Made by a program: the position numbers and the translations under genes. Source: Spiroplasma endosymbiont of Crioceris asparagi (GTDB lineage Bacteria; Bacillota_I; Bacilli_A; Mycoplasmatales; Mycoplasmataceae). From it: DNA of 64,000 nucleotides. This document shows positions 1-64,000 of the stretch, piece by piece. Below the pieces are notes generated by a model. It was not told where the DNA came from. It ran no database searches and saw only the letters and a list, made by a program, of their open reading frames with translations. The DNA is taken from positions 186,001-250,000 of the forward strand of contig NZ_OZ026475.1 of NCBI RefSeq assembly GCF_964020035.1, written 5' to 3'. Within the stretch, counting starts at the first letter, position 1. Every line of letters begins with the position of its first letter.

Positions 1-3
1 AAA

Positions 4-949
4 ATGATTATATTTTTTACAATACTTTTTACTTTAATACTATTATTTATGACAATTATTTTATTTCTCGCATCACAAAGTTCACCACTTTTAAAAAAGC
101 CAACTATGGCAGCATGGTATTGTATAAGAATTATTTTTGAAAATAATAAAGACCATCATAGTATTTCTTCTGTTAGTGGAAATGCAATGTCTTTTGGAGA
201 GTTAAGTTATTTTTTCTTTTCAATTGCTGGATTTATTTTGTTATCTTCATCATCAATATATTTTGTAAATAAATTATTTTTAAGCGAACTTAAAGGTAAA
301 ATTTCAATTTGATTAATGAGTGGAGTTTCTAAAAATGGTTTATTAATTATAAAACTATTAACAATACAGATTATCAACTTAACAATTGTTTTTCTTTCGA
401 TGTTATGTTATTATTTTTGCTTTAAAAGGAGAACATAATAGTGACGAAATTAAAAGATTATTTTTAACGATATTCAATTTTATTTTTTATGTGATTATTA
501 TTACATCAATATATTTCATAGTGGGACTTATTTTTATTAACAAACCAATTTTGTTTTATATAGTATCGATATTGTTTTTGGCTTTTACAATAATAACAAC
601 ATCTATGTATACAATTTCAAATATATTTATATTAGGTTCAACCGATCCAAACAAATTTAAAGGAACTATTTTAGGTAAATTACTAAAACTTAAATATATT
701 TCTTATCCATATTTATTTGAAAATTTATTTTCATTCCATAGTCTCACTGAACAACAACAACAAGAGATAAATTCTTTTTTAAATGATAATAGAACAGGAA
801 GTGGAGATATATCAAAGGTTTGGAAAAAACCTTTGGAAAAAATAAATACTTCAAGAATTATTATTAAAGACTTAATTTTTTTATTGATAGGATTAATTCC
901 CTATCTCTTAAGTTATTTTATTGTTGAAAGAAAAGATTATAAATTATAA
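4..949 (+). pseudogene. ABC-2 type permease, frameshifted
   Basis: Membrane subunit of an ABC exporter that would pair with the ATPase just downstream. Frame 1 runs from ATG 4 to TAA 438 (reading TGA 310-312 as Trp) and frame 2 continues to TAA 949. The two pieces join naturally: the first ends its homologous part in a hydrophobic run at about 381-405, and the second resumes with ALKGEHNSDE and three or four further membrane spans. One extra base near 400-412 (the TTATGTTATTATT tract) explains the break. Several hydrophobic segments and an ELKGKISIWLMSG loop before a membrane span resemble ABC-2 permeases. The true start may lie left of the window because the frame is open to base 1 and no ribosome site is visible. 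It could be a real pseudogene, a sequencing error or recoding. Confidence 0.7.
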
Positions 950-1012
950 AATAAAAAAATTTTATTATTAAAAAAATAATTTTAAAGTCAAAAAACAAAG
1001 TAAGGATTTTAT

Positions 1013-1723
1013 ATGATAGAAATTAAAAATATTACCAAAAAATTTACATCAACTTCAGGAAACTTTGATATTTCCATATCTGTAAAAGATGGAGAAATAT
1101 ATGGAATTTTGGGTCCAAATGGTGCCGGTAAAACAACATTAATAAGACAAATTTTAGGATTCATGAATTCAGATTCGGGAGAAATTGTAGTTAATGGAAC
1201 GCAAATTAAATCAAAAGGTTTTCAAGAAGTGTTGAATCATATTGCATATATACCAGCAGAAACAGAAACTTTTGATGAATTAACAGCAAGAAAATATTTT
1301 AAAATTATTGTTGATCTTAATTCAAATGTTAAAAAAGAGTATATGGAACAATTAATAAAATATTTTGAGTTAGATATAAATGTTAAAATTTCAAAAATGT
1401 CTCGAGGGATGAAACAAAAAACATTAATAATTGCGGCCTTAATGCAAAAAACAAAAATATTAATACTTGATGAGCCAAGTAGTGGTTTAGACCCTGTTAT
1501 GCAAAAGAAATTTGTTAACATAGTTAAAAAACACAATTCTTTATATGGTACAACTATTGTTTTATGTTCTCATATTTTTGAAGAAGTTGCTAACCTATGC
1601 AATAGAATTTGTTTTTTAAAAAACGGCAAAAATATTAAAGAAACTTTAGTTACTGAAGGTAACAATAAAGCAATAGAGCAAGAATTTGATGAGTTGTTTA
1701 AAGATGAAATATTTGATATTTAA
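1013..1723 (+). CDS. ABC transporter ATP-binding protein (ABC-2 exporter type)
   Basis: Cytoplasmic ATPase subunit of an exporter, 236 residues. Visible motifs are Walker A GPNGAGKTT (about residues 35-43), a signature reading MSRGMKQK in place of the usual LSGGQ, Walker B ILILDEPSSGLDP, and the switch histidine in SHIFEEV. The divergent signature is common in ATPases that drive ABC-2 permeases. A TAAGGA ribosome site at 1001-1006 supports this start. It lies 63 bases after the frameshifted permease and was probably co-transcribed with it; if that permease is dead, this ATPase may have lost its partner. The substrate cannot be inferred. Confidence 0.85.
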   Translation: MIEIKNITKKFTSTSGNFDISISVKDGEIYGILGPNGAGKTTLIRQILGFMNSDSGEIVVNGTQIKSKGFQEVLNHIAYIPAETETFDELTARKYFKIIVDLNSNVKKEYMEQLIKYFELDINVKISKMSRGMKQKTLIIAALMQKTKILILDEPSSGLDPVMQKKFVNIVKKHNSLYGTTIVLCSHIFEEVANLCNRICFLKNGKNIKETLVTEGNNKAIEQEFDELFKDEIFDI

Positions 1724-1786
1724 AATTATTAATTATAAAACTAAAAGTCTTTTTTTAATTTATATAACTAAAAAAACAAAATGTTA

Positions 1787-1792
1787 TATAAT
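1787..1792 (+). promoter_or_regulatory. Probable -10 of the gap promoter
   Basis: A perfect TATAAT lies 49 bases before the gap start in an AT-rich 117-base gap. No convincing -35 hexamer is visible 16-18 bases upstream. No strong terminator is seen after the ABC ATPase gene, so read-through from it is possible. Confidence 0.45.
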
Positions 1793-1840
1793 TAGTTTAT
1801 GAATAACTCAAAAGGTTAGCATAAATATAAGGAGAACAAA

Positions 1841-2854
<1,014 letters not shown>

Positions 2855-2863
2855 TTTAAAATT

Positions 2864-2890
2864 AAAAAACCTTTATTGGTTTTTTTTTTT
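2864..2890 (+). terminator. Terminator after gap
   Basis: Stem AAAAAACC (2864-2871) pairs with GGTTTTTT (2878-2885) and runs into about 18 uninterrupted T residues, a strong intrinsic terminator. Confidence 0.85.
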
Positions 2891-2899
2891 TTTTTTAAT

Positions 2900-2932
2900 A
2901 AACGAGCATTTATTACATAATGCTCGTTTTAT
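2900..2932 (+). terminator. Second hairpin between gap and pgk
   Basis: A perfect 11-bp stem, AAACGAGCATT (2900-2910) with AATGCTCGTTT (2919-2929), loop of 8. It follows the gap terminator by only ten bases. It has a short T run on the plus strand and a long one on the minus strand (the complement of the A-poor tract upstream is A-rich, so minus-strand termination is weak). It may be a backup terminator or an RNA end-protecting hairpin. Confidence 0.5.
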
Positions 2933-2949
2933 TGATTTATATACTATTT

Positions 2950-2978
2950 TTGTGCTAAAAATGTTAAAATACTATTAA
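2950..2978 (+). promoter_or_regulatory. Probable pgk promoter
   Basis: TTGTGC (2950-2955), a 17-base spacer and TATTAA (2973-2978) make a plausible sigma-70-type promoter, placing the start of transcription about ten bases before the pgk ribosome site at 2984-2989. Confidence 0.5.
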
Positions 2979-2995
2979 TATATAAGGAGTTAAAA

Positions 2996-4192
2996 ATGAA
3001 AAAAACATTAAAAGATATTACTTTTAAAAATAAAGTTGCTTTAGTTAGAGTGGACTTCAATGTTCCAATTAAAGATGGAAAAATTACAGATGACAATAGA
3101 ATTCAGGCAGCATTGCCTACTATAAAATTCTTAATGAAAAAGAAAGCAAAAATTGTGTTATTTTCTCATTTATCAAGAATTAAATCTGAAGAAGATAAAA
3201 AAGCAAAATCTTTAGCACCAGTTGTTGCAAGATTAAAAGAATTATTAAAAAAAGATATTAAATTCATCGCCCAAACAAGAGGTGAAGAATTGGAATCAGC
3301 GATTAAAACAATGCAAGCAAAAGAAATCGTTGTATTTGAAAATACTAGATTTGAAGATGTTGTAAATGGTGAAGTTGTAAAAAACGAATCAAAAAACAAT
3401 GCTGAATTAGGAAAATACTGAGCTTCTTTAGGTGATGTATTTGTAAACGACGCTTTTGGGACTGCTCACAGAGCACATGCTTCAAACGTTGGAATTGCTT
3501 CAAATATTGAAGAAAGTTGTGTTGGATTCTTAGTTGAAAAAGAATTAACAGCCTTAGCTAAAGGGATTGATAATCCTACAAAACCATTTGTAGCAATTAT
3601 TGGTGGAGCTAAAGTTTCAGATAAAATTGGTGTTATTGATAACCTGTTAACAAAAGCAGACAAAATTTTAATTGGTGGAGGAATGGCATATACATTCTTT
3701 AAAGCACAAGGACACAATATCGGTAAATCATTATGTGAAGAAGATAAAGTAGAATTGGCTAAATCATATTTAGATAAAGCAAATGGAAAAATTATTTTAC
3801 CAGTTGACTCAGCAAACAATACTGATTTTAAAGATTCACCAGCAACATTCTCTGGTGTTGATCTACCAGATGATGTAATGGGATTAGACATTGGACCAAA
3901 ATCTATTGAATTATTTAAAAATGAATTAAAAGGTGCAAAAACTGTTGCTTGAAATGGACCAATGGGTGTATTTGAAATGGAAAACTTTAAAAAAGGTACA
4001 GTTGGAGTTTGTGAAGCAATTGCAAACTTAAAAGGAGCCTTTACATTAATTGGCGGTGGAGATTCAGCAGCTGCCGCAATTCAATTAGGATTCGCTAAAA
4101 AATTCACTCATATATCTACAGGTGGTGGAGCATCACTTGAATATATGGAAGGTAAAGTTTTACCAGGAATTGAAGCAATTCAAGAAATTTAA
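2996..4192 (+). CDS. pgk: Phosphoglycerate kinase
   Basis: Transfers the acyl phosphate of 1,3-bisphosphoglycerate to ADP, the first ATP-yielding step of glycolysis. It has 398 residues, the usual length. The N-terminal substrate domain shows [12 protein letters not shown] and the SHLSR loop; the C-terminal nucleotide domain shows [15 protein letters not shown], a GGGMAYTF segment, WNGPMGVFE and the glycine-rich IGGGDSAAA and STGGGASLE loops. TGA codons at 3419 and 3950 are Trp. An AAGGAG site lies seven bases before the start. It directly follows gap, so two consecutive glycolytic enzymes are adjacent but separated by their own terminator and promoter. Confidence 0.98.
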
Positions 4193-4198
4193 GAAAAT

Positions 4199-4231
4199 AA
4201 AACCACCCCTTAATCAAAAGGTGGTTTTTAT
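4199..4231 (+). terminator. Terminator after pgk
   Basis: AAAACCACC (4199-4207) pairs with GGTGGTTTT (4220-4228), followed by T-rich sequence. Confidence 0.85.
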
Positions 4232-4283
4232 TTAAGTTAGATTTCTTTAAACATTAATAGTATAATATTATGGAGGTGAAAAG

Positions 4284-5201
4284 ATGAGATACGATTTATC
4301 AAGAACAAGGTTCTGATTAACATTATGTAATTTTGTTGGTTTAATTATTTCAATATTTACATTAGCAATGATGTTGTTTGGTCTACAAACAATATTAGAC
4401 AAAGCTGATAGCTATGAAGGAATAAATACTATTATATGAGTATTTGTTATAGTAGCATTAATATCAGCAGCGTCTATTTATTTGCAAATTGTACTTATTA
4501 GATTTATTAGAACTTCAACAGATGAAGAATTAATTGGTAATAGATATATTCTTGCTTTATTCTCATTAGGTTTAGGTGGCATTATGACACCATTTATGTT
4601 AACACAAATGCCAAATGTAGATTCAGAGTCAAAAGACAATCCAAGATATACATTATCTAAACATTATGGAATGGCTGCACTAATTGGTGGAATATCAGCT
4701 ATAGCATTCTTTTTCTTAATGAAACAAAAATATCATTCAGAATTAGAATTTACTAACGCTTTTGACATTAAAGCAACAGGAGTACAAATAGTATTAGCAA
4801 TTTCAGCGGTTTCATTTGTTTGAGGTGCTCTAACAGTTCCTTTATTTTGAACTAAAGGTGCTAAAGCAAGATTTGATGCACAAGAAGGAATGTTATATAA
4901 CTTAATGGCATTCGTTGCAATAATTAACTTAATTGTTGGAACTCTTGTACTAGTTATGTTAATGGTTAAAGCTTTTATAAACTTATTAAATGCAATTAGC
5001 AGATTATTTGAATCACGTGGTGGTTTTGATATGTTTATAGCACTATTAAATTTAGTATTTGTTATTTGATATGTAACATTTATTATTTCAATTGCTGCTC
5101 AAACAATCAAAGGAATCTGAAGTAAAAATAATGTTGTTGCTTACAAAGTTTATACAAAATTTGATGAAGCAAAACAAAACAGAGAATATAACAATAGATA
5201 A
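4284..5201 (+). CDS. Polytopic membrane protein of unknown function
   Basis: 305-residue hydrophobic protein that I do not recognise as a named family. It has about seven predicted membrane segments: near residues 12-35, 50-70, 90-110, 130-150, 170-195, 210-235 and 250-275. A short polar loop (RFIRTSTDEELIGNR) follows the second span, and a charged C-terminal tail ends in DEAKQNREYNNR. No signal-peptide cleavage site or transporter motif is evident. A TATAAT at 4261-4266 and GGAGG at 4272-4276 lie just upstream, implying a very short leader. It is a single-gene unit between two terminators. Five or more TGA codons encode Trp. Confidence 0.75.
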
Positions 5202-5211
5202 TAAATAAAAT

Positions 5212-5238
5212 AAAAAAGAACCAAAAGGTTCTTTTTTA
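5212..5238. terminator. Bidirectional terminator
   Basis: AAAAAAGAACC (5212-5222) and GGTTCTTTTTT (5227-5237) form an 11-bp stem with a four-base loop and A/T tracts on both sides. It can end the membrane protein gene from the left and the small minus-strand gene from the right. Confidence 0.85.
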
Positions 5239-5242
5239 TGTT

Positions 5243-5398
5243 TTATTTATGGTTTTTACAAATATAAATGTCATCAGGATCACTATTGGCAATTCCTTGT
5301 TGCATTTTACTTAATAAAATTGGGTTAATTTTATTTTTTGGATCATTTTGCATTTCTGCTAAACATTTAAAACATTTATTATCATATTCTTTTTTCAT
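5243..5398 (-). CDS. Small CxxC protein, 51 residues
   Basis: A short open frame read from ATG at 5398 down to TAA at 5243. The product begins MKKEYDNKCFKCLAEM, so it carries one CxxC near the N-terminus, and it ends in ICKNHK with a third cysteine followed by His. It is hydrophilic and lysine-rich. An AGGAG ribosome site (5405-5409) stands at correct spacing before ATG, and the bidirectional hairpin at 5212-5238 lies just after its stop, both of which support it as a real gene. The Cys/His spacing would suit a small metal site, but that is inference. I recognise no family. Confidence 0.6.
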   Translation of the reverse strand: MKKEYDNKCFKCLAEMQNDPKNKINPILLSKMQQGIANSDPDDIYICKNHK

Positions 5399-5439
5399 TT
5401 GAAACTCCTACTTATATTTTACCAATTTAAGGCAACAAA

Positions 5440-5462
5440 AAAACAGCATCTGCTGTTTTGTT
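5440..5462 (-). terminator. Terminator after rnjA
   Basis: A nine-base arm AAAACAGCA (5440-5448) pairs with TGCTGTTTT (5451-5459). Read on the minus strand, the hairpin follows the rnjA stop and leads into a seven-T run. Confidence 0.8.
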
Positions 5463-7223
5463 TTATTTTTTAATAGGTGTATCAGTTTTTTTATTTAAAA
5501 TGACTGGAATAATTAAAGGATTTCTTTTTTTGTGTTTAAAAATATATGGTGATAAAGATTCACGAACTGCATTTTTAATTCCTGCAAAAGTAGTTTTTTC
5601 TGAATTTAAAACTTCATTAACTGCATTTCCAACTATTTTAATTGAATCATTTATAATGTTAAAACTATCTTTTACATAGAAACATCCTCTAGATAAAATT
5701 CTTGGTGGATAACACATTTTATTGATTTTTGAATCAATAGAAACTACAACTAAAATCATTCCTTCTTTAGAAAGAATAGTTCTTTCCTTCATAACAGTTG
5801 CAGATTTTCCGGTTGTATCTTTTCCATCAATAAATACTGCTTCAACAGGAATTCGTTTTCCAAGAGATGCTTGTTGATTTTGCAATAGTATTTGATCACC
5901 ATTGGCAACAACAAAGACATTATCTTTTGGAACATTTACTTTTGTGGCAGTTTCCCCATGAGTTTTTAACATTCTATATTCACCATGCATTGGCATAAAG
6001 AAATGTGGTTTTAATAATGAAAATAATAATTTTTGTTCTTCTTGACTGGCGTGTCCAGAAGTATGAATTTTATTAGTATCACTATTTTCAATTACAGTTG
6101 CTCCTAATTTAGTTAATTTGTTAATTACATTTTCTACATCAGCTCTATTTCCAGGAATAGGTGATGAAGAAAAAATTATTGTATCACTAGGGATAATTGA
6201 AATTGCTTTATGTTCTTGACGAGCCATTCTTGAAAGGGCGGCCATTGGTTCTCCTTGAGAACCTGTACAAATAACCATAATTTGATTTTTAGGATATTTA
6301 TCAACATCTGTTTGTTTTATAAATAATTTTTCATTAATATCCAAGTGACCCAATTCTCTAATTACTTTAATAATTTTTTCAAGTGATCATCCAACAACCA
6401 CAATTCTTTTAGAATATTTATTTGCAAGTTTTATAATTTCTTGAAAACGGTGCACATTAGATGCAAATGAAGCGATTACAACACGACCCTTAGCTTTTAG
6501 AATGTGATTTTCAATATTAGAAATAACTTTTCTTTCACCAAGAGTATAACCTTCAACTTCGGCATTAGTTGAGTCGGCCATTAATAATTCAACTCCTAAT
6601 TCACCAAATTCTGCAATCCTTTGTAGGTTTGCTCTATGCCCTAGAGGTGTTCAATCAAATTTATAATCACCAGTTGAAAAGATTGCGCCATTAGGTGTGT
6701 TTACATAAATTCCGAAAGCATCAGGAATAGAGTGGTTAACCGCTGCAAACTTAATATCAAAATGTTTAGTTTTATAAACATCATCTTCAACATATTCTTT
6801 AACAATTGTTTGATATTTGGGCTTAGCGTCTTTTAATTTTTCTCTTATTAATGCTGCTGCTAATTCAGGTGCATAAATAACAGGAATTGGCATTCTATCT
6901 AATAAATAAGGAATTCCACCAATGTGATCTTCATGACCATGAGTTATAAGTAATCCTACAACTTTTTCTTTGTTTTCAACTAAGTAAGTATAATCGGGAA
7001 CAATTGCACTAATTCCTAATTGAGTCTCATCAGGAAATTTTACACCTGCATCAATTATCAATATTTCATCATCATATTCAACACAATATGTATTTTTTCC
7101 AACTTCTTCTAATCCACCTAAGGCAAAAACCTTAGTAGCAATATTATTATTTTTTATTTTTTGTCTTAAAATAGTTTTTTCAAAACTACCAACTTTCTTA
7201 ATTGGTAAATCTTTATCTTCCAT
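5463..7223 (-). CDS. rnj: Ribonuclease J
   Basis: Metallo-beta-lactamase/beta-CASP ribonuclease used in mRNA decay and rRNA maturation; it acts as an endonuclease and 5'-to-3' exonuclease in Firmicutes. The 586-residue product carries the zinc motif THGHEDHIGG at residues 94-103, the STGDYKFD motif, then beta-CASP segments (MADSTNAEVEG, ICTGSQGEPMAALSRMA, HTSGHAS, MPMHGEYRM). Relative to RNase J1 of B. subtilis it has an N-terminal extension of about 27 charged residues before the VFALGGLEEVGKNTY strand. The AAGGAG at 7228-7233 selects ATG 7223. TGA at 6384 and 6648 are Trp. It is transcribed away from def, with its own terminator. Confidence 0.96.
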
Positions 7224-7351
7224 ATGTCTCCTTATAAAATTACAAAAACACATTAATTATTAATATATATGATTAATTACTCAAAAAATTGCTAAAAATA
7301 ATACGTGTTTGTTTTATTAATATTAGTATAAATCATTTATTGAAAATTAAC

Positions 7352-7380
7352 AAAAAAAAGTTAAATACAACTTTAACTTT
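7352..7380 (-). terminator. Terminator after def
   Basis: On the minus strand the def stop is followed by a stem whose arms are AAAGTTAAA (7357-7365) and TTTAACTTT (7372-7380, plus-strand coordinates), then eight T residues. The stem is AT-rich, so strength is moderate. Confidence 0.65.
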
Positions 7381-7972
7381 AAATTTCTATTCAATCTTCT
7401 TCAAAATATTCAGGATCTTCTTTGTTGATATGGTCATAATATAGTTTACCAATTATATGATCATATTCATGTTGAAACACAATTGCTGTATATCCCCTTA
7501 AAATCATGACATAATTTTTATCTTTTAGATAGTCATAGAATTCCACTTCGATTTTGTAGTTTCGTGGAACAACACCACGTCTATCACCATCAACACTTAA
7601 ACAACCTTCACCACCTTTTAAATAAGTTAGTTGTTCACTTCTAGCTGTAATTTTACAATTGACAACAGCATATTCGTCAATTGTATTAACTTCATCTTCT
7701 CAACAAATTTTAATATAAAACATGTTTTTATTAATTCCAATTTGGGGGGCCGCTAATCCAACAGCTGGTCTTAAGTGTTCTGGAGTACCTTCGGGAGCAT
7801 TTAATTTTTCATCTTGAGAAAAATTTACAAAGTCAATTAACTTTTTCATACAAAGATCATCTTCTTTATTCATTGGGTATTTAACATCAGGACTTGTAGC
7901 TCTAATTATTTCAGGATTGTTATCTTTTGTAAGTCACTTATTAGTTGGTTTTTCTTTAGATAAAAACTCCAT
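7379..7972 (-). CDS. def: Peptide deformylase
   Basis: Removes the N-formyl group from nascent proteins; an Fe2+/Zn2+ enzyme acting at the ribosome exit. The 197-residue protein shows all three family motifs: VGLAAPQIG, GGEGCLSV (metal-binding Cys) and QHEYDH (two metal-binding His and catalytic Glu). It is interrupted by several TGA codons, all Trp (for example the third-last residue group DWIEI). The start at 7972 follows an AGGA-type site on the minus strand. It is divergent from rsmD; the 56-base interval must hold both promoters and contains TATAAT-like sequences in both directions. Confidence 0.95.
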
Positions 7973-8028
7973 AATTAATCCTTTCTAATTTATAATCATT
8001 AATATAATTATATATTATTGAGGTTTTA

Positions 8029-8592
8029 ATGAAAATAATTTCTGGGAAATATAAGGGAAGAAAGTTAGTTGCACTTGAAACAAATGACACAAGACCCACA
8101 CTTACAAGGGTAAAAGAAGATATTTTTAATGTACTAAATAGTTATTTTATTTTTGAAAATAAAACATGTTTAGATTTATTTGCTGGAAGTGGATCATTGG
8201 CGATTGAATGTATTTCAAGAAATATTAAGTTTGCCTATATCAATGACAACAATTCCTTATTACAAAATGTGATTAAAGAAAATCTAAAAAATATTCCTGA
8301 AATACAATATTCAATTTTAAACAAAGATTATCATGAAGCATTAGATTTTTTAATAAATAATAATATTAAAATTGATTTATTATTCTTAGATCCACCATAT
8401 TCACAATTAGAAGTTTATAATGAAGTAATAAGTAAAATCTTAGAAAATAATATGTTAAATAACTATGGGATCATTGTTTGTGAATCTAGTCTTAATTGAA
8501 CATTAAATTCTTTTAATAACCTTGTATTGTTAAAGAATAAAAAATATAATAAACTACAAATAAATATTTTTAGATTAGAAGTGGAGAATTAG
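8029..8592 (+). CDS. rsmD: 16S rRNA (guanine966-N2)-methyltransferase
   Basis: SAM-dependent methylation of G966 in 16S rRNA. The 187-residue product has the start MKIISGKYKGRKL typical of RsmD, then RPTLTRVKEDIFNVL, the SAM-binding LDLFAGSGSLAIE and the N2-methyltransferase catalytic motif DPPY. TGA at about 8497 is Trp (SLNW). It is two bases upstream of gmk, consistent with a shared operon rsmD-gmk-rsmB. Confidence 0.93.
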
Positions 8593-8594
8593 AC

Positions 8595-9452
8595 ATGGCT
8601 AAAGGTAAAATTATAATTGTTTCAGGTCCTTCCGGAGTTGGAAAAGGTCGAGTAAATACCGAATTAATTAAAAACGAAAAATTAAATTTGTCATTTTCAA
8701 TTTCTATGACAACAAGAGCACCAAGAGTTGGTGAAATTCATGGCGTTAATTATTTATTTGCGTCAAAAGAAGAATTTGAAGAAGAAATTAAAAAAGATGG
8801 TTTTATTGAATACGCTGAATTTTTAGGAAATTATTATGGAACTCCAAAAGCAGAAGTATATAGACAATTGAATCAAGGAAAAAATGTTGTATTAGAAATA
8901 GAAGTTATTGGTGCAACCCAAGTATTAAAAAAAGAAAAAAATGTTGTTTCAATTTTCTTAATGCCGCCAAACTTAAAAGTTTTAGAAAATCGTCTTAGAA
9001 CAAGAGGAACAGAAAGTGAAGCAATAATTAAGGAACGATTAAATAAAGCACTAGCTGAAATTCCGCTAAAGAAAAAATATAAATATGTAATTGAAAATGA
9101 TGATGTAAATGTTGTTTTGGCCAAAATTGAAGATGTTTTATTAAAAGAAAAAGCAGTTAGAGGTTCAAAAGAACCAAGTCAATATGAACAATTAGTTAAA
9201 GACATTCAAAAATTTATTGATAATAAATATAATTTCTTTATTGCTGGTTGAGAAGAAAATTTAAAAAGAAACCAAATTAAAATTCCTGCAAATGTTAATT
9301 TAAATAATCACTTAATTAAATTTTTAGCAGATAAAATTTATGATTATGTTTTAAGAAATGAAGACATAAAAATTTTAAAAGACCCTGAATTTATTGACAA
9401 TATAGCAGAATACTTTTTATTAGAAGTAGACTTCTTTAAAGTAAGACAATAA
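8595..9452 (+). CDS. gmk: Guanylate kinase with C-terminal extension
   Basis: Phosphorylates GMP to GDP. The first ~190 residues are the kinase: P-loop GPSGVGKGRV, MTTRAPRVGEIHGVNY for GMP binding, EYAEFLGNYYGTP, and the RLRTRGTES lid. Bacterial enzymes are usually about 205 residues, but here the frame continues through TGA (Trp, 9249) to TAA 9452, giving 285 residues. The extra ~90 residues are charged and helical-looking with no motif I know. The P-loop has Arg where relatives usually carry Thr or Ser after GKG. The stop overlaps the rsmB ATG by one base (TAATG), so translation is probably coupled. Confidence 0.93.
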
Positions 9453-10714
9453 TGAATACAAGACTAACAATAGTTAAAATTTTAATTGATGTTTTTAAAA
9501 ATAATAAATTTTCAAATGTTCTTATAAATAAACTATTTAAAAATTCAAATCCCAATGATGAACAGGATTTGAATTTTATTGTTAACTGTGTTTATGGAAC
9601 AATTCAAAATAAATTATATTTTGAAGAAATTGCGAGTCAATTTATTAACATTAAAAAAACTAAAATTGAAGCACAAATTATTTTGTTTGAAGCGTTGTAT
9701 GAAAAAATTGTTTTGGATAAACCAGATTATGCAATCGTTAATAATTCTGTTGAGACAACAAAAAAAATCAATTTTCATTTAAGCGGCTTAATTAATAAAG
9801 TTTTAAAAAATATATTTACCAATCTTGAAACACTAAAGACACTTTCATGAATAAAAGATGAAGATAAAAAAAATATGATTAAAAATTCAATGCCACTTTG
9901 ATTGGGACAAAAAATAATTGATCAATACGGAAAAGAAACATTTTTAAAACTTGCTAATGATATAAATAGAACACCAAATAATTATTTTATAATTAATTTT
10001 AAATTAATAACTAAAACTGAATTTATGAACAAATATCAAGCACAATACAATATCGTGCCGTCATTGCTCTCTAATGAAGTTTATTTTATGAATAATTCAG
10101 TTGTAAAGACAGAATTTTTTAAAAACAATGAAATATACATTCAAGATGTAACAAGTACCTTAGCAATTAAAAAATTAGCTCTAAAAAATGAATCAATAAT
10201 TTTGGATATGTGTTGTGCTCCAGGGGGCAAATCAGTTGTTGCTTCAATGTTTTCAAATAAATCTAAAATCATCGCAAATGATATTAACGAAACCAAAAAA
10301 AATTTAATTATTGAAAATTTTAAAAAAGCTAAGATTGAAAATTATGAATTAATTATTGGTAATGCTTTAGAACTTGATGAATCTCAATTATATGATGCCA
10401 TTATTTTGGATGCTCCTTGTTCAGGATATGGGTTAATTAAAAGAAAACCAGAAACTAGATATCATGAAATCACAAATGATTATCAAGATTTATTAATGTT
10501 ACAATCTAAACTTTTAGAAAAGGCTTATAAATTATTAAAAGTAAATGGTAAATTAGTTTATTCAACTTGTACAATTTTTAAAGAAGAAAATGATAATCAA
10601 ATTAATAACTTTTCAAAAAAATATTCAAATATGAAAATTGAATATCAACAACAATTTTTTGGTTTTGAAGAAAATAATAATGGTTTCTTCATTTGTGTAA
10701 TGATAAAAAATTAA
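9452..10714 (+). CDS. rsmB: 16S rRNA (cytosine967-C5)-methyltransferase
   Basis: Makes m5C967 in 16S rRNA. Length 420 residues. The N-terminal NusB-like RNA-binding domain (about 1-135) includes NFIVNCVYGTIQNK. The C-terminal Rossmann domain has the SAM motif LDMCCAPGGKS, the motif IV LDAPCSGYGLIKRKPE and the catalytic cysteine motif YSTCTIF. TGA codons near 9848 and 9899 are Trp. The order def (divergent), gmk, rsmB, PP2C, kinase follows the B. subtilis gene cluster. The start overlaps the gmk stop. Confidence 0.95.
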
Positions 10715-10759
10715 TACTTATATAATTATTTAATTTATAATTAATTTAGTAGGTATAAA

Positions 10760-11512
10760 ATGAAATACAATTTTACAAAATTAACAGATGTAGGAAATTA
10801 TAGAAAGAATAATCAAGATTATCTAGATTTTGTTACTAACTCAAAAGGTGAAGCGTTAGCAATTGTGTGTGATGGTATGGGTGGTCATGCGTTTGGTGAA
10901 GTGGCATCAAAAATTGCAGTTGAAGAATTTGTTAAATATTTTAATAAAACAGAGTTTTCTAAAGTGGAAAATCCAGAAGAATGACTTAAAAGTTCAGTTG
11001 AAAGAATTTTAGAAGTTATGATTAATCATGCTAATAAAAAACCAGAAACATTAGATATGGGAACAACATTAACTGCAGTATTGTTTGTTAAAAATAGAGC
11101 CTTTAATATTAATATTGGTGATTCAAGAACATATAAAATTGAAGATGAAGAATTGGTTCAAATTTCAGTTGACCAAAACTTATGAAATCAAACTAATGAT
11201 CAAGAAAAAGAAGCTGCTAGAAAAACAAATTTATATGCCAAAATGAATGAGGCTACATTTTGAAAAGTTTTAACAAGTGCACTGGGTCCTAACAAATCAT
11301 TAAAAATTGACATAAAAGAAATTGAAGATCCTAAGGGAATTTATATGTTAACAACTGATGGAGTTCATGATTATATTGATGAAGAAGTAACTGCTTCAAC
11401 ATTATTGAACACATCATTAAAATTAAAAAAGAAAGCATATTTTATTGTTGAAGATGCTAAAGATAATATTTCAACAGATAATTTATCAATCTTAATTGTT
11501 GAAGCAAAATAG
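10760..11512 (+). CDS. prpC: PP2C-type Ser/Thr protein phosphatase
   Basis: Mn2+/Mg2+-dependent phosphatase that opposes the kinase encoded next door. All PPM motifs are visible in 250 residues: RKNNQDY, CDGMGGH, MGTTLTAVL, NIGDSRTYK, TTDGVHDYI and the terminal STDNLS aspartate site. Several TGA codons are Trp. It ends nine bases before the kinase start, and the pair is the classic prpC-prkC module controlling cell-surface and translation proteins in Firmicutes. The targets in this organism are unknown. Confidence 0.94.
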
Positions 11513-11521
11513 AGGAAAACC

Positions 11522-12562
11522 ATGAAGTATGAAAAGGGACATTTAATTGATGATCGTTATGAAATAATATCTAAACTTGGCAATGGGGGAATGGCCGAGG
11601 TTTTTAAAGCGCTTGATACTGTTAACAACAAAATTGTGGCAATTAAAAAAGTTAATGAAGAAACAATTGTTAAAAAACAATCTCGTGAAAGATTTGATAT
11701 TGAAAAAGAATCTTTTGCAAAATTGGGATTAAATCCTTATGTTGTGAAATTATATGATGTCGTGCAAACAAAAGATGAATGAATCATTGTTTTAGAATGT
11801 GTTGATGGTGGAACATTAACTGAATTTTTAAAACGCTTTGTTAACATGAATAAAAATGAATTCAAATACTTTTTTAAACGTTTAAGCATTGCTTTAAAAG
11901 ATGCTCATAAATTAAAAATTTTTCACCGTGATATTAAATCAGATAATGTTCTTTTAACAAAAGATGGAAATGTTAAATTAGGAGACTTTGGAATTTCATT
12001 TATTGAAGGATTTTCAAGTGATGCTAGGGGAGAAATTATTGGGACACCCACATATATGGCACCAGAAATGTTTAATAAGCAACCAGTGTCAGAAAAAACA
12101 GATATTTATTCATTGGGGATTTTAATGTATTATGCTGCTACTGGTGAATTACCATTTACTAACTTTATTCCAAATAAAAAGAATGGTTATCGATTTATTA
12201 TTAAAAAACATGTTATGAATAAACCTTTAAGACCATCATTGATTAATCCTTTATTAGATTCAAAAATAGATAATATAATCATGAAAATGATTGAAAAAAA
12301 TCCTGTATATCGTTATGAAAATATGGATATGATTATTAAAGAAATTGAGTCAATCACTAGTGAAAAAAGTAATGATAAATTATACAAATATCATAAAAAA
12401 TCACAAGTTCTTGGAAAAGGAAAAACAACAAATATTAAAGTTTTAGATGACCTAGAAAGTATTCCATTTGCAAGTAAAAATAAATACTTTATTATTTTAT
12501 GCTCAATGTTTTTGTTTTTTGTATTTTGTTTTATAGGAGCAATCATTGTTAAGTATGCATAG
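11522..12562 (+). CDS. prkC: Membrane-anchored Ser/Thr protein kinase (no PASTA domains)
   Basis: Hanks-type kinase of 346 residues. Visible elements: glycine loop LGNGGMAEV, Lys42 in VAIKK, catalytic loop FHRDIKSDN (D137), DFG at residues 155-157, activation segment GTPTYMAPE. A single membrane span occupies roughly residues 320-342 and the chain ends three residues later, so the extracellular PASTA repeats of B. subtilis PrkC, which sense peptidoglycan fragments, are absent. That fits a cell without a wall. The stop overlaps the rsgA start by eight bases. TGA at 11780 is Trp. Confidence 0.94.
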
Positions 12563-13406
12563 AGTTATTAAAGTAAATAAAAAAAGCTTTAAAGTTTTTC
12601 TAGACAATAAAGAAGTTGAATGTTTTTATAAAGGTCAAAATCTTTGAAATAACCATAAAATTTTTGTTGGTGATTTTGTCGAAATTGTTCAAAAAGATGA
12701 TAAATATATTCTGGAAAAAATTCACGAACGCAAAAATTTTTTATATAGACCAAATGTTGCTAATGTAGATCGAGCAGTTATTGTTACTTCTTTAGAAAAC
12801 AGTGCAAAAGACACCTTTATACTAAATAAATATATTAGCTTTATTGAATTAAATAATATTAAACCAGTGCTTTTGTTTACAAAGAAAGATGTAAAAAATG
12901 ATATTTTTTTTAACATTGCCAATAATTATAAAAAGTTAAACTATGCAACATTTTTTATTTCAAATAATCAAATAGATAAAGAATATGATTTGTTTAAAAA
13001 AGAAATAAGTAATGGTTTAAATGTTTTCACAGGATTAACGGGAGCTGGTAAATCTACAACCTTAAATAATATTTTGAATAATCAAATTCAAAAAACTCAA
13101 GAAGTATCTGAATATACAAAAAGAGGAAAAAACACCACAACTTCATCAGAAATATTTTTATATAAAGATGGATTTATTATCGATACTCCTGGTTTTTCAT
13201 CATTTGAGATAAAAGATTTTACTAAACTTGATATTGCTCGTAGTTATGGTTTTTTAAAAGATAATTTTAATAAATGCAAATTTAAAGATTGTTTGCACAC
13301 CCCCGAAACACCAAGTTGCTTTATAATTGAATTTGTTAATAATAATGAACATGTCAAAATAATGTATGAAGATTATTTAAAATTAATTCAAGAGGTAAAA
13401 TATTAA
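12555..13406 (+). CDS. rsgA: Ribosome small-subunit GTPase RsgA
   Basis: Circularly permuted GTPase that checks late 30S maturation. In 283 residues: N-terminal OB fold, then the G4 motif FTKKD before G1 GLTGAGKST and G3 DTPGFSSFE, and a C-terminal zinc knuckle with CKFKDCLHTPETPSC. The permuted G4-G1-G3 order is diagnostic. The start lies inside the end of prkC (overlap 12555-12562), implying translational coupling. TGA at about 12645 is Trp. G1 has Thr where Ser is more usual, a conservative change. Confidence 0.95.
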
Positions 13407-13407
13407 T

Positions 13408-14070
13408 ATGAAAAAGGGAATTTCATTAAGCATTTTAAATGTTAATTTTTTAAATTTAAAACAAGAGTTAGAAAAATTTAAACAATTTGGAATTGAAACA
13501 TTACACTTTGATGTTATGGATTTTCATTTTGTGCCTAATTTATCATTTGGTCCAAAAATTTTAGAAGATATAACCAAAGAATTTGATTTTTATATTGATG
13601 CCCATATGATGGTTGAAATTAAAAATGATTTTAAAAATGTAGTTAATGTGTTCAAAAATGCTAAGGTAAATCAAATGACTTTTCATATAGAAGCGTTTTC
13701 AAATCAAAAGATTATTCAAATAATTGAATATTTAAAATCTCAAAATATTGCCGCTTCTATTGCTATCAAGCCGCAAACAAACATTACAGAAATAATTAAT
13801 TTATTGCCACTTGTAGATAATGTTTTAGTAATGAGTGTTGAACCTGGCTTTGGTGGACAAGCATTTATTCAAAGGGTTATTGAAAAAGTGGAAAAATTAA
13901 ATCAAATTAGAAATGATAATAAATACAAATATACAATTCAAATTGATGGCGGGATTAATGATCAAACTTACAAAATTGCCAAAACAGCTGGTGTTGATAA
14001 TTTTGTTGTGGGTAGTTTTCTTGCAAACAAAGATGACTTTAGTGAAAGGTTAAATAAATTTTATGAATAA
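13408..14070 (+). CDS. rpe: Ribulose-phosphate 3-epimerase
   Basis: Interconverts ribulose-5-phosphate and xylulose-5-phosphate in the pentose phosphate pathway. The 220-residue TIM barrel shows LHFDVMDFHFVPNLSFGP (metal-binding Asp and His), IDAHMMVE, VMSVEPGFGGQ and the final IDGGIN and VVGSF phosphate-binding loops. It starts one base after the rsgA stop and overlaps the next gene by eight bases, continuing the tightly packed operon. Confidence 0.96.
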   Translation: MKKGISLSILNVNFLNLKQELEKFKQFGIETLHFDVMDFHFVPNLSFGPKILEDITKEFDFYIDAHMMVEIKNDFKNVVNVFKNAKVNQMTFHIEAFSNQKIIQIIEYLKSQNIAASIAIKPQTNITEIINLLPLVDNVLVMSVEPGFGGQAFIQRVIEKVEKLNQIRNDNKYKYTIQIDGGINDQTYKIAKTAGVDNFVVGSFLANKDDFSERLNKFYE

Positions 14071-14680
14071 AAATGTTTTAATTTGTTGTGCAAAAAATAA
14101 ATTAAATTTTGATAAATTTCTAAACTTTAGTTTTATTGGTGTTGAAGGTGGCGCTATTGATTTGTTAGCTAAAAAAGTATCGCCAGAACTATTTATTGCA
14201 GACTTTGATAATGTTTCAGAAGAAGAATTTGATTTAATAAAAAAATCAGGAATTGAAACAATTGTTTTAAATCACAATAAAGATTTATTAGATGGTGAAG
14301 AGGCAATTATTGAAGCGCTTAAAAGAGGGGCAGAAAATATAACAATGGTGGTATCTCCCACAAGAAGAATGGATATGAATATTAGTCATTTGCACTTTAT
14401 CTATCAATATAATTTAAAAATTATAAGTGACAATAGTTTTTTATTTAAATTAAACAAGGGTATTAATGAAATTGATTTTAATAAATACCAAGATTATAAA
14501 TACATAAGTTTTATTTCAAAAGACAATGACACTAAAATTACTTTAAAAAACTTTTTGTATAATGCAAATGATTTAGATATTGCAAATTTATCAACATGAG
14601 CGTTTTCAAATCAATTTATTCCTTATCAAAATGGAATCGTACAATCAAACAACGAGATAATAATTATTTTCTCAAAATAA
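14063..14680 (+). CDS. thiN: Thiamine pyrophosphokinase
   Basis: Transfers pyrophosphate from ATP to thiamine to make the cofactor TPP. 205 residues. The N-terminal half has the family pattern GVEGGAIDLL, PELFIADFDNVS (metal-binding Asp residues) and NHNKDLLDGEEAI (normally KD.TD.E); the C-terminal half contains TRRMDMNISH, in the place of the GGR.DH motif, and a beta-rich thiamine-binding domain. The sequence is divergent but the position after rpe is the same as yloS/thiN in B. subtilis, which supports the call. It implies that thiamine is imported rather than made. Confidence 0.85.
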
Positions 14681-14706
14681 AAAAATCGGAGTAATCCGAT
14701 TTTTTT
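14681..14706. terminator. Bidirectional terminator between thiN and tRNA-Leu
   Basis: AAAAATCGGA (14681-14690) pairs with TCCGATTTTT (14695-14704), four-base loop, T run on the plus strand and A tract for the minus strand. It can serve thiN and the convergent tRNA gene. Confidence 0.85.
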
Positions 14707-14712
14707 GTCTAG

Positions 14713-14795
14713 TGGTGCCCCCTGTCGGGGTCGAACCGACACGGTTTCCCGGCAGATTTTGAGTCTGCTGCGTCTGCCAATTCCGCCAAGGGGGC
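14713..14795 (-). tRNA. tRNA-Leu (anticodon CAA)
   Basis: Read on the minus strand, a 7-bp acceptor stem GCCCCCT/AGGGGGC, a D arm with GGCAGACG, a 5-bp anticodon stem around the loop CTCAAAA (anticodon CAA, reads TTG), a long variable arm typical of tRNA-Leu, and a T arm with GGTTCGACCCC. The CCA end is encoded (14713-14715). The long variable arm plus CAA anticodon identifies leucine. Confidence 0.95.
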
Positions 14796-14828
14796 ATATA
14801 AATAAATTATATTATTAAACAAAATAAA

Positions 14829-14851
14829 AAACTACACAAAATGCAGCTTTT
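14829..14851 (-). terminator. Terminator after rpmB
   Basis: On the minus strand, AAAGCTGCA pairs with TGTAGTTTT through two G-U pairs and is followed by six or more T residues, seven bases after the rpmB stop. Confidence 0.65.
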
Positions 14852-14857
14852 TATTCT

Positions 14858-15055
14858 TTACATTAATTCTTCATTTTTCTTTAAAGTTTTTAAAGTTCTT
14901 GCAGATACTTTAATAGTCATAACTTTACCTTTTTCATCAGTAACTTTAATTTTTTGTAAATTTAAATTTCATTTTCTTTTTGTAGCATTTAAAGCATGAG
15001 ATCTAGAATTTCCAGATAATGCTTTTTTGCCAGTAATAAAGTCTTTTCTAGCCAT
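14858..15055 (-). CDS. rpmB: 50S ribosomal protein L28
   Basis: 65-residue ribosomal protein. The N-terminus [20 protein letters not shown] and the [10 protein letters not shown] segment (Trp from TGA) match L28. It lies between thiN and the Asp23-like gene exactly as in B. subtilis, but here it is on the minus strand, divergent from the Asp23-like gene. No cysteines are present, so this is the zinc-free form. Confidence 0.95.
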
Positions 15056-15174
15056 ATATTTCACCAACCTATATTTTGAATACTTAATAATAATAACAAA
15101 AAAAAATATTCTTTTTGTTTTTTTTTTAAATAATATAAAATAATATGTAGGTAAAATGTTTCAGGTAAAATTTA

Positions 15175-15504
15175 ATGGAAAAAAATAGACACAAAATATT
15201 AGAAATAATTAAGGAAGAAGTTTCAAGGGTTCCCGGAGTATCTTCTTTTGCAAGATTTGATTCTGATGAAAAAGGATACGCTACAACTGACAAAGTTGAA
15301 GAAGCCGTGGAGTTTTTTAAAGACGACTTTGAAAACAAAATAATTATTCATGTAACTATATTAAGCAATATTAATATTAAAAATCTTGCTGAAGAAGTTC
15401 AAGAACATTTAAAATTAAGAATCGATAAACTACTTGATTATATTGATGAGTATCAAATCGATCTTTACGTTGAGGGCATAAAGTCTAAAACATTGAACAA
15501 TTAA
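15175..15504 (+). CDS. Asp23/YloU family protein
   Basis: 109-residue acidic protein of the alkaline-shock Asp23 (DUF322) family. It shows the SRVPGVSSFARFD segment near the start and an alternating beta/alpha pattern ending in VQEHLKLRIDKLLDYI. Its place directly before the DAK-type kinase gene matches the yloU-yloV pair of B. subtilis. The molecular role is not settled; family members associate with the membrane or with cell-envelope stress. The ribosome site is weak (AGGT at about 15163). Confidence 0.85.
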   Translation: MEKNRHKILEIIKEEVSRVPGVSSFARFDSDEKGYATTDKVEEAVEFFKDDFENKIIIHVTILSNINIKNLAEEVQEHLKLRIDKLLDYIDEYQIDLYVEGIKSKTLNN

Positions 15505-15528
15505 CATATAAATAAATAGGAGTATAAA

Positions 15529-17220
15529 ATGTCAAATGTCAAATTTTTAAAGAACGCCATTGAAAGTGGTGTTAACAATATTTATAACTTTCATCCTCAA
15601 ATTGATAAGTTAAACGTATTCCCAATCCCAGATGGCGATACAGGTACAAACATGAATCTTACTTGTACAAGTGGATTCGCTGAAATTTCTAAAATAACAA
15701 GTTTTGAAAATTCAGGTGCATTAATGCAAAAATTCTCTAGAGGATTAATAATGTCTGCTAGAGGTAATTCAGGAGTTATTTTTTCACAAATAATTAAAGG
15801 GTTTGCAACACAATTTGAAGGAAAAGATATCATTACTGTAGCTGAATGAGTTGCAGGATTTGAAAAAGCAAAAACAATTGCTTATGAAGCTGTTATGAAA
15901 CCAGTTGAAGGAACTATTTTAACTGTAATTCGTGAAACTTCTGCAGCACTAAGCGAAGCTTTCAAAAAAAATCCTTCAATGACAATGAATGAATTTTGAG
16001 CACTTGTTGTTAAAGAAGCAAATGTTTCATTAGATAACACACCAAATTTATTGGAAATCTTAAAAAAAGTTGGTGTAGTTGATTCTGGGGGATTCGGATT
16101 AGTTAAATTTTTTGAAGGTATTGAAAAATTTGTTAGAACTAAAAAAATTATTGCTAAATCTAAAAAACTAGAAACCAATTTGGGTGAAAATGTTAATATG
16201 GATTTAGAAGATGAAGAATTTGGATACTGTACAGAAGCCATTGTTATGTTGTCTTCACAATACATCAAAAATATTAACGTTAAAGAAATTAGATCAAAAT
16301 TTGAAAGTTTTGGTAATACTTCAATTGTTGTTGTTTCAGATAATGATATTTTAAAAGTACATACTCATGCCTTAAAACCAGGTCAAATCTTAGATACTTT
16401 ACAAGAGTATGGGGATTTTCAAACTATAAAAGTTGAAAACATGACTTTACAATCAGATAAACATGTTAAAGGTGGAAATCCAAATGTTAAAAAAGGTGTT
16501 GTTATTGATAAAACAATGACAATTATCGATAGCCAAATTGAAGAACCAAAAAGATTATTAAATAAATCAGCTATTATTGCTGTTGTTCCTTCTAAAAAAA
16601 TTCAAGATTACTTCAAAGAAGAATTGGGTGTTGATTTTGTTATTAATGGTGGACCTAAAATGAACCCATCAACAAATCACTTTTTAAAAGCAATTTCTGA
16701 AGTTGATGCTAAAGACGTTTACATTCTTCCTAATGACTCAAATATTATAATGAGTGCTAATCAAGCAAAAGAATTAGAAAAAAAATCAAGAGTTCATGTT
16801 TTACCAACTAAAACACTTGTTGCTGGAATGACTGCTATTTTAAATATTGATCACGACGAAAGTGCTAAGAAAAATATTTCTAATGTTACAAAATCATTGA
16901 AAAATTTAGTTTCAATTTCACTATCTAAATCAACTAGAAACGTAAAAATTGATGGTGTAAATATTAAAGAAAATGACTGTTTAGCTATGGTTAATGGTAA
17001 AGTTTATGCTTCACACAAAGACACTAAAGAAATTATTAAAAAATGTCTTAAAGACCACATTAAACCAAAAACAGAAATAATTACTATTTTTAAAGGTATG
17101 GATGCAACATATAAAGATGTAAATTTCTTAAGAAAATTCTTAGATGAAAACTATGATGTTGAATATGAAATTGTTGACGGTGATCAAGAAATCTATCCAT
17201 TCTTAATATCTATTGAATAA
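15529..17220 (+). CDS. fakA: Fatty acid kinase catalytic subunit (DAK1/YloV family)
   Basis: 563 residues. In staphylococci FakA phosphorylates fatty acids presented by FakB proteins to give acyl-phosphates for phospholipid synthesis. The N-terminal DhaL kinase domain (about 1-200) has the Mg/ATP motif FPIPDGDTGTNM and ARGNSGVIFSQ, VDSGGFGL closes the domain, and the C-terminal half is the DegV-like/YloV region. TGA at 15847 and 15997 are Trp. The gene plsX, whose product uses or makes acyl-phosphate, follows after the large permease gene, which makes the pathway assignment coherent. No fakB is in the window. Confidence 0.92.
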
Positions 17221-17241
17221 AACAGAAGAGCGGAACCTAAA

Positions 17242-20200
17242 ATGAATAAAATTATAAAATCCTACATTAAATTATTTTCAAAAACTCTTATAGAAACTTT
17301 TGGTACAATAATTTTTATTGGATTTTTTATTTTGATATGTCTTCCGCTTTTGTCATGTCCATTGCAAATAGTCGCGTTTTCGAATCAAATTGAACAAAAA
17401 ACTAATAAATGAGATTATAGTTTCCAAGTAAGTAAAATGAATACTGAAAATGTAGATTTTAAAAAAAATAAAAGTAATGCAATTTCTATTAAATTATTGG
17501 AACAATCTTTAGATTATATGTTGACTCATAATGGAGATCAATTTGGAAAATATAAACTAAAAAATAATATTGATTCACAAGAAATTCAATTATTTTCTAA
17601 TTTTCCTAAATTACCAAACATAAATACAAAATTAAAAGATATATTAAATTTAAAATTTTCAATTGAAATTGATAATACAAAAAAATCAATTATTATTGAT
17701 GAATCAGAAAATAACAAAGAAAACAAAGATCTTTTTAAATACATATTATTGTTTCATGTTACAAAAAATTTATTTGATGCAAAAATAAACTACGCTAATG
17801 ATTTTTCAAAAATTTTTAAAAATTCTTATAACAAATTAGTTGAAGGAAAAACCAAAAAAGAAAAAGAAAAAATTAATAGTCAATTTGTTATAAAAAATAA
17901 CGAAATTTATGAGAATTCAAATGATAATAATATTGTTAAGTCATGACTAGAAAAAATTGGTCAATCATATTCTGGTGATCTCTGGGCAATGTTTACTAAT
18001 GATGTTTTAACCCAAATGAAAATACAAAATAGTAAGATAAATAATTTGTATAATGTTTCTAGTAATAGGGATGTACTTAACTTTTTTAGTGTTAAACGAA
18101 CACCTCAAGAAGAAAAAGATTGTTTTAATAATTTAGTAATAACAAAAGGGGACTATCCAAATAAAAAAGTAGAAGACAACGACGGTTATTTTCAAGCTGC
18201 AGTTAATCAAAGATTTTTAGACTATCATCAATATAAACTTGGTCAAAAAGTAGAAATTCCAATTAATGATAGTGGTTTAATAAACTCTAAATATAATCAA
18301 AAGTTAAAAATTCAGTTTACTTCAATTGGATATCGTTATCAAAATTTATCTCCAGAACAATGGCAATTAACAGCTGATTATAATGGCGCAAATTATGCTA
18401 ATATTTTTATGCAAGAAAAAGATTTAAATAACATTATTTCTGAAGCAAAAAACAACACAAATTTAATGTTTTATATTAAAGATGAAGCAGATAAAAAGTT
18501 AAATTTATTAAAAACAAAAATAAATAGTAAAGATGAAAACTTCTTTGCGTCAAATGTAACATCAGTAGTTTATTTTTCAGATGATATTTTATTTGGTAAT
18601 GTAAAGATTGCTAATATATTAATGATAATGTATTCTACTTTATTTTTTGCAATGATCGCTTTAGCTTTCGGATTTATTATTTATGTACAAAAAAAAGAAC
18701 TATCAGGCACAAGAAAACAAATGGGAGTTTTCAAATCTATTGGTTATAGCAAGTGATCACTTTCAGTTCCCTCAACAATTAAAATTATAATTATTATGTA
18801 TGTTGGAATTACTTTTGGATATTTAATTTCAATGCCAATGCAAGTTAAAGTATTTAATACTCAATATAGCAAAATGATGGTCTTTAGTATTCAACATGTC
18901 TTTCATAGTTTGTGGTTTATGTCAATTTTGTTTATTGCCTTGCCGGTATTCTTTACAATAATAGGATATTTAATAATTTTAAATTATTTAAAAGAATCAC
19001 CACTATCACTTATGAGTGATTCTACTACTACTAAAACTAGTCAAAAATGATATAAAATTTTATTAATTTTACAACCATATATTTTATTATTTATTTGATT
19101 TAATAGGCTTGTAGGAAAAATACTTAGCCGATGATCATGGGGATTTAAACATAAATTACAAACAGCATTTTTGGCTAAATCAAAAGGAAAGTTTGTAATT
19201 ATTATTACCCTTTACTCATTAATGTCACTTGCTCTAATGCTTGAAATAAGAATGGTTTATGCAATGCAAACTCTATTTTATCAACCATATGTTCATTTAA
19301 AAAACTCTGTTGATCACTATGACAATATTTTAGGACCTAAACTAAATATTAATAATGACGATAAAGATAAATATGGAAAAACATCAAAAATAGATTATGA
19401 ATATGACAAAATTTATAACATTAACTATTTAAATCTTAATGGTCATAGTACTAAATATTTATTGGAGCATAAAGAAGATTTTAAAGATAAATTCGATTAT
19501 AATTTTCACACACACTTTCATTTAATTTGTAAAGCATTAAATAATACTCTTGAAGATAAAGAGATTAGTGAATTTATTAATAAAAATAATATTCCAAATT
19601 CTAATGATAATATTGTTGACTATATAAGAGCTTGGTTTATTGCTTGTGCATTTTTCGAAGTAGAAATGCAAAACAATAATACTAATCAATCTAAAACATC
19701 TCAAGAATGATTAGAGTATTATAAAAATGAAATTGAAAATACAGAAAATATAAATAAAGCTAAATCTGATGTAGATTATATTAAAGAAAATAAACGACTT
19801 CCAGATTCTGATAATAAAAAAAATACATTAATGTTTATGCAAATGGATTTATATGATAAAAAAATTAAAGCATTTAGTGCTAATGATTTTTTAACTTCAT
19901 TTAATGAATTGCAAAGAATAATTAACAAATATAATAAGAATTCAAAAGAAAATAGTTTATCAAGTATAAAAAATAAAGATGATTCTATTTGAGATGATCT
20001 TCCACAAATAAATTTAAATAATTCAGTATTGTTAAAAAAAGTAGTGCCCTTGTTAATGAAACAAAGAAGTGGCAATAACACTTTATGTGCTTTAAACGGT
20101 ATTATATTTGATGGAAAACAAGAAACTATGGTCAATAGTTTTGATTTAAATTTTGATAAACTAGGAGCTGTACATCCAAATTTAGTTTTAACTCAAACTA

Positions 20201-21282
20201 AAAATAATGATTTTGGAAACATTGCAAATACTTATGATCTTTCAAATAAAAATAAAAAACAATTGAAAAAACTTCTGAATTTAGGAAATAATGGTAAACC
20301 AATAGTTAATGAAGATGGTTCAATTAATGGAATTATATCTGCGCGTCTCTCAAAATGATATGGTGCAAAAATTGGGGACACTGTTAATACCTTTATCGAA
20401 ACAAAACCAATAAAAGTGCATGTAGTTGGTATACAGGAGTCTTCAACATATGAAGATGGAATTATTGCTGACGCCGATCAATTTTGAGCTACTTATGCAA
20501 GTAAAATGATTCAAAATCATGAATTTATAAGAAAATTTGATAAAAATGATAAAAATAAAGATATAAACTTAAAAAATGTTTACTCTTGAAATCGAATTAT
20601 TAGTAATAAAAAACAATTTTATGGAAAACTAAGTTCAGGAATTTCTACTGATAATATAAGTGTAGGTCAAGATAGTATGTGTATATCTAGTCGTTTTATT
20701 CTTGAAAATGAAAAAAACTTTTCAAGCAATCATTGATTTTTTGAATTTGCAATTGGTTGAGAAAATGATGACTTTAATCATGTTGAGGTATGTAATTTCT
20801 TAGTATTTACTCTTTCTGGAAAAGAATTTAACTTAAATCTTAACTATTCATACTTTATTCAAAAATTACTAATTAAAATTCAAATTCAAAGTTCAATTGA
20901 AATTATGATATTTGATACAGTTATACTAATTTTCTTAATGATAATTTTATTTATTATATTAATTAAATTTATTATTTTTGATTCTAAAAATATAATAATA
21001 TTGTTACGTTCATTTGGATATAGAGACAGAGAAATAAACTTTATTATTTTAGGAAAATATGCAACATATAGTGTGGGTTCATTCCTACTAATGTATTTTG
21101 CTAACTACATGCTATGAAAAATAATTGAAAATATTATTTGAGATAAAGCAAAACTAGTTTTTCATACACCAACGGTTGTTTGAATGGGATATTTAGTTTT
21201 TGCTCTTATTGAATCTATTGTATTATTATGTTGATTAGCTGGTGAAAAATATATTAAAAAATTACCATTGTCAAGATTATAG
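17242..21282 (+). CDS. Giant FtsX-like ABC transporter permease
   Basis: One continuous 1346-residue frame once its many TGA codons are read as Trp. Membrane spans: one at residues 14-36, a cluster at about 457-482, 517-540, 555-580, 612-626 and 652-672, and a C-terminal group at about 1222-1245, 1272-1292 and 1313-1335. Between them lie two large hydrophilic domains (about 40-450 and 675-1215), presumably outside the cell. GTRKQMGVFKSIGYSKW after a span, and LLRSFGYRDREIN in the C-terminal group, are the coupling-loop motifs of FtsX/MacB permeases, so the protein is a tandem duplicated permease. No ATPase gene is adjacent; its partner must be elsewhere. It is inserted between fakA and plsX, four bases from the plsX ribosome site. 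Confidence 0.85.
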
Positions 21283-21292
21283 GAGTAAACAT

Positions 21293-22288
21293 ATGGAAAA
21301 AATAAAAATCGCTTTTGATATAATGGGCTCAGATGAAGGTCCAATTGTTGCAATTAATGCAGCCTTAAATTTCATTAAAAAAAATAAAGATGTCATTCTT
21401 TATTTGGTTGGTGATGAAAAAATTATTAAAGAAAAAATTAAACAAGAAAAAGACAATTTAAAAATAGTTCCAGCGACACAACAAATTGAAATGACTGATG
21501 GAATTTTTGAGATTAGAAGAAAAAAAGATTCTTCAATGGCCAAGTCATTAGAATTAGTAAAAGATAATGTTGTTGATGCTATGATTACGGCTGGAGCAAC
21601 AGCACCATATATTGCTGGATGTCATTTAGTATTAGGCGAAATGCCAGGAATTTCAAGACCAGGATTTATGCCAATAATTCCCACAATGAAAAAAGGTCGA
21701 GTTACATGTTTATTAGATGTTGGAGCAAACTTAGAAAATGATCCTAATGATTTAGTAAATTATGCATTAATGGCAAGTGTTTATCAAAAAGAAATTCTTA
21801 ACAATAGTGATCCATTAATTGGATTATTAAACATTGGTGAAGAAGAATCAAAGGGTAAAGATTTACAAAAACAAACTTTTAAACTATTAAAAGCTAATGA
21901 AAAAATTAATTTCTTTGGAAATATTGAAGGAAGGGATATTTTTTCTGGAAAAGTAGATGTTATTGTAAGTGATGGATATAGTGGAAATATTTTATTAAAA
22001 ACTATGGAAGGATCTGCTAAAGCTGTAACCCAACTTTTTAAAGACCACATTACAAAAACTATCATAAGAAAAATTGCGTGTTTATTTTTATTAAGAGCAT
22101 TTAAAAGTATGAAAAAAACAATGGACGTTAGAGATTATGGTGGGGCAATACTTTTAGGAGTTAATGGAATTGTTTTCAAAGCACATGGTTCAAGTGATGA
22201 AAAAGGTTTTGCAGCAACATTAAGATTTGCTAAAGAAGCTGTAAAACATGACGTTTTAAACAAAATAAAAGAAAAAGTACAAGGATAA
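21293..22288 (+). CDS. plsX: Phosphate acyltransferase PlsX
   Basis: Converts acyl-ACP and acyl-phosphate in the first stage of phosphatidic acid synthesis. 331 residues with AFDIMGSDEGP at the N-terminus, TAGATAPYIAG, CLLDVGANLEN, LLNIGEEESKG, VSDGYSGNILLKTMEG and AILLGVNGIVFKAHGSS, all conserved in PlsX. AGGAG at 21281-21285 fixes the start at ATG 21293, after the overlapping end of the permease gene. The following rnc starts one base after its stop. Confidence 0.96.
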   Translation: MEKIKIAFDIMGSDEGPIVAINAALNFIKKNKDVILYLVGDEKIIKEKIKQEKDNLKIVPATQQIEMTDGIFEIRRKKDSSMAKSLELVKDNVVDAMITAGATAPYIAGCHLVLGEMPGISRPGFMPIIPTMKKGRVTCLLDVGANLENDPNDLVNYALMASVYQKEILNNSDPLIGLLNIGEEESKGKDLQKQTFKLLKANEKINFFGNIEGRDIFSGKVDVIVSDGYSGNILLKTMEGSAKAVTQLFKDHITKTIIRKIACLFLLRAFKSMKKTMDVRDYGGAILLGVNGIVFKAHGSSDEKGFAATLRFAKEAVKHDVLNKIKEKVQG

Positions 22289-22289
22289 A

Positions 22290-22994
22290 ATGAGAGAACT
22301 ATTACTAGAATATGGAATTGAAATTAAAGAAATGAGTTATTTTGATGAAGCTTTAACACACAATTCATATGCAAATGAACATGGAACACCAATTACTTAT
22401 CAAAGATTAGAATTTTTGGGTGATGCTATTTTACAACTTAAAGTTAGTGAATATTTATTTAATAATTTTAAAACCTATAATGAAGGACTAATGACTAAAT
22501 ATCGTAGTGCCATTGTTAGGGAAGAATCACTTTCATATATTGTTAAAAACATGGGTTTAGGAAAATTAATTAAACTTGGTGCTGGAGAGATTCAATCAAA
22601 AGGTCATGAAAAAAATTCAATACTTGCAGATATTTACGAATCAGTTACTGCTGCAATATATCTAGATTCCGGAATGGAAGTTGTTGAACAATGATTAAAT
22701 AAAACATTATTTATTTCAAGCAACATTTCATATTTTTTAGACAAAACTCATGATTATAAATCTGAATTGCAAGAATTAATTCAATTAGAAAAACGTGATC
22801 AATTAGTTTATAAAGTAATTAATTGTGAAAAAAATGAATACAACCAACAAAACTTTACTGTCAATGTTTCTGTTGAAAATATTGTTTATGGTACAGGAGA
22901 GGGAAATAATAAAAAAGCCGCAGAACAAAATGCAGCAAAAGACGCACTATCAAAATTAAGAAATCTTAAAGGAGTAAAACATGCCAATAATTAA
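22290..22994 (+). CDS. rnc: Ribonuclease III
   Basis: Double-strand-specific endoribonuclease that cuts the processing stalks of rRNA precursors; candidate stalks are visible in this window at 54108 and 55835. 234 residues: RNase III domain with signature RLEFLGDAILQ, ILADIYESVTAAIYLD for the second catalytic acid pair, and a C-terminal dsRNA-binding domain (about 160-230) with GTGEGNNKKAAEQNAAKDAL. TGA at 22692 is Trp. Order plsX-rnc-smc matches Firmicutes. Confidence 0.97.
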
Positions 22995-23304
22995 ATTTAG
23001 TGGAATTGATAAAAAAGAAATTTTAGAATATTCAAAAAAAGTTAATGAATTATCAAAATTAGTAAATGCAGATCCTGAAAATATTTTATTTATAAATGAT
23101 AATTCTGAGATCAGCAAATCTCCAAAAGGGGTTGAACTTCTATACATTACTATTGAATGAATGGCAAGACCTGACAAACAACAATTAGTTGTTAACAATT
23201 TAATGGAGCATTTTAAAAAAGAAAATCGTAATATATTTATTTTTATTACTAATGTAGATGGAATGTTATATGTTAATTGTAATAAAAAAGGAATTTCTAA
23301 TTAA
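22981..23304 (+). CDS. DUF1904-like small protein
   Basis: 107-residue protein whose ATG lies inside the last codons of rnc (14-base overlap), preceded by AAAGGAG. It starts MPIIKFSGIDKKEIL and has an IEWMARPDKQQ motif (Trp from TGA) followed by FIFITNVDGMLYVN. This resembles the DUF1904/4-oxalocrotonate-tautomerase-like fold, with Pro after the initiator Met, but catalytic activity is unproven. Position between rnc and smc suggests housekeeping expression. Confidence 0.7.
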
Positions 23305-23323
23305 GGGAGTAGTTCCTTTTTTT
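23284..23323 (+). terminator. Terminator before smc
   Basis: AAAAAAGGAA (23284-23293, inside the end of the upstream gene) pairs with TTCCTTTTTT (23313-23322), with an alternative smaller stem AAGGGA/TTCCTT. A T-rich tail follows. Confidence 0.7.
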
Positions 23324-23422
23324 ATTTTTTTAATAATTAATTGTATATAATCATAATATATTTCATATAAATAATATGTACAGGACGGCTGAACTATTAG
23401 AAATAAAGAGGTATTTAATTAT

Positions 23423-26374
23423 ATGATTTTTGTCAAATCTATTGAGGCATATGGATTTAAATCCTTTGCCGAAAATACAAATTTAAGTTTCGAATATCCA
23501 ATGACTGGAATTGTTGGTCCCAATGGTAGTGGTAAGTCTAATATCACAGATGCTTTACGTTGAGCCCTGGGAGAACAATCATCAAAATCATTAAGAGGTA
23601 GCAACATGGAAGATGTTGTTTTTTCTGGTTCTGTTAATAAAGCACCATTAAATATTGCAGAAGTTACAGTAACATTTGATAACAAAAATCGTATTTTTAA
23701 AAATTTAGATTTTAATGAAGTTTCAATTACGAGAAAATTATTTAAAGATACTAAAGAATCTGAATATTACATTAATCATTCACGAGTGCGTTTAAAGGAT
23801 GTACAAGAAATTGCCATGGAAACCGGAATAACTAAATCATCTTTAGCTATTATTTCTCAAGGTACAATTTCAAATTTTGTTGAAGCAAAACCAAATGATC
23901 GTAGAAAAATTTTTGATGATGCAGCAGGAATTTCAATTTATAAAAAAAGAAAAGAAGAATCAATTCGTAAAATAGTTAGAACTCAAGAAAATCTTGATCG
24001 TTTGAATGACATTTTAAATGAGATTGAAAGAAAATTACCAGGGTTAAAAAAACAAGCAGAAAAAGCTAAACAATTTCAAGAAAAGTGAAATGAATTAAAA
24101 GTTATTGAAGTTGCGATTCTAGCAAAAGATATTAGTTTGTATGAAAATAGAATTGTAGAACTTGAAAAAACAATCAATATTTTAAGTGAACAAATTAAGA
24201 CTGTTCAAAAAGATTTAGATCTAAAAACAATGGATCAAAACAATATTTATTTAAAAAATAATTCGATTGAACAGCAAATGGCAATTCAAAATGATAAATT
24301 TTCACGAATTGTTGAACAAATTTCTGCATTAAAAATATTAAAAATTAATTTAGAATCTAAAAAACAAAATTCATCAATTGATCAAAATGAATACCGTATA
24401 TCAGAATTAAAACGTCTTTATAGAGAGAGCCAAATTCACTCTGAACATGAAGAAAAACAATATGAATTATTAATGACTTCTAAAAATAAATTAAAAGAAG
24501 AACTTGAGACAGAGTTTGCAAATAGATATAAATTAAGCAATGCATTAGATTTTTTAAAAAAAGAAATTTATAAAATTGATTTAAGTATAGATATGCTAAA
24601 TAAAAGAGTTAATAATAATGACTCATTGCATTTCGGGGTTAAAAATATTTTACAAAATCGTAATTCACTATCAGGAATCATTGGAACAGTTGATGAATTA
24701 ATTAAAGTACAACCAAGTTATGAAAATGCAATCTTGCCATTGTTGTCTACTTCTCAACAAAACATTGTTATGAAGGATGCTATATCAACAAAACATGTAA
24801 TTAAGTTTTTAAAAGAAAACCGTGCAGGTTATGCCACATTTTTACCAATGGATAATCTAAGGGTTAATTATATTAATGATGAAATTAGGTTTGCTATTGA
24901 AAAATCAAAAGGGTTTATTGCCTATGCGAATCAATTAGTAGATTTTGATGATAAGTATGCTAAAATTGCCGATTATTTATTAGGCACAGCAATCGTTGTT
25001 GATAATTATGATAATGCAATTGCAATGTCTAAATTAATTAATCAAAGATATAATGTTTTAACACTAGATGGAGAAAGAATTTTACCAAACGGAGCGGTTG
25101 TTGGTGGTGAACGTAAATTTAAAAATCCAAACAATAGTATTAAAGAAGATATTGAAAAGGCAGAATCATTAAAAGTTTTAAAAGAAAAACAAGAATTTGA
25201 AATTATGCAAACTCTTGGCGAATTGAATGATAAAATTGAGCATTTAAATGAAAAAAAATCAGAGAATACATCTTTAATTACAATATCAAGACAAAAACTT
25301 GAATCAATCGAAAAAGAATTAAATAGAATTTCTGAAGAGTATCGACAATTAACTGGAAAAAGAATTGATATTGAAAATGATAAGTTTAAATCAGTTGATG
25401 GTCAAATTATCGAAGTTAGTGAAAAAATTATTAAATTTGAAAGCGAATGTCAAGATATTAAAAATGAGATTGAATTACTAAAAAATTCAAAATCTAAATA
25501 TCTTGAAAAACAAAATAAAATTAACACTGATTTAAATCAACAACGTCAAGAATTATTTTCTATGAAAGATGAAGTTTCAGCTCAAAGATCAGATATCTTA
25601 TTAATTAGTGAAAGAAAAACTAATGCTTTAGAAAGATTGGCTCAAGAATATAATTTAACTTTTGAGACAGCAATGTCAATGGAACAAGTGGAATTTGAAA
25701 ATGAACAAGAAATTAGAGATAAAGTTATTAATTTAAGAAATGACATTCGTGATTTAGGAAATGTAAATATCGAATCTATTGCTGAGTATGAAGCAGAAAA
25801 TGCCCGATATGAAGAATATAAAAAACAAATTCAAGATATTGTTGAAAGCGTAAACAATCTAAAAAAAGCCGTTAAAGAAATGGATGAAAAAATGGTTGAA
25901 CAATTTACAACTGTAATTAATGATGTTAATAAAGCACTTCCAGAAACATTTAAAAGGTTATTTAATGGTGGAACCGCTCAAGTTATTTTCACAGAGACAG
26001 ATAATATTTTAGAAACAGGTATTGATATTAAAATTGAACCACCTGGTAAAAAAATTACTAATCTCAACTTATTATCAGGAGGAGAGAAGTCACTTGTTGC
26101 CTTAACAGTACTTTTTTCAATATTAAAAGTAAGACCATTACCATTAGTTGTACTTGATGAAGTAGAAGCTCCATTAGATATTGCTAATGTTGAAAGATTT
26201 GCCAAGTACATTAAATCATTTACTAAACAAACACAATTCATGATTGTAACTCACCGTATGGGAACAATGGAAAATTGCGACATTTTATTTGGAGCTACCA
26301 TGGAACAAAAGGGAATTACTAAAATTGTGCAAATAAAACTGATTGAGGCTAAAAAAATCACAAACGCCAACTAG
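23423..26374 (+). CDS. smc: Chromosome segregation protein SMC
   Basis: ABC-type ATPase that folds into a long coiled-coil and organises the chromosome with ScpA/ScpB. 983 residues, slightly short for the family (about 1190 in B. subtilis). N-terminal head with [13 protein letters not shown] (Walker A, residues 28-40) and LRWALGEQS; first coiled-coil about 170-300; hinge about 410-540 with [10 protein letters not shown]; second coiled-coil; C-terminal head with signature [12 protein letters not shown] (about 883) and Walker [16 protein letters not shown] codons at 23562 and 24086 are Trp. It has its own upstream terminator and a leader of about 100 bases. scpA and scpB are not in the window. 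Confidence 0.96.
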
Positions 26375-26381
26375 GAGAAAA

Positions 26382-27380
26382 ATGAAAATTAAAAAAATAG
26401 TTTATATAATTTCAAGCTTAATTATAATTTTGTCTATTTTATTATGAACAATATTCTCTTCAAATAATTACTATATGTATGGTGGTTCTACAAGTGTTAA
26501 TGAGTTTATGCAAGCAGTAACCAATATTTGAAACAAAGATAAATCACATAAAAAAATTATTTATAATTCAATGGGAAGTCAATATGGCGTTAACTCAGTA
26601 GAAAACAATACATTTAATATTGGGTTTATTTCTAAAGAAGTAGAAAACAATACTTTAAGTAAGGGAAATGAATTTGTAGATAAAAAATATCAAGATAAAA
26701 CTTTAATAAAAGATGGTGAAGCTATTAAAGTGAAAGATGATAGTTCATTCAGTTTTGTTGAAATGTTAAATAATGAAAAAAATCGGTTTTTATCACTTCA
26801 GTTTGCAATTGATAAAATTGCAATTATTGGAAATTTACCAAATTGATTAAATGAAAAATTACCGAGCATTAATCTTAAAGAACACCCAAATATTTTAAAA
26901 AAAATTTATGAAGGTTCTTTGACATGAGAACAACTCGCAAAAGAAGAGGGCATTAAAGATATTCCTAATTCTTCAACAAAAATTATCTCAATAGCTAGAG
27001 AATCAGGTTCGGGAACTAGAACAGCATTTGATGATTTAGCAGATGTTAAAAATTCTAAAGATTCATCTGTTGCAACTTCAAATGGAATGATGGTGCAAAA
27101 TATTAAAAATACACCAAACTCTATTGGTTATGTTTCATATGGATTTATTCAAAATGAAATTCAAAAAAAAGAATTTACTACATTTGAGATTAATGGTGTT
27201 GATATAAAAAATAAAGATTATTCATTTTCTAGACCATTTAATATGATTTTAAAAGCTAAAAAATCATCATGAAATCAAGCAAAAAATTTAGTTAGTTTCT
27301 TGTTTGATCATCAAGAAATTTATGACAAAGAAGGATTGGTAAAAGATTTTGTGTTAAACAAAATAATTTCTAAAGGATAG
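26382..27380 (+). CDS. pstS: Phosphate ABC transporter, phosphate-binding protein
   Basis: Extracellular phosphate-binding subunit, 332 residues. The phosphate loops GGSTSVNEFM near residue 40 and ARESGSGTRTAF are the PstS signatures; SIGYVSYGF is also conserved. Unlike most Gram-positive PstS proteins there is no lipobox cysteine: residues 7-24 form a plain hydrophobic anchor, so it probably stays tethered by an uncleaved segment. The gene starts seven bases after the smc stop and leads a pstS-pstCA-pstB-phoU operon. Many TGA codons are Trp. Confidence 0.92.
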
Positions 27381-27382
27381 TT

Positions 27383-29518
27383 ATGCAAATTAAAAATTGA
27401 TTTAAAACTTCAGGATTTAAAAAGTCAAAAAACGACGGTATTTTTAAGTTATTTTTAATATCAATTACAAGCTTTGTTTTGTTGTTTTTAACATTGATTA
27501 TTTTATTTATATTTATTAAATCAATCCATGTATTTAAAGAAGTAAAGATTTGAAAATTTATTTTTTCAGATAATTGAAATCCGGGAAAAGATAATTCGTC
27601 AACTGCCACATATGGAATTCTAGGAATTATAATTTCTACAATTGTAATGTTGGCTTTTGCATTAATAATTGCAATACCATTAACAATATTTTCATCACTT
27701 TATATATGTGAATATATGAGTGAGCGTGGAAGAAGAATTATTATTACTATTACTCAATTATTAGCCGGTATTCCTTCAGTTGTATTTGGGTTGTTTGCTG
27801 TAAGTCATATTGGTAATCTAATGGTATCTTTAGGAGCAAAAACTCCTGGAAATTTAATGACAGCTTCAGTTACATTGGCCTTTATGTCGCTACCAACAAT
27901 GATCACATTATCAGTAAATGGAATTGCCGCAGTTCCAGAATCATATCGTTTTGCTTCAATTGGTTTGGGGATTTCTAAAGAAGCAACCACAATGAAAATT
28001 ATTTTTAAATCAGCGTTGCCTAAAATTATTACAGCTATTGTTATGGGAATGGCAAGAATCATTGGAGAAACAATGGCTGTAATTCTTGTTGCTGGTAATT
28101 CGGCTGGTGGGTTAAATACAAGTAATGGATTTGGTGGATTTATATTTTCTTCACTAAGAACACTTTCAGGAACTATTGGAATTGAAATATTAGAAAATTC
28201 AGGAAAAACTCATGAATCCGCTCTTTATGCCATTGGATTAATTTTATTTATTGTAATCATTATTATTAATTTAATAGTTTTAAGTTTATCAAGAATGAAT
28301 GCAAAAAAAAGTTCAAGAATTTCAGCAAGAAAAAAATCACATAAAAATTATCAACACTGAACATATAAATATAAAAGATTAATTATTAATAAAAAGAAAC
28401 TTGGACTTGATGAACAAAGAATGAGTTTATTAATGAAAACAAGTGGTGAAAATAAATTATCAAAAACAATGTATAGTTGATTTTATAAAATACTAATGTT
28501 AACTTCATTATTTATTATTGTTGCTTTTACACTATGAATTATTTTTTCTATTATCTTTAATGGGGTTGCTGGATTTCAATTTTCTGCATTCAACTCCATA
28601 AGTGGTAGTGGCAGTCAAGACGGTATCATTTCTACAATTCTTGTTACAATCTTGCTAGTTATTACAACAATGATATTTGCATTGCCATTAGCATTATTTT
28701 CTGCAATATACTTTAATGAATACGCCAACAAAAAAGCATTCTTTACCAAATTCTTAAGATTTGCAATTAACATATTAGCTTCAACGCCATCGATTGTGTT
28801 TGGTATATTTGGATTAACCTTATTTTTAATTACAATGCATATTCCTATGTCGGTCTTAGCTGCAGGATTAACAATGACAATGGTTGTCTTGCCCACACTA
28901 ATAATTACATTTGAAGATGGTTTAAGCGACGTGCCCATGGAATATCGTGAAGCAGCTTATGGTATGGGAATTAGAAAGATTAAAGTAATTTTCTTGATTA
29001 TTTTACCATCGGCTACAAGGGGAATTGTTACAGGAACAATTTTGACAATTTCAAGAATCATTGGTGAATCAGCTCCGGTGTATTTAACATTAGGAACAAC
29101 AGTAAGAATGCCAAGTGAAGGATTACTTTCACCAGGAGCTACATTAACAACAAAAATTTATATGTTAGCATCAGAGGGAACTGGTAACAATTCATTAGGA
29201 ATTGCTTATCAAATGTCATTAATAATTATTTTAATTATTTTTGGATTAAATTGATTAAGTAGATATTTAGCAGAAAAACTTGATCCATTAAAAAAACCAA
29301 TTCCTGTAAAAGAAAGAATTAAATTAGCTCAACAACGAATTGAACGTTTATTTTCAAAAAACACAATTATTTCAATAAATAAGTGATTTATTAAAAAAAG
29401 TAAATCAATTAAATTGCTATTTAATCACAATAGGAATAAAACCATAATAAAGAATGCAAAAGAAAGAAAGAAAATTATTAAAACAATTATAGAAGAGGAG
29501 GAGGATGACAATGGATAA
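27383..29518 (+). CDS. pstCA: Fused phosphate permease PstC-PstA
   Basis: A single 711-residue frame holding two binding-protein-dependent permease domains. The first half (about 20-320) has the EAA-type loop [17 protein letters not shown] near residue 186 and resembles PstC; the second (about 365-640) has [16 protein letters not shown] near 519 and [17 protein letters not shown], as in PstA. They are joined by a charged linker of about 45 residues containing several Trp (TGA) codons. A further basic tail of ~75 residues ends in an acidic EEEEDD run. In most bacteria pstC and pstA are separate genes. The last 14 bases overlap the pstB start. Confidence 0.93.
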
Positions 29519-30359
29519 AGCAGTTAAAATAGTTGAAATTGATAGTGAAAAAGAATTATCACATAAACCTAAGAAAGCTAAAATAGCAGTTTCCAAAAGA
29601 AAAGTTATAATAAAAATTAACAACTTAAATTTTTATTATAAAAATGGTAAAAAACAGTCACTTAAAAATATCTCATTTGATATTAGAGAAAACACAGTTA
29701 CAGCATTAATTGGTCCATCGGGTTGTGGTAAGTCAACATTATTACGAAACATTAATCGAATGAATGATTTAGTTGAAGGTACACTATCAGATGGTGAAAT
29801 CATTATTGATGATAAAAATATTTTAGATAAAGATATAAACTTAACGGATCTAAGAAATAAAGTTGGTATGGTATTTCAAAAAGCTAATCCATTTCCTTTC
29901 TCAATTTATGACAACATCGCATTCGGCCCAAGAAACCAAGGGATTAAAAATAAAAAAATATTAAATCAAATTGTGGAAGATTCATTAAGAAAGGCAGCAC
30001 TTTGAGATGATGTTAAAGATGTATTGTCAGAATCGGCATTGGGATTATCTGGGGGACAACAACAACGTCTTTGCATTGCTAGAGCAATTGCCATGAAACC
30101 AAAGGTGCTCTTAATGGATGAACCAACATCAGCACTTGATCCAATTGCTACTTTAAAAGTTGAAGAATTAATTTTAAAATTAAAAGAAGAGTACACAATT
30201 ATTATTGTGACTCACTCAATGGCCCAAGCCGCTAGGGTAAGTGACTATACTGCATTTTTATTAAATGGAGAATTAATTGAAATTAACAGAACAAGAAAAA
30301 TGTTCACAAACCCAAAACATCAAAAAACAGAAGATTACATTTCAGGAAGATTTGGATAG
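29505..30359 (+). CDS. pstB: Phosphate ABC transporter ATPase
   Basis: ATPase of the phosphate importer, 284 residues. An N-terminal extension of ~35 basic residues precedes the core, which has Walker [11 protein letters not shown], the PstB-specific Q-loop [20 protein letters not shown], signature LSGGQQQRL, Walker [14 protein letters not shown] and H-loop THSMAQAA. The ribosome site GAGGAGG (29495-29503) could serve ATG 29505 or ATG 29511; both lie within the end of pstCA. phoU follows ten bases after the stop. Confidence 0.95.
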
Positions 30360-30369
30360 GAGGAATAAG

Positions 30370-31068
30370 ATGTCATATAATAAAATTTTAGATAACGATA
30401 TTAAACAAATCAAAAGAGAATTAAATCATCTTATTGAAAAAACTAAATCACAATTCGCCTTAACTTATGAAGCATTATCACTAAATGATATGGTTTTATT
30501 TCAAAAAGTTATTGATGGTGATAGTGCCATTAATGAAGTGCAAGATAAATATGTTAAACAAGCATTATGAAAAATTGCTAAACAGCATATGGTGGCCTCT
30601 GATTTAAGATTGGCTGTTGGGGGAATTATTATTGCGCGTGATATTGAAAGAATTGCCGATATTGCCAAACACATTTGTGAATATGCAATAAAACATAAAC
30701 CAGCACCAGTTGACATTAGTTACATTTCAAAACTATTTGATATTATTAACTCAATGTTAAACATAACTTCACAAATTATTGAAAATTATAATGAAGATTT
30801 AAAAGAACAATTATTAAAAATGGAACTAGAAGTTACAAAAACATTTAGTACTTTACATAAAGAATTAGCAGAAAAAACAAATAATTTAAAAAACTCACAA
30901 GAAATTAGAGGGAATTTTAGAATAATAAGACAGCTTAAAGATATTGAAAGAATTGCAGAATATTTAATTGGTGTTCAAGAAACTGTGTACTTTATTAAAA
31001 ATGGAAAATTTGTCGACACTGAAAGACCTATCATTCAAGAAGAAATAATAAAAACAGAAAAAAAATAA
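30370..31068 (+). CDS. phoU: PhoU-like phosphate transport regulator
   Basis: All-helical cytoplasmic regulator that in other bacteria restrains Pst transport. 232 residues with two repeats of the three-helix PhoU unit, each carrying a metal-binding motif: IARDIERIADIAKHI (about residues 80-95) and LKDIERIAEYLI (about 190-205). GGAGGAAT before ATG 30370 fixes the start. TGA at 30568 is Trp. No PhoR/PhoB two-component genes are present, so signalling must run directly through the transporter. Confidence 0.93.
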
Positions 31069-31079
31069 AAGGTAATTTT

Positions 31080-32063
31080 ATGGGATTTTGATCAAAATTA
31101 AAAGAACGTCGTTCAGAAAAAAAAGAAATTAAAAAGCATTACAAAGAAAATAAGAGTACTTTAACTTTTTCTAAAGAAATCAAAGGGCTTTCAAAAAAAT
31201 ATAAAAAAGTAAATGAAGAATATTTTGAAGACTTAGAAAACATTTTAATTAAAACTGATATGGGAATAAAGATGGTTTTAGAAATTACTAAAAACATTCG
31301 TAAAAAAGTGAAAAAAGATTCATCAACAGAATTTATTAAAGAATTAATTGCTGAAGAAATCTATGATGCTTATGATAGGGGTAGATATCATGCTGAACCA
31401 AATTTAGCAAAAGAAGGACCAACAGTTTTTTTAATTATGGGTGTTAATGGTGTTGGTAAAACTACTTCAATTGCCAAAATGGCAAACTACTATAAAAATT
31501 TAGGAAAAAAAGTTTTAATTGTTGCGGGTGATACATTTAGAGCGGGTGCTGTTGAACAACTAGAACAATGAGTGACAAATCGTTTAACTGACATTGATTT
31601 ATTGAAACCAGATAAACCACACCAAGATCCAGCAAGCGTTGTCTTTGATGGTGTTAAAAAAGCGGTTGAAGAAAATTATGATATGTTGTTAATTGATACT
31701 GCTGGTCGTTTGCAAAACAAAACTAACCTAATGCAAGAACTAGAAAAAATCTTTAAAATTATTAAACGTACATTACCGAAAGCTCCCCATGAATGTTTCA
31801 TGGTAATTGATGCTAATACTGGACAAAATGGTGTGGTACAAGCTAAATCATTTTCTGATGTGGCACCAGTAACGGGGATTATTTTAACTAAAATGGATTC
31901 AACATCAAAAGGTGGAATTGCTTTATGCATTAAAGACTTAATTAATATTCCAGTAAAATTTGTGGGATTTGGTGAAAGTGTTGGTGATTTAAAACCATTT
32001 AATTTAGATGATTATGTTTTTGAATTAACAAGTGGATTTATGGAGGATGATAATGAAAATTAG
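31080..32063 (+). CDS. ftsY: Signal recognition particle receptor FtsY
   Basis: SRP-receptor GTPase that docks ribosome-nascent chain complexes at the membrane. 327 residues: a short basic A region, N domain helices, then G domain with MGVNGVGKTTSIAK (about 119-132), GDTFRAGAVEQL, DTAGR (about 206), and TKMDSTSKGG. The extended acidic A domain of E. coli is missing, as in Firmicutes. TGA at 31089 and 31569 are Trp. The following gene is the helix-turn-helix protein YlxM, also a partner of the SRP system. Confidence 0.97.
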
Positions 32064-32370
32064 TAATGATTTTGATAAATCTCTAGAAACAATCCAACTA
32101 TATGATTTTTATAAATCATTGTTATCTTTAAAACAACAAAAATATTTTGAAATGTATTACATTGAAGATTATTCATTATCAGAAATTGCCAATGAATTTA
32201 AGATTAGCAAAAACGCGATTTATGACAGTTTAAGTAAAACAAAATTATATTTAGAAGATCTTGAAACAAAAATAAGTATGAAAAAAACAATTTATGATTT
32301 AAAAGATTGCGCAAGTAAAACAAATGAAAATAATTATAAAGAATTATTAAAAAGAATTGAGGAAATATAA
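32053..32370 (+). CDS. ylxM: YlxM/UPF0122 helix-turn-helix protein
   Basis: 105-residue protein of the YlxM/p13 family, which resembles the sigma-70 region 4 fold and lies beside ffh or ftsY in Firmicutes. Visible: LSLKQQKYFEMYYIEDYS, then the HTH segment LSEIANEFKISKNAIYDSL. GGAGG (32042-32046) is best spaced for ATG 32053; an ATG at 32047 is the alternative. It overlaps the end of ftsY by 11 bases and ends on the TAATG that starts ymdB. Streptococcal relatives modulate SRP activity. Confidence 0.9.
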   Translation: MKISNDFDKSLETIQLYDFYKSLLSLKQQKYFEMYYIEDYSLSEIANEFKISKNAIYDSLSKTKLYLEDLETKISMKKTIYDLKDCASKTNENNYKELLKRIEEI

Positions 32371-33140
32371 TGCTAAAAATTTTGTTTATTGGAGATATAT
32401 TTGGAAAAGTTGGGAGGGATACAGTTGACACTCTTTTACATGAAATTATTTCCAAAGATAACATTGATTTAGTAATAGCAAATTCAGAAAATGTAACACA
32501 TGGTCGTGGCATGAGTTTGCAACATTATAATAAATTAATGGAATCAGGAATTGATATTTTTACTGGTGGTAATCATACATTTGACAATCAAGATGTTTAC
32601 GAATATATTGATAATCAAAACTTTATAAGACCAGCAAATTATAATCGTTTTGTTGCTGGTAAAGGAACTGAAGTATTTTCTTATAAAGGAATTAATATTA
32701 GAGTAACAAATATCTTGGGTAGAGCTTTTATTAATGCCAATACTAACAACTTTTATGAAGTGATGGATGATATTTTAGAACAAGATAATTCTGATATTCA
32801 TATTATTGATTTTCATGGTGAAGCAACTGCTGAAAAAATTGCTTTCTTTGCTACATACAATGGAATGGTAGATGCTATTCTAGGAACTCACACACATGTT
32901 CAAACAGCTGATGAACAAATAAAAAACAATACTGCATACATTAGTGATGTTGGTGCAACTTGTGCTCTTGATTCAGTTATTGGGGCAAATAAAAAAGAAG
33001 TTTTATTTAAAGAAAAAGTTGGTCTTCCAATAAGATTTCGTTCAGCTTCAGGTGAAGGACAATTTTGTGCAGTTAAATTAACTTTTGACAATGAAAATAA
33101 AATTGAAAATATCGAACGAGTTTATATTAAAAATATTTAA
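32370..33140 (+). CDS. ymdB: YmdB-family metallophosphoesterase
   Basis: 256-residue calcineurin-like phosphodiesterase; the B. subtilis relative hydrolyses 2',3'-cyclic nucleotides and affects mRNA decay and development. Metal ligands are visible in FIGDIFGKVGR, NSENVTHG, TGGNHTFD, IDFHGEATAEK and GTHTHVQTAD. The start overlaps the ylxM stop by one base. A SAM riboswitch follows 34 bases after its stop, so ymdB ends the ftsY-ylxM unit and does not read into metK without passing that attenuator. Confidence 0.94.
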   Translation: MLKILFIGDIFGKVGRDTVDTLLHEIISKDNIDLVIANSENVTHGRGMSLQHYNKLMESGIDIFTGGNHTFDNQDVYEYIDNQNFIRPANYNRFVAGKGTEVFSYKGINIRVTNILGRAFINANTNNFYEVMDDILEQDNSDIHIIDFHGEATAEKIAFFATYNGMVDAILGTHTHVQTADEQIKNNTAYISDVGATCALDSVIGANKKEVLFKEKVGLPIRFRSASGEGQFCAVKLTFDNENKIENIERVYIKNI

Positions 33141-33173
33141 ACTATGATATTCTATAAATGAAAATTAAATATT

Positions 33174-33264
33174 CTTATTCAGAACTGCATAGAGAAACAA
33201 CTCGTCAAGGCAGTAGCAACCTACGGAATGCAAGGTGCTTAAATAGGGGGGAACCATCAATAAG
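33174..33264 (+). promoter_or_regulatory. SAM-I (S-box) type riboswitch aptamer
   Basis: Between ymdB and metK. P1 is CTTATT (33174-33179) with AATAAG (33259-33264). P2 is ACTGC (33184-33188) with GCAGT (33210-33214), with an inner GAG/CTC helix and asymmetric internal loop. The highly conserved core AGCAACC (33215-33221), a short P3 and AAGGTGCTTAAAT (33232-33244) match the S-box core GCAACC...GGTGCTAA. P4 is tiny (GGGGGGAACC region). The aptamer is compact compared with Bacillus examples. With metK as its gene, SAM as ligand is the natural reading; ligand specificity is inferred from motif and context. Confidence 0.75.
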
Positions 33265-33278
33265 GCTAACTTTTGTTT

Positions 33279-33303
33279 AAATATTCCCAGGAATATTTTT
33301 TTT
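33279..33303 (+). terminator. Riboswitch expression-platform terminator
   Basis: AAATATTCC (33279-33287) pairs with GGAATATTT (33290-33298), followed by eight or more T residues, 20 bases before the metK start. Placed directly after the aptamer, it would stop transcription when SAM is abundant. Confidence 0.8.
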
Positions 33304-33323
33304 ATTAATAAGGAGAAATTAAC

Positions 33324-34460
33324 ATGAAAATATTATTTACAAGTGAATCTGTTTCAGAAGGACACCCAGATAAAATTTGTGATCAAGTATCTGATGCAAT
33401 CTTAGATGAATGTTTAAAACAAGATAAATTATCACGTGTAGCGTGTGAAGTATTTATTTGTGATCAGAAAATGATTATTGGTGGAGAAATTACAACTAGT
33501 GCCAAAATTGATTATGACAAAATTGCTCGTGAAGTAATTAAAAAGATTGGTTATGAAGATGAAACAATTGGTTGTGATTGAAGAACTTTAAAAATTGAAG
33601 TTATGGTAAATACACAATCACCCGACATTGCCTTAGGATTAAAAAATGAAGATGATTTAGGAGCTGGCGATCAAGGGATTATGTTTGGTTATGCCACTAA
33701 TGAAACTGATTCTTATATGCCCTTAGCAATTAAACTTGCGCACGAATTAGCCCAGGAAGCTTCACGATTACGTAAAAGCGGAAAATTTAAATGAGCAAAG
33801 CCGGATATGAAAACTCAGTTTACAATTGACTATACAAATAAAAATGAAATTAAAATTGATACAGTTTTAATTTCAGTCCAACATGACAAAGAATATATTG
33901 AAGCAGAATTTAAAAATTATATTAAAAATGAAATCATTTCAAAAATTGCAAAAAAATATAATTTAAATAACGATTATAAAGTTTTAATTAATCCAACTGG
34001 ACAATTTATTATTGGCGGTCCAAAAGGGGATGCTGGATTAACTGGAAGAAAAATTATTGTTGATTCATATGGGGGATATGCTCGTCATGGTGGCGGTGCT
34101 TTTAGTGGTAAGGATGCCACTAAGGTTGATAGATCAGCATGTTATATGGCAAGATATGCAGCTAAAAATTTAGTAGCAGCTGGTTTTGCTGATAAATTAG
34201 AAATTCAAATATCTTATGCGATTGGTAAACCACAACCTGTGTCAATTTTTGTAGAAACTTTTGGAACTAATAAGGTATCTATGGAAAAAATTTATCAAGC
34301 AGTCAATGATAATTTTGATTTTAGTGTTTCTAACATTATTAGAACATTAAACTTAAGAACTCCAATTTTTTCACAAACAAGTACTTATGGTCACTTTGGT
34401 AAAGAAGAATTACCATGAGAAAAATTAAATTTAGTCAACAAACTAAAAAAATACTTATAA
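33324..34460 (+). CDS. metK: S-adenosylmethionine synthetase
   Basis: Makes SAM from methionine and ATP. 378 residues, normal. ATP-binding [13 protein letters not shown], the [12 protein letters not shown] loop, [15 protein letters not shown] and the [17 protein letters not shown]+ and active-site segment are all intact. TGA codons at about 33579, 33792 and 34416 are Trp. The gene is preceded by a SAM-type riboswitch with terminator, which gives feedback control by its own product. AAGGAG precedes ATG 33324. Confidence 0.97.
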
Positions 34461-34482
34461 TCATAGTAAGTGGAGAAAATAA

Positions 34483-35142
34483 ATGTTGTTAGAAGTCATT
34501 GCATATAATCTTGAAGATGTTAAAAAAATTAATCAATCAAATGCTAGTAGGATTGAACTAGTCAGAGATATTGATAAAGAGGGTTTAAGTCCCAGTAAAG
34601 AACTAATTTTAGAAGCTTGTGAAATTTCTAATATTCCTATTAACGTAATGGTGCGTGAAACTTGAGACTCGTTTGTATATTCAGATGAAGAGTTTGAAAA
34701 ATTGCTAAATGAAATTGACTTTATTAAAACAACTGCAGTTAATGGAATTGTATTTGGTTCATTAACTACTGAAAATAAAATTAATGAAAAACAATTAGCA
34801 GAAGTTATTAAAAGAAAAGAACATTTAGAAATAACATTTCATAAAGCGTTTGATTTAGTCGACGATTTTACAAATCAATATAATTTATTGCAAAAATATA
34901 ATGTTACAAATGTATTAACAACTTGTGGCGCATCATTTGAAGCTAACCAAGATAAAATTAAAGAATTAGCCAAAATTAATAATCCTAAAGTTTTAATCGG
35001 CGGGGGAATTAATGAGACAAATTTCAAAGCAGCGATGAGAATTAGCCAAAATGTACATATTGGAAAACTAGCAAGAAAAAATAATGACATCAATAATGAG
35101 ATTGATGTTGATAAAATTAACAAACTATTTAAAGGAAAATAA
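34483..35142 (+). CDS. cutC: CutC-family protein
   Basis: 219-residue TIM-barrel protein of the CutC family. The N-terminus MLLEVIAYNLEDV, RIELVRDIDKEGLSPS, VMVRET, TFHKAFD and IGGGINETNF match. CutC was first described as a copper homeostasis protein in E. coli, a role now doubted; the real reaction is uncertain. It lies between metK and yhaM, starts 22 bases after metK and might share the riboswitch-controlled transcript. TGA at 34663 is Trp. Confidence 0.88.
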
Positions 35143-35145
35143 AAA

Positions 35146-36129
35146 ATGTGAATTAAAGAAATTAATAAAGAATTAAAAGAAGTTTCATTTGTAACTAGAA
35201 TTGGTAAGTCAATTGCTGCAACTTCAAATCAAAAAACATATCTAATACTTAATTTCGTCGACAATACGGGACGTATTGATGCAAGGTTGTGAGATAGTTC
35301 AAAAGAAGATGAAGAAGCCCTTAAATCTAACAATTATGTAAATGTTACTGCCGAAGTTAATGTCTTTAAAGGTACAATTCAATTAAAAGTAAAAAGCTAT
35401 ACTTTAATAACACCTCAAAGAATTGTTGAAATGGGTTATAAAGAAGCAGATTTTTTAATTACTTCTGCAATTGATGTTGAAAAAGAATATAAAAATTTAA
35501 TTGAAGAATTAAAAACTTTTAAAAATAAAACTTATTCAAAAATAACTTTACATCTATTAGAAAAGCATAAAGAAAAATTTTTAAAATACCCTGGAGGAAT
35601 GTTTGTTCATCACAATGTAGTTGAAGGATTATTTTGACATTCAATTTCTTTATACAAATTAGCAAAACAAATTAAACCAGTTTACTCATATGCAAAAAAT
35701 ATTGATTGAGAATTAGTTTGTTGTGGAACTATTTTACATGACCTTGGTAAAATCTTTGAAATTAAAGATAAACAAGGAAGCGACTATACAAATTATGGTA
35801 AATTAATTGGACACATTTCAATTGGTAATCAACTAATTTTTGCAACAGCACAAGAACTAGGATTAATTTCTTTAGAGACTAATATTGATGATCAAAAAAA
35901 TCAAGATGTTCTTAAAATGCAACATATGATTATTGCCTCACATGGTAAAAAAGAATATGGTTCACCAATTGAACCACGAATTATCGAAGCGGTCATTCTT
36001 TCAACATTAGATGAAATGGATGCAAGAATTTATAAAATTAATGACGAATTAGAAAGAGCTGAAATTGATAAATATACAGCAAAAGTTATTACAGAAAATG
36101 GAACAGCATATTTTAAACATTTTAAATAA
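35146..36129 (+). CDS. yhaM: 3'-5' exoribonuclease YhaM
   Basis: 327-residue nuclease that trims single-stranded RNA. An N-terminal OB fold (about 12-85) carries TYLILNFVDNTGRIDARLWD, and a C-terminal HD domain has HHNVVEGLFWHS, ILHDLGKI (HD metal site), GHISIG and HGKKEYGSP. It begins three bases after the cutC stop. TGA codons (second codon, 35289, 35636, 35706) are Trp. Together with RNase J and RNase III it makes a third RNA-processing enzyme in this window. Confidence 0.94.
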
Positions 36130-36163
36130 AAGTTTATAATTATTGGAAAGAAAGGGAGTTTAG

Positions 36164-38839
36164 ATGTTAAAGAATAAGAAAAAAAATGCTAAAAAACAAC
36201 ATTGATTAAAAGATGAAACAATTTTTTCTTGTGCAAAACAATCAAAACAATCATTACTACAAGACTTTAATTTAAAATTTTTTGGTGATGCTTCTAATCG
36301 AAAGACCCGAATTTCAAAATATGGATTAAATACAACAAAAATTTCTAAATTTAATCATATTTTATATTTTTTAAAAGAAACTATTGAACCATTTAATATC
36401 TTGTTGTTTGTAATGATTTTTATTGATTTAGGAATATATTTTTTTAAAGCCCCTGAGCACGGTCAAACATCAAATGTTGACAACTTAGTTTCTGCAATAA
36501 TTTCATTTATTCTTTTATCTTTAAATATGTTTGTGGCCCAATTTCTAGGTTATAAAAGTTATAAAGTTTCTAAAGAATTATATGATGTTATTAACAATAG
36601 GTATAATGTTGTAAATTATCAAATTGATGATTTATCAAAAGTAGATATTCCACATTTACAAAGTAAAGTGTTTTCTATTGCAAGAAATTCCTTAACTATT
36701 GGAGATGTCGTTTTATTACAAAAAGGAGACATTGTTCCTAGTGATATGAGAGTTCTATGAGCTTCTAATTTATCAGTTAATGATAATCATATTAGGGGAA
36801 GTAAAGTAAAAGTATTTAAAACAGCTGAATATATGCCAGCAAAATATATTTATGATTTACAAAATATTTTATTATCACAATCACAAATTATCTCTGGAAC
36901 TGCATTGGCAATGGTTACAGGTGTGGGTGAAAATAATTCTTCATTTAAATTATTGTCACAAGAAACATTAGAAAATCAATCTTTCTATAAAAAAGGATTA
37001 AAAAGATTGATGATTGGAATTATGCTATCAATCTTAGTTGTCTTTCCGGTGGCTTGTGTGGCACATATTTTATGAAATCCAAATTCTAGCTTATTAGAAT
37101 CAGCGCTTTTTGCAATTAGTATTATCATCTCATTAACTCCAGAAGCGTTACCAGCGCTTGTTGCATTTAATCTTTTATATGGAGCATCACAAATTAAAAA
37201 TAAAAAAGTAATTATTAAAAACTTTGATTCTATTCAAGATATGGGTGCTGTTAATTTACTAATTACTAATAAGTCAGGTCCGGTTGTTAAACAAAGATTT
37301 ATTTTGTATAACACAATAAACTACAATGAAAAAAAATCAAATTATGTTTATAACCTTGCTTTCATGAATGCCTATTTCCAAAATTCACTAAATTATAAAT
37401 ATGAAAAAGTTATTTTAGATCATGAAAAAAATCCCGAAAGCATTGTTAAATATTGAGAACTAGTTTCTACAAAAGAAATTGATCTTTATAGAAAAATTGG
37501 GACTATTATAGTCAAAAATAAACTAACAGGTAAAGCTTTGCAAATAACAAAGGGTACATTTAAAAATGTTCATAATATTACTAAATTTGTAAATGATAAT
37601 GGCACAATCGTTCCGTTTACTCCAGAAATGAAGGCAAAGCTTTATGAATATGTTAATAACCAAATAGATAAAGGTTTTAAATCAATTCTTGTTTTAACTA
37701 AAGAAATTAAAAATATTAATGATCCAATTGTTGAAGATAATTTAGTTTTTGAAGGAATCATGCTATTTCAAAACCTTGTACAAGAAGATGTTAAAGAATC
37801 TTTAACAAGTTTACTTAAATATAATATTGATTTTAAAATGTTTTCATCAGATGATGAAATGACCACAATGTGGGCTGCGAAAGAAGCTGGAGTTCCAAAT
37901 ATCAACTTTTCTAAAACATTAGAAATGGGATATCAAAATGATAAAAAAGAAATTATTGAAGAAGTAAACGTTTTTGCAAATTTATCTCCAAGACAAAAAG
38001 CATTGTTAATTAATGAATATAAAAAACAGGGAAATGTTGTAGCATATTTGGCCAATGGCCGAAATGATACTGTAGCAGTTAAAAGGGCAGATGTGGGTAT
38101 TGTTCCCGAAACTGCCACACCAATATCTAAAATATTTGCTGACATTATTGTTAAAGAAACAAAAATTTCTAATATTGATGAAGCGTTTGTAATTGGAAGA
38201 AAAACATTTATTAATTCAATTAAATATATACAATTAACATTTGCTATTAACCTAGGATTGTTATTATCACTTTTTGTGACTAATCTTTTATTTGATTTTG
38301 TTCCTTTAAATTCAAATGAATTATTATTACAATCACTGTTAATTGATATCTTAAATTTTGCCTTTATCTATGATGTTGTTGATAAACAAACTTTAAAGAA
38401 CCCAGTAAAATGAAACCTAAAAAGAATTGCAATTTTTTCACTCTGAAACTGTTTATTGCCAATGTTTGTGTCGATATCGAACATTGCAATTGTAGCTTAT
38501 GGGTTTGGTTGAAAAGATGAAGTAAACGCGAAAGAAAAAATTCAAACAGTTTATTTTATTGAAAGTTTTTTAACTAGATTATTACTATTATTTATTTATC
38601 GAACTGAAAAATTATCATTAATTAAATCACGACCAAGTGCAAAATATGCACTAATAGTTTTAATGGTTGCCTTAGCAATGATTGCATTAACCTACACTCC
38701 TTGAATTGACACCACATTTGATATGAGCACACCAGACTCATGATGATGGGGAATGTTAGCGGGAATAATATTTGTGACGTGAGCACTTGGAGAATCAATC
38801 AAAAAACTATATTTATATATATTTAAAGAATGATTTTAA
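36164..38839 (+). CDS. P-type ATPase-like protein lacking the catalytic motifs
   Basis: 891-residue protein with the layout of the magnesium-transporting MgtA group: N-terminal cytoplasmic region, paired spans near 80-97 and 108-128, A domain, spans near 285-330, TPEALPALV in M4, P and N domains, and a C-terminal block of five or six spans. Alignment by eye with the MgtA pattern is continuous, yet each catalytic motif is changed. TGES is RGSK (211-214); the phosphorylated DKTGTLT is NKSGPVV (N369); TGDN is SSDD (561-564); GDGxNDA is ANGRNDT (630-636), which keeps ND. Without the aspartate it cannot form the phosphoenzyme. Over 20 Trp codons, mainly TGA, stay in frame with no stop or shift, so the gene looks maintained. 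GGGAGTT precedes ATG 36164. Substrate unknown. Confidence 0.85.
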
Positions 38840-38845
38840 AAAACA

Positions 38846-38872
38846 AAAACACCAACCATGTTGGTGTTTTTT
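38846..38872. terminator. Bidirectional terminator
   Basis: AAAACACCAAC (38846-38856) pairs with GTTGGTGTTTT (38860-38870). The hairpin lies between the convergent P-type ATPase-like gene and the HIT gene, with T runs in both directions. Confidence 0.9.
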
Positions 38873-39302
38873 AATTAATAATTTTATTTTTAATTTCTTC
38901 AAGATCTAAATTAGTTGGAGCATCATTTATAATGAAACCAAAGCCTTTAGATTTCTCATATTTAGGCACAACGTGCATATGATAATGAAAGACAACCTGA
39001 CTAGCAATTGCTTTTTCATTTACAACATAATTAAAGCCTTTAATGTCTTTTAATTTTGTTTTTAATAATATTGCAACTTCTTTAGCTAATTTACTAACTT
39101 CAAATAAGTATTGATCGTCACATGAAGAATAATCATCATAATGACTTTTAGGAATCACTAAAGTGTGTCCCACAGAATTAGGATATATATCTAAGAATGC
39201 ATAGGCATAGTCATTTTCTTTTATTAAAAAAGAAGGCACTTCTTTTTTAATAATTTTGCAAAATAAACAATCAGCTTTTAAATTACATGTCTTCATCATC
39301 AT
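38871..39302 (-). CDS. hinT: HIT-family nucleotide-binding protein (HinT-like)
   Basis: Histidine-triad hydrolase of purine nucleoside phosphoramidates. The core begins at CLFCKIIKKEVPSF and carries NSVGHTLVIPKSHY and the HYHMHVVPKY triad (HxHxH). 141-143 residues depending on which of three successive ATG codons (39302, 39299, 39296) is used; they lie in a GATGATGATG run that also encodes the acidic C-terminus of the upstream lipoprotein, so the genes overlap by 12-20 bases and are probably translationally coupled. The two N-terminal cysteines (CNLKADCLFC) before the core are unusual. In Mycoplasma hominis HinT binds the lipoproteins encoded with it. Confidence 0.93.
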   Translation of the reverse strand: MMMKTCNLKADCLFCKIIKKEVPSFLIKENDYAYAFLDIYPNSVGHTLVIPKSHYDDYSSCDDQYLFEVSKLAKEVAILLKTKLKDIKGFNYVVNEKAIASQVVFHYHMHVVPKYEKSKGFGFIINDAPTNLDLEEIKNKIIN

Positions 39303-41031
39303 CACGTTTATGAATATATGTCCCGATTTTATCTCATAATCCTGAATAATAAATATCTTTTTCATTTAAGTATTTACTATAAATTTGTGTTTTTGCATTT
39401 GACTGAATTGAAGCATTTGAAGCTAACATAGAAATCATTTGATTGATTAGTGATGTTTTTTTATCAGTTGTTAAATCGGTTACATCTTTTGAATGTAGTT
39501 TAGAGTTAACCGCATTATTTCAAATTGTTAGTAAAGGATTTGGATTATTTTGATCACTACTTTTCCCGGTTGCTAAGTTAATTGCAATTTTTTTATCAGC
39601 AGCATCTCTAATACCAAATTCATTTTCATTATTTTTATTTGGTTCAAGAATGTTTGCTAAATAAATTGGTAGAACAATAACTAAATTACATTTTGTATCA
39701 TCTTTTTCGTCATCAAATCCAAATTGGTTGGCATTATTATAAATTATTCCAGCACCTTTTTTATTGTATGCAGATACTTGTGATTTATATTTGTCGCTTA
39801 ATGTATTTTCTCCATAAGTAATTGAATCTTTTTCAAATGTATAACCTTGGAAACCACTAATTCCAAAATAAGGATCATATGCTGATTTATCATTAATTTC
39901 TTTAATGTCTGAAGCTTTTTTTAAAGCATCTACAATATTGGAAATATTTTTATCATTTTTTAGTGTGTAATCTGAAAGACCAGTATCTGAAATTTTATTA
40001 AAAATTTCATTTGCATTTAAAGCAGTTCTAACATCTGAATCTTTAGTTTTGTCATATTGGAATGTTCATACCATTTTAAAGTTTGTTTTTCATGCATCAG
40101 AAACATTATTATCATTTCATTCTTGTGAAGTGCTAAATAGTGGACTTAGTGAGTTTAAATATAAATTGCCATCAGCCACACGATAAAATTGGAAAATATT
40201 TGACATAACCATTTTTGTTTCATTCATATCATTAATTAATTTATTTTCAAAATAATCTTGAAATCTTAATGAAACGGCAGTTGTAGAAGAAATGCTAAGT
40301 TTATTTCCTTTAGCATCAGTTATTCAAAAGTTATGTTTACCTTTATCATATTCTTGAGTTAAATCTTTAACAGATGGAAGATGGTCACCACTTTTTGAAG
40401 ATTTATCTAAATTTTCAGAAAAAATCTCTCAAGGTTTTTGTTCATCTCCAAATAATACTTTGCTTCCCTCAGGAATTGCTTCTGCATTTTTTGTTTCTTT
40501 TCCATCATTATCATAAACAGTAATGGAACCAGCAGGAATCTCAGTTGTAACATTAAAGTTGTATAGAACACCATCAGATTGATGATAATCTAGGGGTTCA
40601 TCATTTTGAATAGATTTTGTATATTCATTAAATAGTTTATTTTCGGCAACATTTCGAGCTACTGAATCATAACTTTTTTTGTATTTTTCAATTCCATCAT
40701 TGTTATCATCATAGTTACTTATATGAGAATCGGGTGTAGATAAGTTTTGTAATAATGTTCTTGTTTTGTCAAAACTATTTTTTAATCCTAAAAGATCATT
40801 AATAATTTGAACAGCTTTATCAAGAAGGTCACTATCTTTATAATATTGACCTAAATCAAGTGCATTTGAATAATCTGAATTCCCTGAAATACCAGCAATA
40901 ATTTTTTTAATTAAATCTCTATTAATTGAAGGTGTAGAAAATCTTTCAACTTTACTTTTACATGAAACCAATACTGCTGAAGAGGTTGCAACTAAAGAAA
41001 TTGAACCTAATATACCAATTAATTTTTTCAT
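39283..41031 (-). CDS. Lipoprotein of the HIT operon (P60-like position)
   Basis: 582-residue surface lipoprotein. The signal peptide MKKLIGILGSISLVATSSA is followed by the lipobox LVSC, so Cys29-region acylation and cell-surface exposure are expected. The rest is hydrophilic, rich in Asn, Asp, Lys and Ser, and ends RDDDEDM. GGAGG at 41041-41045 selects ATG 41031 rather than the in-frame ATG 41046. The frame is free of TAA/TAG down to 39283 when TGA is Trp. It sits between a larger lipoprotein gene and a HIT gene, the same arrangement as the hitABL operon of Mycoplasma hominis that encodes membrane proteins P60 and P80 and HinT. Homology to P60 is inferred from context only. Confidence 0.85.
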
Positions 41032-41032
41032 A

Positions 41033-43333
41033 TTAGTTACCTCCATTTAAGTTATTATTAAAGTAATAATTTACTGTTAAATAACTTAAATTTGTTTTTG
41101 GTGTGGGTGTTGTAGTAAATCATCATTTGTTTTCAAGTTCTTTTAAAATAACCGCATATTCAAAATTATTTGTAAATAATTTTTTTGGATATTCTTTTTT
41201 TGTTTGTTTTTTAATAGATTCTTGTCAAGTTTTTAAGTTGTTTCTAAATGTAGATACTGGGTAAACACTTTTTCTAATTGTTAGTGTTTTAAGTGAATTA
41301 GAAAATATTTTTTTAATTTTTTTTACATATACTCCACTATCTTTATCATTTTCATCACCAAATTGAACAAACTCACCAACAAATTCATCAATACTTTCTG
41401 ATTTCTTTTTAACAGTAGAAATTAAATTTTTAAAGTAATCAAAATATCCTAATGCTCAAGTATTTGAAGTTTCACCAACTGTATTAATTGAAGCAGATCA
41501 GTCTTTAACTTCTGACATTATGTCATAAGAAGTTATACTTCCAGTTTTGTCTTTAATTAATGAGTTGTTTGTAAGGTAGTGTAAATAGGGGTTTGTAATT
41601 GATTGATTCATTGTTTTGTAAATTATATTGTTGTCATCTGTAACATTTTGAATTGCTTCAACTTTTTTATTATCATCTAGACTATAAAATTGATTAAATC
41701 TTTTTAATTGTTCTAAAGTGTTTGTTTCAATAGTGTGATCTTTATCATATGATTTAACAAAACCTTCTTCTTTTGGAGTGTTGCTTTCCATTCAATGTTT
41801 GTAACCATCAATAGAAACAATGTGTAAACCATCACTTTCTACAAATACTAATTTACCAGGTGCTAACTCACCATACATTCCAGTTGTTGTTGCACCATCT
41901 GCAAGTGATTTACTTGCGTTTCGATTAATTTTTGCAAGTGCAGTTTCTAGTTTGAAATCTTTTGCATCATCAGTCATGTTAACAAAATCCTTTTTATCAC
42001 CTAGATAGTCATAAACTGAATTTTTTAACATTTGTGTGAAATCAGAAGTGCTTGAACCTAAAGTTAAAAGTTTGCTGTATTTTTTTGCACTAATTTTTGC
42101 CCCATATTTATTAGTTAAACCAGAACTTGTAAATATTTGTGATCATTTTTTATCAATAGTTGAATCATATCCACCATCAGCCGCTAAACTATTTTGTTTA
42201 GCAAATAAATCTTTCATTAATTGATTAATTTTATCAGCTTCTTGTTCGGCACCACTTTTTGTGGTGAAGCTATCTTTACTAATTCCATTTTCAAAAGCAT
42301 AACCATCAGCAAAACCAAAAATCAATTCACTAACAGCTACAGGAGCATTTGTATTATAGTATTGGTCTAAGAAATATCTTTGTGAGTTAGATAAAAATCC
42401 TCCACGAGTGCTTAAATCACTAGTACTTAATTTTGTTGTATCAAAAGGAACATTGTCGGCAACTATTTTTGTATCATCAATTTTATTTAGTTTATCTTTT
42501 ACATCACTTTTAATATTTTTTTGTTCATCAAAATACTCAGAATCATATGTATTTTTTCAACTTTTTGTGTCCTGAGATGTTGCATTAATTATTTGCATAA
42601 TTCATGGTTTTTTATCACTATCATTTATATTAGCTTCAAAATTTCCGCTTGCAATTCATCCTTTAATTGCATTTAAGTGTTCAATTACAGTTTGTTTAGT
42701 TACTCAAGAAACTCCAAGTTGATCTGTACCTAATAAAACATCTTTTAATATTGATGAAACATTGTTGTCACCATCTATCATTAAAGTATATTTGTATTTT
42801 TTCTCTAATAAACTTACATCTGCATCATCTGCATCATCTTGATATTGTGGAAATTTACCAACAAGATAATTTTTTCAATTTTTAGCTCAATGTTTACTAT
42901 CGCTTTTCTTTTTATCATCTTTTTCTTCTTCAATTTTTTGCTCTACTTGTTTTTGTAGTGTAGCAAAACGATCTTTTAGGATGCTAATAAGATCTGTAAA
43001 GTAATAATTATCTGATCCTTCTTCAATTTCTTTTGATTTACCATCTTTATCGACACCCTTAAATTTATCAACGTTTGCTAAAAATGATAAATTCATTAGT
43101 GACAATAAGTCTTTATCGATTTGTTTACGAATTGTTGGATCATTATAAATTTTTTCTAAAAGTTCTAAAGAAGTTAGTTGAGTTTTCCCGTCAATATTAC
43201 TGATGAATTTAGCAATTATTGAATTACCATTATCATCTTTGTGATAATCTGTTTTATGTTTACAAGAAACTAAAACTAATCCGCTTGTTGCGGACAAAGT
43301 TACTACTCCTAATAAGGAAATAAGTTTTTTCAA
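41033..43333 (-). CDS. Large lipoprotein of the HIT operon (P80-like position), TTG start
   Basis: 766-residue lipoprotein. Signal peptide MKKLISLLGVVTLSATSG with lipobox LVSC. Long hydrophilic body with coiled-coil-like stretches around residues 115-150 (EKIEEEKDDKKKSD type) and no further membrane spans. The start is TTG at 43333, supported by AAAGGAG nine bases upstream; no ATG lies before the signal peptide. Its stop overlaps the ribosome-binding region of the next lipoprotein gene (two bases before that ATG), so the operon is tightly coupled. More than ten TGA Trp codons are scattered through it. Confidence 0.85.
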
Positions 43334-43412
43334 TTTAATCGCTCCTTTTGCAATATTATTATTATATAAAAAAAAACAAAAAATAGATAAAATATTTTAT
43401 ATAAGGACAAAT

Positions 43413-44633
43413 ATGAAAAATCTACGAAACCATTTTTCCCATAATTTTCAAAAAAGTAAAAATATTTATTTTGATAATGCCTCAACAAGTTTCAAGTTAG
43501 ACGCAGTTATTAATAAAGAAATTGAATTTTTGGAAAAAATAAATACAAACACACACAATGAAATTTCAAATGAATCATTTCATATGAATGAAAAAATCAA
43601 AGAGTTAAGAAATTTAGTATGCAAATTTATTAATGGCAATAATGCCAATGAAGTTTCTTTTAATTCAGGAACCACTTATTCATTAAATCAATTAGCATTT
43701 GGAATCAAAAGTGAGTTAACAAAAGATAGTGAAATTGTATTAACGTTTGCAGAACATTCATCTAATTTAATTCCTTGATTTGAGGTTGCTAAAGATTCTA
43801 AAGCAAAAATTAAATACTTGGAAACAAATAAAAATGGTGTTATTGATTTAAAAAAAATAAAAAATATTATTAGTAAAAATACAAAAGTTGTTTCTTTCGC
43901 TAATGTTTCAAACACCTTAGGGTTTGAAGGCGATGTAAAAAATATTGTTAAAGAAATTAGAAATATTAATAAAGATGTTTTGATTTTTGTTGATGGTGCT
44001 CAAAGTGTAGCACATTGTCAAACGAATGTGAGTGATTGAGATATTGATGCTTTTTGTTTTTCTGCGCATAAAATATATGGACCTTTTGGATTGGGCGTGT
44101 TATGAATTAATAATAGAGTTGTAGATAAAATCAAACCATTAACATATGGCGGCGGAGCGGTTGAAATTTTTGATTCGGAAAATGACTATAAGATAACTGA
44201 TAGTCCATCGAAATTTGAAGCTGGGACACCGAATCTAGCCGCGATATATTCTTTTATAGAAGTGTTTAAATGATTTGAAACAATTGATTTTAATAATCTT
44301 TTAAATATAGAAAAAGAATTAAAAAAATATTTAGTATCGCAAATCAATCAATTGAAATTAGATGATATAGATTTTTTTAATTTAGATTCAGATCAACCAA
44401 TTTTGATTTTCAGAGATAAAAATATAAACCCCCAAGATTTTGCTTTATTCTTAAAAGAAAAATATAATATTGTTTCGCGCTCTGGAGAGAATTGTGCCAA
44501 ACTTATTTCTCAAATAATTGGTACTAAAAAAGTGAATAGAATATCAATAAGTTTCTTAAATACTAAAGAAGAAATTGATAAATTAATTGATGGGTTTAAA
44601 ACAAAAGCAGAATGATATAAATATTCATTATAG
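43413..44633 (+). CDS. sufS: Cysteine desulfurase (SufS type)
   Basis: PLP enzyme that takes sulfur from cysteine for Fe-S clusters and thio-modifications. 406 residues. PLP lysine K220 in FSAHKIYGPFG; FVDGAQSVAH contains the cofactor Asp and Gln; FAEHSSNLIPW carries the ring-stacking His; catalytic Cys361 in SRSGENCAK. Glycine-rich YGGGAVEIF and EAGTPNLA are conserved. The next gene, seven bases downstream of its stop, is the scaffold/acceptor SufU, forming a two-gene unit as in many mollicutes. TGA codons at 43777, 44038 and 44613 are Trp. It diverges from the HIT operon. Confidence 0.95.
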
Positions 44634-44642
44634 GAGATAAAA

Positions 44643-45035
44643 ATGAGTACATGATTAATGGATAACTATACAAATCCTGAATATAAGAAAACTTTAATTG
44701 GGGACAATGTTTTTTCTAAAAGATATAGTGCAAAATCATGTAACGATGACATAACACTATTTTTTGATATTAAAAATGATGTGATAAATGATGTTGGGTT
44801 TGACGGAGAAGGCTGTGCATTATCAATAGCATGTGCCAATTCCTTTTGTCGGTTAATAAAACAGCAAAATGTTGCTGAAGCAAAAATGCTTGCCAATAAA
44901 TTTTTATTAGCAATAGAAAATAAAAAACTTACAGAAAATCTTGATAATGAACTTGCTAATTTTGAAAAAAATATAATAACAGGAAAAAGAAAAATTTGTT
45001 TATCAATTGTTCCAAATATAATTAATACTATTTAA
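44643..45035 (+). CDS. sufU: SufU/IscU-type sulfur acceptor
   Basis: 130-residue protein following sufS. The three cysteines expected for zinc/sulfur transfer are visible: KSCNDDI (instead of the usual PTCGD), GEGCALSIA, and KICLSI near the C-terminus. SufU proteins activate SufS and hand on persulfide. GGAGAT before ATG 44643 fixes the start; TGA at 44652 is Trp. No sufBCD genes are in the window, so cluster assembly beyond this pair cannot be judged here. Confidence 0.9.
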
Positions 45036-45067
45036 ATATTAATAAGCATATTTTTAGTTTTAAAGTG

Positions 45068-45073
45068 TATAAT
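45068..45073 (+). promoter_or_regulatory. Probable -10 element
   Basis: TATAAT 22 bases before the S1-domain gene start, in a 60-base gap after sufU. No clear -35. Confidence 0.4.
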
Positions 45074-45095
45074 TTGATTAGGAGAATAGAAAGAC

Positions 45096-45428
45096 ATGTA
45101 TAAAAAAGATCAAAAAATTATGGTCAAAGTTACAAGTATTGTAAATTATGGTGCTTTTTGTGAGACATTAGATCAAGGTGATGTTTGAAAAGGTTTAATT
45201 CATATTTCTGAGTTGTCAGATTTTTTTGTAAATGATATTTCTGAGTTCTTAAATGTTGGTGACGAAATTGAAGTTTCTGTTATTTCATCTATTGATGATA
45301 AAAGACAGTTAAAATTAAGTTACAAAGCTATAAGACCAGAGCTATTGAAAAAAGAACAAAAAATCGTTGAAACTGGAAAAGGTGCTGAAACTTTGAAAAA
45401 CAATACTAAAAAATCTATTAGCAAGTAA
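45096..45428 (+). CDS. S1 RNA-binding domain protein (YugI/CvfD-like)
   Basis: 110 residues. One S1 domain covers residues 5-75: GxxVMVKVTSIVNYGAFCET, GLIHISELSDF and VGDEIEVSVISSIDDKRQLKLSYKA are the expected strands. The C-terminal tail is basic. In B. subtilis the similar general stress protein YugI associates with ribosomes. The last codons and stop form one arm of the terminator that follows. TGA at about 45187 is Trp. Confidence 0.88.
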
Positions 45429-45441
45429 TAGATTTTTTTTT
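45408..45441 (+). terminator. Terminator overlapping the end of the S1-domain gene
   Basis: AAAAAATCTATTA (45408-45420) pairs with TAATAGATTTTTT starting at 45426; the stop codon is inside the stem. A run of T residues follows. Confidence 0.85.
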
Positions 45442-45477
45442 AAAAAAAATAGACAATATAATATAGGAGATATTAAG

Positions 45478-46758
45478 ATGATCAAAATCAATTTAAAACA
45501 TTCTTTTGTTGAAAAAGATGTAAAAGACTTTAACAAAAATAGAGTACAAGAGATTCATAACATGATTGAAAACAAAACTGGTGCTGGAAATGATTTTCTA
45601 GGATGAGTAGAGTGGCCATCAAATTATGATAAAAATGAATATGCCAAAATGAAACAAGTTGCAATTTCATTAAGAAACGAGATTGAAACATTGTTAGTGA
45701 TTGGAATTGGTGGAAGTTATTTGGGAGCAAGGGCTGCCGAAGAAATGATCAGAGGATTATATAACAAAGATAAAGTGGAAATTATTTTTGTTGGTAACAC
45801 AATCTCATCAACTTACATGGCAAACTTAGTTGATTATTTAAAAAACAAAGAATTTGGAATTGTTAATGTTTCTAAATCAGGAACAACTACAGAACCAGGA
45901 ATTGCTTTTAGAGTATTTGAAGAAATTTTAATTAAAGAAAAAGGTCAAGAAACTGCTAAGAAAAGAATTGTTGCAGTTACTGATAAAGCCAAAGGTGCAT
46001 TAAAAACTTTAGCTGATTCAAAAGGTTATGAAAGTTTTGTAATTCCAGATGATATTGGGGGAAGATATTCAGTACTTACTCCAGTAGGTATTTTTGCATT
46101 AATGGTTTGTGGTATTGATACAGATGTTATGATGAAAGGTGCATTAAGAGCGCAAAAAGATTTAAACACTGTTAACAATACAGCATACGAATATGCAGTT
46201 GCAAGATATTTATTACATACTCAGAAAAAATTTGCTGTTGAAGTTTTAGTCTCATATGAATTACAAATGCAAGTATTTACAGAATGATGAAAACAATTAT
46301 TTGGTGAATCAGAAGGTAAAGATGGAAAAGGTTTATATCCTTCAAGTTGTGTATTCTCAACAGATTTACATTCATTAGGTCAATTTATTCAAGAAGGAAC
46401 AAAAAATTTATTATTTGAAACTGTTATTAGAGTTAAAACACCACAACAAGATTTAAGTGTTCCTAAATTAAAAGATGATTTAGATGGTTTAAATTATTTA
46501 ACTAATAAATCATTTCATGAAATTAACAATATTGCATTAGAAGGTGTAATTGATGCTCATACAAATGATGGAAAAGTTCCAAATATTATTTTGGATTTTG
46601 AAAAAATGGATAGCGAAATGTTTGGTTATGCATCATATTGATTTATGAAAGCTTGTGCAATGAGCGCTTATTTATTAGAAATTAATCCATTTAACCAACC
46701 AGGGGTTGAAATTTATAAAAAAAACATGTTTAAACTATTAAAAAAACCCGGTTATTAG
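45478..46758 (+). CDS. pgi: Glucose-6-phosphate isomerase
   Basis: Interconverts glucose-6-phosphate and fructose-6-phosphate. 426 residues, slightly shorter than the 450 of B. subtilis. Substrate loops [13 protein letters not shown] and [26 protein letters not shown], and the catalytic histidine and lysine regions ([18 protein letters not shown]) are present. AGGAGAT precedes ATG 45478. Several TGA codons are Trp. It channels PTS-imported glucose-6-phosphate (transporter at 50064) into glycolysis. Confidence 0.97.
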
Positions 46759-46773
46759 AAAGAAGGTTTTAAA

Positions 46774-47277
46774 ATGTTAAGCAAAGAAAATTTACTTTTA
46801 ATTTGTGAAAAACAAAAAGAATTAGATTTTTATATTTATAAAAAGAAAAAAATAATTATGAACAAAAAACTATACAATCAAAAAGCAATTGCTTTGATTG
46901 TTGAATTTTTTGAATTTTTAAATGAAACAAAATTTTTTAAATATTGATCAAGCAAAAAAAATGTTGTTGATCATGCAAAAATTGTTGAAGAATTTGTAGA
47001 TGTAATTCACTTTGCATTTTCTATTGGAAATAATCTTAAATATGATTTTGCAAAACATAATTTTATAAGTAAAACTTCTACTTTAGAAGAAGCTACATTG
47101 AAATTTGTTGAATCATTTACAAATTTAATAAAAGAAAATACTACTAAAAATTTTTCAAGTATGTTTAATAGATTATTTAATATTGCTGAATTACTAAAAA
47201 TTAGTGAAACTGAAATCATGGAAGTGTATTTAAAGAAAAATAAAATTAATATTGAAAGACAAGATAATGGATATTAA
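46774..47277 (+). CDS. All-alpha dUTP diphosphatase family protein
   Basis: 167 residues, entirely helical. It has the MazG-like metal motifs of dimeric dUTPases: EFFEFLNETKFFKYWS (E..E..N pattern) and ILEEF-type segment KIVEEFVDVIHFAFSIG (E..D). The product would hydrolyse dUTP to dUMP, keeping uracil out of DNA. The stop overlaps the start of the following methyltransferase gene by 11 bases. TGA at 46948 is Trp. Fit to the dUTPase_2 family is by motif, not search. Confidence 0.8.
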
Positions 47278-48016
47278 AACGATTACTAGTACAAAAAATG
47301 ATTTGATTAAAAATTTAATTAAATTAAAATCACAACCAACTAAAGAAATGTATTTTGTTGAAGGGAAAAACATTGTTAAAGAGACACTTGCAAAAAACAT
47401 TGTTATAAAAGTTTTTTGTGTTGAAGAAGAAATAACAGTTACAAAACAATACAATGTTGAAACAATTATTATTTCTAAAGCAGTTGCTGATAAACTAAGT
47501 GAAGTTAAGACAAACCAAGGAATTTTTGCAATATGTAAAATTAACCAGTCAGAAATAGATTTTAATAGCAATGTTTTAATTCTAGATAATATACAAGATC
47601 CTGGTAATATGGGAACTTTATTAAGAAGCGCGGCAGCATTTGGTTTTAAAACAGTAATTGCTTCAGAAACTAGCACAAGCTTTTTTAATCAAAAAACGAT
47701 TCGCTCTGCTCAAGGAAATCATTTAAGTTTAAATTTGATTAAAGCAAATCTTGAGGAAATAATTGAGATATTAAGAAGGGCGAATTATAAAATTATTGGG
47801 ACCTTTATTAACCAAAAAAATGATGTAAATATTATTAACAATAACAAGTTAGCTTTAATTCTTGGAAATGAAGGAAATGGAATTGACTTGAAATTTAAGG
47901 CAATGATTGATTATAATATATTAATTGAAATGAATAATAATGTTGAATCATTAAATGTTGGTGTAGCAGGATCAATAATTATGCATGATTTCTTTAATCA
48001 AAAAAATAGGAGTTAA
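47267..48016 (+). CDS. SpoU/TrmH-family RNA 2'-O-methyltransferase
   Basis: 249 residues with an N-terminal substrate-binding domain (residues 1-100) and a knotted SPOUT domain. Motif 1 LDNIQDPGNMGTLLRSA, motif 2 LILGNEGNGI and motif 3 VESLNVGVAGSIIM are clear. The family includes RlmB (G2251 of 23S rRNA) and TsnR-like enzymes; the exact target is not determinable by eye. ATG 47267 lies within the preceding gene's end; a TTG at 47252 is a less likely start. Confidence 0.92.
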   Translation: MDIKTITSTKNDLIKNLIKLKSQPTKEMYFVEGKNIVKETLAKNIVIKVFCVEEEITVTKQYNVETIIISKAVADKLSEVKTNQGIFAICKINQSEIDFNSNVLILDNIQDPGNMGTLLRSAAAFGFKTVIASETSTSFFNQKTIRSAQGNHLSLNLIKANLEEIIEILRRANYKIIGTFINQKNDVNIINNNKLALILGNEGNGIDLKFKAMIDYNILIEMNNNVESLNVGVAGSIIMHDFFNQKNRS

Positions 48017-48017
48017 A

Positions 48018-49442
48018 ATGATTGAATTTAAAGCATTAATAAATGGTGAATTTGTTAAAACTACTAAAAAATTAGAAATAATTTCACCAGTTAACAATAA
48101 TGTGGCTGGTGTTGTAAGTTCACTTGTTAAAGAAGATATTGATAAAGCATATAAAGTTGCTAAAATTGCGCAAGAAGAGTGAGCTAATAAAAAATTAGTT
48201 GATAGAATTAAATATATTAATTCATTTAAAGAATTAATTGTTAAAAACAAACAAAGAATCGCTGAACTGATTATGATTGAAATTGCTAAATCTAAAAAAG
48301 ATGCACTTGGTGAAGTTGAAAGAACTGTGGAGTTAATTGAATTTACAATTGAAGAAGTAAAAAGGATTTATCCAATCGCAAAAGATGGTAAAGCATTTGG
48401 TATTGAAAACAAAATTGGTATTTTTGAAAGAGAACCACTAGGAGTAATTTGTGCAATCTCACCATTTAACTATCCATTTAATTTAGCACTAGCAAAAATT
48501 ATCCCAGCACTTTTAGTTGGTAATGCTGTTGTTTTTAAACCAGCAACCCAAGGTTCTTTAGTGGGATGTTTCTTAGGTGAATTAAGCGTACTTGCCAAAT
48601 TTCCTAAAGGAATCTTTAATGTGGTAACTGGTAGGGGTAGAGATATTGGTGATGAAATTGTTTCTCATGAAGAAATTGATATGATATCATTTACTGGTTC
48701 AGTTGCTGTTGGAAAACATATTCAAGCAATTGCTAAAACTGCCAATATTGTATTAGAACTTGGAGGAAAAGATCCAGCAGTTGTACTTGATGATAAAGAT
48801 TTGGAACACTATGCATCTGAAATTGTTGCGGGAGCATTTGGTTATTCTGGACAAAGATGTACTGCAATTAAAAGGGTGATTACTACAAACGAGATTGCTG
48901 ATAAATTGGTTCCGATTTTAGTTGATAAAGTAAACAAATTAACTGTTGGGAATCCAGAAAAAAATTGTAACATAACACCATTAATTGATACTAAAACAAA
49001 AGATTATGTTTTAGGTCTAATAACCGAAGCAAAAGAAAAAGGTGCAAAAGCACTTAATGGTGATCGCAGCAAAGGTAATTTGGTTTGGCCAACACTTGTT
49101 GATTATGTAACAACTGAGATGAAATTGGCATGAGAAGAACCTTTTGGACCAGTACTGCCAATCATTAGAATTGACAAAATTTCAGAAATTGTTAAAGTAG
49201 TAAATGAATCAAATTTTGGTTTACAAGCTAGTTTATTTACCCAAAACATAAATGATGCCTTTATTATTGCTAAAAAACTAAAAGTAGGAACAGTTAATAT
49301 AAATGGTAAATCACAAAGAGGACCAGATAATTTTCCTTTTTTAGGAATTAAAGATTCTGGTGTTGGTGTTCAAGGTATTGAAGAAAGTATTTTAAGTATG
49401 ACAAGATACAAAGGAATAGTTATTAACTATAGAGGAGAATAA
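48018..49442 (+). CDS. gapN: NADP-dependent non-phosphorylating GAPDH
   Basis: Aldehyde dehydrogenase that oxidises glyceraldehyde-3-phosphate directly to 3-phosphoglycerate, making NADPH and bypassing pgk. 474 residues. Cofactor loop FTGSVAVGKHI, general base Glu247 in LELGGKD, catalytic Cys281 in SGQRCTAIKR, EEPFGPVLP, and the C-terminal GPDNFPFLGIKDSG that is typical of GapN. AGGAG precedes ATG 48018. TGA codons at 48180 and 49131 are Trp. With gap at 1841 the cell has both GAPDH routes. Confidence 0.94.
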
Positions 49443-49443
49443 A

Positions 49444-49731
49444 ATGGAAATTATTACATTAGTACTAGAAGAAGCCGACAAAGTAGATAATGTTAAATCA
49501 ATAATTGCAATTATTTTAATGGCAATAGGTTTTGTTTTAGCAACAACATTTATTTTTTTAACAATTAATTTTAGAAAAAATAGAGTTATGAAAAACTTTG
49601 AAAATGACCGTAGTAAAATTCAGTCTTGAAAAGATTTTATTAAACTAAATATTTATCCATTTTTAGCAATTATGGGAATAATTATTTTAGTGGTTGGTAT
49701 CTATTTAGAAATTACCTCACATCATCATTAA
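49444..49731 (+). CDS. Small membrane protein, two spans
   Basis: 95 residues. Starts one base after the gapN stop, with GAGGAG in the end of gapN as ribosome site. Predicted spans near 20-42 and 70-88, joined by a basic loop (FRKNRVMKNFENDR), with a terminal TSHHH. I recognise no family. The position after gapN and before a terminator suggests co-transcription with it. TGA at 49627 is Trp. Confidence 0.7.
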
Positions 49732-49739
49732 ATATAAAC

Positions 49740-49765
49740 AAAATGCACTTGCATTTTTTTTGTTT
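49740..49765 (+). terminator. Terminator
   Basis: AAAATGCA (49740-49747) with TGCATTTT (49750-49757) followed by a T-rich run closes the gapN unit. Confidence 0.8.
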
Positions 49766-49797
49766 TTTTGTATATTAATAGGGAGAGGTATTGATTT

Positions 49798-50034
49798 ATG
49801 AATACTAAAGAAATAACTTACCTAGGAGCTATTATTTTTTTGCTAATTGTTGAAGTTATTTTGTTGTTATTTTATTTTTATTTTAAAAATAAACGTTCTC
49901 ATCAGATATACTTTAAAGCACAAAAAAGTAGTGAGTCTCTTTGAGATTTTACTAAAAAACACTTATTATCATTTTCAATGATTTTTGTGATGGTTTTAAT
50001 AATTTCTTTTGTAATGTTATGAATTAGTAATTAA
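49798..50034 (+). CDS. Small membrane protein, two spans
   Basis: 78 residues, interrupted by two TGA (Trp) codons. Begins MNTKEITYLGAII; spans near residues 8-28 and 55-75 flank a basic/polar loop with KNKRSHQIYFKAQ. GGGAGAGG at 49781-49788 precedes ATG 49798. It resembles the preceding small protein in layout (two spans with a basic loop) and might be a relative. It lies 29 bases before the glucose PTS gene, so it may be co-transcribed with it. Function unknown. Confidence 0.65.
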
Positions 50035-50063
50035 TACCTCGACTAGAAAAGAAAGGAATTAAA

Positions 50064-51860
50064 ATGAATTCTAAACAAAAAACAAAAACAAATGTTTTTG
50101 CTCAAATAATGCCAACACTTTCAAAACTTGGTAAATCATTTTTACTTCCAATTGCCTTACTTCCAATAGCTGGATTATTTTTAGCAATTGGAGCAACTAT
50201 TACAGCAAAAATTACTAATCATGATGCATTTTTCTATGTTATTGGAGACATAATGAATAAAATGGGTAACGTGGCTTTTGCTAACTTACCAGTATTTTTT
50301 GCAATTGCAGTTGCGATTTCATTTACAGGAGATTCAGGTGTTGCAGCTTTAACTGCTGTGCTTGCATTCTTAGTATTTAATGCATTTCAAACTCCATTAA
50401 TAAAAGATATGGGGGCAGATAAATTTAAAATTTTATTTATAAAAGATATAGATAAGGGTTTATTTACAGACAATTTAGGTGTTCATTCACTAAATACTGG
50501 GGTTTTTGCCGCAATATTTGTTGGAGCTATTTCTGCAAAAATGTATAACAAATTTCATAAAACACAATTGCCAGCAGCAATTGGATTTTTTTCGGGTTCT
50601 AAATTAGTTCCAATTGTTACATTCTTTGCAATCATTCCTTTATCAATAATTTTCTTAATTATTTGACCATTCATTGGTAAGGGATTATCAGCATTCGGAA
50701 CATGAACTGGTTCGCTTCCAAACGGAGTTTCTTCATTAATTTATGAAATTATTGAAAGATCATTAGTTCCATTTGGATTACACCACGTTTATTATTCACC
50801 ATTATGATGAACTGGAGCTGGAGGAGATTTATTAAAATCACTTCAAGATTTTTTAAATAAAGGTCATCAAACATTTGCAGATGGTAAATCAGTTCAAGAT
50901 GCTATAAATGCAATCATTAATAATAAAGATGCTTCATCTCCTTTAGGTGATCAAACAATTATTATGTGAATTATTGGTCACTCAAACTTAATGACATTTG
51001 CTGATGCTAAAGAAGTTGGATTAAATCTAGGTCAATTTATGACTGGTAAATTTGGATTTATGTTATTAGGATTGCCAGCTGCTGCTGTTGCAATGTGATT
51101 AACAGTTCCAAAAGAAAATAGAAAACAAGTTATGGGGATTTACTTCTCAGCAGCATTCTGCTGTATGTTGACTGGTATTACTGAACCACTAGAATATACA
51201 TTCTTATTCGTGGCCCCTTGATTATTTTATGGAGTACACATGCCATTGGCTTCAATCGCATTCTTCTTATGTGGATTAATGCAAGTTCATATTGGGCAAA
51301 CTGTTTCAGGAGGATTAATTGACTTCGTGGTATTTGGAATAGTACCTTGAGCAGGTGGAAACAACACTAATGCAATTCACATATTCTGAATTGCACCGTT
51401 AATGGGAATTCTATATTTCTTTGCATTCTCATTTGCAATCAGATTTGCAAATAGTAGAAGATTAAAAGCTGGTTTAACTGAAATTGAATTACCAGGATTT
51501 GGTAATGAAATGGCACTAAAAACTAAAGCAGACTTTATTGCTAAAAAAGAAGGTGCAGTAAGTGCTGAACCTTCAGAATTATATGATGTTAACAATCCTA
51601 AAGCAGTAAAAGCATTTAAATTAATTGCATGTTTTGGTGGAGAAGAAAATATTGAAAATGTTGACTCATGTGCATCAAGACTAAGAATTACAGTTGTTGA
51701 TGGATCAAAAGTTGACGTTGAAGGTATTAAAGCCTTAGGTGGATGTAATGGTGTTCTTGTTAAAGGGAAAGCTATTCAAGCAGTGTATGGTGGAGAACAA
51801 GAAGTTATTAAACCATATATGAAAGAAATTCTTGTAAAAATGAGAAACCAAAATAACTAA
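50064..51860 (+). CDS. ptsG: PTS glucose-type transporter, IICB component
   Basis: Imports and phosphorylates a hexose, most likely glucose. 598 residues. The IIC domain (about 1-440) has ten or so spans and the conserved [39 protein letters not shown], and the substrate motif [12 protein letters not shown]. The IIB domain (about 505-590) has the phosphorylatable Cys536 in [10 protein letters not shown] and ALGGCNGV. No IIA domain is fused, so IIA must come from another gene. AAAGGAA precedes ATG 50064. Many TGA Trp codons. Confidence 0.94.
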
Positions 51861-51871
51861 TTTATCAAAAT

Positions 51872-51897
51872 AAAAAAAGGTCATTGACCTTTTTTTT
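51872..51897. terminator. Bidirectional terminator
   Basis: Poly-A followed by GGTC, loop ATT, GACC and poly-T (51872-51897). It lies between convergent ptsG and the aldo/keto reductase gene. Confidence 0.85.
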
Positions 51898-51900
51898 GAT

Positions 51901-52767
<867 letters not shown>

Positions 52768-52849
52768 TTTTTTAACCTCACTTATTAATATTAATACTTA
52801 TAGTAATTAAAGACAATAAATATTATAAAATATACTAAGAAGGTATTAT

Positions 52850-53938
52850 ATGAGACTAAAAATTTTATTAGGGATTTATGTTTTTGCAATCATCATTGTA
52901 ATTATTGGAAACACTGTTTATATTCACAGCAATTCAGTGAATGTTTGAATGGTATTGTTTGTACTTGTAGAAATAGCAGCATTTATTTCAGCAACTTGAA
53001 TGATTATTGAATTATTTTTTAAGTGAACTCAATTAGTTGATGGTAATATTCCACTTTTTAGTAAACAACCAAAAACTCCTAAAGAAAAACCAATTAAAAT
53101 AAAAAAACAAAAACCTAATCCTAAAGAAGAAATCGAAGAAGACATTCCCCAACTATTTGCTTCTGAAAAACCAATATCAAGAATGAAACAAAGTATTGAT
53201 GATTTTGAGATTGAACATAACTTAGCAGAAAAAACTGCATTAGTTTATGAAACAACACCTGAAAAAGAAGTTAATAATTTTTCAAATTACGATAATAAAG
53301 ATAAATTGAGTGATTATGAAAACACTTTATTAAAAGGAATTATGGGTAGTGATGATTCTATTGATAATGTTAATGATTTAAATCAAAAACCATTGTTAAA
53401 TAATCAAAAAACATTAATTATTCCTAAAAGGGCACAAGAAAGAGCTGATGAAATAAAACGCGGCATGAGCGATATTAATTTTAATATTCCCAGTTCTAAA
53501 AAAGGGGAATATTTAGATAGTCCTAAACCAAGAAGTGCCGTTCAATATGATGCAAATAATAATGCTGATATTGATAAGTATCTTAATAAAGATGCTGATC
53601 GAATTTGAGATGCAATTAAATCTCAAGAAAAAGCAATTAAAAACTTAGCTAATACAATTAAGTTAAATAAATTTAATGTAATGGATGAAGTTAATGAAGA
53701 TTTAGATGATGACGACGATGATGACATTAACGTTATAGAACAAGAATCATTTGTAGCAAAACCTAAAGTTTCTGCAAATAATAATATTGATAACGAAGTG
53801 GAAGATCCTTTAGCAAATATTTTAGATGAGCAAAACTTTTATGAACCAGAGTCTAAAAAATTCTATAAAGAAAATCAAATTGAATTAGATGATTATTTAG
53901 CTGATAATAAATCATTTGATGACGATGACTATGAATAG
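52850..53938 (+). CDS. Two-span membrane protein with long acidic cytoplasmic tail
   Basis: 362 residues. Two hydrophobic spans near 5-27 and 38-60, then a lysine/proline-rich stretch (residues 75-95, KPKTPKEKPIKIKK type) and a ~270-residue hydrophilic tail. The tail is rich in Asp, Glu and Asn and contains runs of Asp at about 285-292 and at the extreme C-terminus. It is predicted to be largely disordered. I recognise no family. AAGGT precedes ATG 52850. It is the last protein gene before the rRNA operon. TGA codons are Trp. Confidence 0.7.
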
Positions 53939-53962
53939 TGCAATTAAATAACTAAAAAAAAT

Positions 53963-54005
53963 AAAAATTTAGCAAAAAATTAAATTTTTATTTTTTTTTA
54001 TTTTT
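53963..54005 (+). terminator. Terminator before the rRNA operon
   Basis: AAAAATTTA (53963-53971) pairs with TAAATTTTT (53981-53989), followed by an almost unbroken T run. Confidence 0.65.
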
Positions 54006-54006
54006 T

Positions 54007-54037
54007 TTGCAACAAATTATTTTTATTGTGTTATTAT
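54007..54037 (+). promoter_or_regulatory. Probable rRNA operon promoter
   Basis: TTGCAA (54007-54012) and an extended -10 TGTTATTAT (54029-54037) with a 19-base spacer. The predicted start of transcription is at about 54044. Location about 160 bases upstream of 16S is reasonable for an rRNA leader. Confidence 0.5.
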
Positions 54038-54044
54038 TTTATAT

Positions 54045-54066
54045 GTGTTCACAAATTTGTAAACAC
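54045..54066. promoter_or_regulatory. Near-perfect 22-bp palindrome at the rRNA start site
   Basis: The core ACAAATTTGT (54051-54060) is a perfect 10-bp palindrome, extended by GTGTT on the left and AACAC on the right, with a single mismatched pair (C54050/A54061). It begins right at the predicted transcription start. It could be an operator or a 5'-terminal RNA hairpin. Confidence 0.55.
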
Positions 54067-54107
54067 GGTAAACAATTGATGTAATTTACATTAGTTGAAA
54101 CGATCTT

Positions 54108-54124
54108 TGAAAACTAGATAGAAC
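54108..54124 (+). other. 16S processing stalk, left arm, with boxA-like leader
   Basis: These 17 bases are perfectly complementary to 55789-55805 on the far side of 16S. Flanking 16S, they would form the double-stranded stalk cut by RNase III (encoded at 22290). The sequence TCTTTGAAAAC at 54104-54114 also resembles the rRNA antitermination boxA of Firmicutes and recurs before 23S. Confidence 0.8.
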
Positions 54125-54202
54125 AACCAAAAAAACTTGTAAAATACAAATTTTTTTAAGTAATAAATCATACGATATCGAGTTATGAATCAAACAACAA
54201 TT

Positions 54203-55723
<1,521 letters not shown>

Positions 55724-56001
55724 ATGGAGTAATAGAAACAAAAGTCTTAGATTCAGAGACTTTCCAAAAACAACTGATATCGATATTAGTTCTATCTAGT
55801 TTTCAGGGATTGTTTAATTTACAATCTCTGAAAAAATCATTCTTTGAAAACTGAATATTAGATGAAATTAGACAATTTTCCAGCACATTAATTTATTAGT
55901 GTGCTTGTAACAAAAATTCAAAATTCAATAAGTTTTGTTTAAATGTGGAAAAAAAACTAAAATTTCAAAATAGTTATTATAAATGCAATAGGTTTTTCTT
56001 T
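55724..56001 (+). other. 16S-23S spacer without tRNA genes
   Basis: About 278 bases, AT-rich, no tRNA. It holds: the right arm of the 16S stalk (55789-55805); a hairpin with arms 55801-55813 and 55822-55834 (one G-U); the left arm of the 23S stalk (55835-55862) including a second TTCTTTGAAAAC boxA-like element; and an 11-bp hairpin AGCACATTAAT/ATTAGTGTGCT (55882-55905). These give a dense array of RNase III-type processing structures. Confidence 0.8.
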
Positions 56002-58906
<2,905 letters not shown>

Positions 58907-58940
58907 AGAAAATCTATTACATTTATAAACCTAAATAATT

Positions 58941-58968
58941 TCTAATATTCAGTTTTCAGAGAATGATT
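58941..58968 (+). other. 23S processing stalk, right arm
   Basis: These 28 bases are complementary to 55835-55862 with a single G-U pair. Together they flank 23S and form a long RNase III-type stalk. Confidence 0.8.
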
Positions 58969-58979
58969 GAAAACCATAA

Positions 58980-59088
58980 TCTGGTGACCATAACGCTGAG
59001 GTTACACCTGTTCCCATACCGAACACAGAAGTTAAGATCAGTAGTGCCGAAGATAGTGTTAATTCGCGAAAATAGGAAATTGCCAGTT
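58980..59088 (+). rRNA. rrf: 5S ribosomal RNA
   Basis: About 109 bases, starting CTGGTGACCATAACGCTGAG and containing ACACCTGTTCCCATACCGAA and the GAAGTTAAG core; the 3' TTGCCAG pairs with the 5' CTGG. It follows 23S after 73 bases and completes a 16S-23S-5S operon. The slightly short length is typical of mollicutes. Ends are estimated. Confidence 0.95.
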
Positions 59089-59094
59089 TAAATA

Positions 59095-59123
59095 AAAAAG
59101 CAACGGATAACCGTTGTTTTTTT
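59095..59123 (+). terminator. Terminator of the rRNA operon
   Basis: CAACGG (59101-59106) pairs with CCGTTG (59111-59116), extended by A/T pairs, then seven T residues, immediately after 5S. Confidence 0.9.
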
Positions 59124-59180
59124 ATTATTTAATTTAAATATTATATAATTAATTAATAATGATTAAGGAGCGTTTAATTT

Positions 59181-60236
59181 ATGAAAACAAAAATAAAAGA
59201 GCTAGATGAACATTTAAATAATGAATTAAAAAATTCAACTAACGAAACTAGTTTAGATAAATTAAAGACTTCTTTTTTAACTTCAAAAGATTCTAAATTA
59301 AATAAATTATTAGAAGAAATGAAGTCTTATCCTAAAGAACAAAAAAAAGAAATTGGTCAAATGATTAATCGCTTTAAATTTGGTGTATTAGAAAAGTTAG
59401 AAAAACATCGTCAAGAGCTTGCTGATAAAAAATATAAACACCGTTTAGAATCAGAAAAAATTGATATTTCTATTCAAGGTCTTAAACAAAATCGTGGACA
59501 AAAACATCCACTTAATTTAGTGATTAATGAAATCGAAGACATCTTTATTGAGTTGGGTTATGACTTAGTAAATGGAAATGAATTTGAAACTGATGAATTT
59601 TGTTTTCAAAAATTAAATTTACCAATTGGTCACCCCGCAAGAGATATGCAAGATACTTTTTATATTGATAAAAATACAGTGTTAAGAACTCATTGTACAA
59701 ATATGACTGCAAGAACATTATCAAAACTAGCTGAAGATAAAACAGAGTTTAATAATGTAGCAATGATAAGTTATGGAAATGTTTATCGAAGAGATGATGA
59801 TGACGCAACTCATTCCCATCAATTTATGCAAATGGATGGATTCTTAATTGGTGAAAATATAAGTTTTGCCAATTTAAAATGAACTTTAGAATATATGTGT
59901 AAACGTTTATTTAATGAAAAAACAACTATTAGAATGCGTCCAAGTTTTTTCCCATTTACTGAACCTTCAGCAGAAGTTGACATCAGTTGTGTTGCCTGTG
60001 CTGGTAAAGGATGTAACATTTGTAAACACTCAGGATTTATTGAAGTACTTGGAGCTGGAATGATCAATAAAGAAGTGTTTGCTTTAAATGGTATTGATGC
60101 AAATAAATATCAATGTTTAGCATTTGGAATTGGAATTGAACGAATTGCAATGCTAAAATATGGAATCAAAAACATCAGAGACTTTTATGAAAATGATGTA
60201 AGATTCTTAGAACAATTTAAATTTTTTGGAAATTAA
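59181..60236 (+). CDS. pheS: Phenylalanyl-tRNA synthetase alpha subunit
   Basis: Catalytic subunit of the class II alpha2beta2 synthetase. 351 residues: N-terminal coiled-coil (about 1-100) that binds tRNA, then the catalytic core with [77 protein letters not shown] and [18 protein letters not shown] at 59880 is Trp. AAGGAG at 59164-59169 precedes ATG 59181. pheT starts two bases after the stop. No T-box leader is present in the 58 bases upstream. Confidence 0.97.
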
Positions 60237-60238
60237 TT

Positions 60239-62620
60239 ATGAAAATCACAAGAACATGAATCGAAAAATATTTAGACATATCTAAAATTTCAAATAAAGA
60301 AATTTATGATGCCTTTAACTCTCTTGGACTAGAAGTCGAAGAATTTTTAGATTACAAAAATTTAAATTCTAAACTTGTCCTTGGAAAAATTAAAGCAGTA
60401 ACCCCAATTGAAGGTAAAAAAATTAGATTATGTGAAGTGGAAATTGGAGCAAATAAAACTATTAATATTGTTTGCGGAGCTTCAAATCCTCGTCCAGGAA
60501 TTTATGTAATTGTGGCAATGAATGGGGCAAAATTAGCAAATGGAATGGAGATTGTTAAACGTTCATTTGGCGATGGTGTAGAATCTAATGGAATGTTATG
60601 TGCTTTATCTGAAATTGGGCTAAATCCAATTGTCTTTAATGAACAAGAACAAGATGAAATTTTTGAAATAAACCTAGATCTTGATTTAGATAAATATCTT
60701 GGTGCTGAAAATGTTTTAGATTTAATTAAGTTTAATGATTGTGTATGAGATATTGATTTAACAATTAATCGTAGTGATTGCTTTGGGGCTATTAATTTAT
60801 TAAAAGAATTAGCAAACAAATTTAATTTAACAATCAAACAAGATATTTTGACAGAAGATATTTTTGCAAATAATAAAGAAGCAGAAATTAAATTATCTGT
60901 TAAAGAAATTAATGTTTTAAACGCGATATCTTATCAAGAAATCACAACCCACGAACTAAAACAAAATCAAATTAATTCAATTGATGATATTTGATTAAAA
61001 AACAATGGTATCAAAAAATTAAATAATTTCTTTTTAGATACTAAAAATATTACTACTTTAGAAACAGGACAACCATTAATTATTTTAGATAAAGCTAAAA
61101 TTAAAAAGGGATTAGAAATTAAATTCTTGAAACAAAAAGGTGAAGAAGTCTTGCAACTAGTTGATGGTAATGATGTCATTTCAACAATTGGTGAAAAAGT
61201 TAATGAGTTATATACTCCAAGCACAACAACTCAAGAACTAGTTGTAATTTGTTTAAATATTGATCCTGTGTTTATGCGTGAACAACAAAAACGTATGGCA
61301 ATATTATCTGGGTTAAATGTTCAAAGATATATTAGACCAATGAGTTTATATAACTTCAACATTGTTTTTAACAACTATATTAATGTTTTAAAAACATACA
61401 ATTTTTTTAAAGAAGCTTCTAAAGTTGTTTTTGTCAAAGCACCAAAAAATGAACCAGAAGCAATTAAATTTAATGCTCAAAAAATTTCGCGATTAATTGG
61501 TAATGAAATTAATTCAGCAGCAATTATTAAACTATTTGAACAAACTCAATCTAAAATTGAATTTCAAAATGGTGAAGTAATTTTTACTCCAGATAAATAT
61601 CGTATTAATTTAAAAAATGAAATTAATGTAATTCAAGAAATTTTACGTTTATTTGATTACAACAAAATTCAGGCAATCGCGCCAGTTGTGCAATCACAAG
61701 CAAAAGTTAAAAAGCTAGAGTTGAACCAATTAAAAGAGGTTGAGAGATTTATTAGATTTAATGGATTTAATAACATTAAAACATATTCACTAATTGATAA
61801 AGAAACTAATGATGAATGAGATGTTTTTGGGATTAAAAAACCAATTAACTTAATGATGCCTTTATCAAATCAAAGAGAATCATATCGTTTAAGTTTATTT
61901 CAATCATTGATTAACACTTTAGAATTTAATTACAAACGTAATAATAACTTTATTAAAGTTTATGAAATTGCTAAAATTTATAATTTAGAAAATAAAGAAA
62001 CCACACATTTAGCTTTAGGAACTTGTGGAGATATTTTAACAAATAAAGCATATGGAGTTAACATTACTAGTTCATTTGGCTATTTAAAAGGAATGATAGA
62101 AGAGATTTTTGATCAATATCAATTAAATAGTGCCTTTGTATATTTCGAACCATTTAAAACTGATAATAAAAAAATTCATAAATATTTAAGTGCAAAAATA
62201 AAATATCGCGATAAAGTTATTGGTTTTATTTTTAAATTAGATCCACGTTATAATGAATCATTAAAAGTAGATGATATATATTTAGCAGAATTAGACATGG
62301 GATTAATTTCACAAATGTTTGATAAAAAATTAATTATTAATCCAATTAGTAAATTTCAAGCAACAACCAGAAATATAACTTTTGTTGAAAGTGAAAAAAT
62401 AAGTTATCATGATGTGATTAAAGAAACATGCAATAGCATTAATAATTTAATTAAAGTTTCATTAGATGATATTTTTGAAAATAAAGTTACTGGTAAAAAA
62501 ACTATCACTATTAAACTTATATTTAATAATGAAAATCATCAATTATCAGATGAGGAAGTTAAAGATGCTTTAAGTGAAATATTAACTAACTTCAAAAAAA
62601 ATAAAGTTGAGGTGATTTAA
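60239..62620 (+). CDS. pheT: Phenylalanyl-tRNA synthetase beta subunit with degraded editing domain
   Basis: 793 residues. N-terminal B1/B2 domains (tRNA-binding/EMAP-like, about 40-155) show IVCGASNPRPG and SNGMLCAL. The B3/B4 region (about 205-395), which normally clears mischarged tyrosine, lacks the usual motifs: the segment expected as PINNVVDVTNYV reads KKLNNFFLDTKN, ALAGVMGG is missing and ERGVDP is missing, although ETGQPL survives. The catalytic-like core (DVFGIKKPINLMMPLSNQRESYR) and the C-terminal ferredoxin-like B8 domain with KFQATTRNITFV are intact. The start ATG 60239 has no strong ribosome site and is probably coupled to pheS. Overlaps the next gene by one base. Confidence 0.95.
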
Positions 62621-63132
62621 TGATTTATACAATTAACGAATTGCTAAAAAATAAAAAGATTGTCATTTCACAAGAAGTGGTATTAGATGCAACAATTAAT
62701 GAAAAATATCATCACCCATTAGTTAGTCAACTTAAGTCATTAAAAATTGATGGTCAATTAACTTATCAACAAGATATTGATTCAATTTTTATTGATATGA
62801 AATTAGAAGCAAACAATGATTTTATTGATGCAAGAGATGGTAAAATTTTTAATGAAACTTTAAAGTTAGATTGAAAGGATGATTATCTTTTTTTAAATTC
62901 AGAAAATAATCCTGAATCAAACTTTATTATCGGCGATAAAGTTGATGTTTTAGATTTAGCAATCAATGAAGTGTTTTTAAATATTCCTATCAATTTTTCA
63001 AAAAATTATGGTAATATTAAAGTCGTGAATGAAAATTTTTATTTACTAAGTGAAGAAGATTTAGAAAATGAATATTCATCAAATTTAGAAGATCCCCGTT
63101 GGGATAAGCTAAAAGAATTAAAATCAAAATAG
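62620..63132 (+). CDS. YceD/DUF177-family protein
   Basis: 170 residues, start overlapping the pheT stop (TAATG). The pattern (variable N-terminal half, then VDVLDLAINEVFLNIPIN and the end SNLEDPRWDKLKELK) is typical of DUF177, which nearly always sits directly before rpmF, as here. In plants and bacteria the family is linked to 23S rRNA accumulation. The usual cysteine pair is not seen. TGA at 62872 is Trp, while DPRW uses TGG. Confidence 0.88.
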
Positions 63133-63148
63133 GTTAGGAGTTAAGACA

Positions 63149-63328
63149 ATGGCAGTTCCATTTAGAAAGACAAGTAAAGCGGCTAAAAACAAAAGAAGAA
63201 GCCACCTTAATTTAAAATCAATCGCAATTGTGTCATGTACAAATTGTGGAGCAATGATTAAACCACACAGAGTATGCAAAGAATGTGGTTACTATAAAGA
63301 AAAAGAAGTTATCAAAGTTGAAGATTAA
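63149..63328 (+). CDS. rpmF: 50S ribosomal protein L32
   Basis: 59 residues with a MAVPFRKTSKAAKNKRRSH start and a zinc ribbon CTNCG...CKECG. This is the zinc-binding form of L32. AGGAG at 63136-63140 fixes the start. It ends the pheS-pheT-DUF177-rpmF group. Confidence 0.97.
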   Translation: MAVPFRKTSKAAKNKRRSHLNLKSIAIVSCTNCGAMIKPHRVCKECGYYKEKEVIKVED

Positions 63329-63330
63329 TG

Positions 63331-63357
63331 AAAATACGCCAATGCGTATTTTTTTTA
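63331..63357 (+). terminator. Terminator after rpmF
   Basis: AAAATACGC (63331-63339) with GCGTATTTT (63344-63352), then a T run. Confidence 0.88.
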
Positions 63358-63369
63358 TATACTTAATGT

Positions 63370-64000
63370 ATGAATATACAACAACAACTAGAAAATCTTC
63401 AATTAGCTAAAAGCAAAAAAGATGTGAAATATGAACAACTTACACAAACTTATTTACACCAAATTTTAGCAGAATATAAAAGTGATCATAAAGTTTACAA
63501 TTATCTAAATTTAAATGAGTCAACTGAACTAAAAGATAAAGCAGGTGTGTATTTAATGTTTGCCGAACAAGAAAAAAATATTATTTTTACATATGTTGGT
63601 GAATCGACAAAAATATGAAACAGATTTAAAAGACATCTAGATGAAATTAAAAAAGGTAATAAAAAATTAAGTTTATATAAAAAAATCAATTATCGAATTA
63701 ACACACATAACTTAAAATTAGAAGATATTAAGTTTATTGTTATTGCAGATAATCTTGAAGATGAGAATCAACGATTAGCTTTAGAAGTCTGAAACATTTA
63801 TAAAACAAAAACCAAAAATTATTCTATGAACAGCAAAATTTGTTCGCGAAGACTTAAATGTCCTTTGGGTCATGGGGTTTGTCGTACAAAAATGCAATTT
63901 GTTATTGATGATAATCAAATTAAAATGATTATCAGTGGCATTAGCAAATCAAAAAAATGTAAAGAACGTTTTTTAATTACAGAAACAGGAAATATTATTT
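63370..64000 (+). CDS. GIY-YIG nuclease domain protein (cut by window end)
   Basis: Open from ATG 63370 to the last base, so at least 210 residues. Residues 55-100 hold the GIY-YIG signature: AGVYLMFAE, then TYVGESTKIWNRFKRHL (YVG and the catalytic Arg). The spacing between the two halves is longer than in UvrC, and an N-terminal 50-residue helical region precedes it, so it is probably not UvrC. Around residues 158-172 is a Cys-rich block CSRRLKCPLGHGVC that might bind metal. TGA at 63616 and 63792 are Trp. No ribosome site is clear. The function is unknown; a DNA-repair or restriction-like nuclease is possible. Confidence 0.75.

Follow-up and report, generated by a model that had tools for sequence, protein, structure and literature searches.

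A compact SAM-I riboswitch before metK in a Spiroplasma endosymbiont, with a possible 5'-edge antiterminator

Introduction

In the canonical S-box platform, as described in excerpts of two studies, P1 and the terminator co-occur when ligand is bound (B. subtilis yitJ, PMC3656099; spermidine variants, PMC10853860), and the antiterminator uses the right shoulder of P1 (PMC10853860, PMC3656099). Full-length RNA increases when P1 is removed by truncation from the 5' end (excerpt of PMC10853860). Mollicutes go unmentioned in the excerpt of PMC2258182 consulted, and our search for literature on SAM-I/S-box riboswitches in Spiroplasma or Mollicutes returned, among the matches listed, none on the element considered here.

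That element lies in the metK leader of the Spiroplasma endosymbiont of Crioceris asparagi, within a 64,000-nucleotide stretch of contig NZ_OZ026475.1 (hereafter the window). With the SAM-I family (RF00162), the leader shares a full-length covariance match, the four-helix junction, the pocket bases, the metK gene and a terminator platform. It differs from that family in its shorter P2, P3 and P4, in the lack of standard k-turn pairs, in a loop contact that appears weak or absent, and in a predicted antiterminator drawn from the 5' edge rather than from the P1 3' strand. Folding also predicts that loss of this 5' edge would increase termination, whereas the truncation in the excerpt of PMC10853860 had the opposite effect. 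The element is a genuine, compact SAM-I (S-box) riboswitch of an already known kind, with a variant periphery and a variant expression platform.

Results

Identity and layout of the metK leader

The leader is organized, from 5' to 3', as follows:

33145-33153 (+): probable extended -10 promoter TGATATTCT, proposed from its motif, with a predicted transcription start at about 33160
33160-33172 (+): transcribed 5' flank, containing the start (33167) of AAATATTC, identical to the left terminator arm
33167-33176 (+): predicted antiterminator strand (flank and first part of the P1 5' strand), with 33289-33298 as partner in equilibrium folding
33172-33266 (+): SAM-I riboswitch aptamer (RF00162), by cmscan and the family-trained model R1
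33173-33179 (+): P1 5' strand, 7 pairs with 33259-33265, with covariation
33184-33214 (+): P2, its internal loop without standard k-turn pairs (1b.1n A.A, 2b.2n A.U), from a census of 33 aptamers
33215-33239 (+): P3, including the SAM-pocket bases at 33217-33219 and 33236-33238, from model alignment, covariation and contact-base census
33248-33255 (+): minimal P4, from the RF00162 alignment and the sequence
33259-33265 (+): P1 3' strand, pairing with 33173-33179
33270-33280 (+): spacer, predicted partner of J3/4-P4 (about 33239-33249) in nascent-chain folding
33279-33303 (+): intrinsic terminator with arms 33279-33287 and 33290-33298 and a T run to 33303, from the sequence and a hairpin census
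33324-34460 (+): metK, S-adenosylmethionine synthetase, the controlled gene (TIGR01034, 556.6 bits)

The metK frame, read with TGA as tryptophan, opens with the ATG at 33324. Within the aptamer, GCAACC occupies 33216-33221 and GGTGC 33234-33238. As the original prediction had it, the flank before P1 duplicates the left terminator arm, since AAATATTC stands at both 33167-33174 and 33279-33286; its complement GAATATTT is found at 33291-33298. A promoter pattern, TGNTANNNT, occurs 21-38 nt upstream of P1 in 20 of 36 leaders.

A search of the leader alone with permissive filters (cmscan) gave an RF00162 match at 33172-33266 (+) of 37.4 bits (E 3.3e-7, model positions 1-108 of 108), a score below the curated gathering cut-off of 44.4 bits; indeed, no SAM-class match reached the Rfam gathering score when the whole window was scanned. 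Across the 701,400-base genome, RF00162 has a single match, at the metK leader (E 2.1e-7). It is also the best of its clan there, a lower match of the same clan having been dropped, and none was listed up to E = 10 for SAM-IV, SAM-I/IV or the SMK box (SAM-III) after clan competition. Model R1 scores the aptamer at 82.2 bits, the window sequence being among its 33 training sequences. The Infernal search that had been proposed as a check thus returned a full-length match, and P1 and P3 are conserved in relatives. Together with the covariation described below, these results bear out the claim of a SAM-I-type aptamer followed by a terminator in the metK leader. Of the span originally claimed (33165-33303), the sequence features hold, but the aptamer proper is limited to 33172-33266.

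Distribution among relatives

Relatives were represented by 60 family genomes, all of which carry metK (60/60) and each of which provided its metK leader. An RF00162 search with strict filters matched 33 of them at E <= 0.1, 23 above the gathering cut-off; the aptamers of G051, G058, G016 and G019, absent from this search, were recovered in the metK leaders. The aptamer is directly upstream of metK in 36/60 genomes. One of the 33 matches, in G050 (E 0.007), lies far from metK and was therefore considered a chance match. Model R1, built from 33 distinct aptamers, matched 38/60 genomes at E <= 0.1, namely the same 36, G006 (82.3 bits, although outside the training set) and a weak G002 match (E 0.088) attributed to chance. 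True R1 matches were accordingly taken as 37/60, and no SAM-I riboswitch was recognised in the other 23, including all seven genomes of group g7.

At the scale of the order, 55/320 genomes match at E <= 0.001, and metK is also present at 12 of 20 such loci retrieved from other families. The frequency of metK-adjacent aptamers in the family and of matches in the order indicates that SAM-I before metK is widespread in this lineage. Riboswitch control of metK, originally presumed uncommon in a mollicute, is therefore not so (37 of 60 family genomes; 55 of 320 in the order).

Several leaders depart from the common arrangement. In G006 (leader L156), the riboswitch (237-331) is followed by an amino-acid permease gene (426-2024) and then by metK, which suggests a possible role of the permease in SAM-controlled methionine uptake. 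Three g9 genomes (G032, G038 and G047; leaders L095, L101 and L110) are without riboswitch: a similar promoter-like motif, TTTGNTATTATTA, is followed almost immediately by the ribosome-binding site of metK, as would result from deletion of the aptamer and terminator. In leaders of g8, the large-genome group (e.g. L080 and L088), an inverted repeat GTTGT...ACAAC is found in the interval from the -10 box to P1.

A conserved pocket and a variable P2 k-turn

The aptamers were compared in an alignment (A1) of 33 rows, the consensus structure of which was written from one row. In P1-P4, 92.2% of cells are paired, a figure biased towards that row, and changes on both sides are seen in 12 of 25 pairs. 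Covariation amounts to 0.316 versus 0.154 in shuffles, a value reached by 0/500 of these, and slid structures score far lower. Support for P4 is weak (81.8% of cells paired, both-side changes in no pair); in the window this helix is as minimal as was claimed, a GG/CC stem of 2 bp closed by a GNRA-type loop, GGAA.

For the SAM contacts we assumed positions A6, U7, G11, C44, A45, A46, U57, G58, C59, A87 and U88 (T. tengcongensis numbering). All 11 bases are present in the window aptamer. Across the alignment, 8 of the 11 positions are invariant (33/33) and U57, G58 and C59 are kept in 32/33 rows, the exception at all three being G004, which appears shifted by one column.

The P2 internal loop is far less uniform. 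Standard k-turn pairs (G.A/A.G) occur in 19/33 aptamers, which are all those of g9 and g12 in A1. In the window, A.A and A.U replace G.A and A.G, so that the tandem G.A pairs have lost both their G bases and no standard k-turn is formed. The corresponding pairs are G.A/A.A in G004 and, in g8, G.A/A.U in 9/11 rows and A.A/A.U in 2/11. Neither k-turn G.A pair is formed in the aligned G051, the sister species that, with the window's genome, represents the genus; judging from these loops, the standard P2 k-turn is missing in this genus. According to the excerpt of PMC4316175, A1nC, which disrupts the 1b.1n pair in the k-turn of another SAM-I RNA, abolished SAM binding; a changed 2n base was tolerated, and an RNase P pk-turn was able to substitute for the k-turn, a usual but non-defining feature. 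The loop contact would comprise one or two A-U pairs at most (P2 loop AAACAA versus J3/4 TTAAATA).

Terminator and predicted folding

A hairpin and T run precede metK in 36/36 aptamer-bearing leaders, and in the window the intrinsic terminator between aptamer and metK excludes the ligand-free fold in silico. In equilibrium folding of the RNA 33160-33305 without ligand, 33167-33174 pairs with 33291-33298 (probability 0.95) and the terminator falls to 0.035. Forcing P1 restores the terminator to 0.98, and removing the flank to 0.94 (0.84 with slightly different RNA ends). Across these calculations, the terminator stands at 0.03-0.10 without P1 and at 0.94-0.98 with P1 forced. When start and end of the RNA are varied in 24 combinations, terminator probability ranges from 0.02 to 0.26 in the free state and from 0.89 to 0.95 with P1 forced. 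The antiterminator helix (33167-33176/33289-33298) uses the lower part of the P1 5' strand, and forcing it together with the inner P1 costs about 10 kcal/mol; helix and P1 are thus mutually exclusive, which rules out an inverted logic in which the flank helix would be compatible with P1. The idea of a flank antiterminator competing with P1 is hence supported by folding with and without the P1 constraint: forced P1 brings the terminator back, and without P1 the flank holds the right arm. Its other expected sign, conservation of the pairing, failed to appear (see below).

Nascent-chain folding suggests an order of events in which the aptamer forms first, the spacer 33270-33280 next pairs with J3/4-P4, and the right arm is captured last, with P1 dropping from 0.85 (RNA to 33268) to 0.01 (RNA to 33280). 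In an RNA reaching to 33323, equilibrium returns the terminator to 0.89 even without P1, because the ribosome-binding region becomes the partner of the P1 5' strand. The antiterminator would therefore act only co-transcriptionally, with polymerase near the T run. Sequestration of the Shine-Dalgarno sequence by the P1 5' strand, predicted in the full leader, was discarded as a control layer, as it has the wrong sign for metK; at the site of this pairing, the G051 leader has AATTAGGAG where the window has AATAAGGAG. The same kind of folding, applied to 29 leaders (7 of the 36 being dropped), gave a high terminator probability in the free state in many relatives, so that equilibrium folding alone does not reproduce switching across the family.

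Flank pairing against chance and in relatives

In the window, AAATATTC occurs 15 times for 13.9 expected. As substitutes for the flank, 3/300 random window 13-mers equal the real sequence in suppression of the terminator, and the same holds for 5/300 base-shuffled and 13/300 dinucleotide-shuffled flanks; two tests of the flank/right-arm duplex energy against dinucleotide shuffles gave p = 0.066 and p = 0.107. The excess of this pairing over chance is thus modest, with a chance probability of 1-11% depending on the null.

Duplex tests on relatives covered 27 of the 36 leaders, 9 near-duplicate g8 leaders having been dropped; they supersede an early test with a 12-nt flank, single-base shuffles and 28 rows (including 6 of 14 g8 leaders). 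Related species are counted as independent, which makes all the combined p values optimistic. Over these 27 non-redundant leaders, the flank showed no excess of pairing with the right terminator arm over dinucleotide shuffles (combined p 0.24), and it was outdone by a control region located before the predicted start of transcription (0.0008). No such match was found between the flank and right arm of G051 (p 0.25). The conservation in relatives that had been expected of this pairing was therefore not observed. Pairing of P4 GGGG with C-rich terminator arms was likewise rejected as evidence, being not above shuffles (combined p 0.66).

The G051 leader (L063) resembles that of the window in genus, aptamer class and the complementarity of its 5' edge to a terminator arm. 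The strands differ: in G051, the P1 5' strand and J1/2 (TTATTCAGAAC) form a 10-bp pairing with the left arm, whereas in the window the flank faces the right arm. This 10-bp pairing is reached by 0/5000 shuffles and 0/5000 random 16-mers, and in nascent folding the left arm is captured until the right arm appears. A wider test, of all of the 5' edge with the terminator region, exploratory since it was designed after the G051 result, gave 5/27 leaders at p <= 0.05 (combined 0.0005), namely G004 (0.002), G028 (0.002), G051 (0.005), G017 (0.030) and G057 (0.040). The 3' side gave 2/27 in the same test (combined 0.05).

Other genes in the window

A P-type ATPase-like protein with E1-E2_ATPase and Cation_ATPase_C domains is encoded at 36164-38839 (+). 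It carries TNKSG in place of the phosphorylation motif DKTGT, so that the catalytic aspartate is apparently missing. At 27383-29518 (+), a single frame of 711 aa contains two BPD_transp_1 permease stretches and appears to be a fusion of two phosphate-transporter permeases; ABC ATPase and PhoU genes follow.

Discussion

The metK riboswitch of the window is a member of the SAM-I family, is conserved among relatives and is placed, with a terminator, before the gene for SAM synthetase. We infer that SAM is its ligand and that its logic is OFF: very probably, it reduces metK transcription at high SAM levels. SAM bound in the P1-P4 junction would lock P1 (33173-33179/33259-33265), allowing hairpin 33279-33298 to form and RNA polymerase to stop at the T run. 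Without SAM, folding predicts that J3/4-P4 would pair with the spacer 33270-33280, breaking P1, and that the freed 5' edge (33167-33176) would pair with the right arm (33289-33298), giving readthrough into metK. The gap of 5.8 kcal/mol in the folding of the window leader could be paid by tight SAM binding. Whether this 5'-edge antiterminator operates in the window seems to us a matter of roughly equal chances.

Its main competitor, a reading to which we give a little under an even chance, is a canonical S-box platform in which the P1 3' strand and J3/4-P4 form the antiterminator against the left arm (GGGAA 33249-33253 and TTCCC 33284-33288, for instance, could pair in this way), the copy in the flank being a coincidence due to AT richness. 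The chance-level frequency of AAATATTC in the window is consistent with such a coincidence, as is the P4 pairing with the left arm (-7.3 kcal/mol) with a canonical antiterminator. Pairing of the P1 3' strand exceeds chance over the 27 leaders (combined p 0.007, rows not independent), and in most g9 relatives the nascent-chain partner of the arm is the P1 3' strand or P4. However, the P1 3' strand of the window pairs weakly with the left arm (-1.4 kcal/mol), and the P4 pairing attains 0.07 at equilibrium versus 0.95 for the flank helix.

The altered periphery might also reflect decay, SAM binding having been lost with the k-turn and loop contact and metK being set by a leaky terminator. The RF00162 score below cut-off, the loss of both G bases from the tandem pairs of the window and the P2 internal loop of G051, which appears shortened from its sequence, would fit this scenario, but the pocket bases are retained in the window and in G051, compensatory changes maintain P2 and P3 pairing, and 11/11 g8 aptamers in A1 have been retained before metK although they, too, have no standard pairs; we regard decay as improbable. 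A ligand other than SAM has a precedent in the spermidine variants (excerpt of PMC10853860). These variants, however, alter bases of J1/2 and the P3 internal loop (by the criterion in the same excerpt), changes that are absent from the window aptamer, whose bases there fit the SAM-I consensus, and the downstream gene makes SAM; another ligand is accordingly very improbable.

Beyond the SAM-responsive switch itself, the 5'-edge pairings raise a broader proposition, which we put forward tentatively and hold to be somewhat doubtful: the S-box switching strand may have moved from the P1 3' side to the aptamer 5' edge in this genus and separately in G004, G028 and G057, perhaps also in G017 and G025, non-homologous 5'-edge antiterminators thus evolving repeatedly around a fixed aptamer. 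If so, flank, P1 5' strand and J1/2 would capture either terminator arm without SAM, the antiterminator would be made from the first bases of the transcript, and removal of the 5' end would turn the gene off, contrary to what holds for a canonical S box.

In any case, metK-adjacent SAM-I aptamers with a degenerate k-turn raise the question of what replaces this motif, a requirement according to other work. The riboswitch is in itself unremarkable and widely distributed in the lineage, its antiterminator being lineage-specific and possibly drawn from the 5' edge. A conserved aptamer accompanied by fast-changing antiterminators, some of them possibly at the 5' edge, would offer a natural series for the rewiring of expression platforms.

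Follow-up and report, generated by a model that had tools for sequence, protein, structure and literature searches.

The window, i.e., the 64,000-nucleotide stretch of DNA analysed here, comes from a wall-less bacterium of the Spiroplasma group and carries on its forward strand a gene for a P-type ATPase-like protein (Table 1). Read under code 4, the frame is uninterrupted and contains 12 TGA-Trp codons, where the first-pass annotation had counted over 20. At the base composition of the window, 891 open codons would arise by chance with P ~1e-26 and relatives with a part in the degeneration occur in two other genera, so the frame is not a product of chance. An RNA element was sought near the gene and none was found. 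Further along, at 39283-43333 on the reverse strand, two tandem genes for large lipoproteins lie beside the HIT gene, in an order that is the same in two other genomes (G051 and G005).

Table 1. Features at the P-type ATPase-like locus; positions are those of the window and residue numbers in brackets are those of the protein unless E. coli MgtA (EcMgtA) is named.
Feature	Position	Strand	Remark
yhaM-like gene	35146..36129	+	left border of inserted gene
promoter-like TTTAAA-17-TATAAT	36112-36140	+	such sites occur at chance frequency
good ribosome-binding site AAAGGGAG	within 36112..36163	+	precedes ATG
pseudo-P-type ATPase gene	36164..38839	+	891 aa, P3B/MgtA fold, PSI1 clade
RGSK (211-214) for TGES	36794..36805	+	A-domain loop; RG common to all three PSI1 members
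M4 E327 (EcMgtA E331)	37142..37144	+	ion-pathway residue kept
NKSGP (369-373) for DKTGT	37268..37282	+	P domain; N369 at the position of the phosphorylated Asp
I439 (EcMgtA F445, adenine stacker), L441 (EcMgtA F447)	37478..37486	+	N domain
SSDD (561-564) for TGDN	37844..37855	+	
ANGRND (630-635) for GDGxND	38051..38068	+	first Asp of the motif replaced by Asn
M5 N696 (EcMgtA N706), M6 D728 (EcMgtA D738)	38249..38347	+	both kept; M6 N734 replaced by S724
12-pair inverted repeat with T runs	38845..38871		predicted two-way terminator between the pseudo-ATPase gene and HIT, which converge on it
HIT-family protein gene	38871..39365	-	right border of inserted gene

The predicted protein was matched by TIGR01524 over residues 17-890 (E 2.4e-114, with 383 bits against an equivalog threshold of 610.75) and by the MgtA structure 9ejn over residues 26-871 (E 9e-87), both of which agree with the first-pass claim that the frame is MgtA-like throughout. 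Pfam hits were confined to the A domain and the membrane domain at the C-terminus, the catalytic hydrolase domain going unreported. An AlphaFold2 model built from nine input sequences had a mean pLDDT of 77.8 and its closest PDB structure was 9me9, MgtA in an E1-like state (TM 0.80), which predicts an intact fold. Judged from its full-length homology and its fold, the protein is a P3B (MgtA) P-type ATPase by descent. While it shares with MgtA/MgtB full-length homology, the A/P/N order, the membrane architecture and the PEALP of M4 (the alignment confirmed that the whole TPEALP is kept), it is without DKTGT, TGES, TGDN, GDGxND, the adenine pocket and Mg2+ site I.

A related P-type ATPase is present in all of the 60 family genomes examined. 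In trees the canonical MgtA proteins stood apart from a second, mostly active paralogue group, here called MgtA-II, and the window protein lay inside the latter in a clade (PSI1; support 100/100, bootstrap 100) with proteins from G006, a Spiroplasma MAG, and G005, the three members representing three genera. The first-pass annotation had proposed a search for relatives with NKSGP at this position, and in these two the motif is indeed altered: the G006 protein reads NKTGS (with RGKM, SGD and GDGVND at the other motifs) and the G005 protein DVKGV (with RGKD, SND and GDGRSD). The nearest active relatives are MgtA-II paralogues, at 31-34% identity to the window protein; however, they nearly always keep the TGES Glu, DKTGT and GDGxND. 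When GTDB genome contigs were scanned, the window protein brought up no relatives, and the G006 protein brought up its own genome alone (JALAGN010000002.1). An intact P-type ATPase elsewhere in the genome, which the first-pass annotation had also suggested looking for, was found: a canonical MgtA (L049 7902-10580; TGES/DKTGT/GDGIND), in addition to one more DKTGT ATPase (L050).

An exception among the MgtA-II paralogues is L019 (L048 6338-9043, forward strand), from G051; apart from the window's own genome, G051 alone represented that genus in the analysis. In L019, TGES has become SGKQ and the M6 Asp is Val, with DKTGT and GDGKND intact, and on these residues it could possibly be phosphorylated yet be unable to dephosphorylate. 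L019 and two of the PSI1 members have the same E-to-K change at the TGES Glu, a placement of L019 as sister to PSI1 was not rejected (p 0.41), and L019 may represent an intermediate stage toward PSI1. A second degenerate clade, PSI2, consists of six proteins from six genomes (L047, L046, L075, L076, L078, L079) belonging to three genera other than those of PSI1. Its motifs include, e.g., DYEDI and GRDLN; the P-loop Asp is kept and KTGT, TGD and GDGxND are lost. When 198 genomes of the order were searched, PSI2 stood sharply apart, at 1322-1406 bits against at most 506 for everything else. That PSI1 and PSI2 go back to one origin was neither established nor rejected (AU p 0.06), and dead P3B-type pumps may have arisen one or more times in the Spiroplasma group.

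Catalytic residues were compared in an alignment of 77 P-type ATPases of the family, with EcMgtA as residue ruler. The first-pass claim that all four catalytic motifs are replaced was borne out, each of the replacements in Table 1 being in place, although it understated the extent of the degeneration: adenine-binding residues are gone as well. The Glu of TGES (EcMgtA E215) is S213 in the window protein and S/K/K across the three PSI1 members. In the nucleotide pocket, tested at EcMgtA N415, F445 and K468, Y411 replaces the adenine contact N415 and I439 replaces F445, and only the Lys is retained, as K463; at N415/F445/F447 the three PSI1 members have Y,I,L / Y,L,S / F,V,L. The residues that mark a functional P-type ATPase, i.e., the DKTGT Asp, the TGES Glu, those of GDGxND/TGD and the adenine contacts of the nucleotide pocket, are missing from the window protein. 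It nonetheless keeps 58 of the 81 columns that are nearly invariant in 64 active relatives (A domain 9/10, M5-M10 16/19, P(1) 5/9, P(2) 12/20), and its losses cluster in the P and N domains. EcMgtA D373N is inactive (PMC4758953, PMC10925321). From these residues, the window protein is almost certainly incapable of the phosphoenzyme cycle and has probably lost normal ATP binding.

Motif loss alone does not exclude all transport, because Mg2+ movement is reported for TMEM94/ERMA, an Mg2+ transporter of the human ER whose motifs are strongly changed. This protein is the nearest parallel, likened by its published features: on a P-type fold it has DKQGI for DKTGT, GSSANL for GDGxND and no TGES, its nucleotide pocket is inaccessible in the solved structures, and ATP-linked Mg2+ uptake in liposomes has been reported (PMC13322241). 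The window protein could accordingly be conceived as an unusual ATP-driven transporter of this type, with energy coupled through different residues. However, TMEM94/ERMA is eukaryotic and keeps its catalytic Asp, Asp427, which is reported to be essential (D427N is dead; PMC13322241), whereas the window protein has Asn at this site, as in the dead EcMgtA mutant (PMC4758953), and is also without the Asp of GDG and the residues that contact adenine, and we consider ATP-driven transport very unlikely. Another reading is that of an ATP/Mg sensor, which would bind nucleotide without hydrolysis and signal through its conformation, the Asp-to-Asn change mimicking trapped mutants. The window protein does retain the Lys of KGA (K463) as well as K612, but the N415, F445 and F447 contacts are replaced in all PSI1 members and KGA is gone from the other two, which makes a sensor of this kind distinctly unlikely.

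Along the ion pathway, the M4 Glu, M5 Asn and M6 Asp are present in all three PSI1 members, and the M6 Asp is common to the MgtA-II group except L019. Mg2+ site I of MgtA (PMC10925321, PMC13174805), formed by S705, N709, S776 and D780, reads I, L, P and S in the window protein; the site is also missing throughout the MgtA-II group, active members included. At the position of EcMgtA Q814, MgtA-II members (e.g., L008, L012, L016, L017, L055) have an M8 His. This His is invariant in 20/20 non-PSI members of the group and is Arg/Arg/Lys in PSI1, which by the alignment sets a permanent positive charge beside the ion path. The ion carried by MgtA-II pumps may, on these residues, be one other than Mg2+. 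With its catalytic cycle dead, the window protein might still offer a passive pathway, letting a cation through as a facilitator or gated channel; E327, N696 and D728 would suit this role, and the membrane half is more conserved than the catalytic half. However, Mg2+ site I is absent, the M8 charge would discourage the passage of cations, and in PSI2 the ion residues are also altered (M4 Glu to Asp, M5 Asn lost, M6 Asp mostly lost), so a channel seems unlikely.

Divergence by codon position follows the order 3>1>2 in PSI1 pairs. Pairwise codon models rejected omega=1 for the window gene against an active relative (dlnL 110), against G006 and G005 (dlnL 120 and 118) and for G006 against G005 (dlnL 196). 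Since synonymous sites are saturated, omega itself is unmeasurable, and the estimates from the pairs and the branch model (0.000-0.04) are not measurements; solely the rejection of omega=1 counts. In neutral simulations 2-3 stops appeared at 2% nucleotide change and about 20 or more at 20%, while the window frame has 0. Several losses, i.e., RG, S561 and the adenine contacts, are common to the three PSI1 genera, which indicates that degeneration began before these genera split and leaves time enough for a neutral gene to have broken. The first-pass argument for selection on the frame therefore stands as far as the rejection of omega=1 and the lack of stops go, and does not extend to a value of omega.

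A decaying pseudogene that has yet to acquire a stop would agree with the long terminal branch of the window gene (1.07 changes per site) and with the fact that mollicute genomes shed genes. Against this are the rejection of omega=1 by 110-196 lnL units, the codon-position pattern, the lack of any of the ~20 stops expected, the losses held in common by several genera, and the retention of a good ribosome-binding site and a terminator. We regard decay as highly improbable, though a very recent relaxation confined to the tip of the window gene (under ~2% change) may have occurred. The gene is very probably maintained by selection and, with its motifs dead, the protein probably has a job other than pumping.

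The gene sits exactly between yhaM and HIT. In both G051 and G005 the yhaM|HIT site is empty: yhaM and a terminator are followed directly by HIT, then by a pair of lipoprotein genes and, at some distance, by sufS. The window gene is therefore probably a single-gene insertion; the alternative is that the site was emptied by deletion in both genomes. If catalytic loss came first, as the shared motifs suggest, a dead pump was relocated and then kept, and what was inserted here was probably an already dead pump. Synteny is not conserved across PSI1, the three genes being at three different sites. In G005 the PSI1 gene (L054 8760-11441) adjoins recO and era, a third unrelated site, and this location points to mobility of the gene or to repeated relocation.

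Pseudoenzyme paralogues, e.g., pseudokinases, combine a dead catalytic site and a retained fold with a live paralogue in the same cell. The window protein resembles them in each of these respects: lost catalytic residues on a kept fold, purifying selection and an active paralogue in the genome are found together. The reading that we prefer, at about even chances, is that it is a pseudo-pump, i.e., a membrane protein of MgtA fold with no aspartyl-phosphate cycle, kept for a non-catalytic job. Such a protein, complete in fold, would neither form nor hydrolyse aspartyl-phosphate; it would bind another membrane protein as a regulatory or structural partner, and could report ion occupancy or the state of the membrane by its conformation, without ATP turnover. 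That it acts as a partner or regulator, and not as a channel or otherwise, we hold to be slightly short of an even bet. The candidate partners would be two, a YhgE/Pip-type protein and the cell's own canonical MgtA.

For the first of these, gene order is suggestive. In G006 (PSI1) the gene for a MarR-type regulator is followed by one for a membrane protein of YhgE/Pip type (matched by TIGR03062 at E 1e-22, short of the curated cut-off of the model) and then by the PSI gene, the same trio is found in G059 (PSI2), and in G001 and G002 (both PSI2) the PSI2 gene is directly downstream of Pip. YhgE/Pip genes directly upstream of PSI genes were seen at L053 10-2558, L140 3807-6651, L143 9645-12389 and L145 3506-6352, and in G055, G054 and G056 the same Pip gene precedes ribF-nfo, with no PSI gene there. 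None of 14 other YhgE/Pip loci inspected had an adjacent P3B ATPase. A YhgE/Pip gene is present in 9/9 PSI genomes against 40/60 overall (p 0.018 with kinship ignored). In the window's genome it is present (L189 6884-8761; G000:C1 about 400.9-402.8 kb) and unlinked to the pseudo-ATPase gene; the PSI gene is likewise away from YhgE/Pip in the case of the G005 PSI1 gene and of three of the six PSI2 genes. We take linkage and co-occurrence as a lead to the partner. A CNNM-domain protein is a partner of TMEM94, and no CNNM domain was detected in the window's genome (G000). As regards MgtA, EcMgtA was reported as a homodimer formed via the N and P domains (PMC10925321), a dimer that another group did not see (PMC13174805), and in our alignment the residues of the dimer interface are unconserved even in active relatives. 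It is conceivable, if rather doubtful, that P3B pumps became a dead-pump family in the Spiroplasma group, with modules of MarR, Pip and pseudo-pump in which the fold would act as a non-enzymatic subunit or sensor of a complex in the membrane.

Among the open-licence papers searched, none was found to describe a family of pseudo-P-type ATPases in bacteria, and none joined 'P-type ATPase' with 'pseudoenzyme' or 'pseudo-ATPase'. The guanylyl cyclase-alpha of apicomplexans is comparable in that a P-type ATPase module is tied to signalling, but that module is of the P4 class, is fused to the cyclase and has its catalytic Asp, which is apparently required (PMC7858053).

Pseudoenzymes have been studied a great deal in kinases and proteases and hardly at all in P-type ATPases. 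Here, several stages coexist in one bacterial clade, ranging from active pumps through L019, in which the TGES Glu is lost and DKTGT kept, to DVKGV, NKTGS and the loss of all motifs. The PSI pseudo-pumps also bear on the debate over the mechanism of TMEM94/ERMA. Furthermore, small genomes should delete useless genes of 2.7 kb, and the use of the P-type fold without phosphorylation becomes directly testable.
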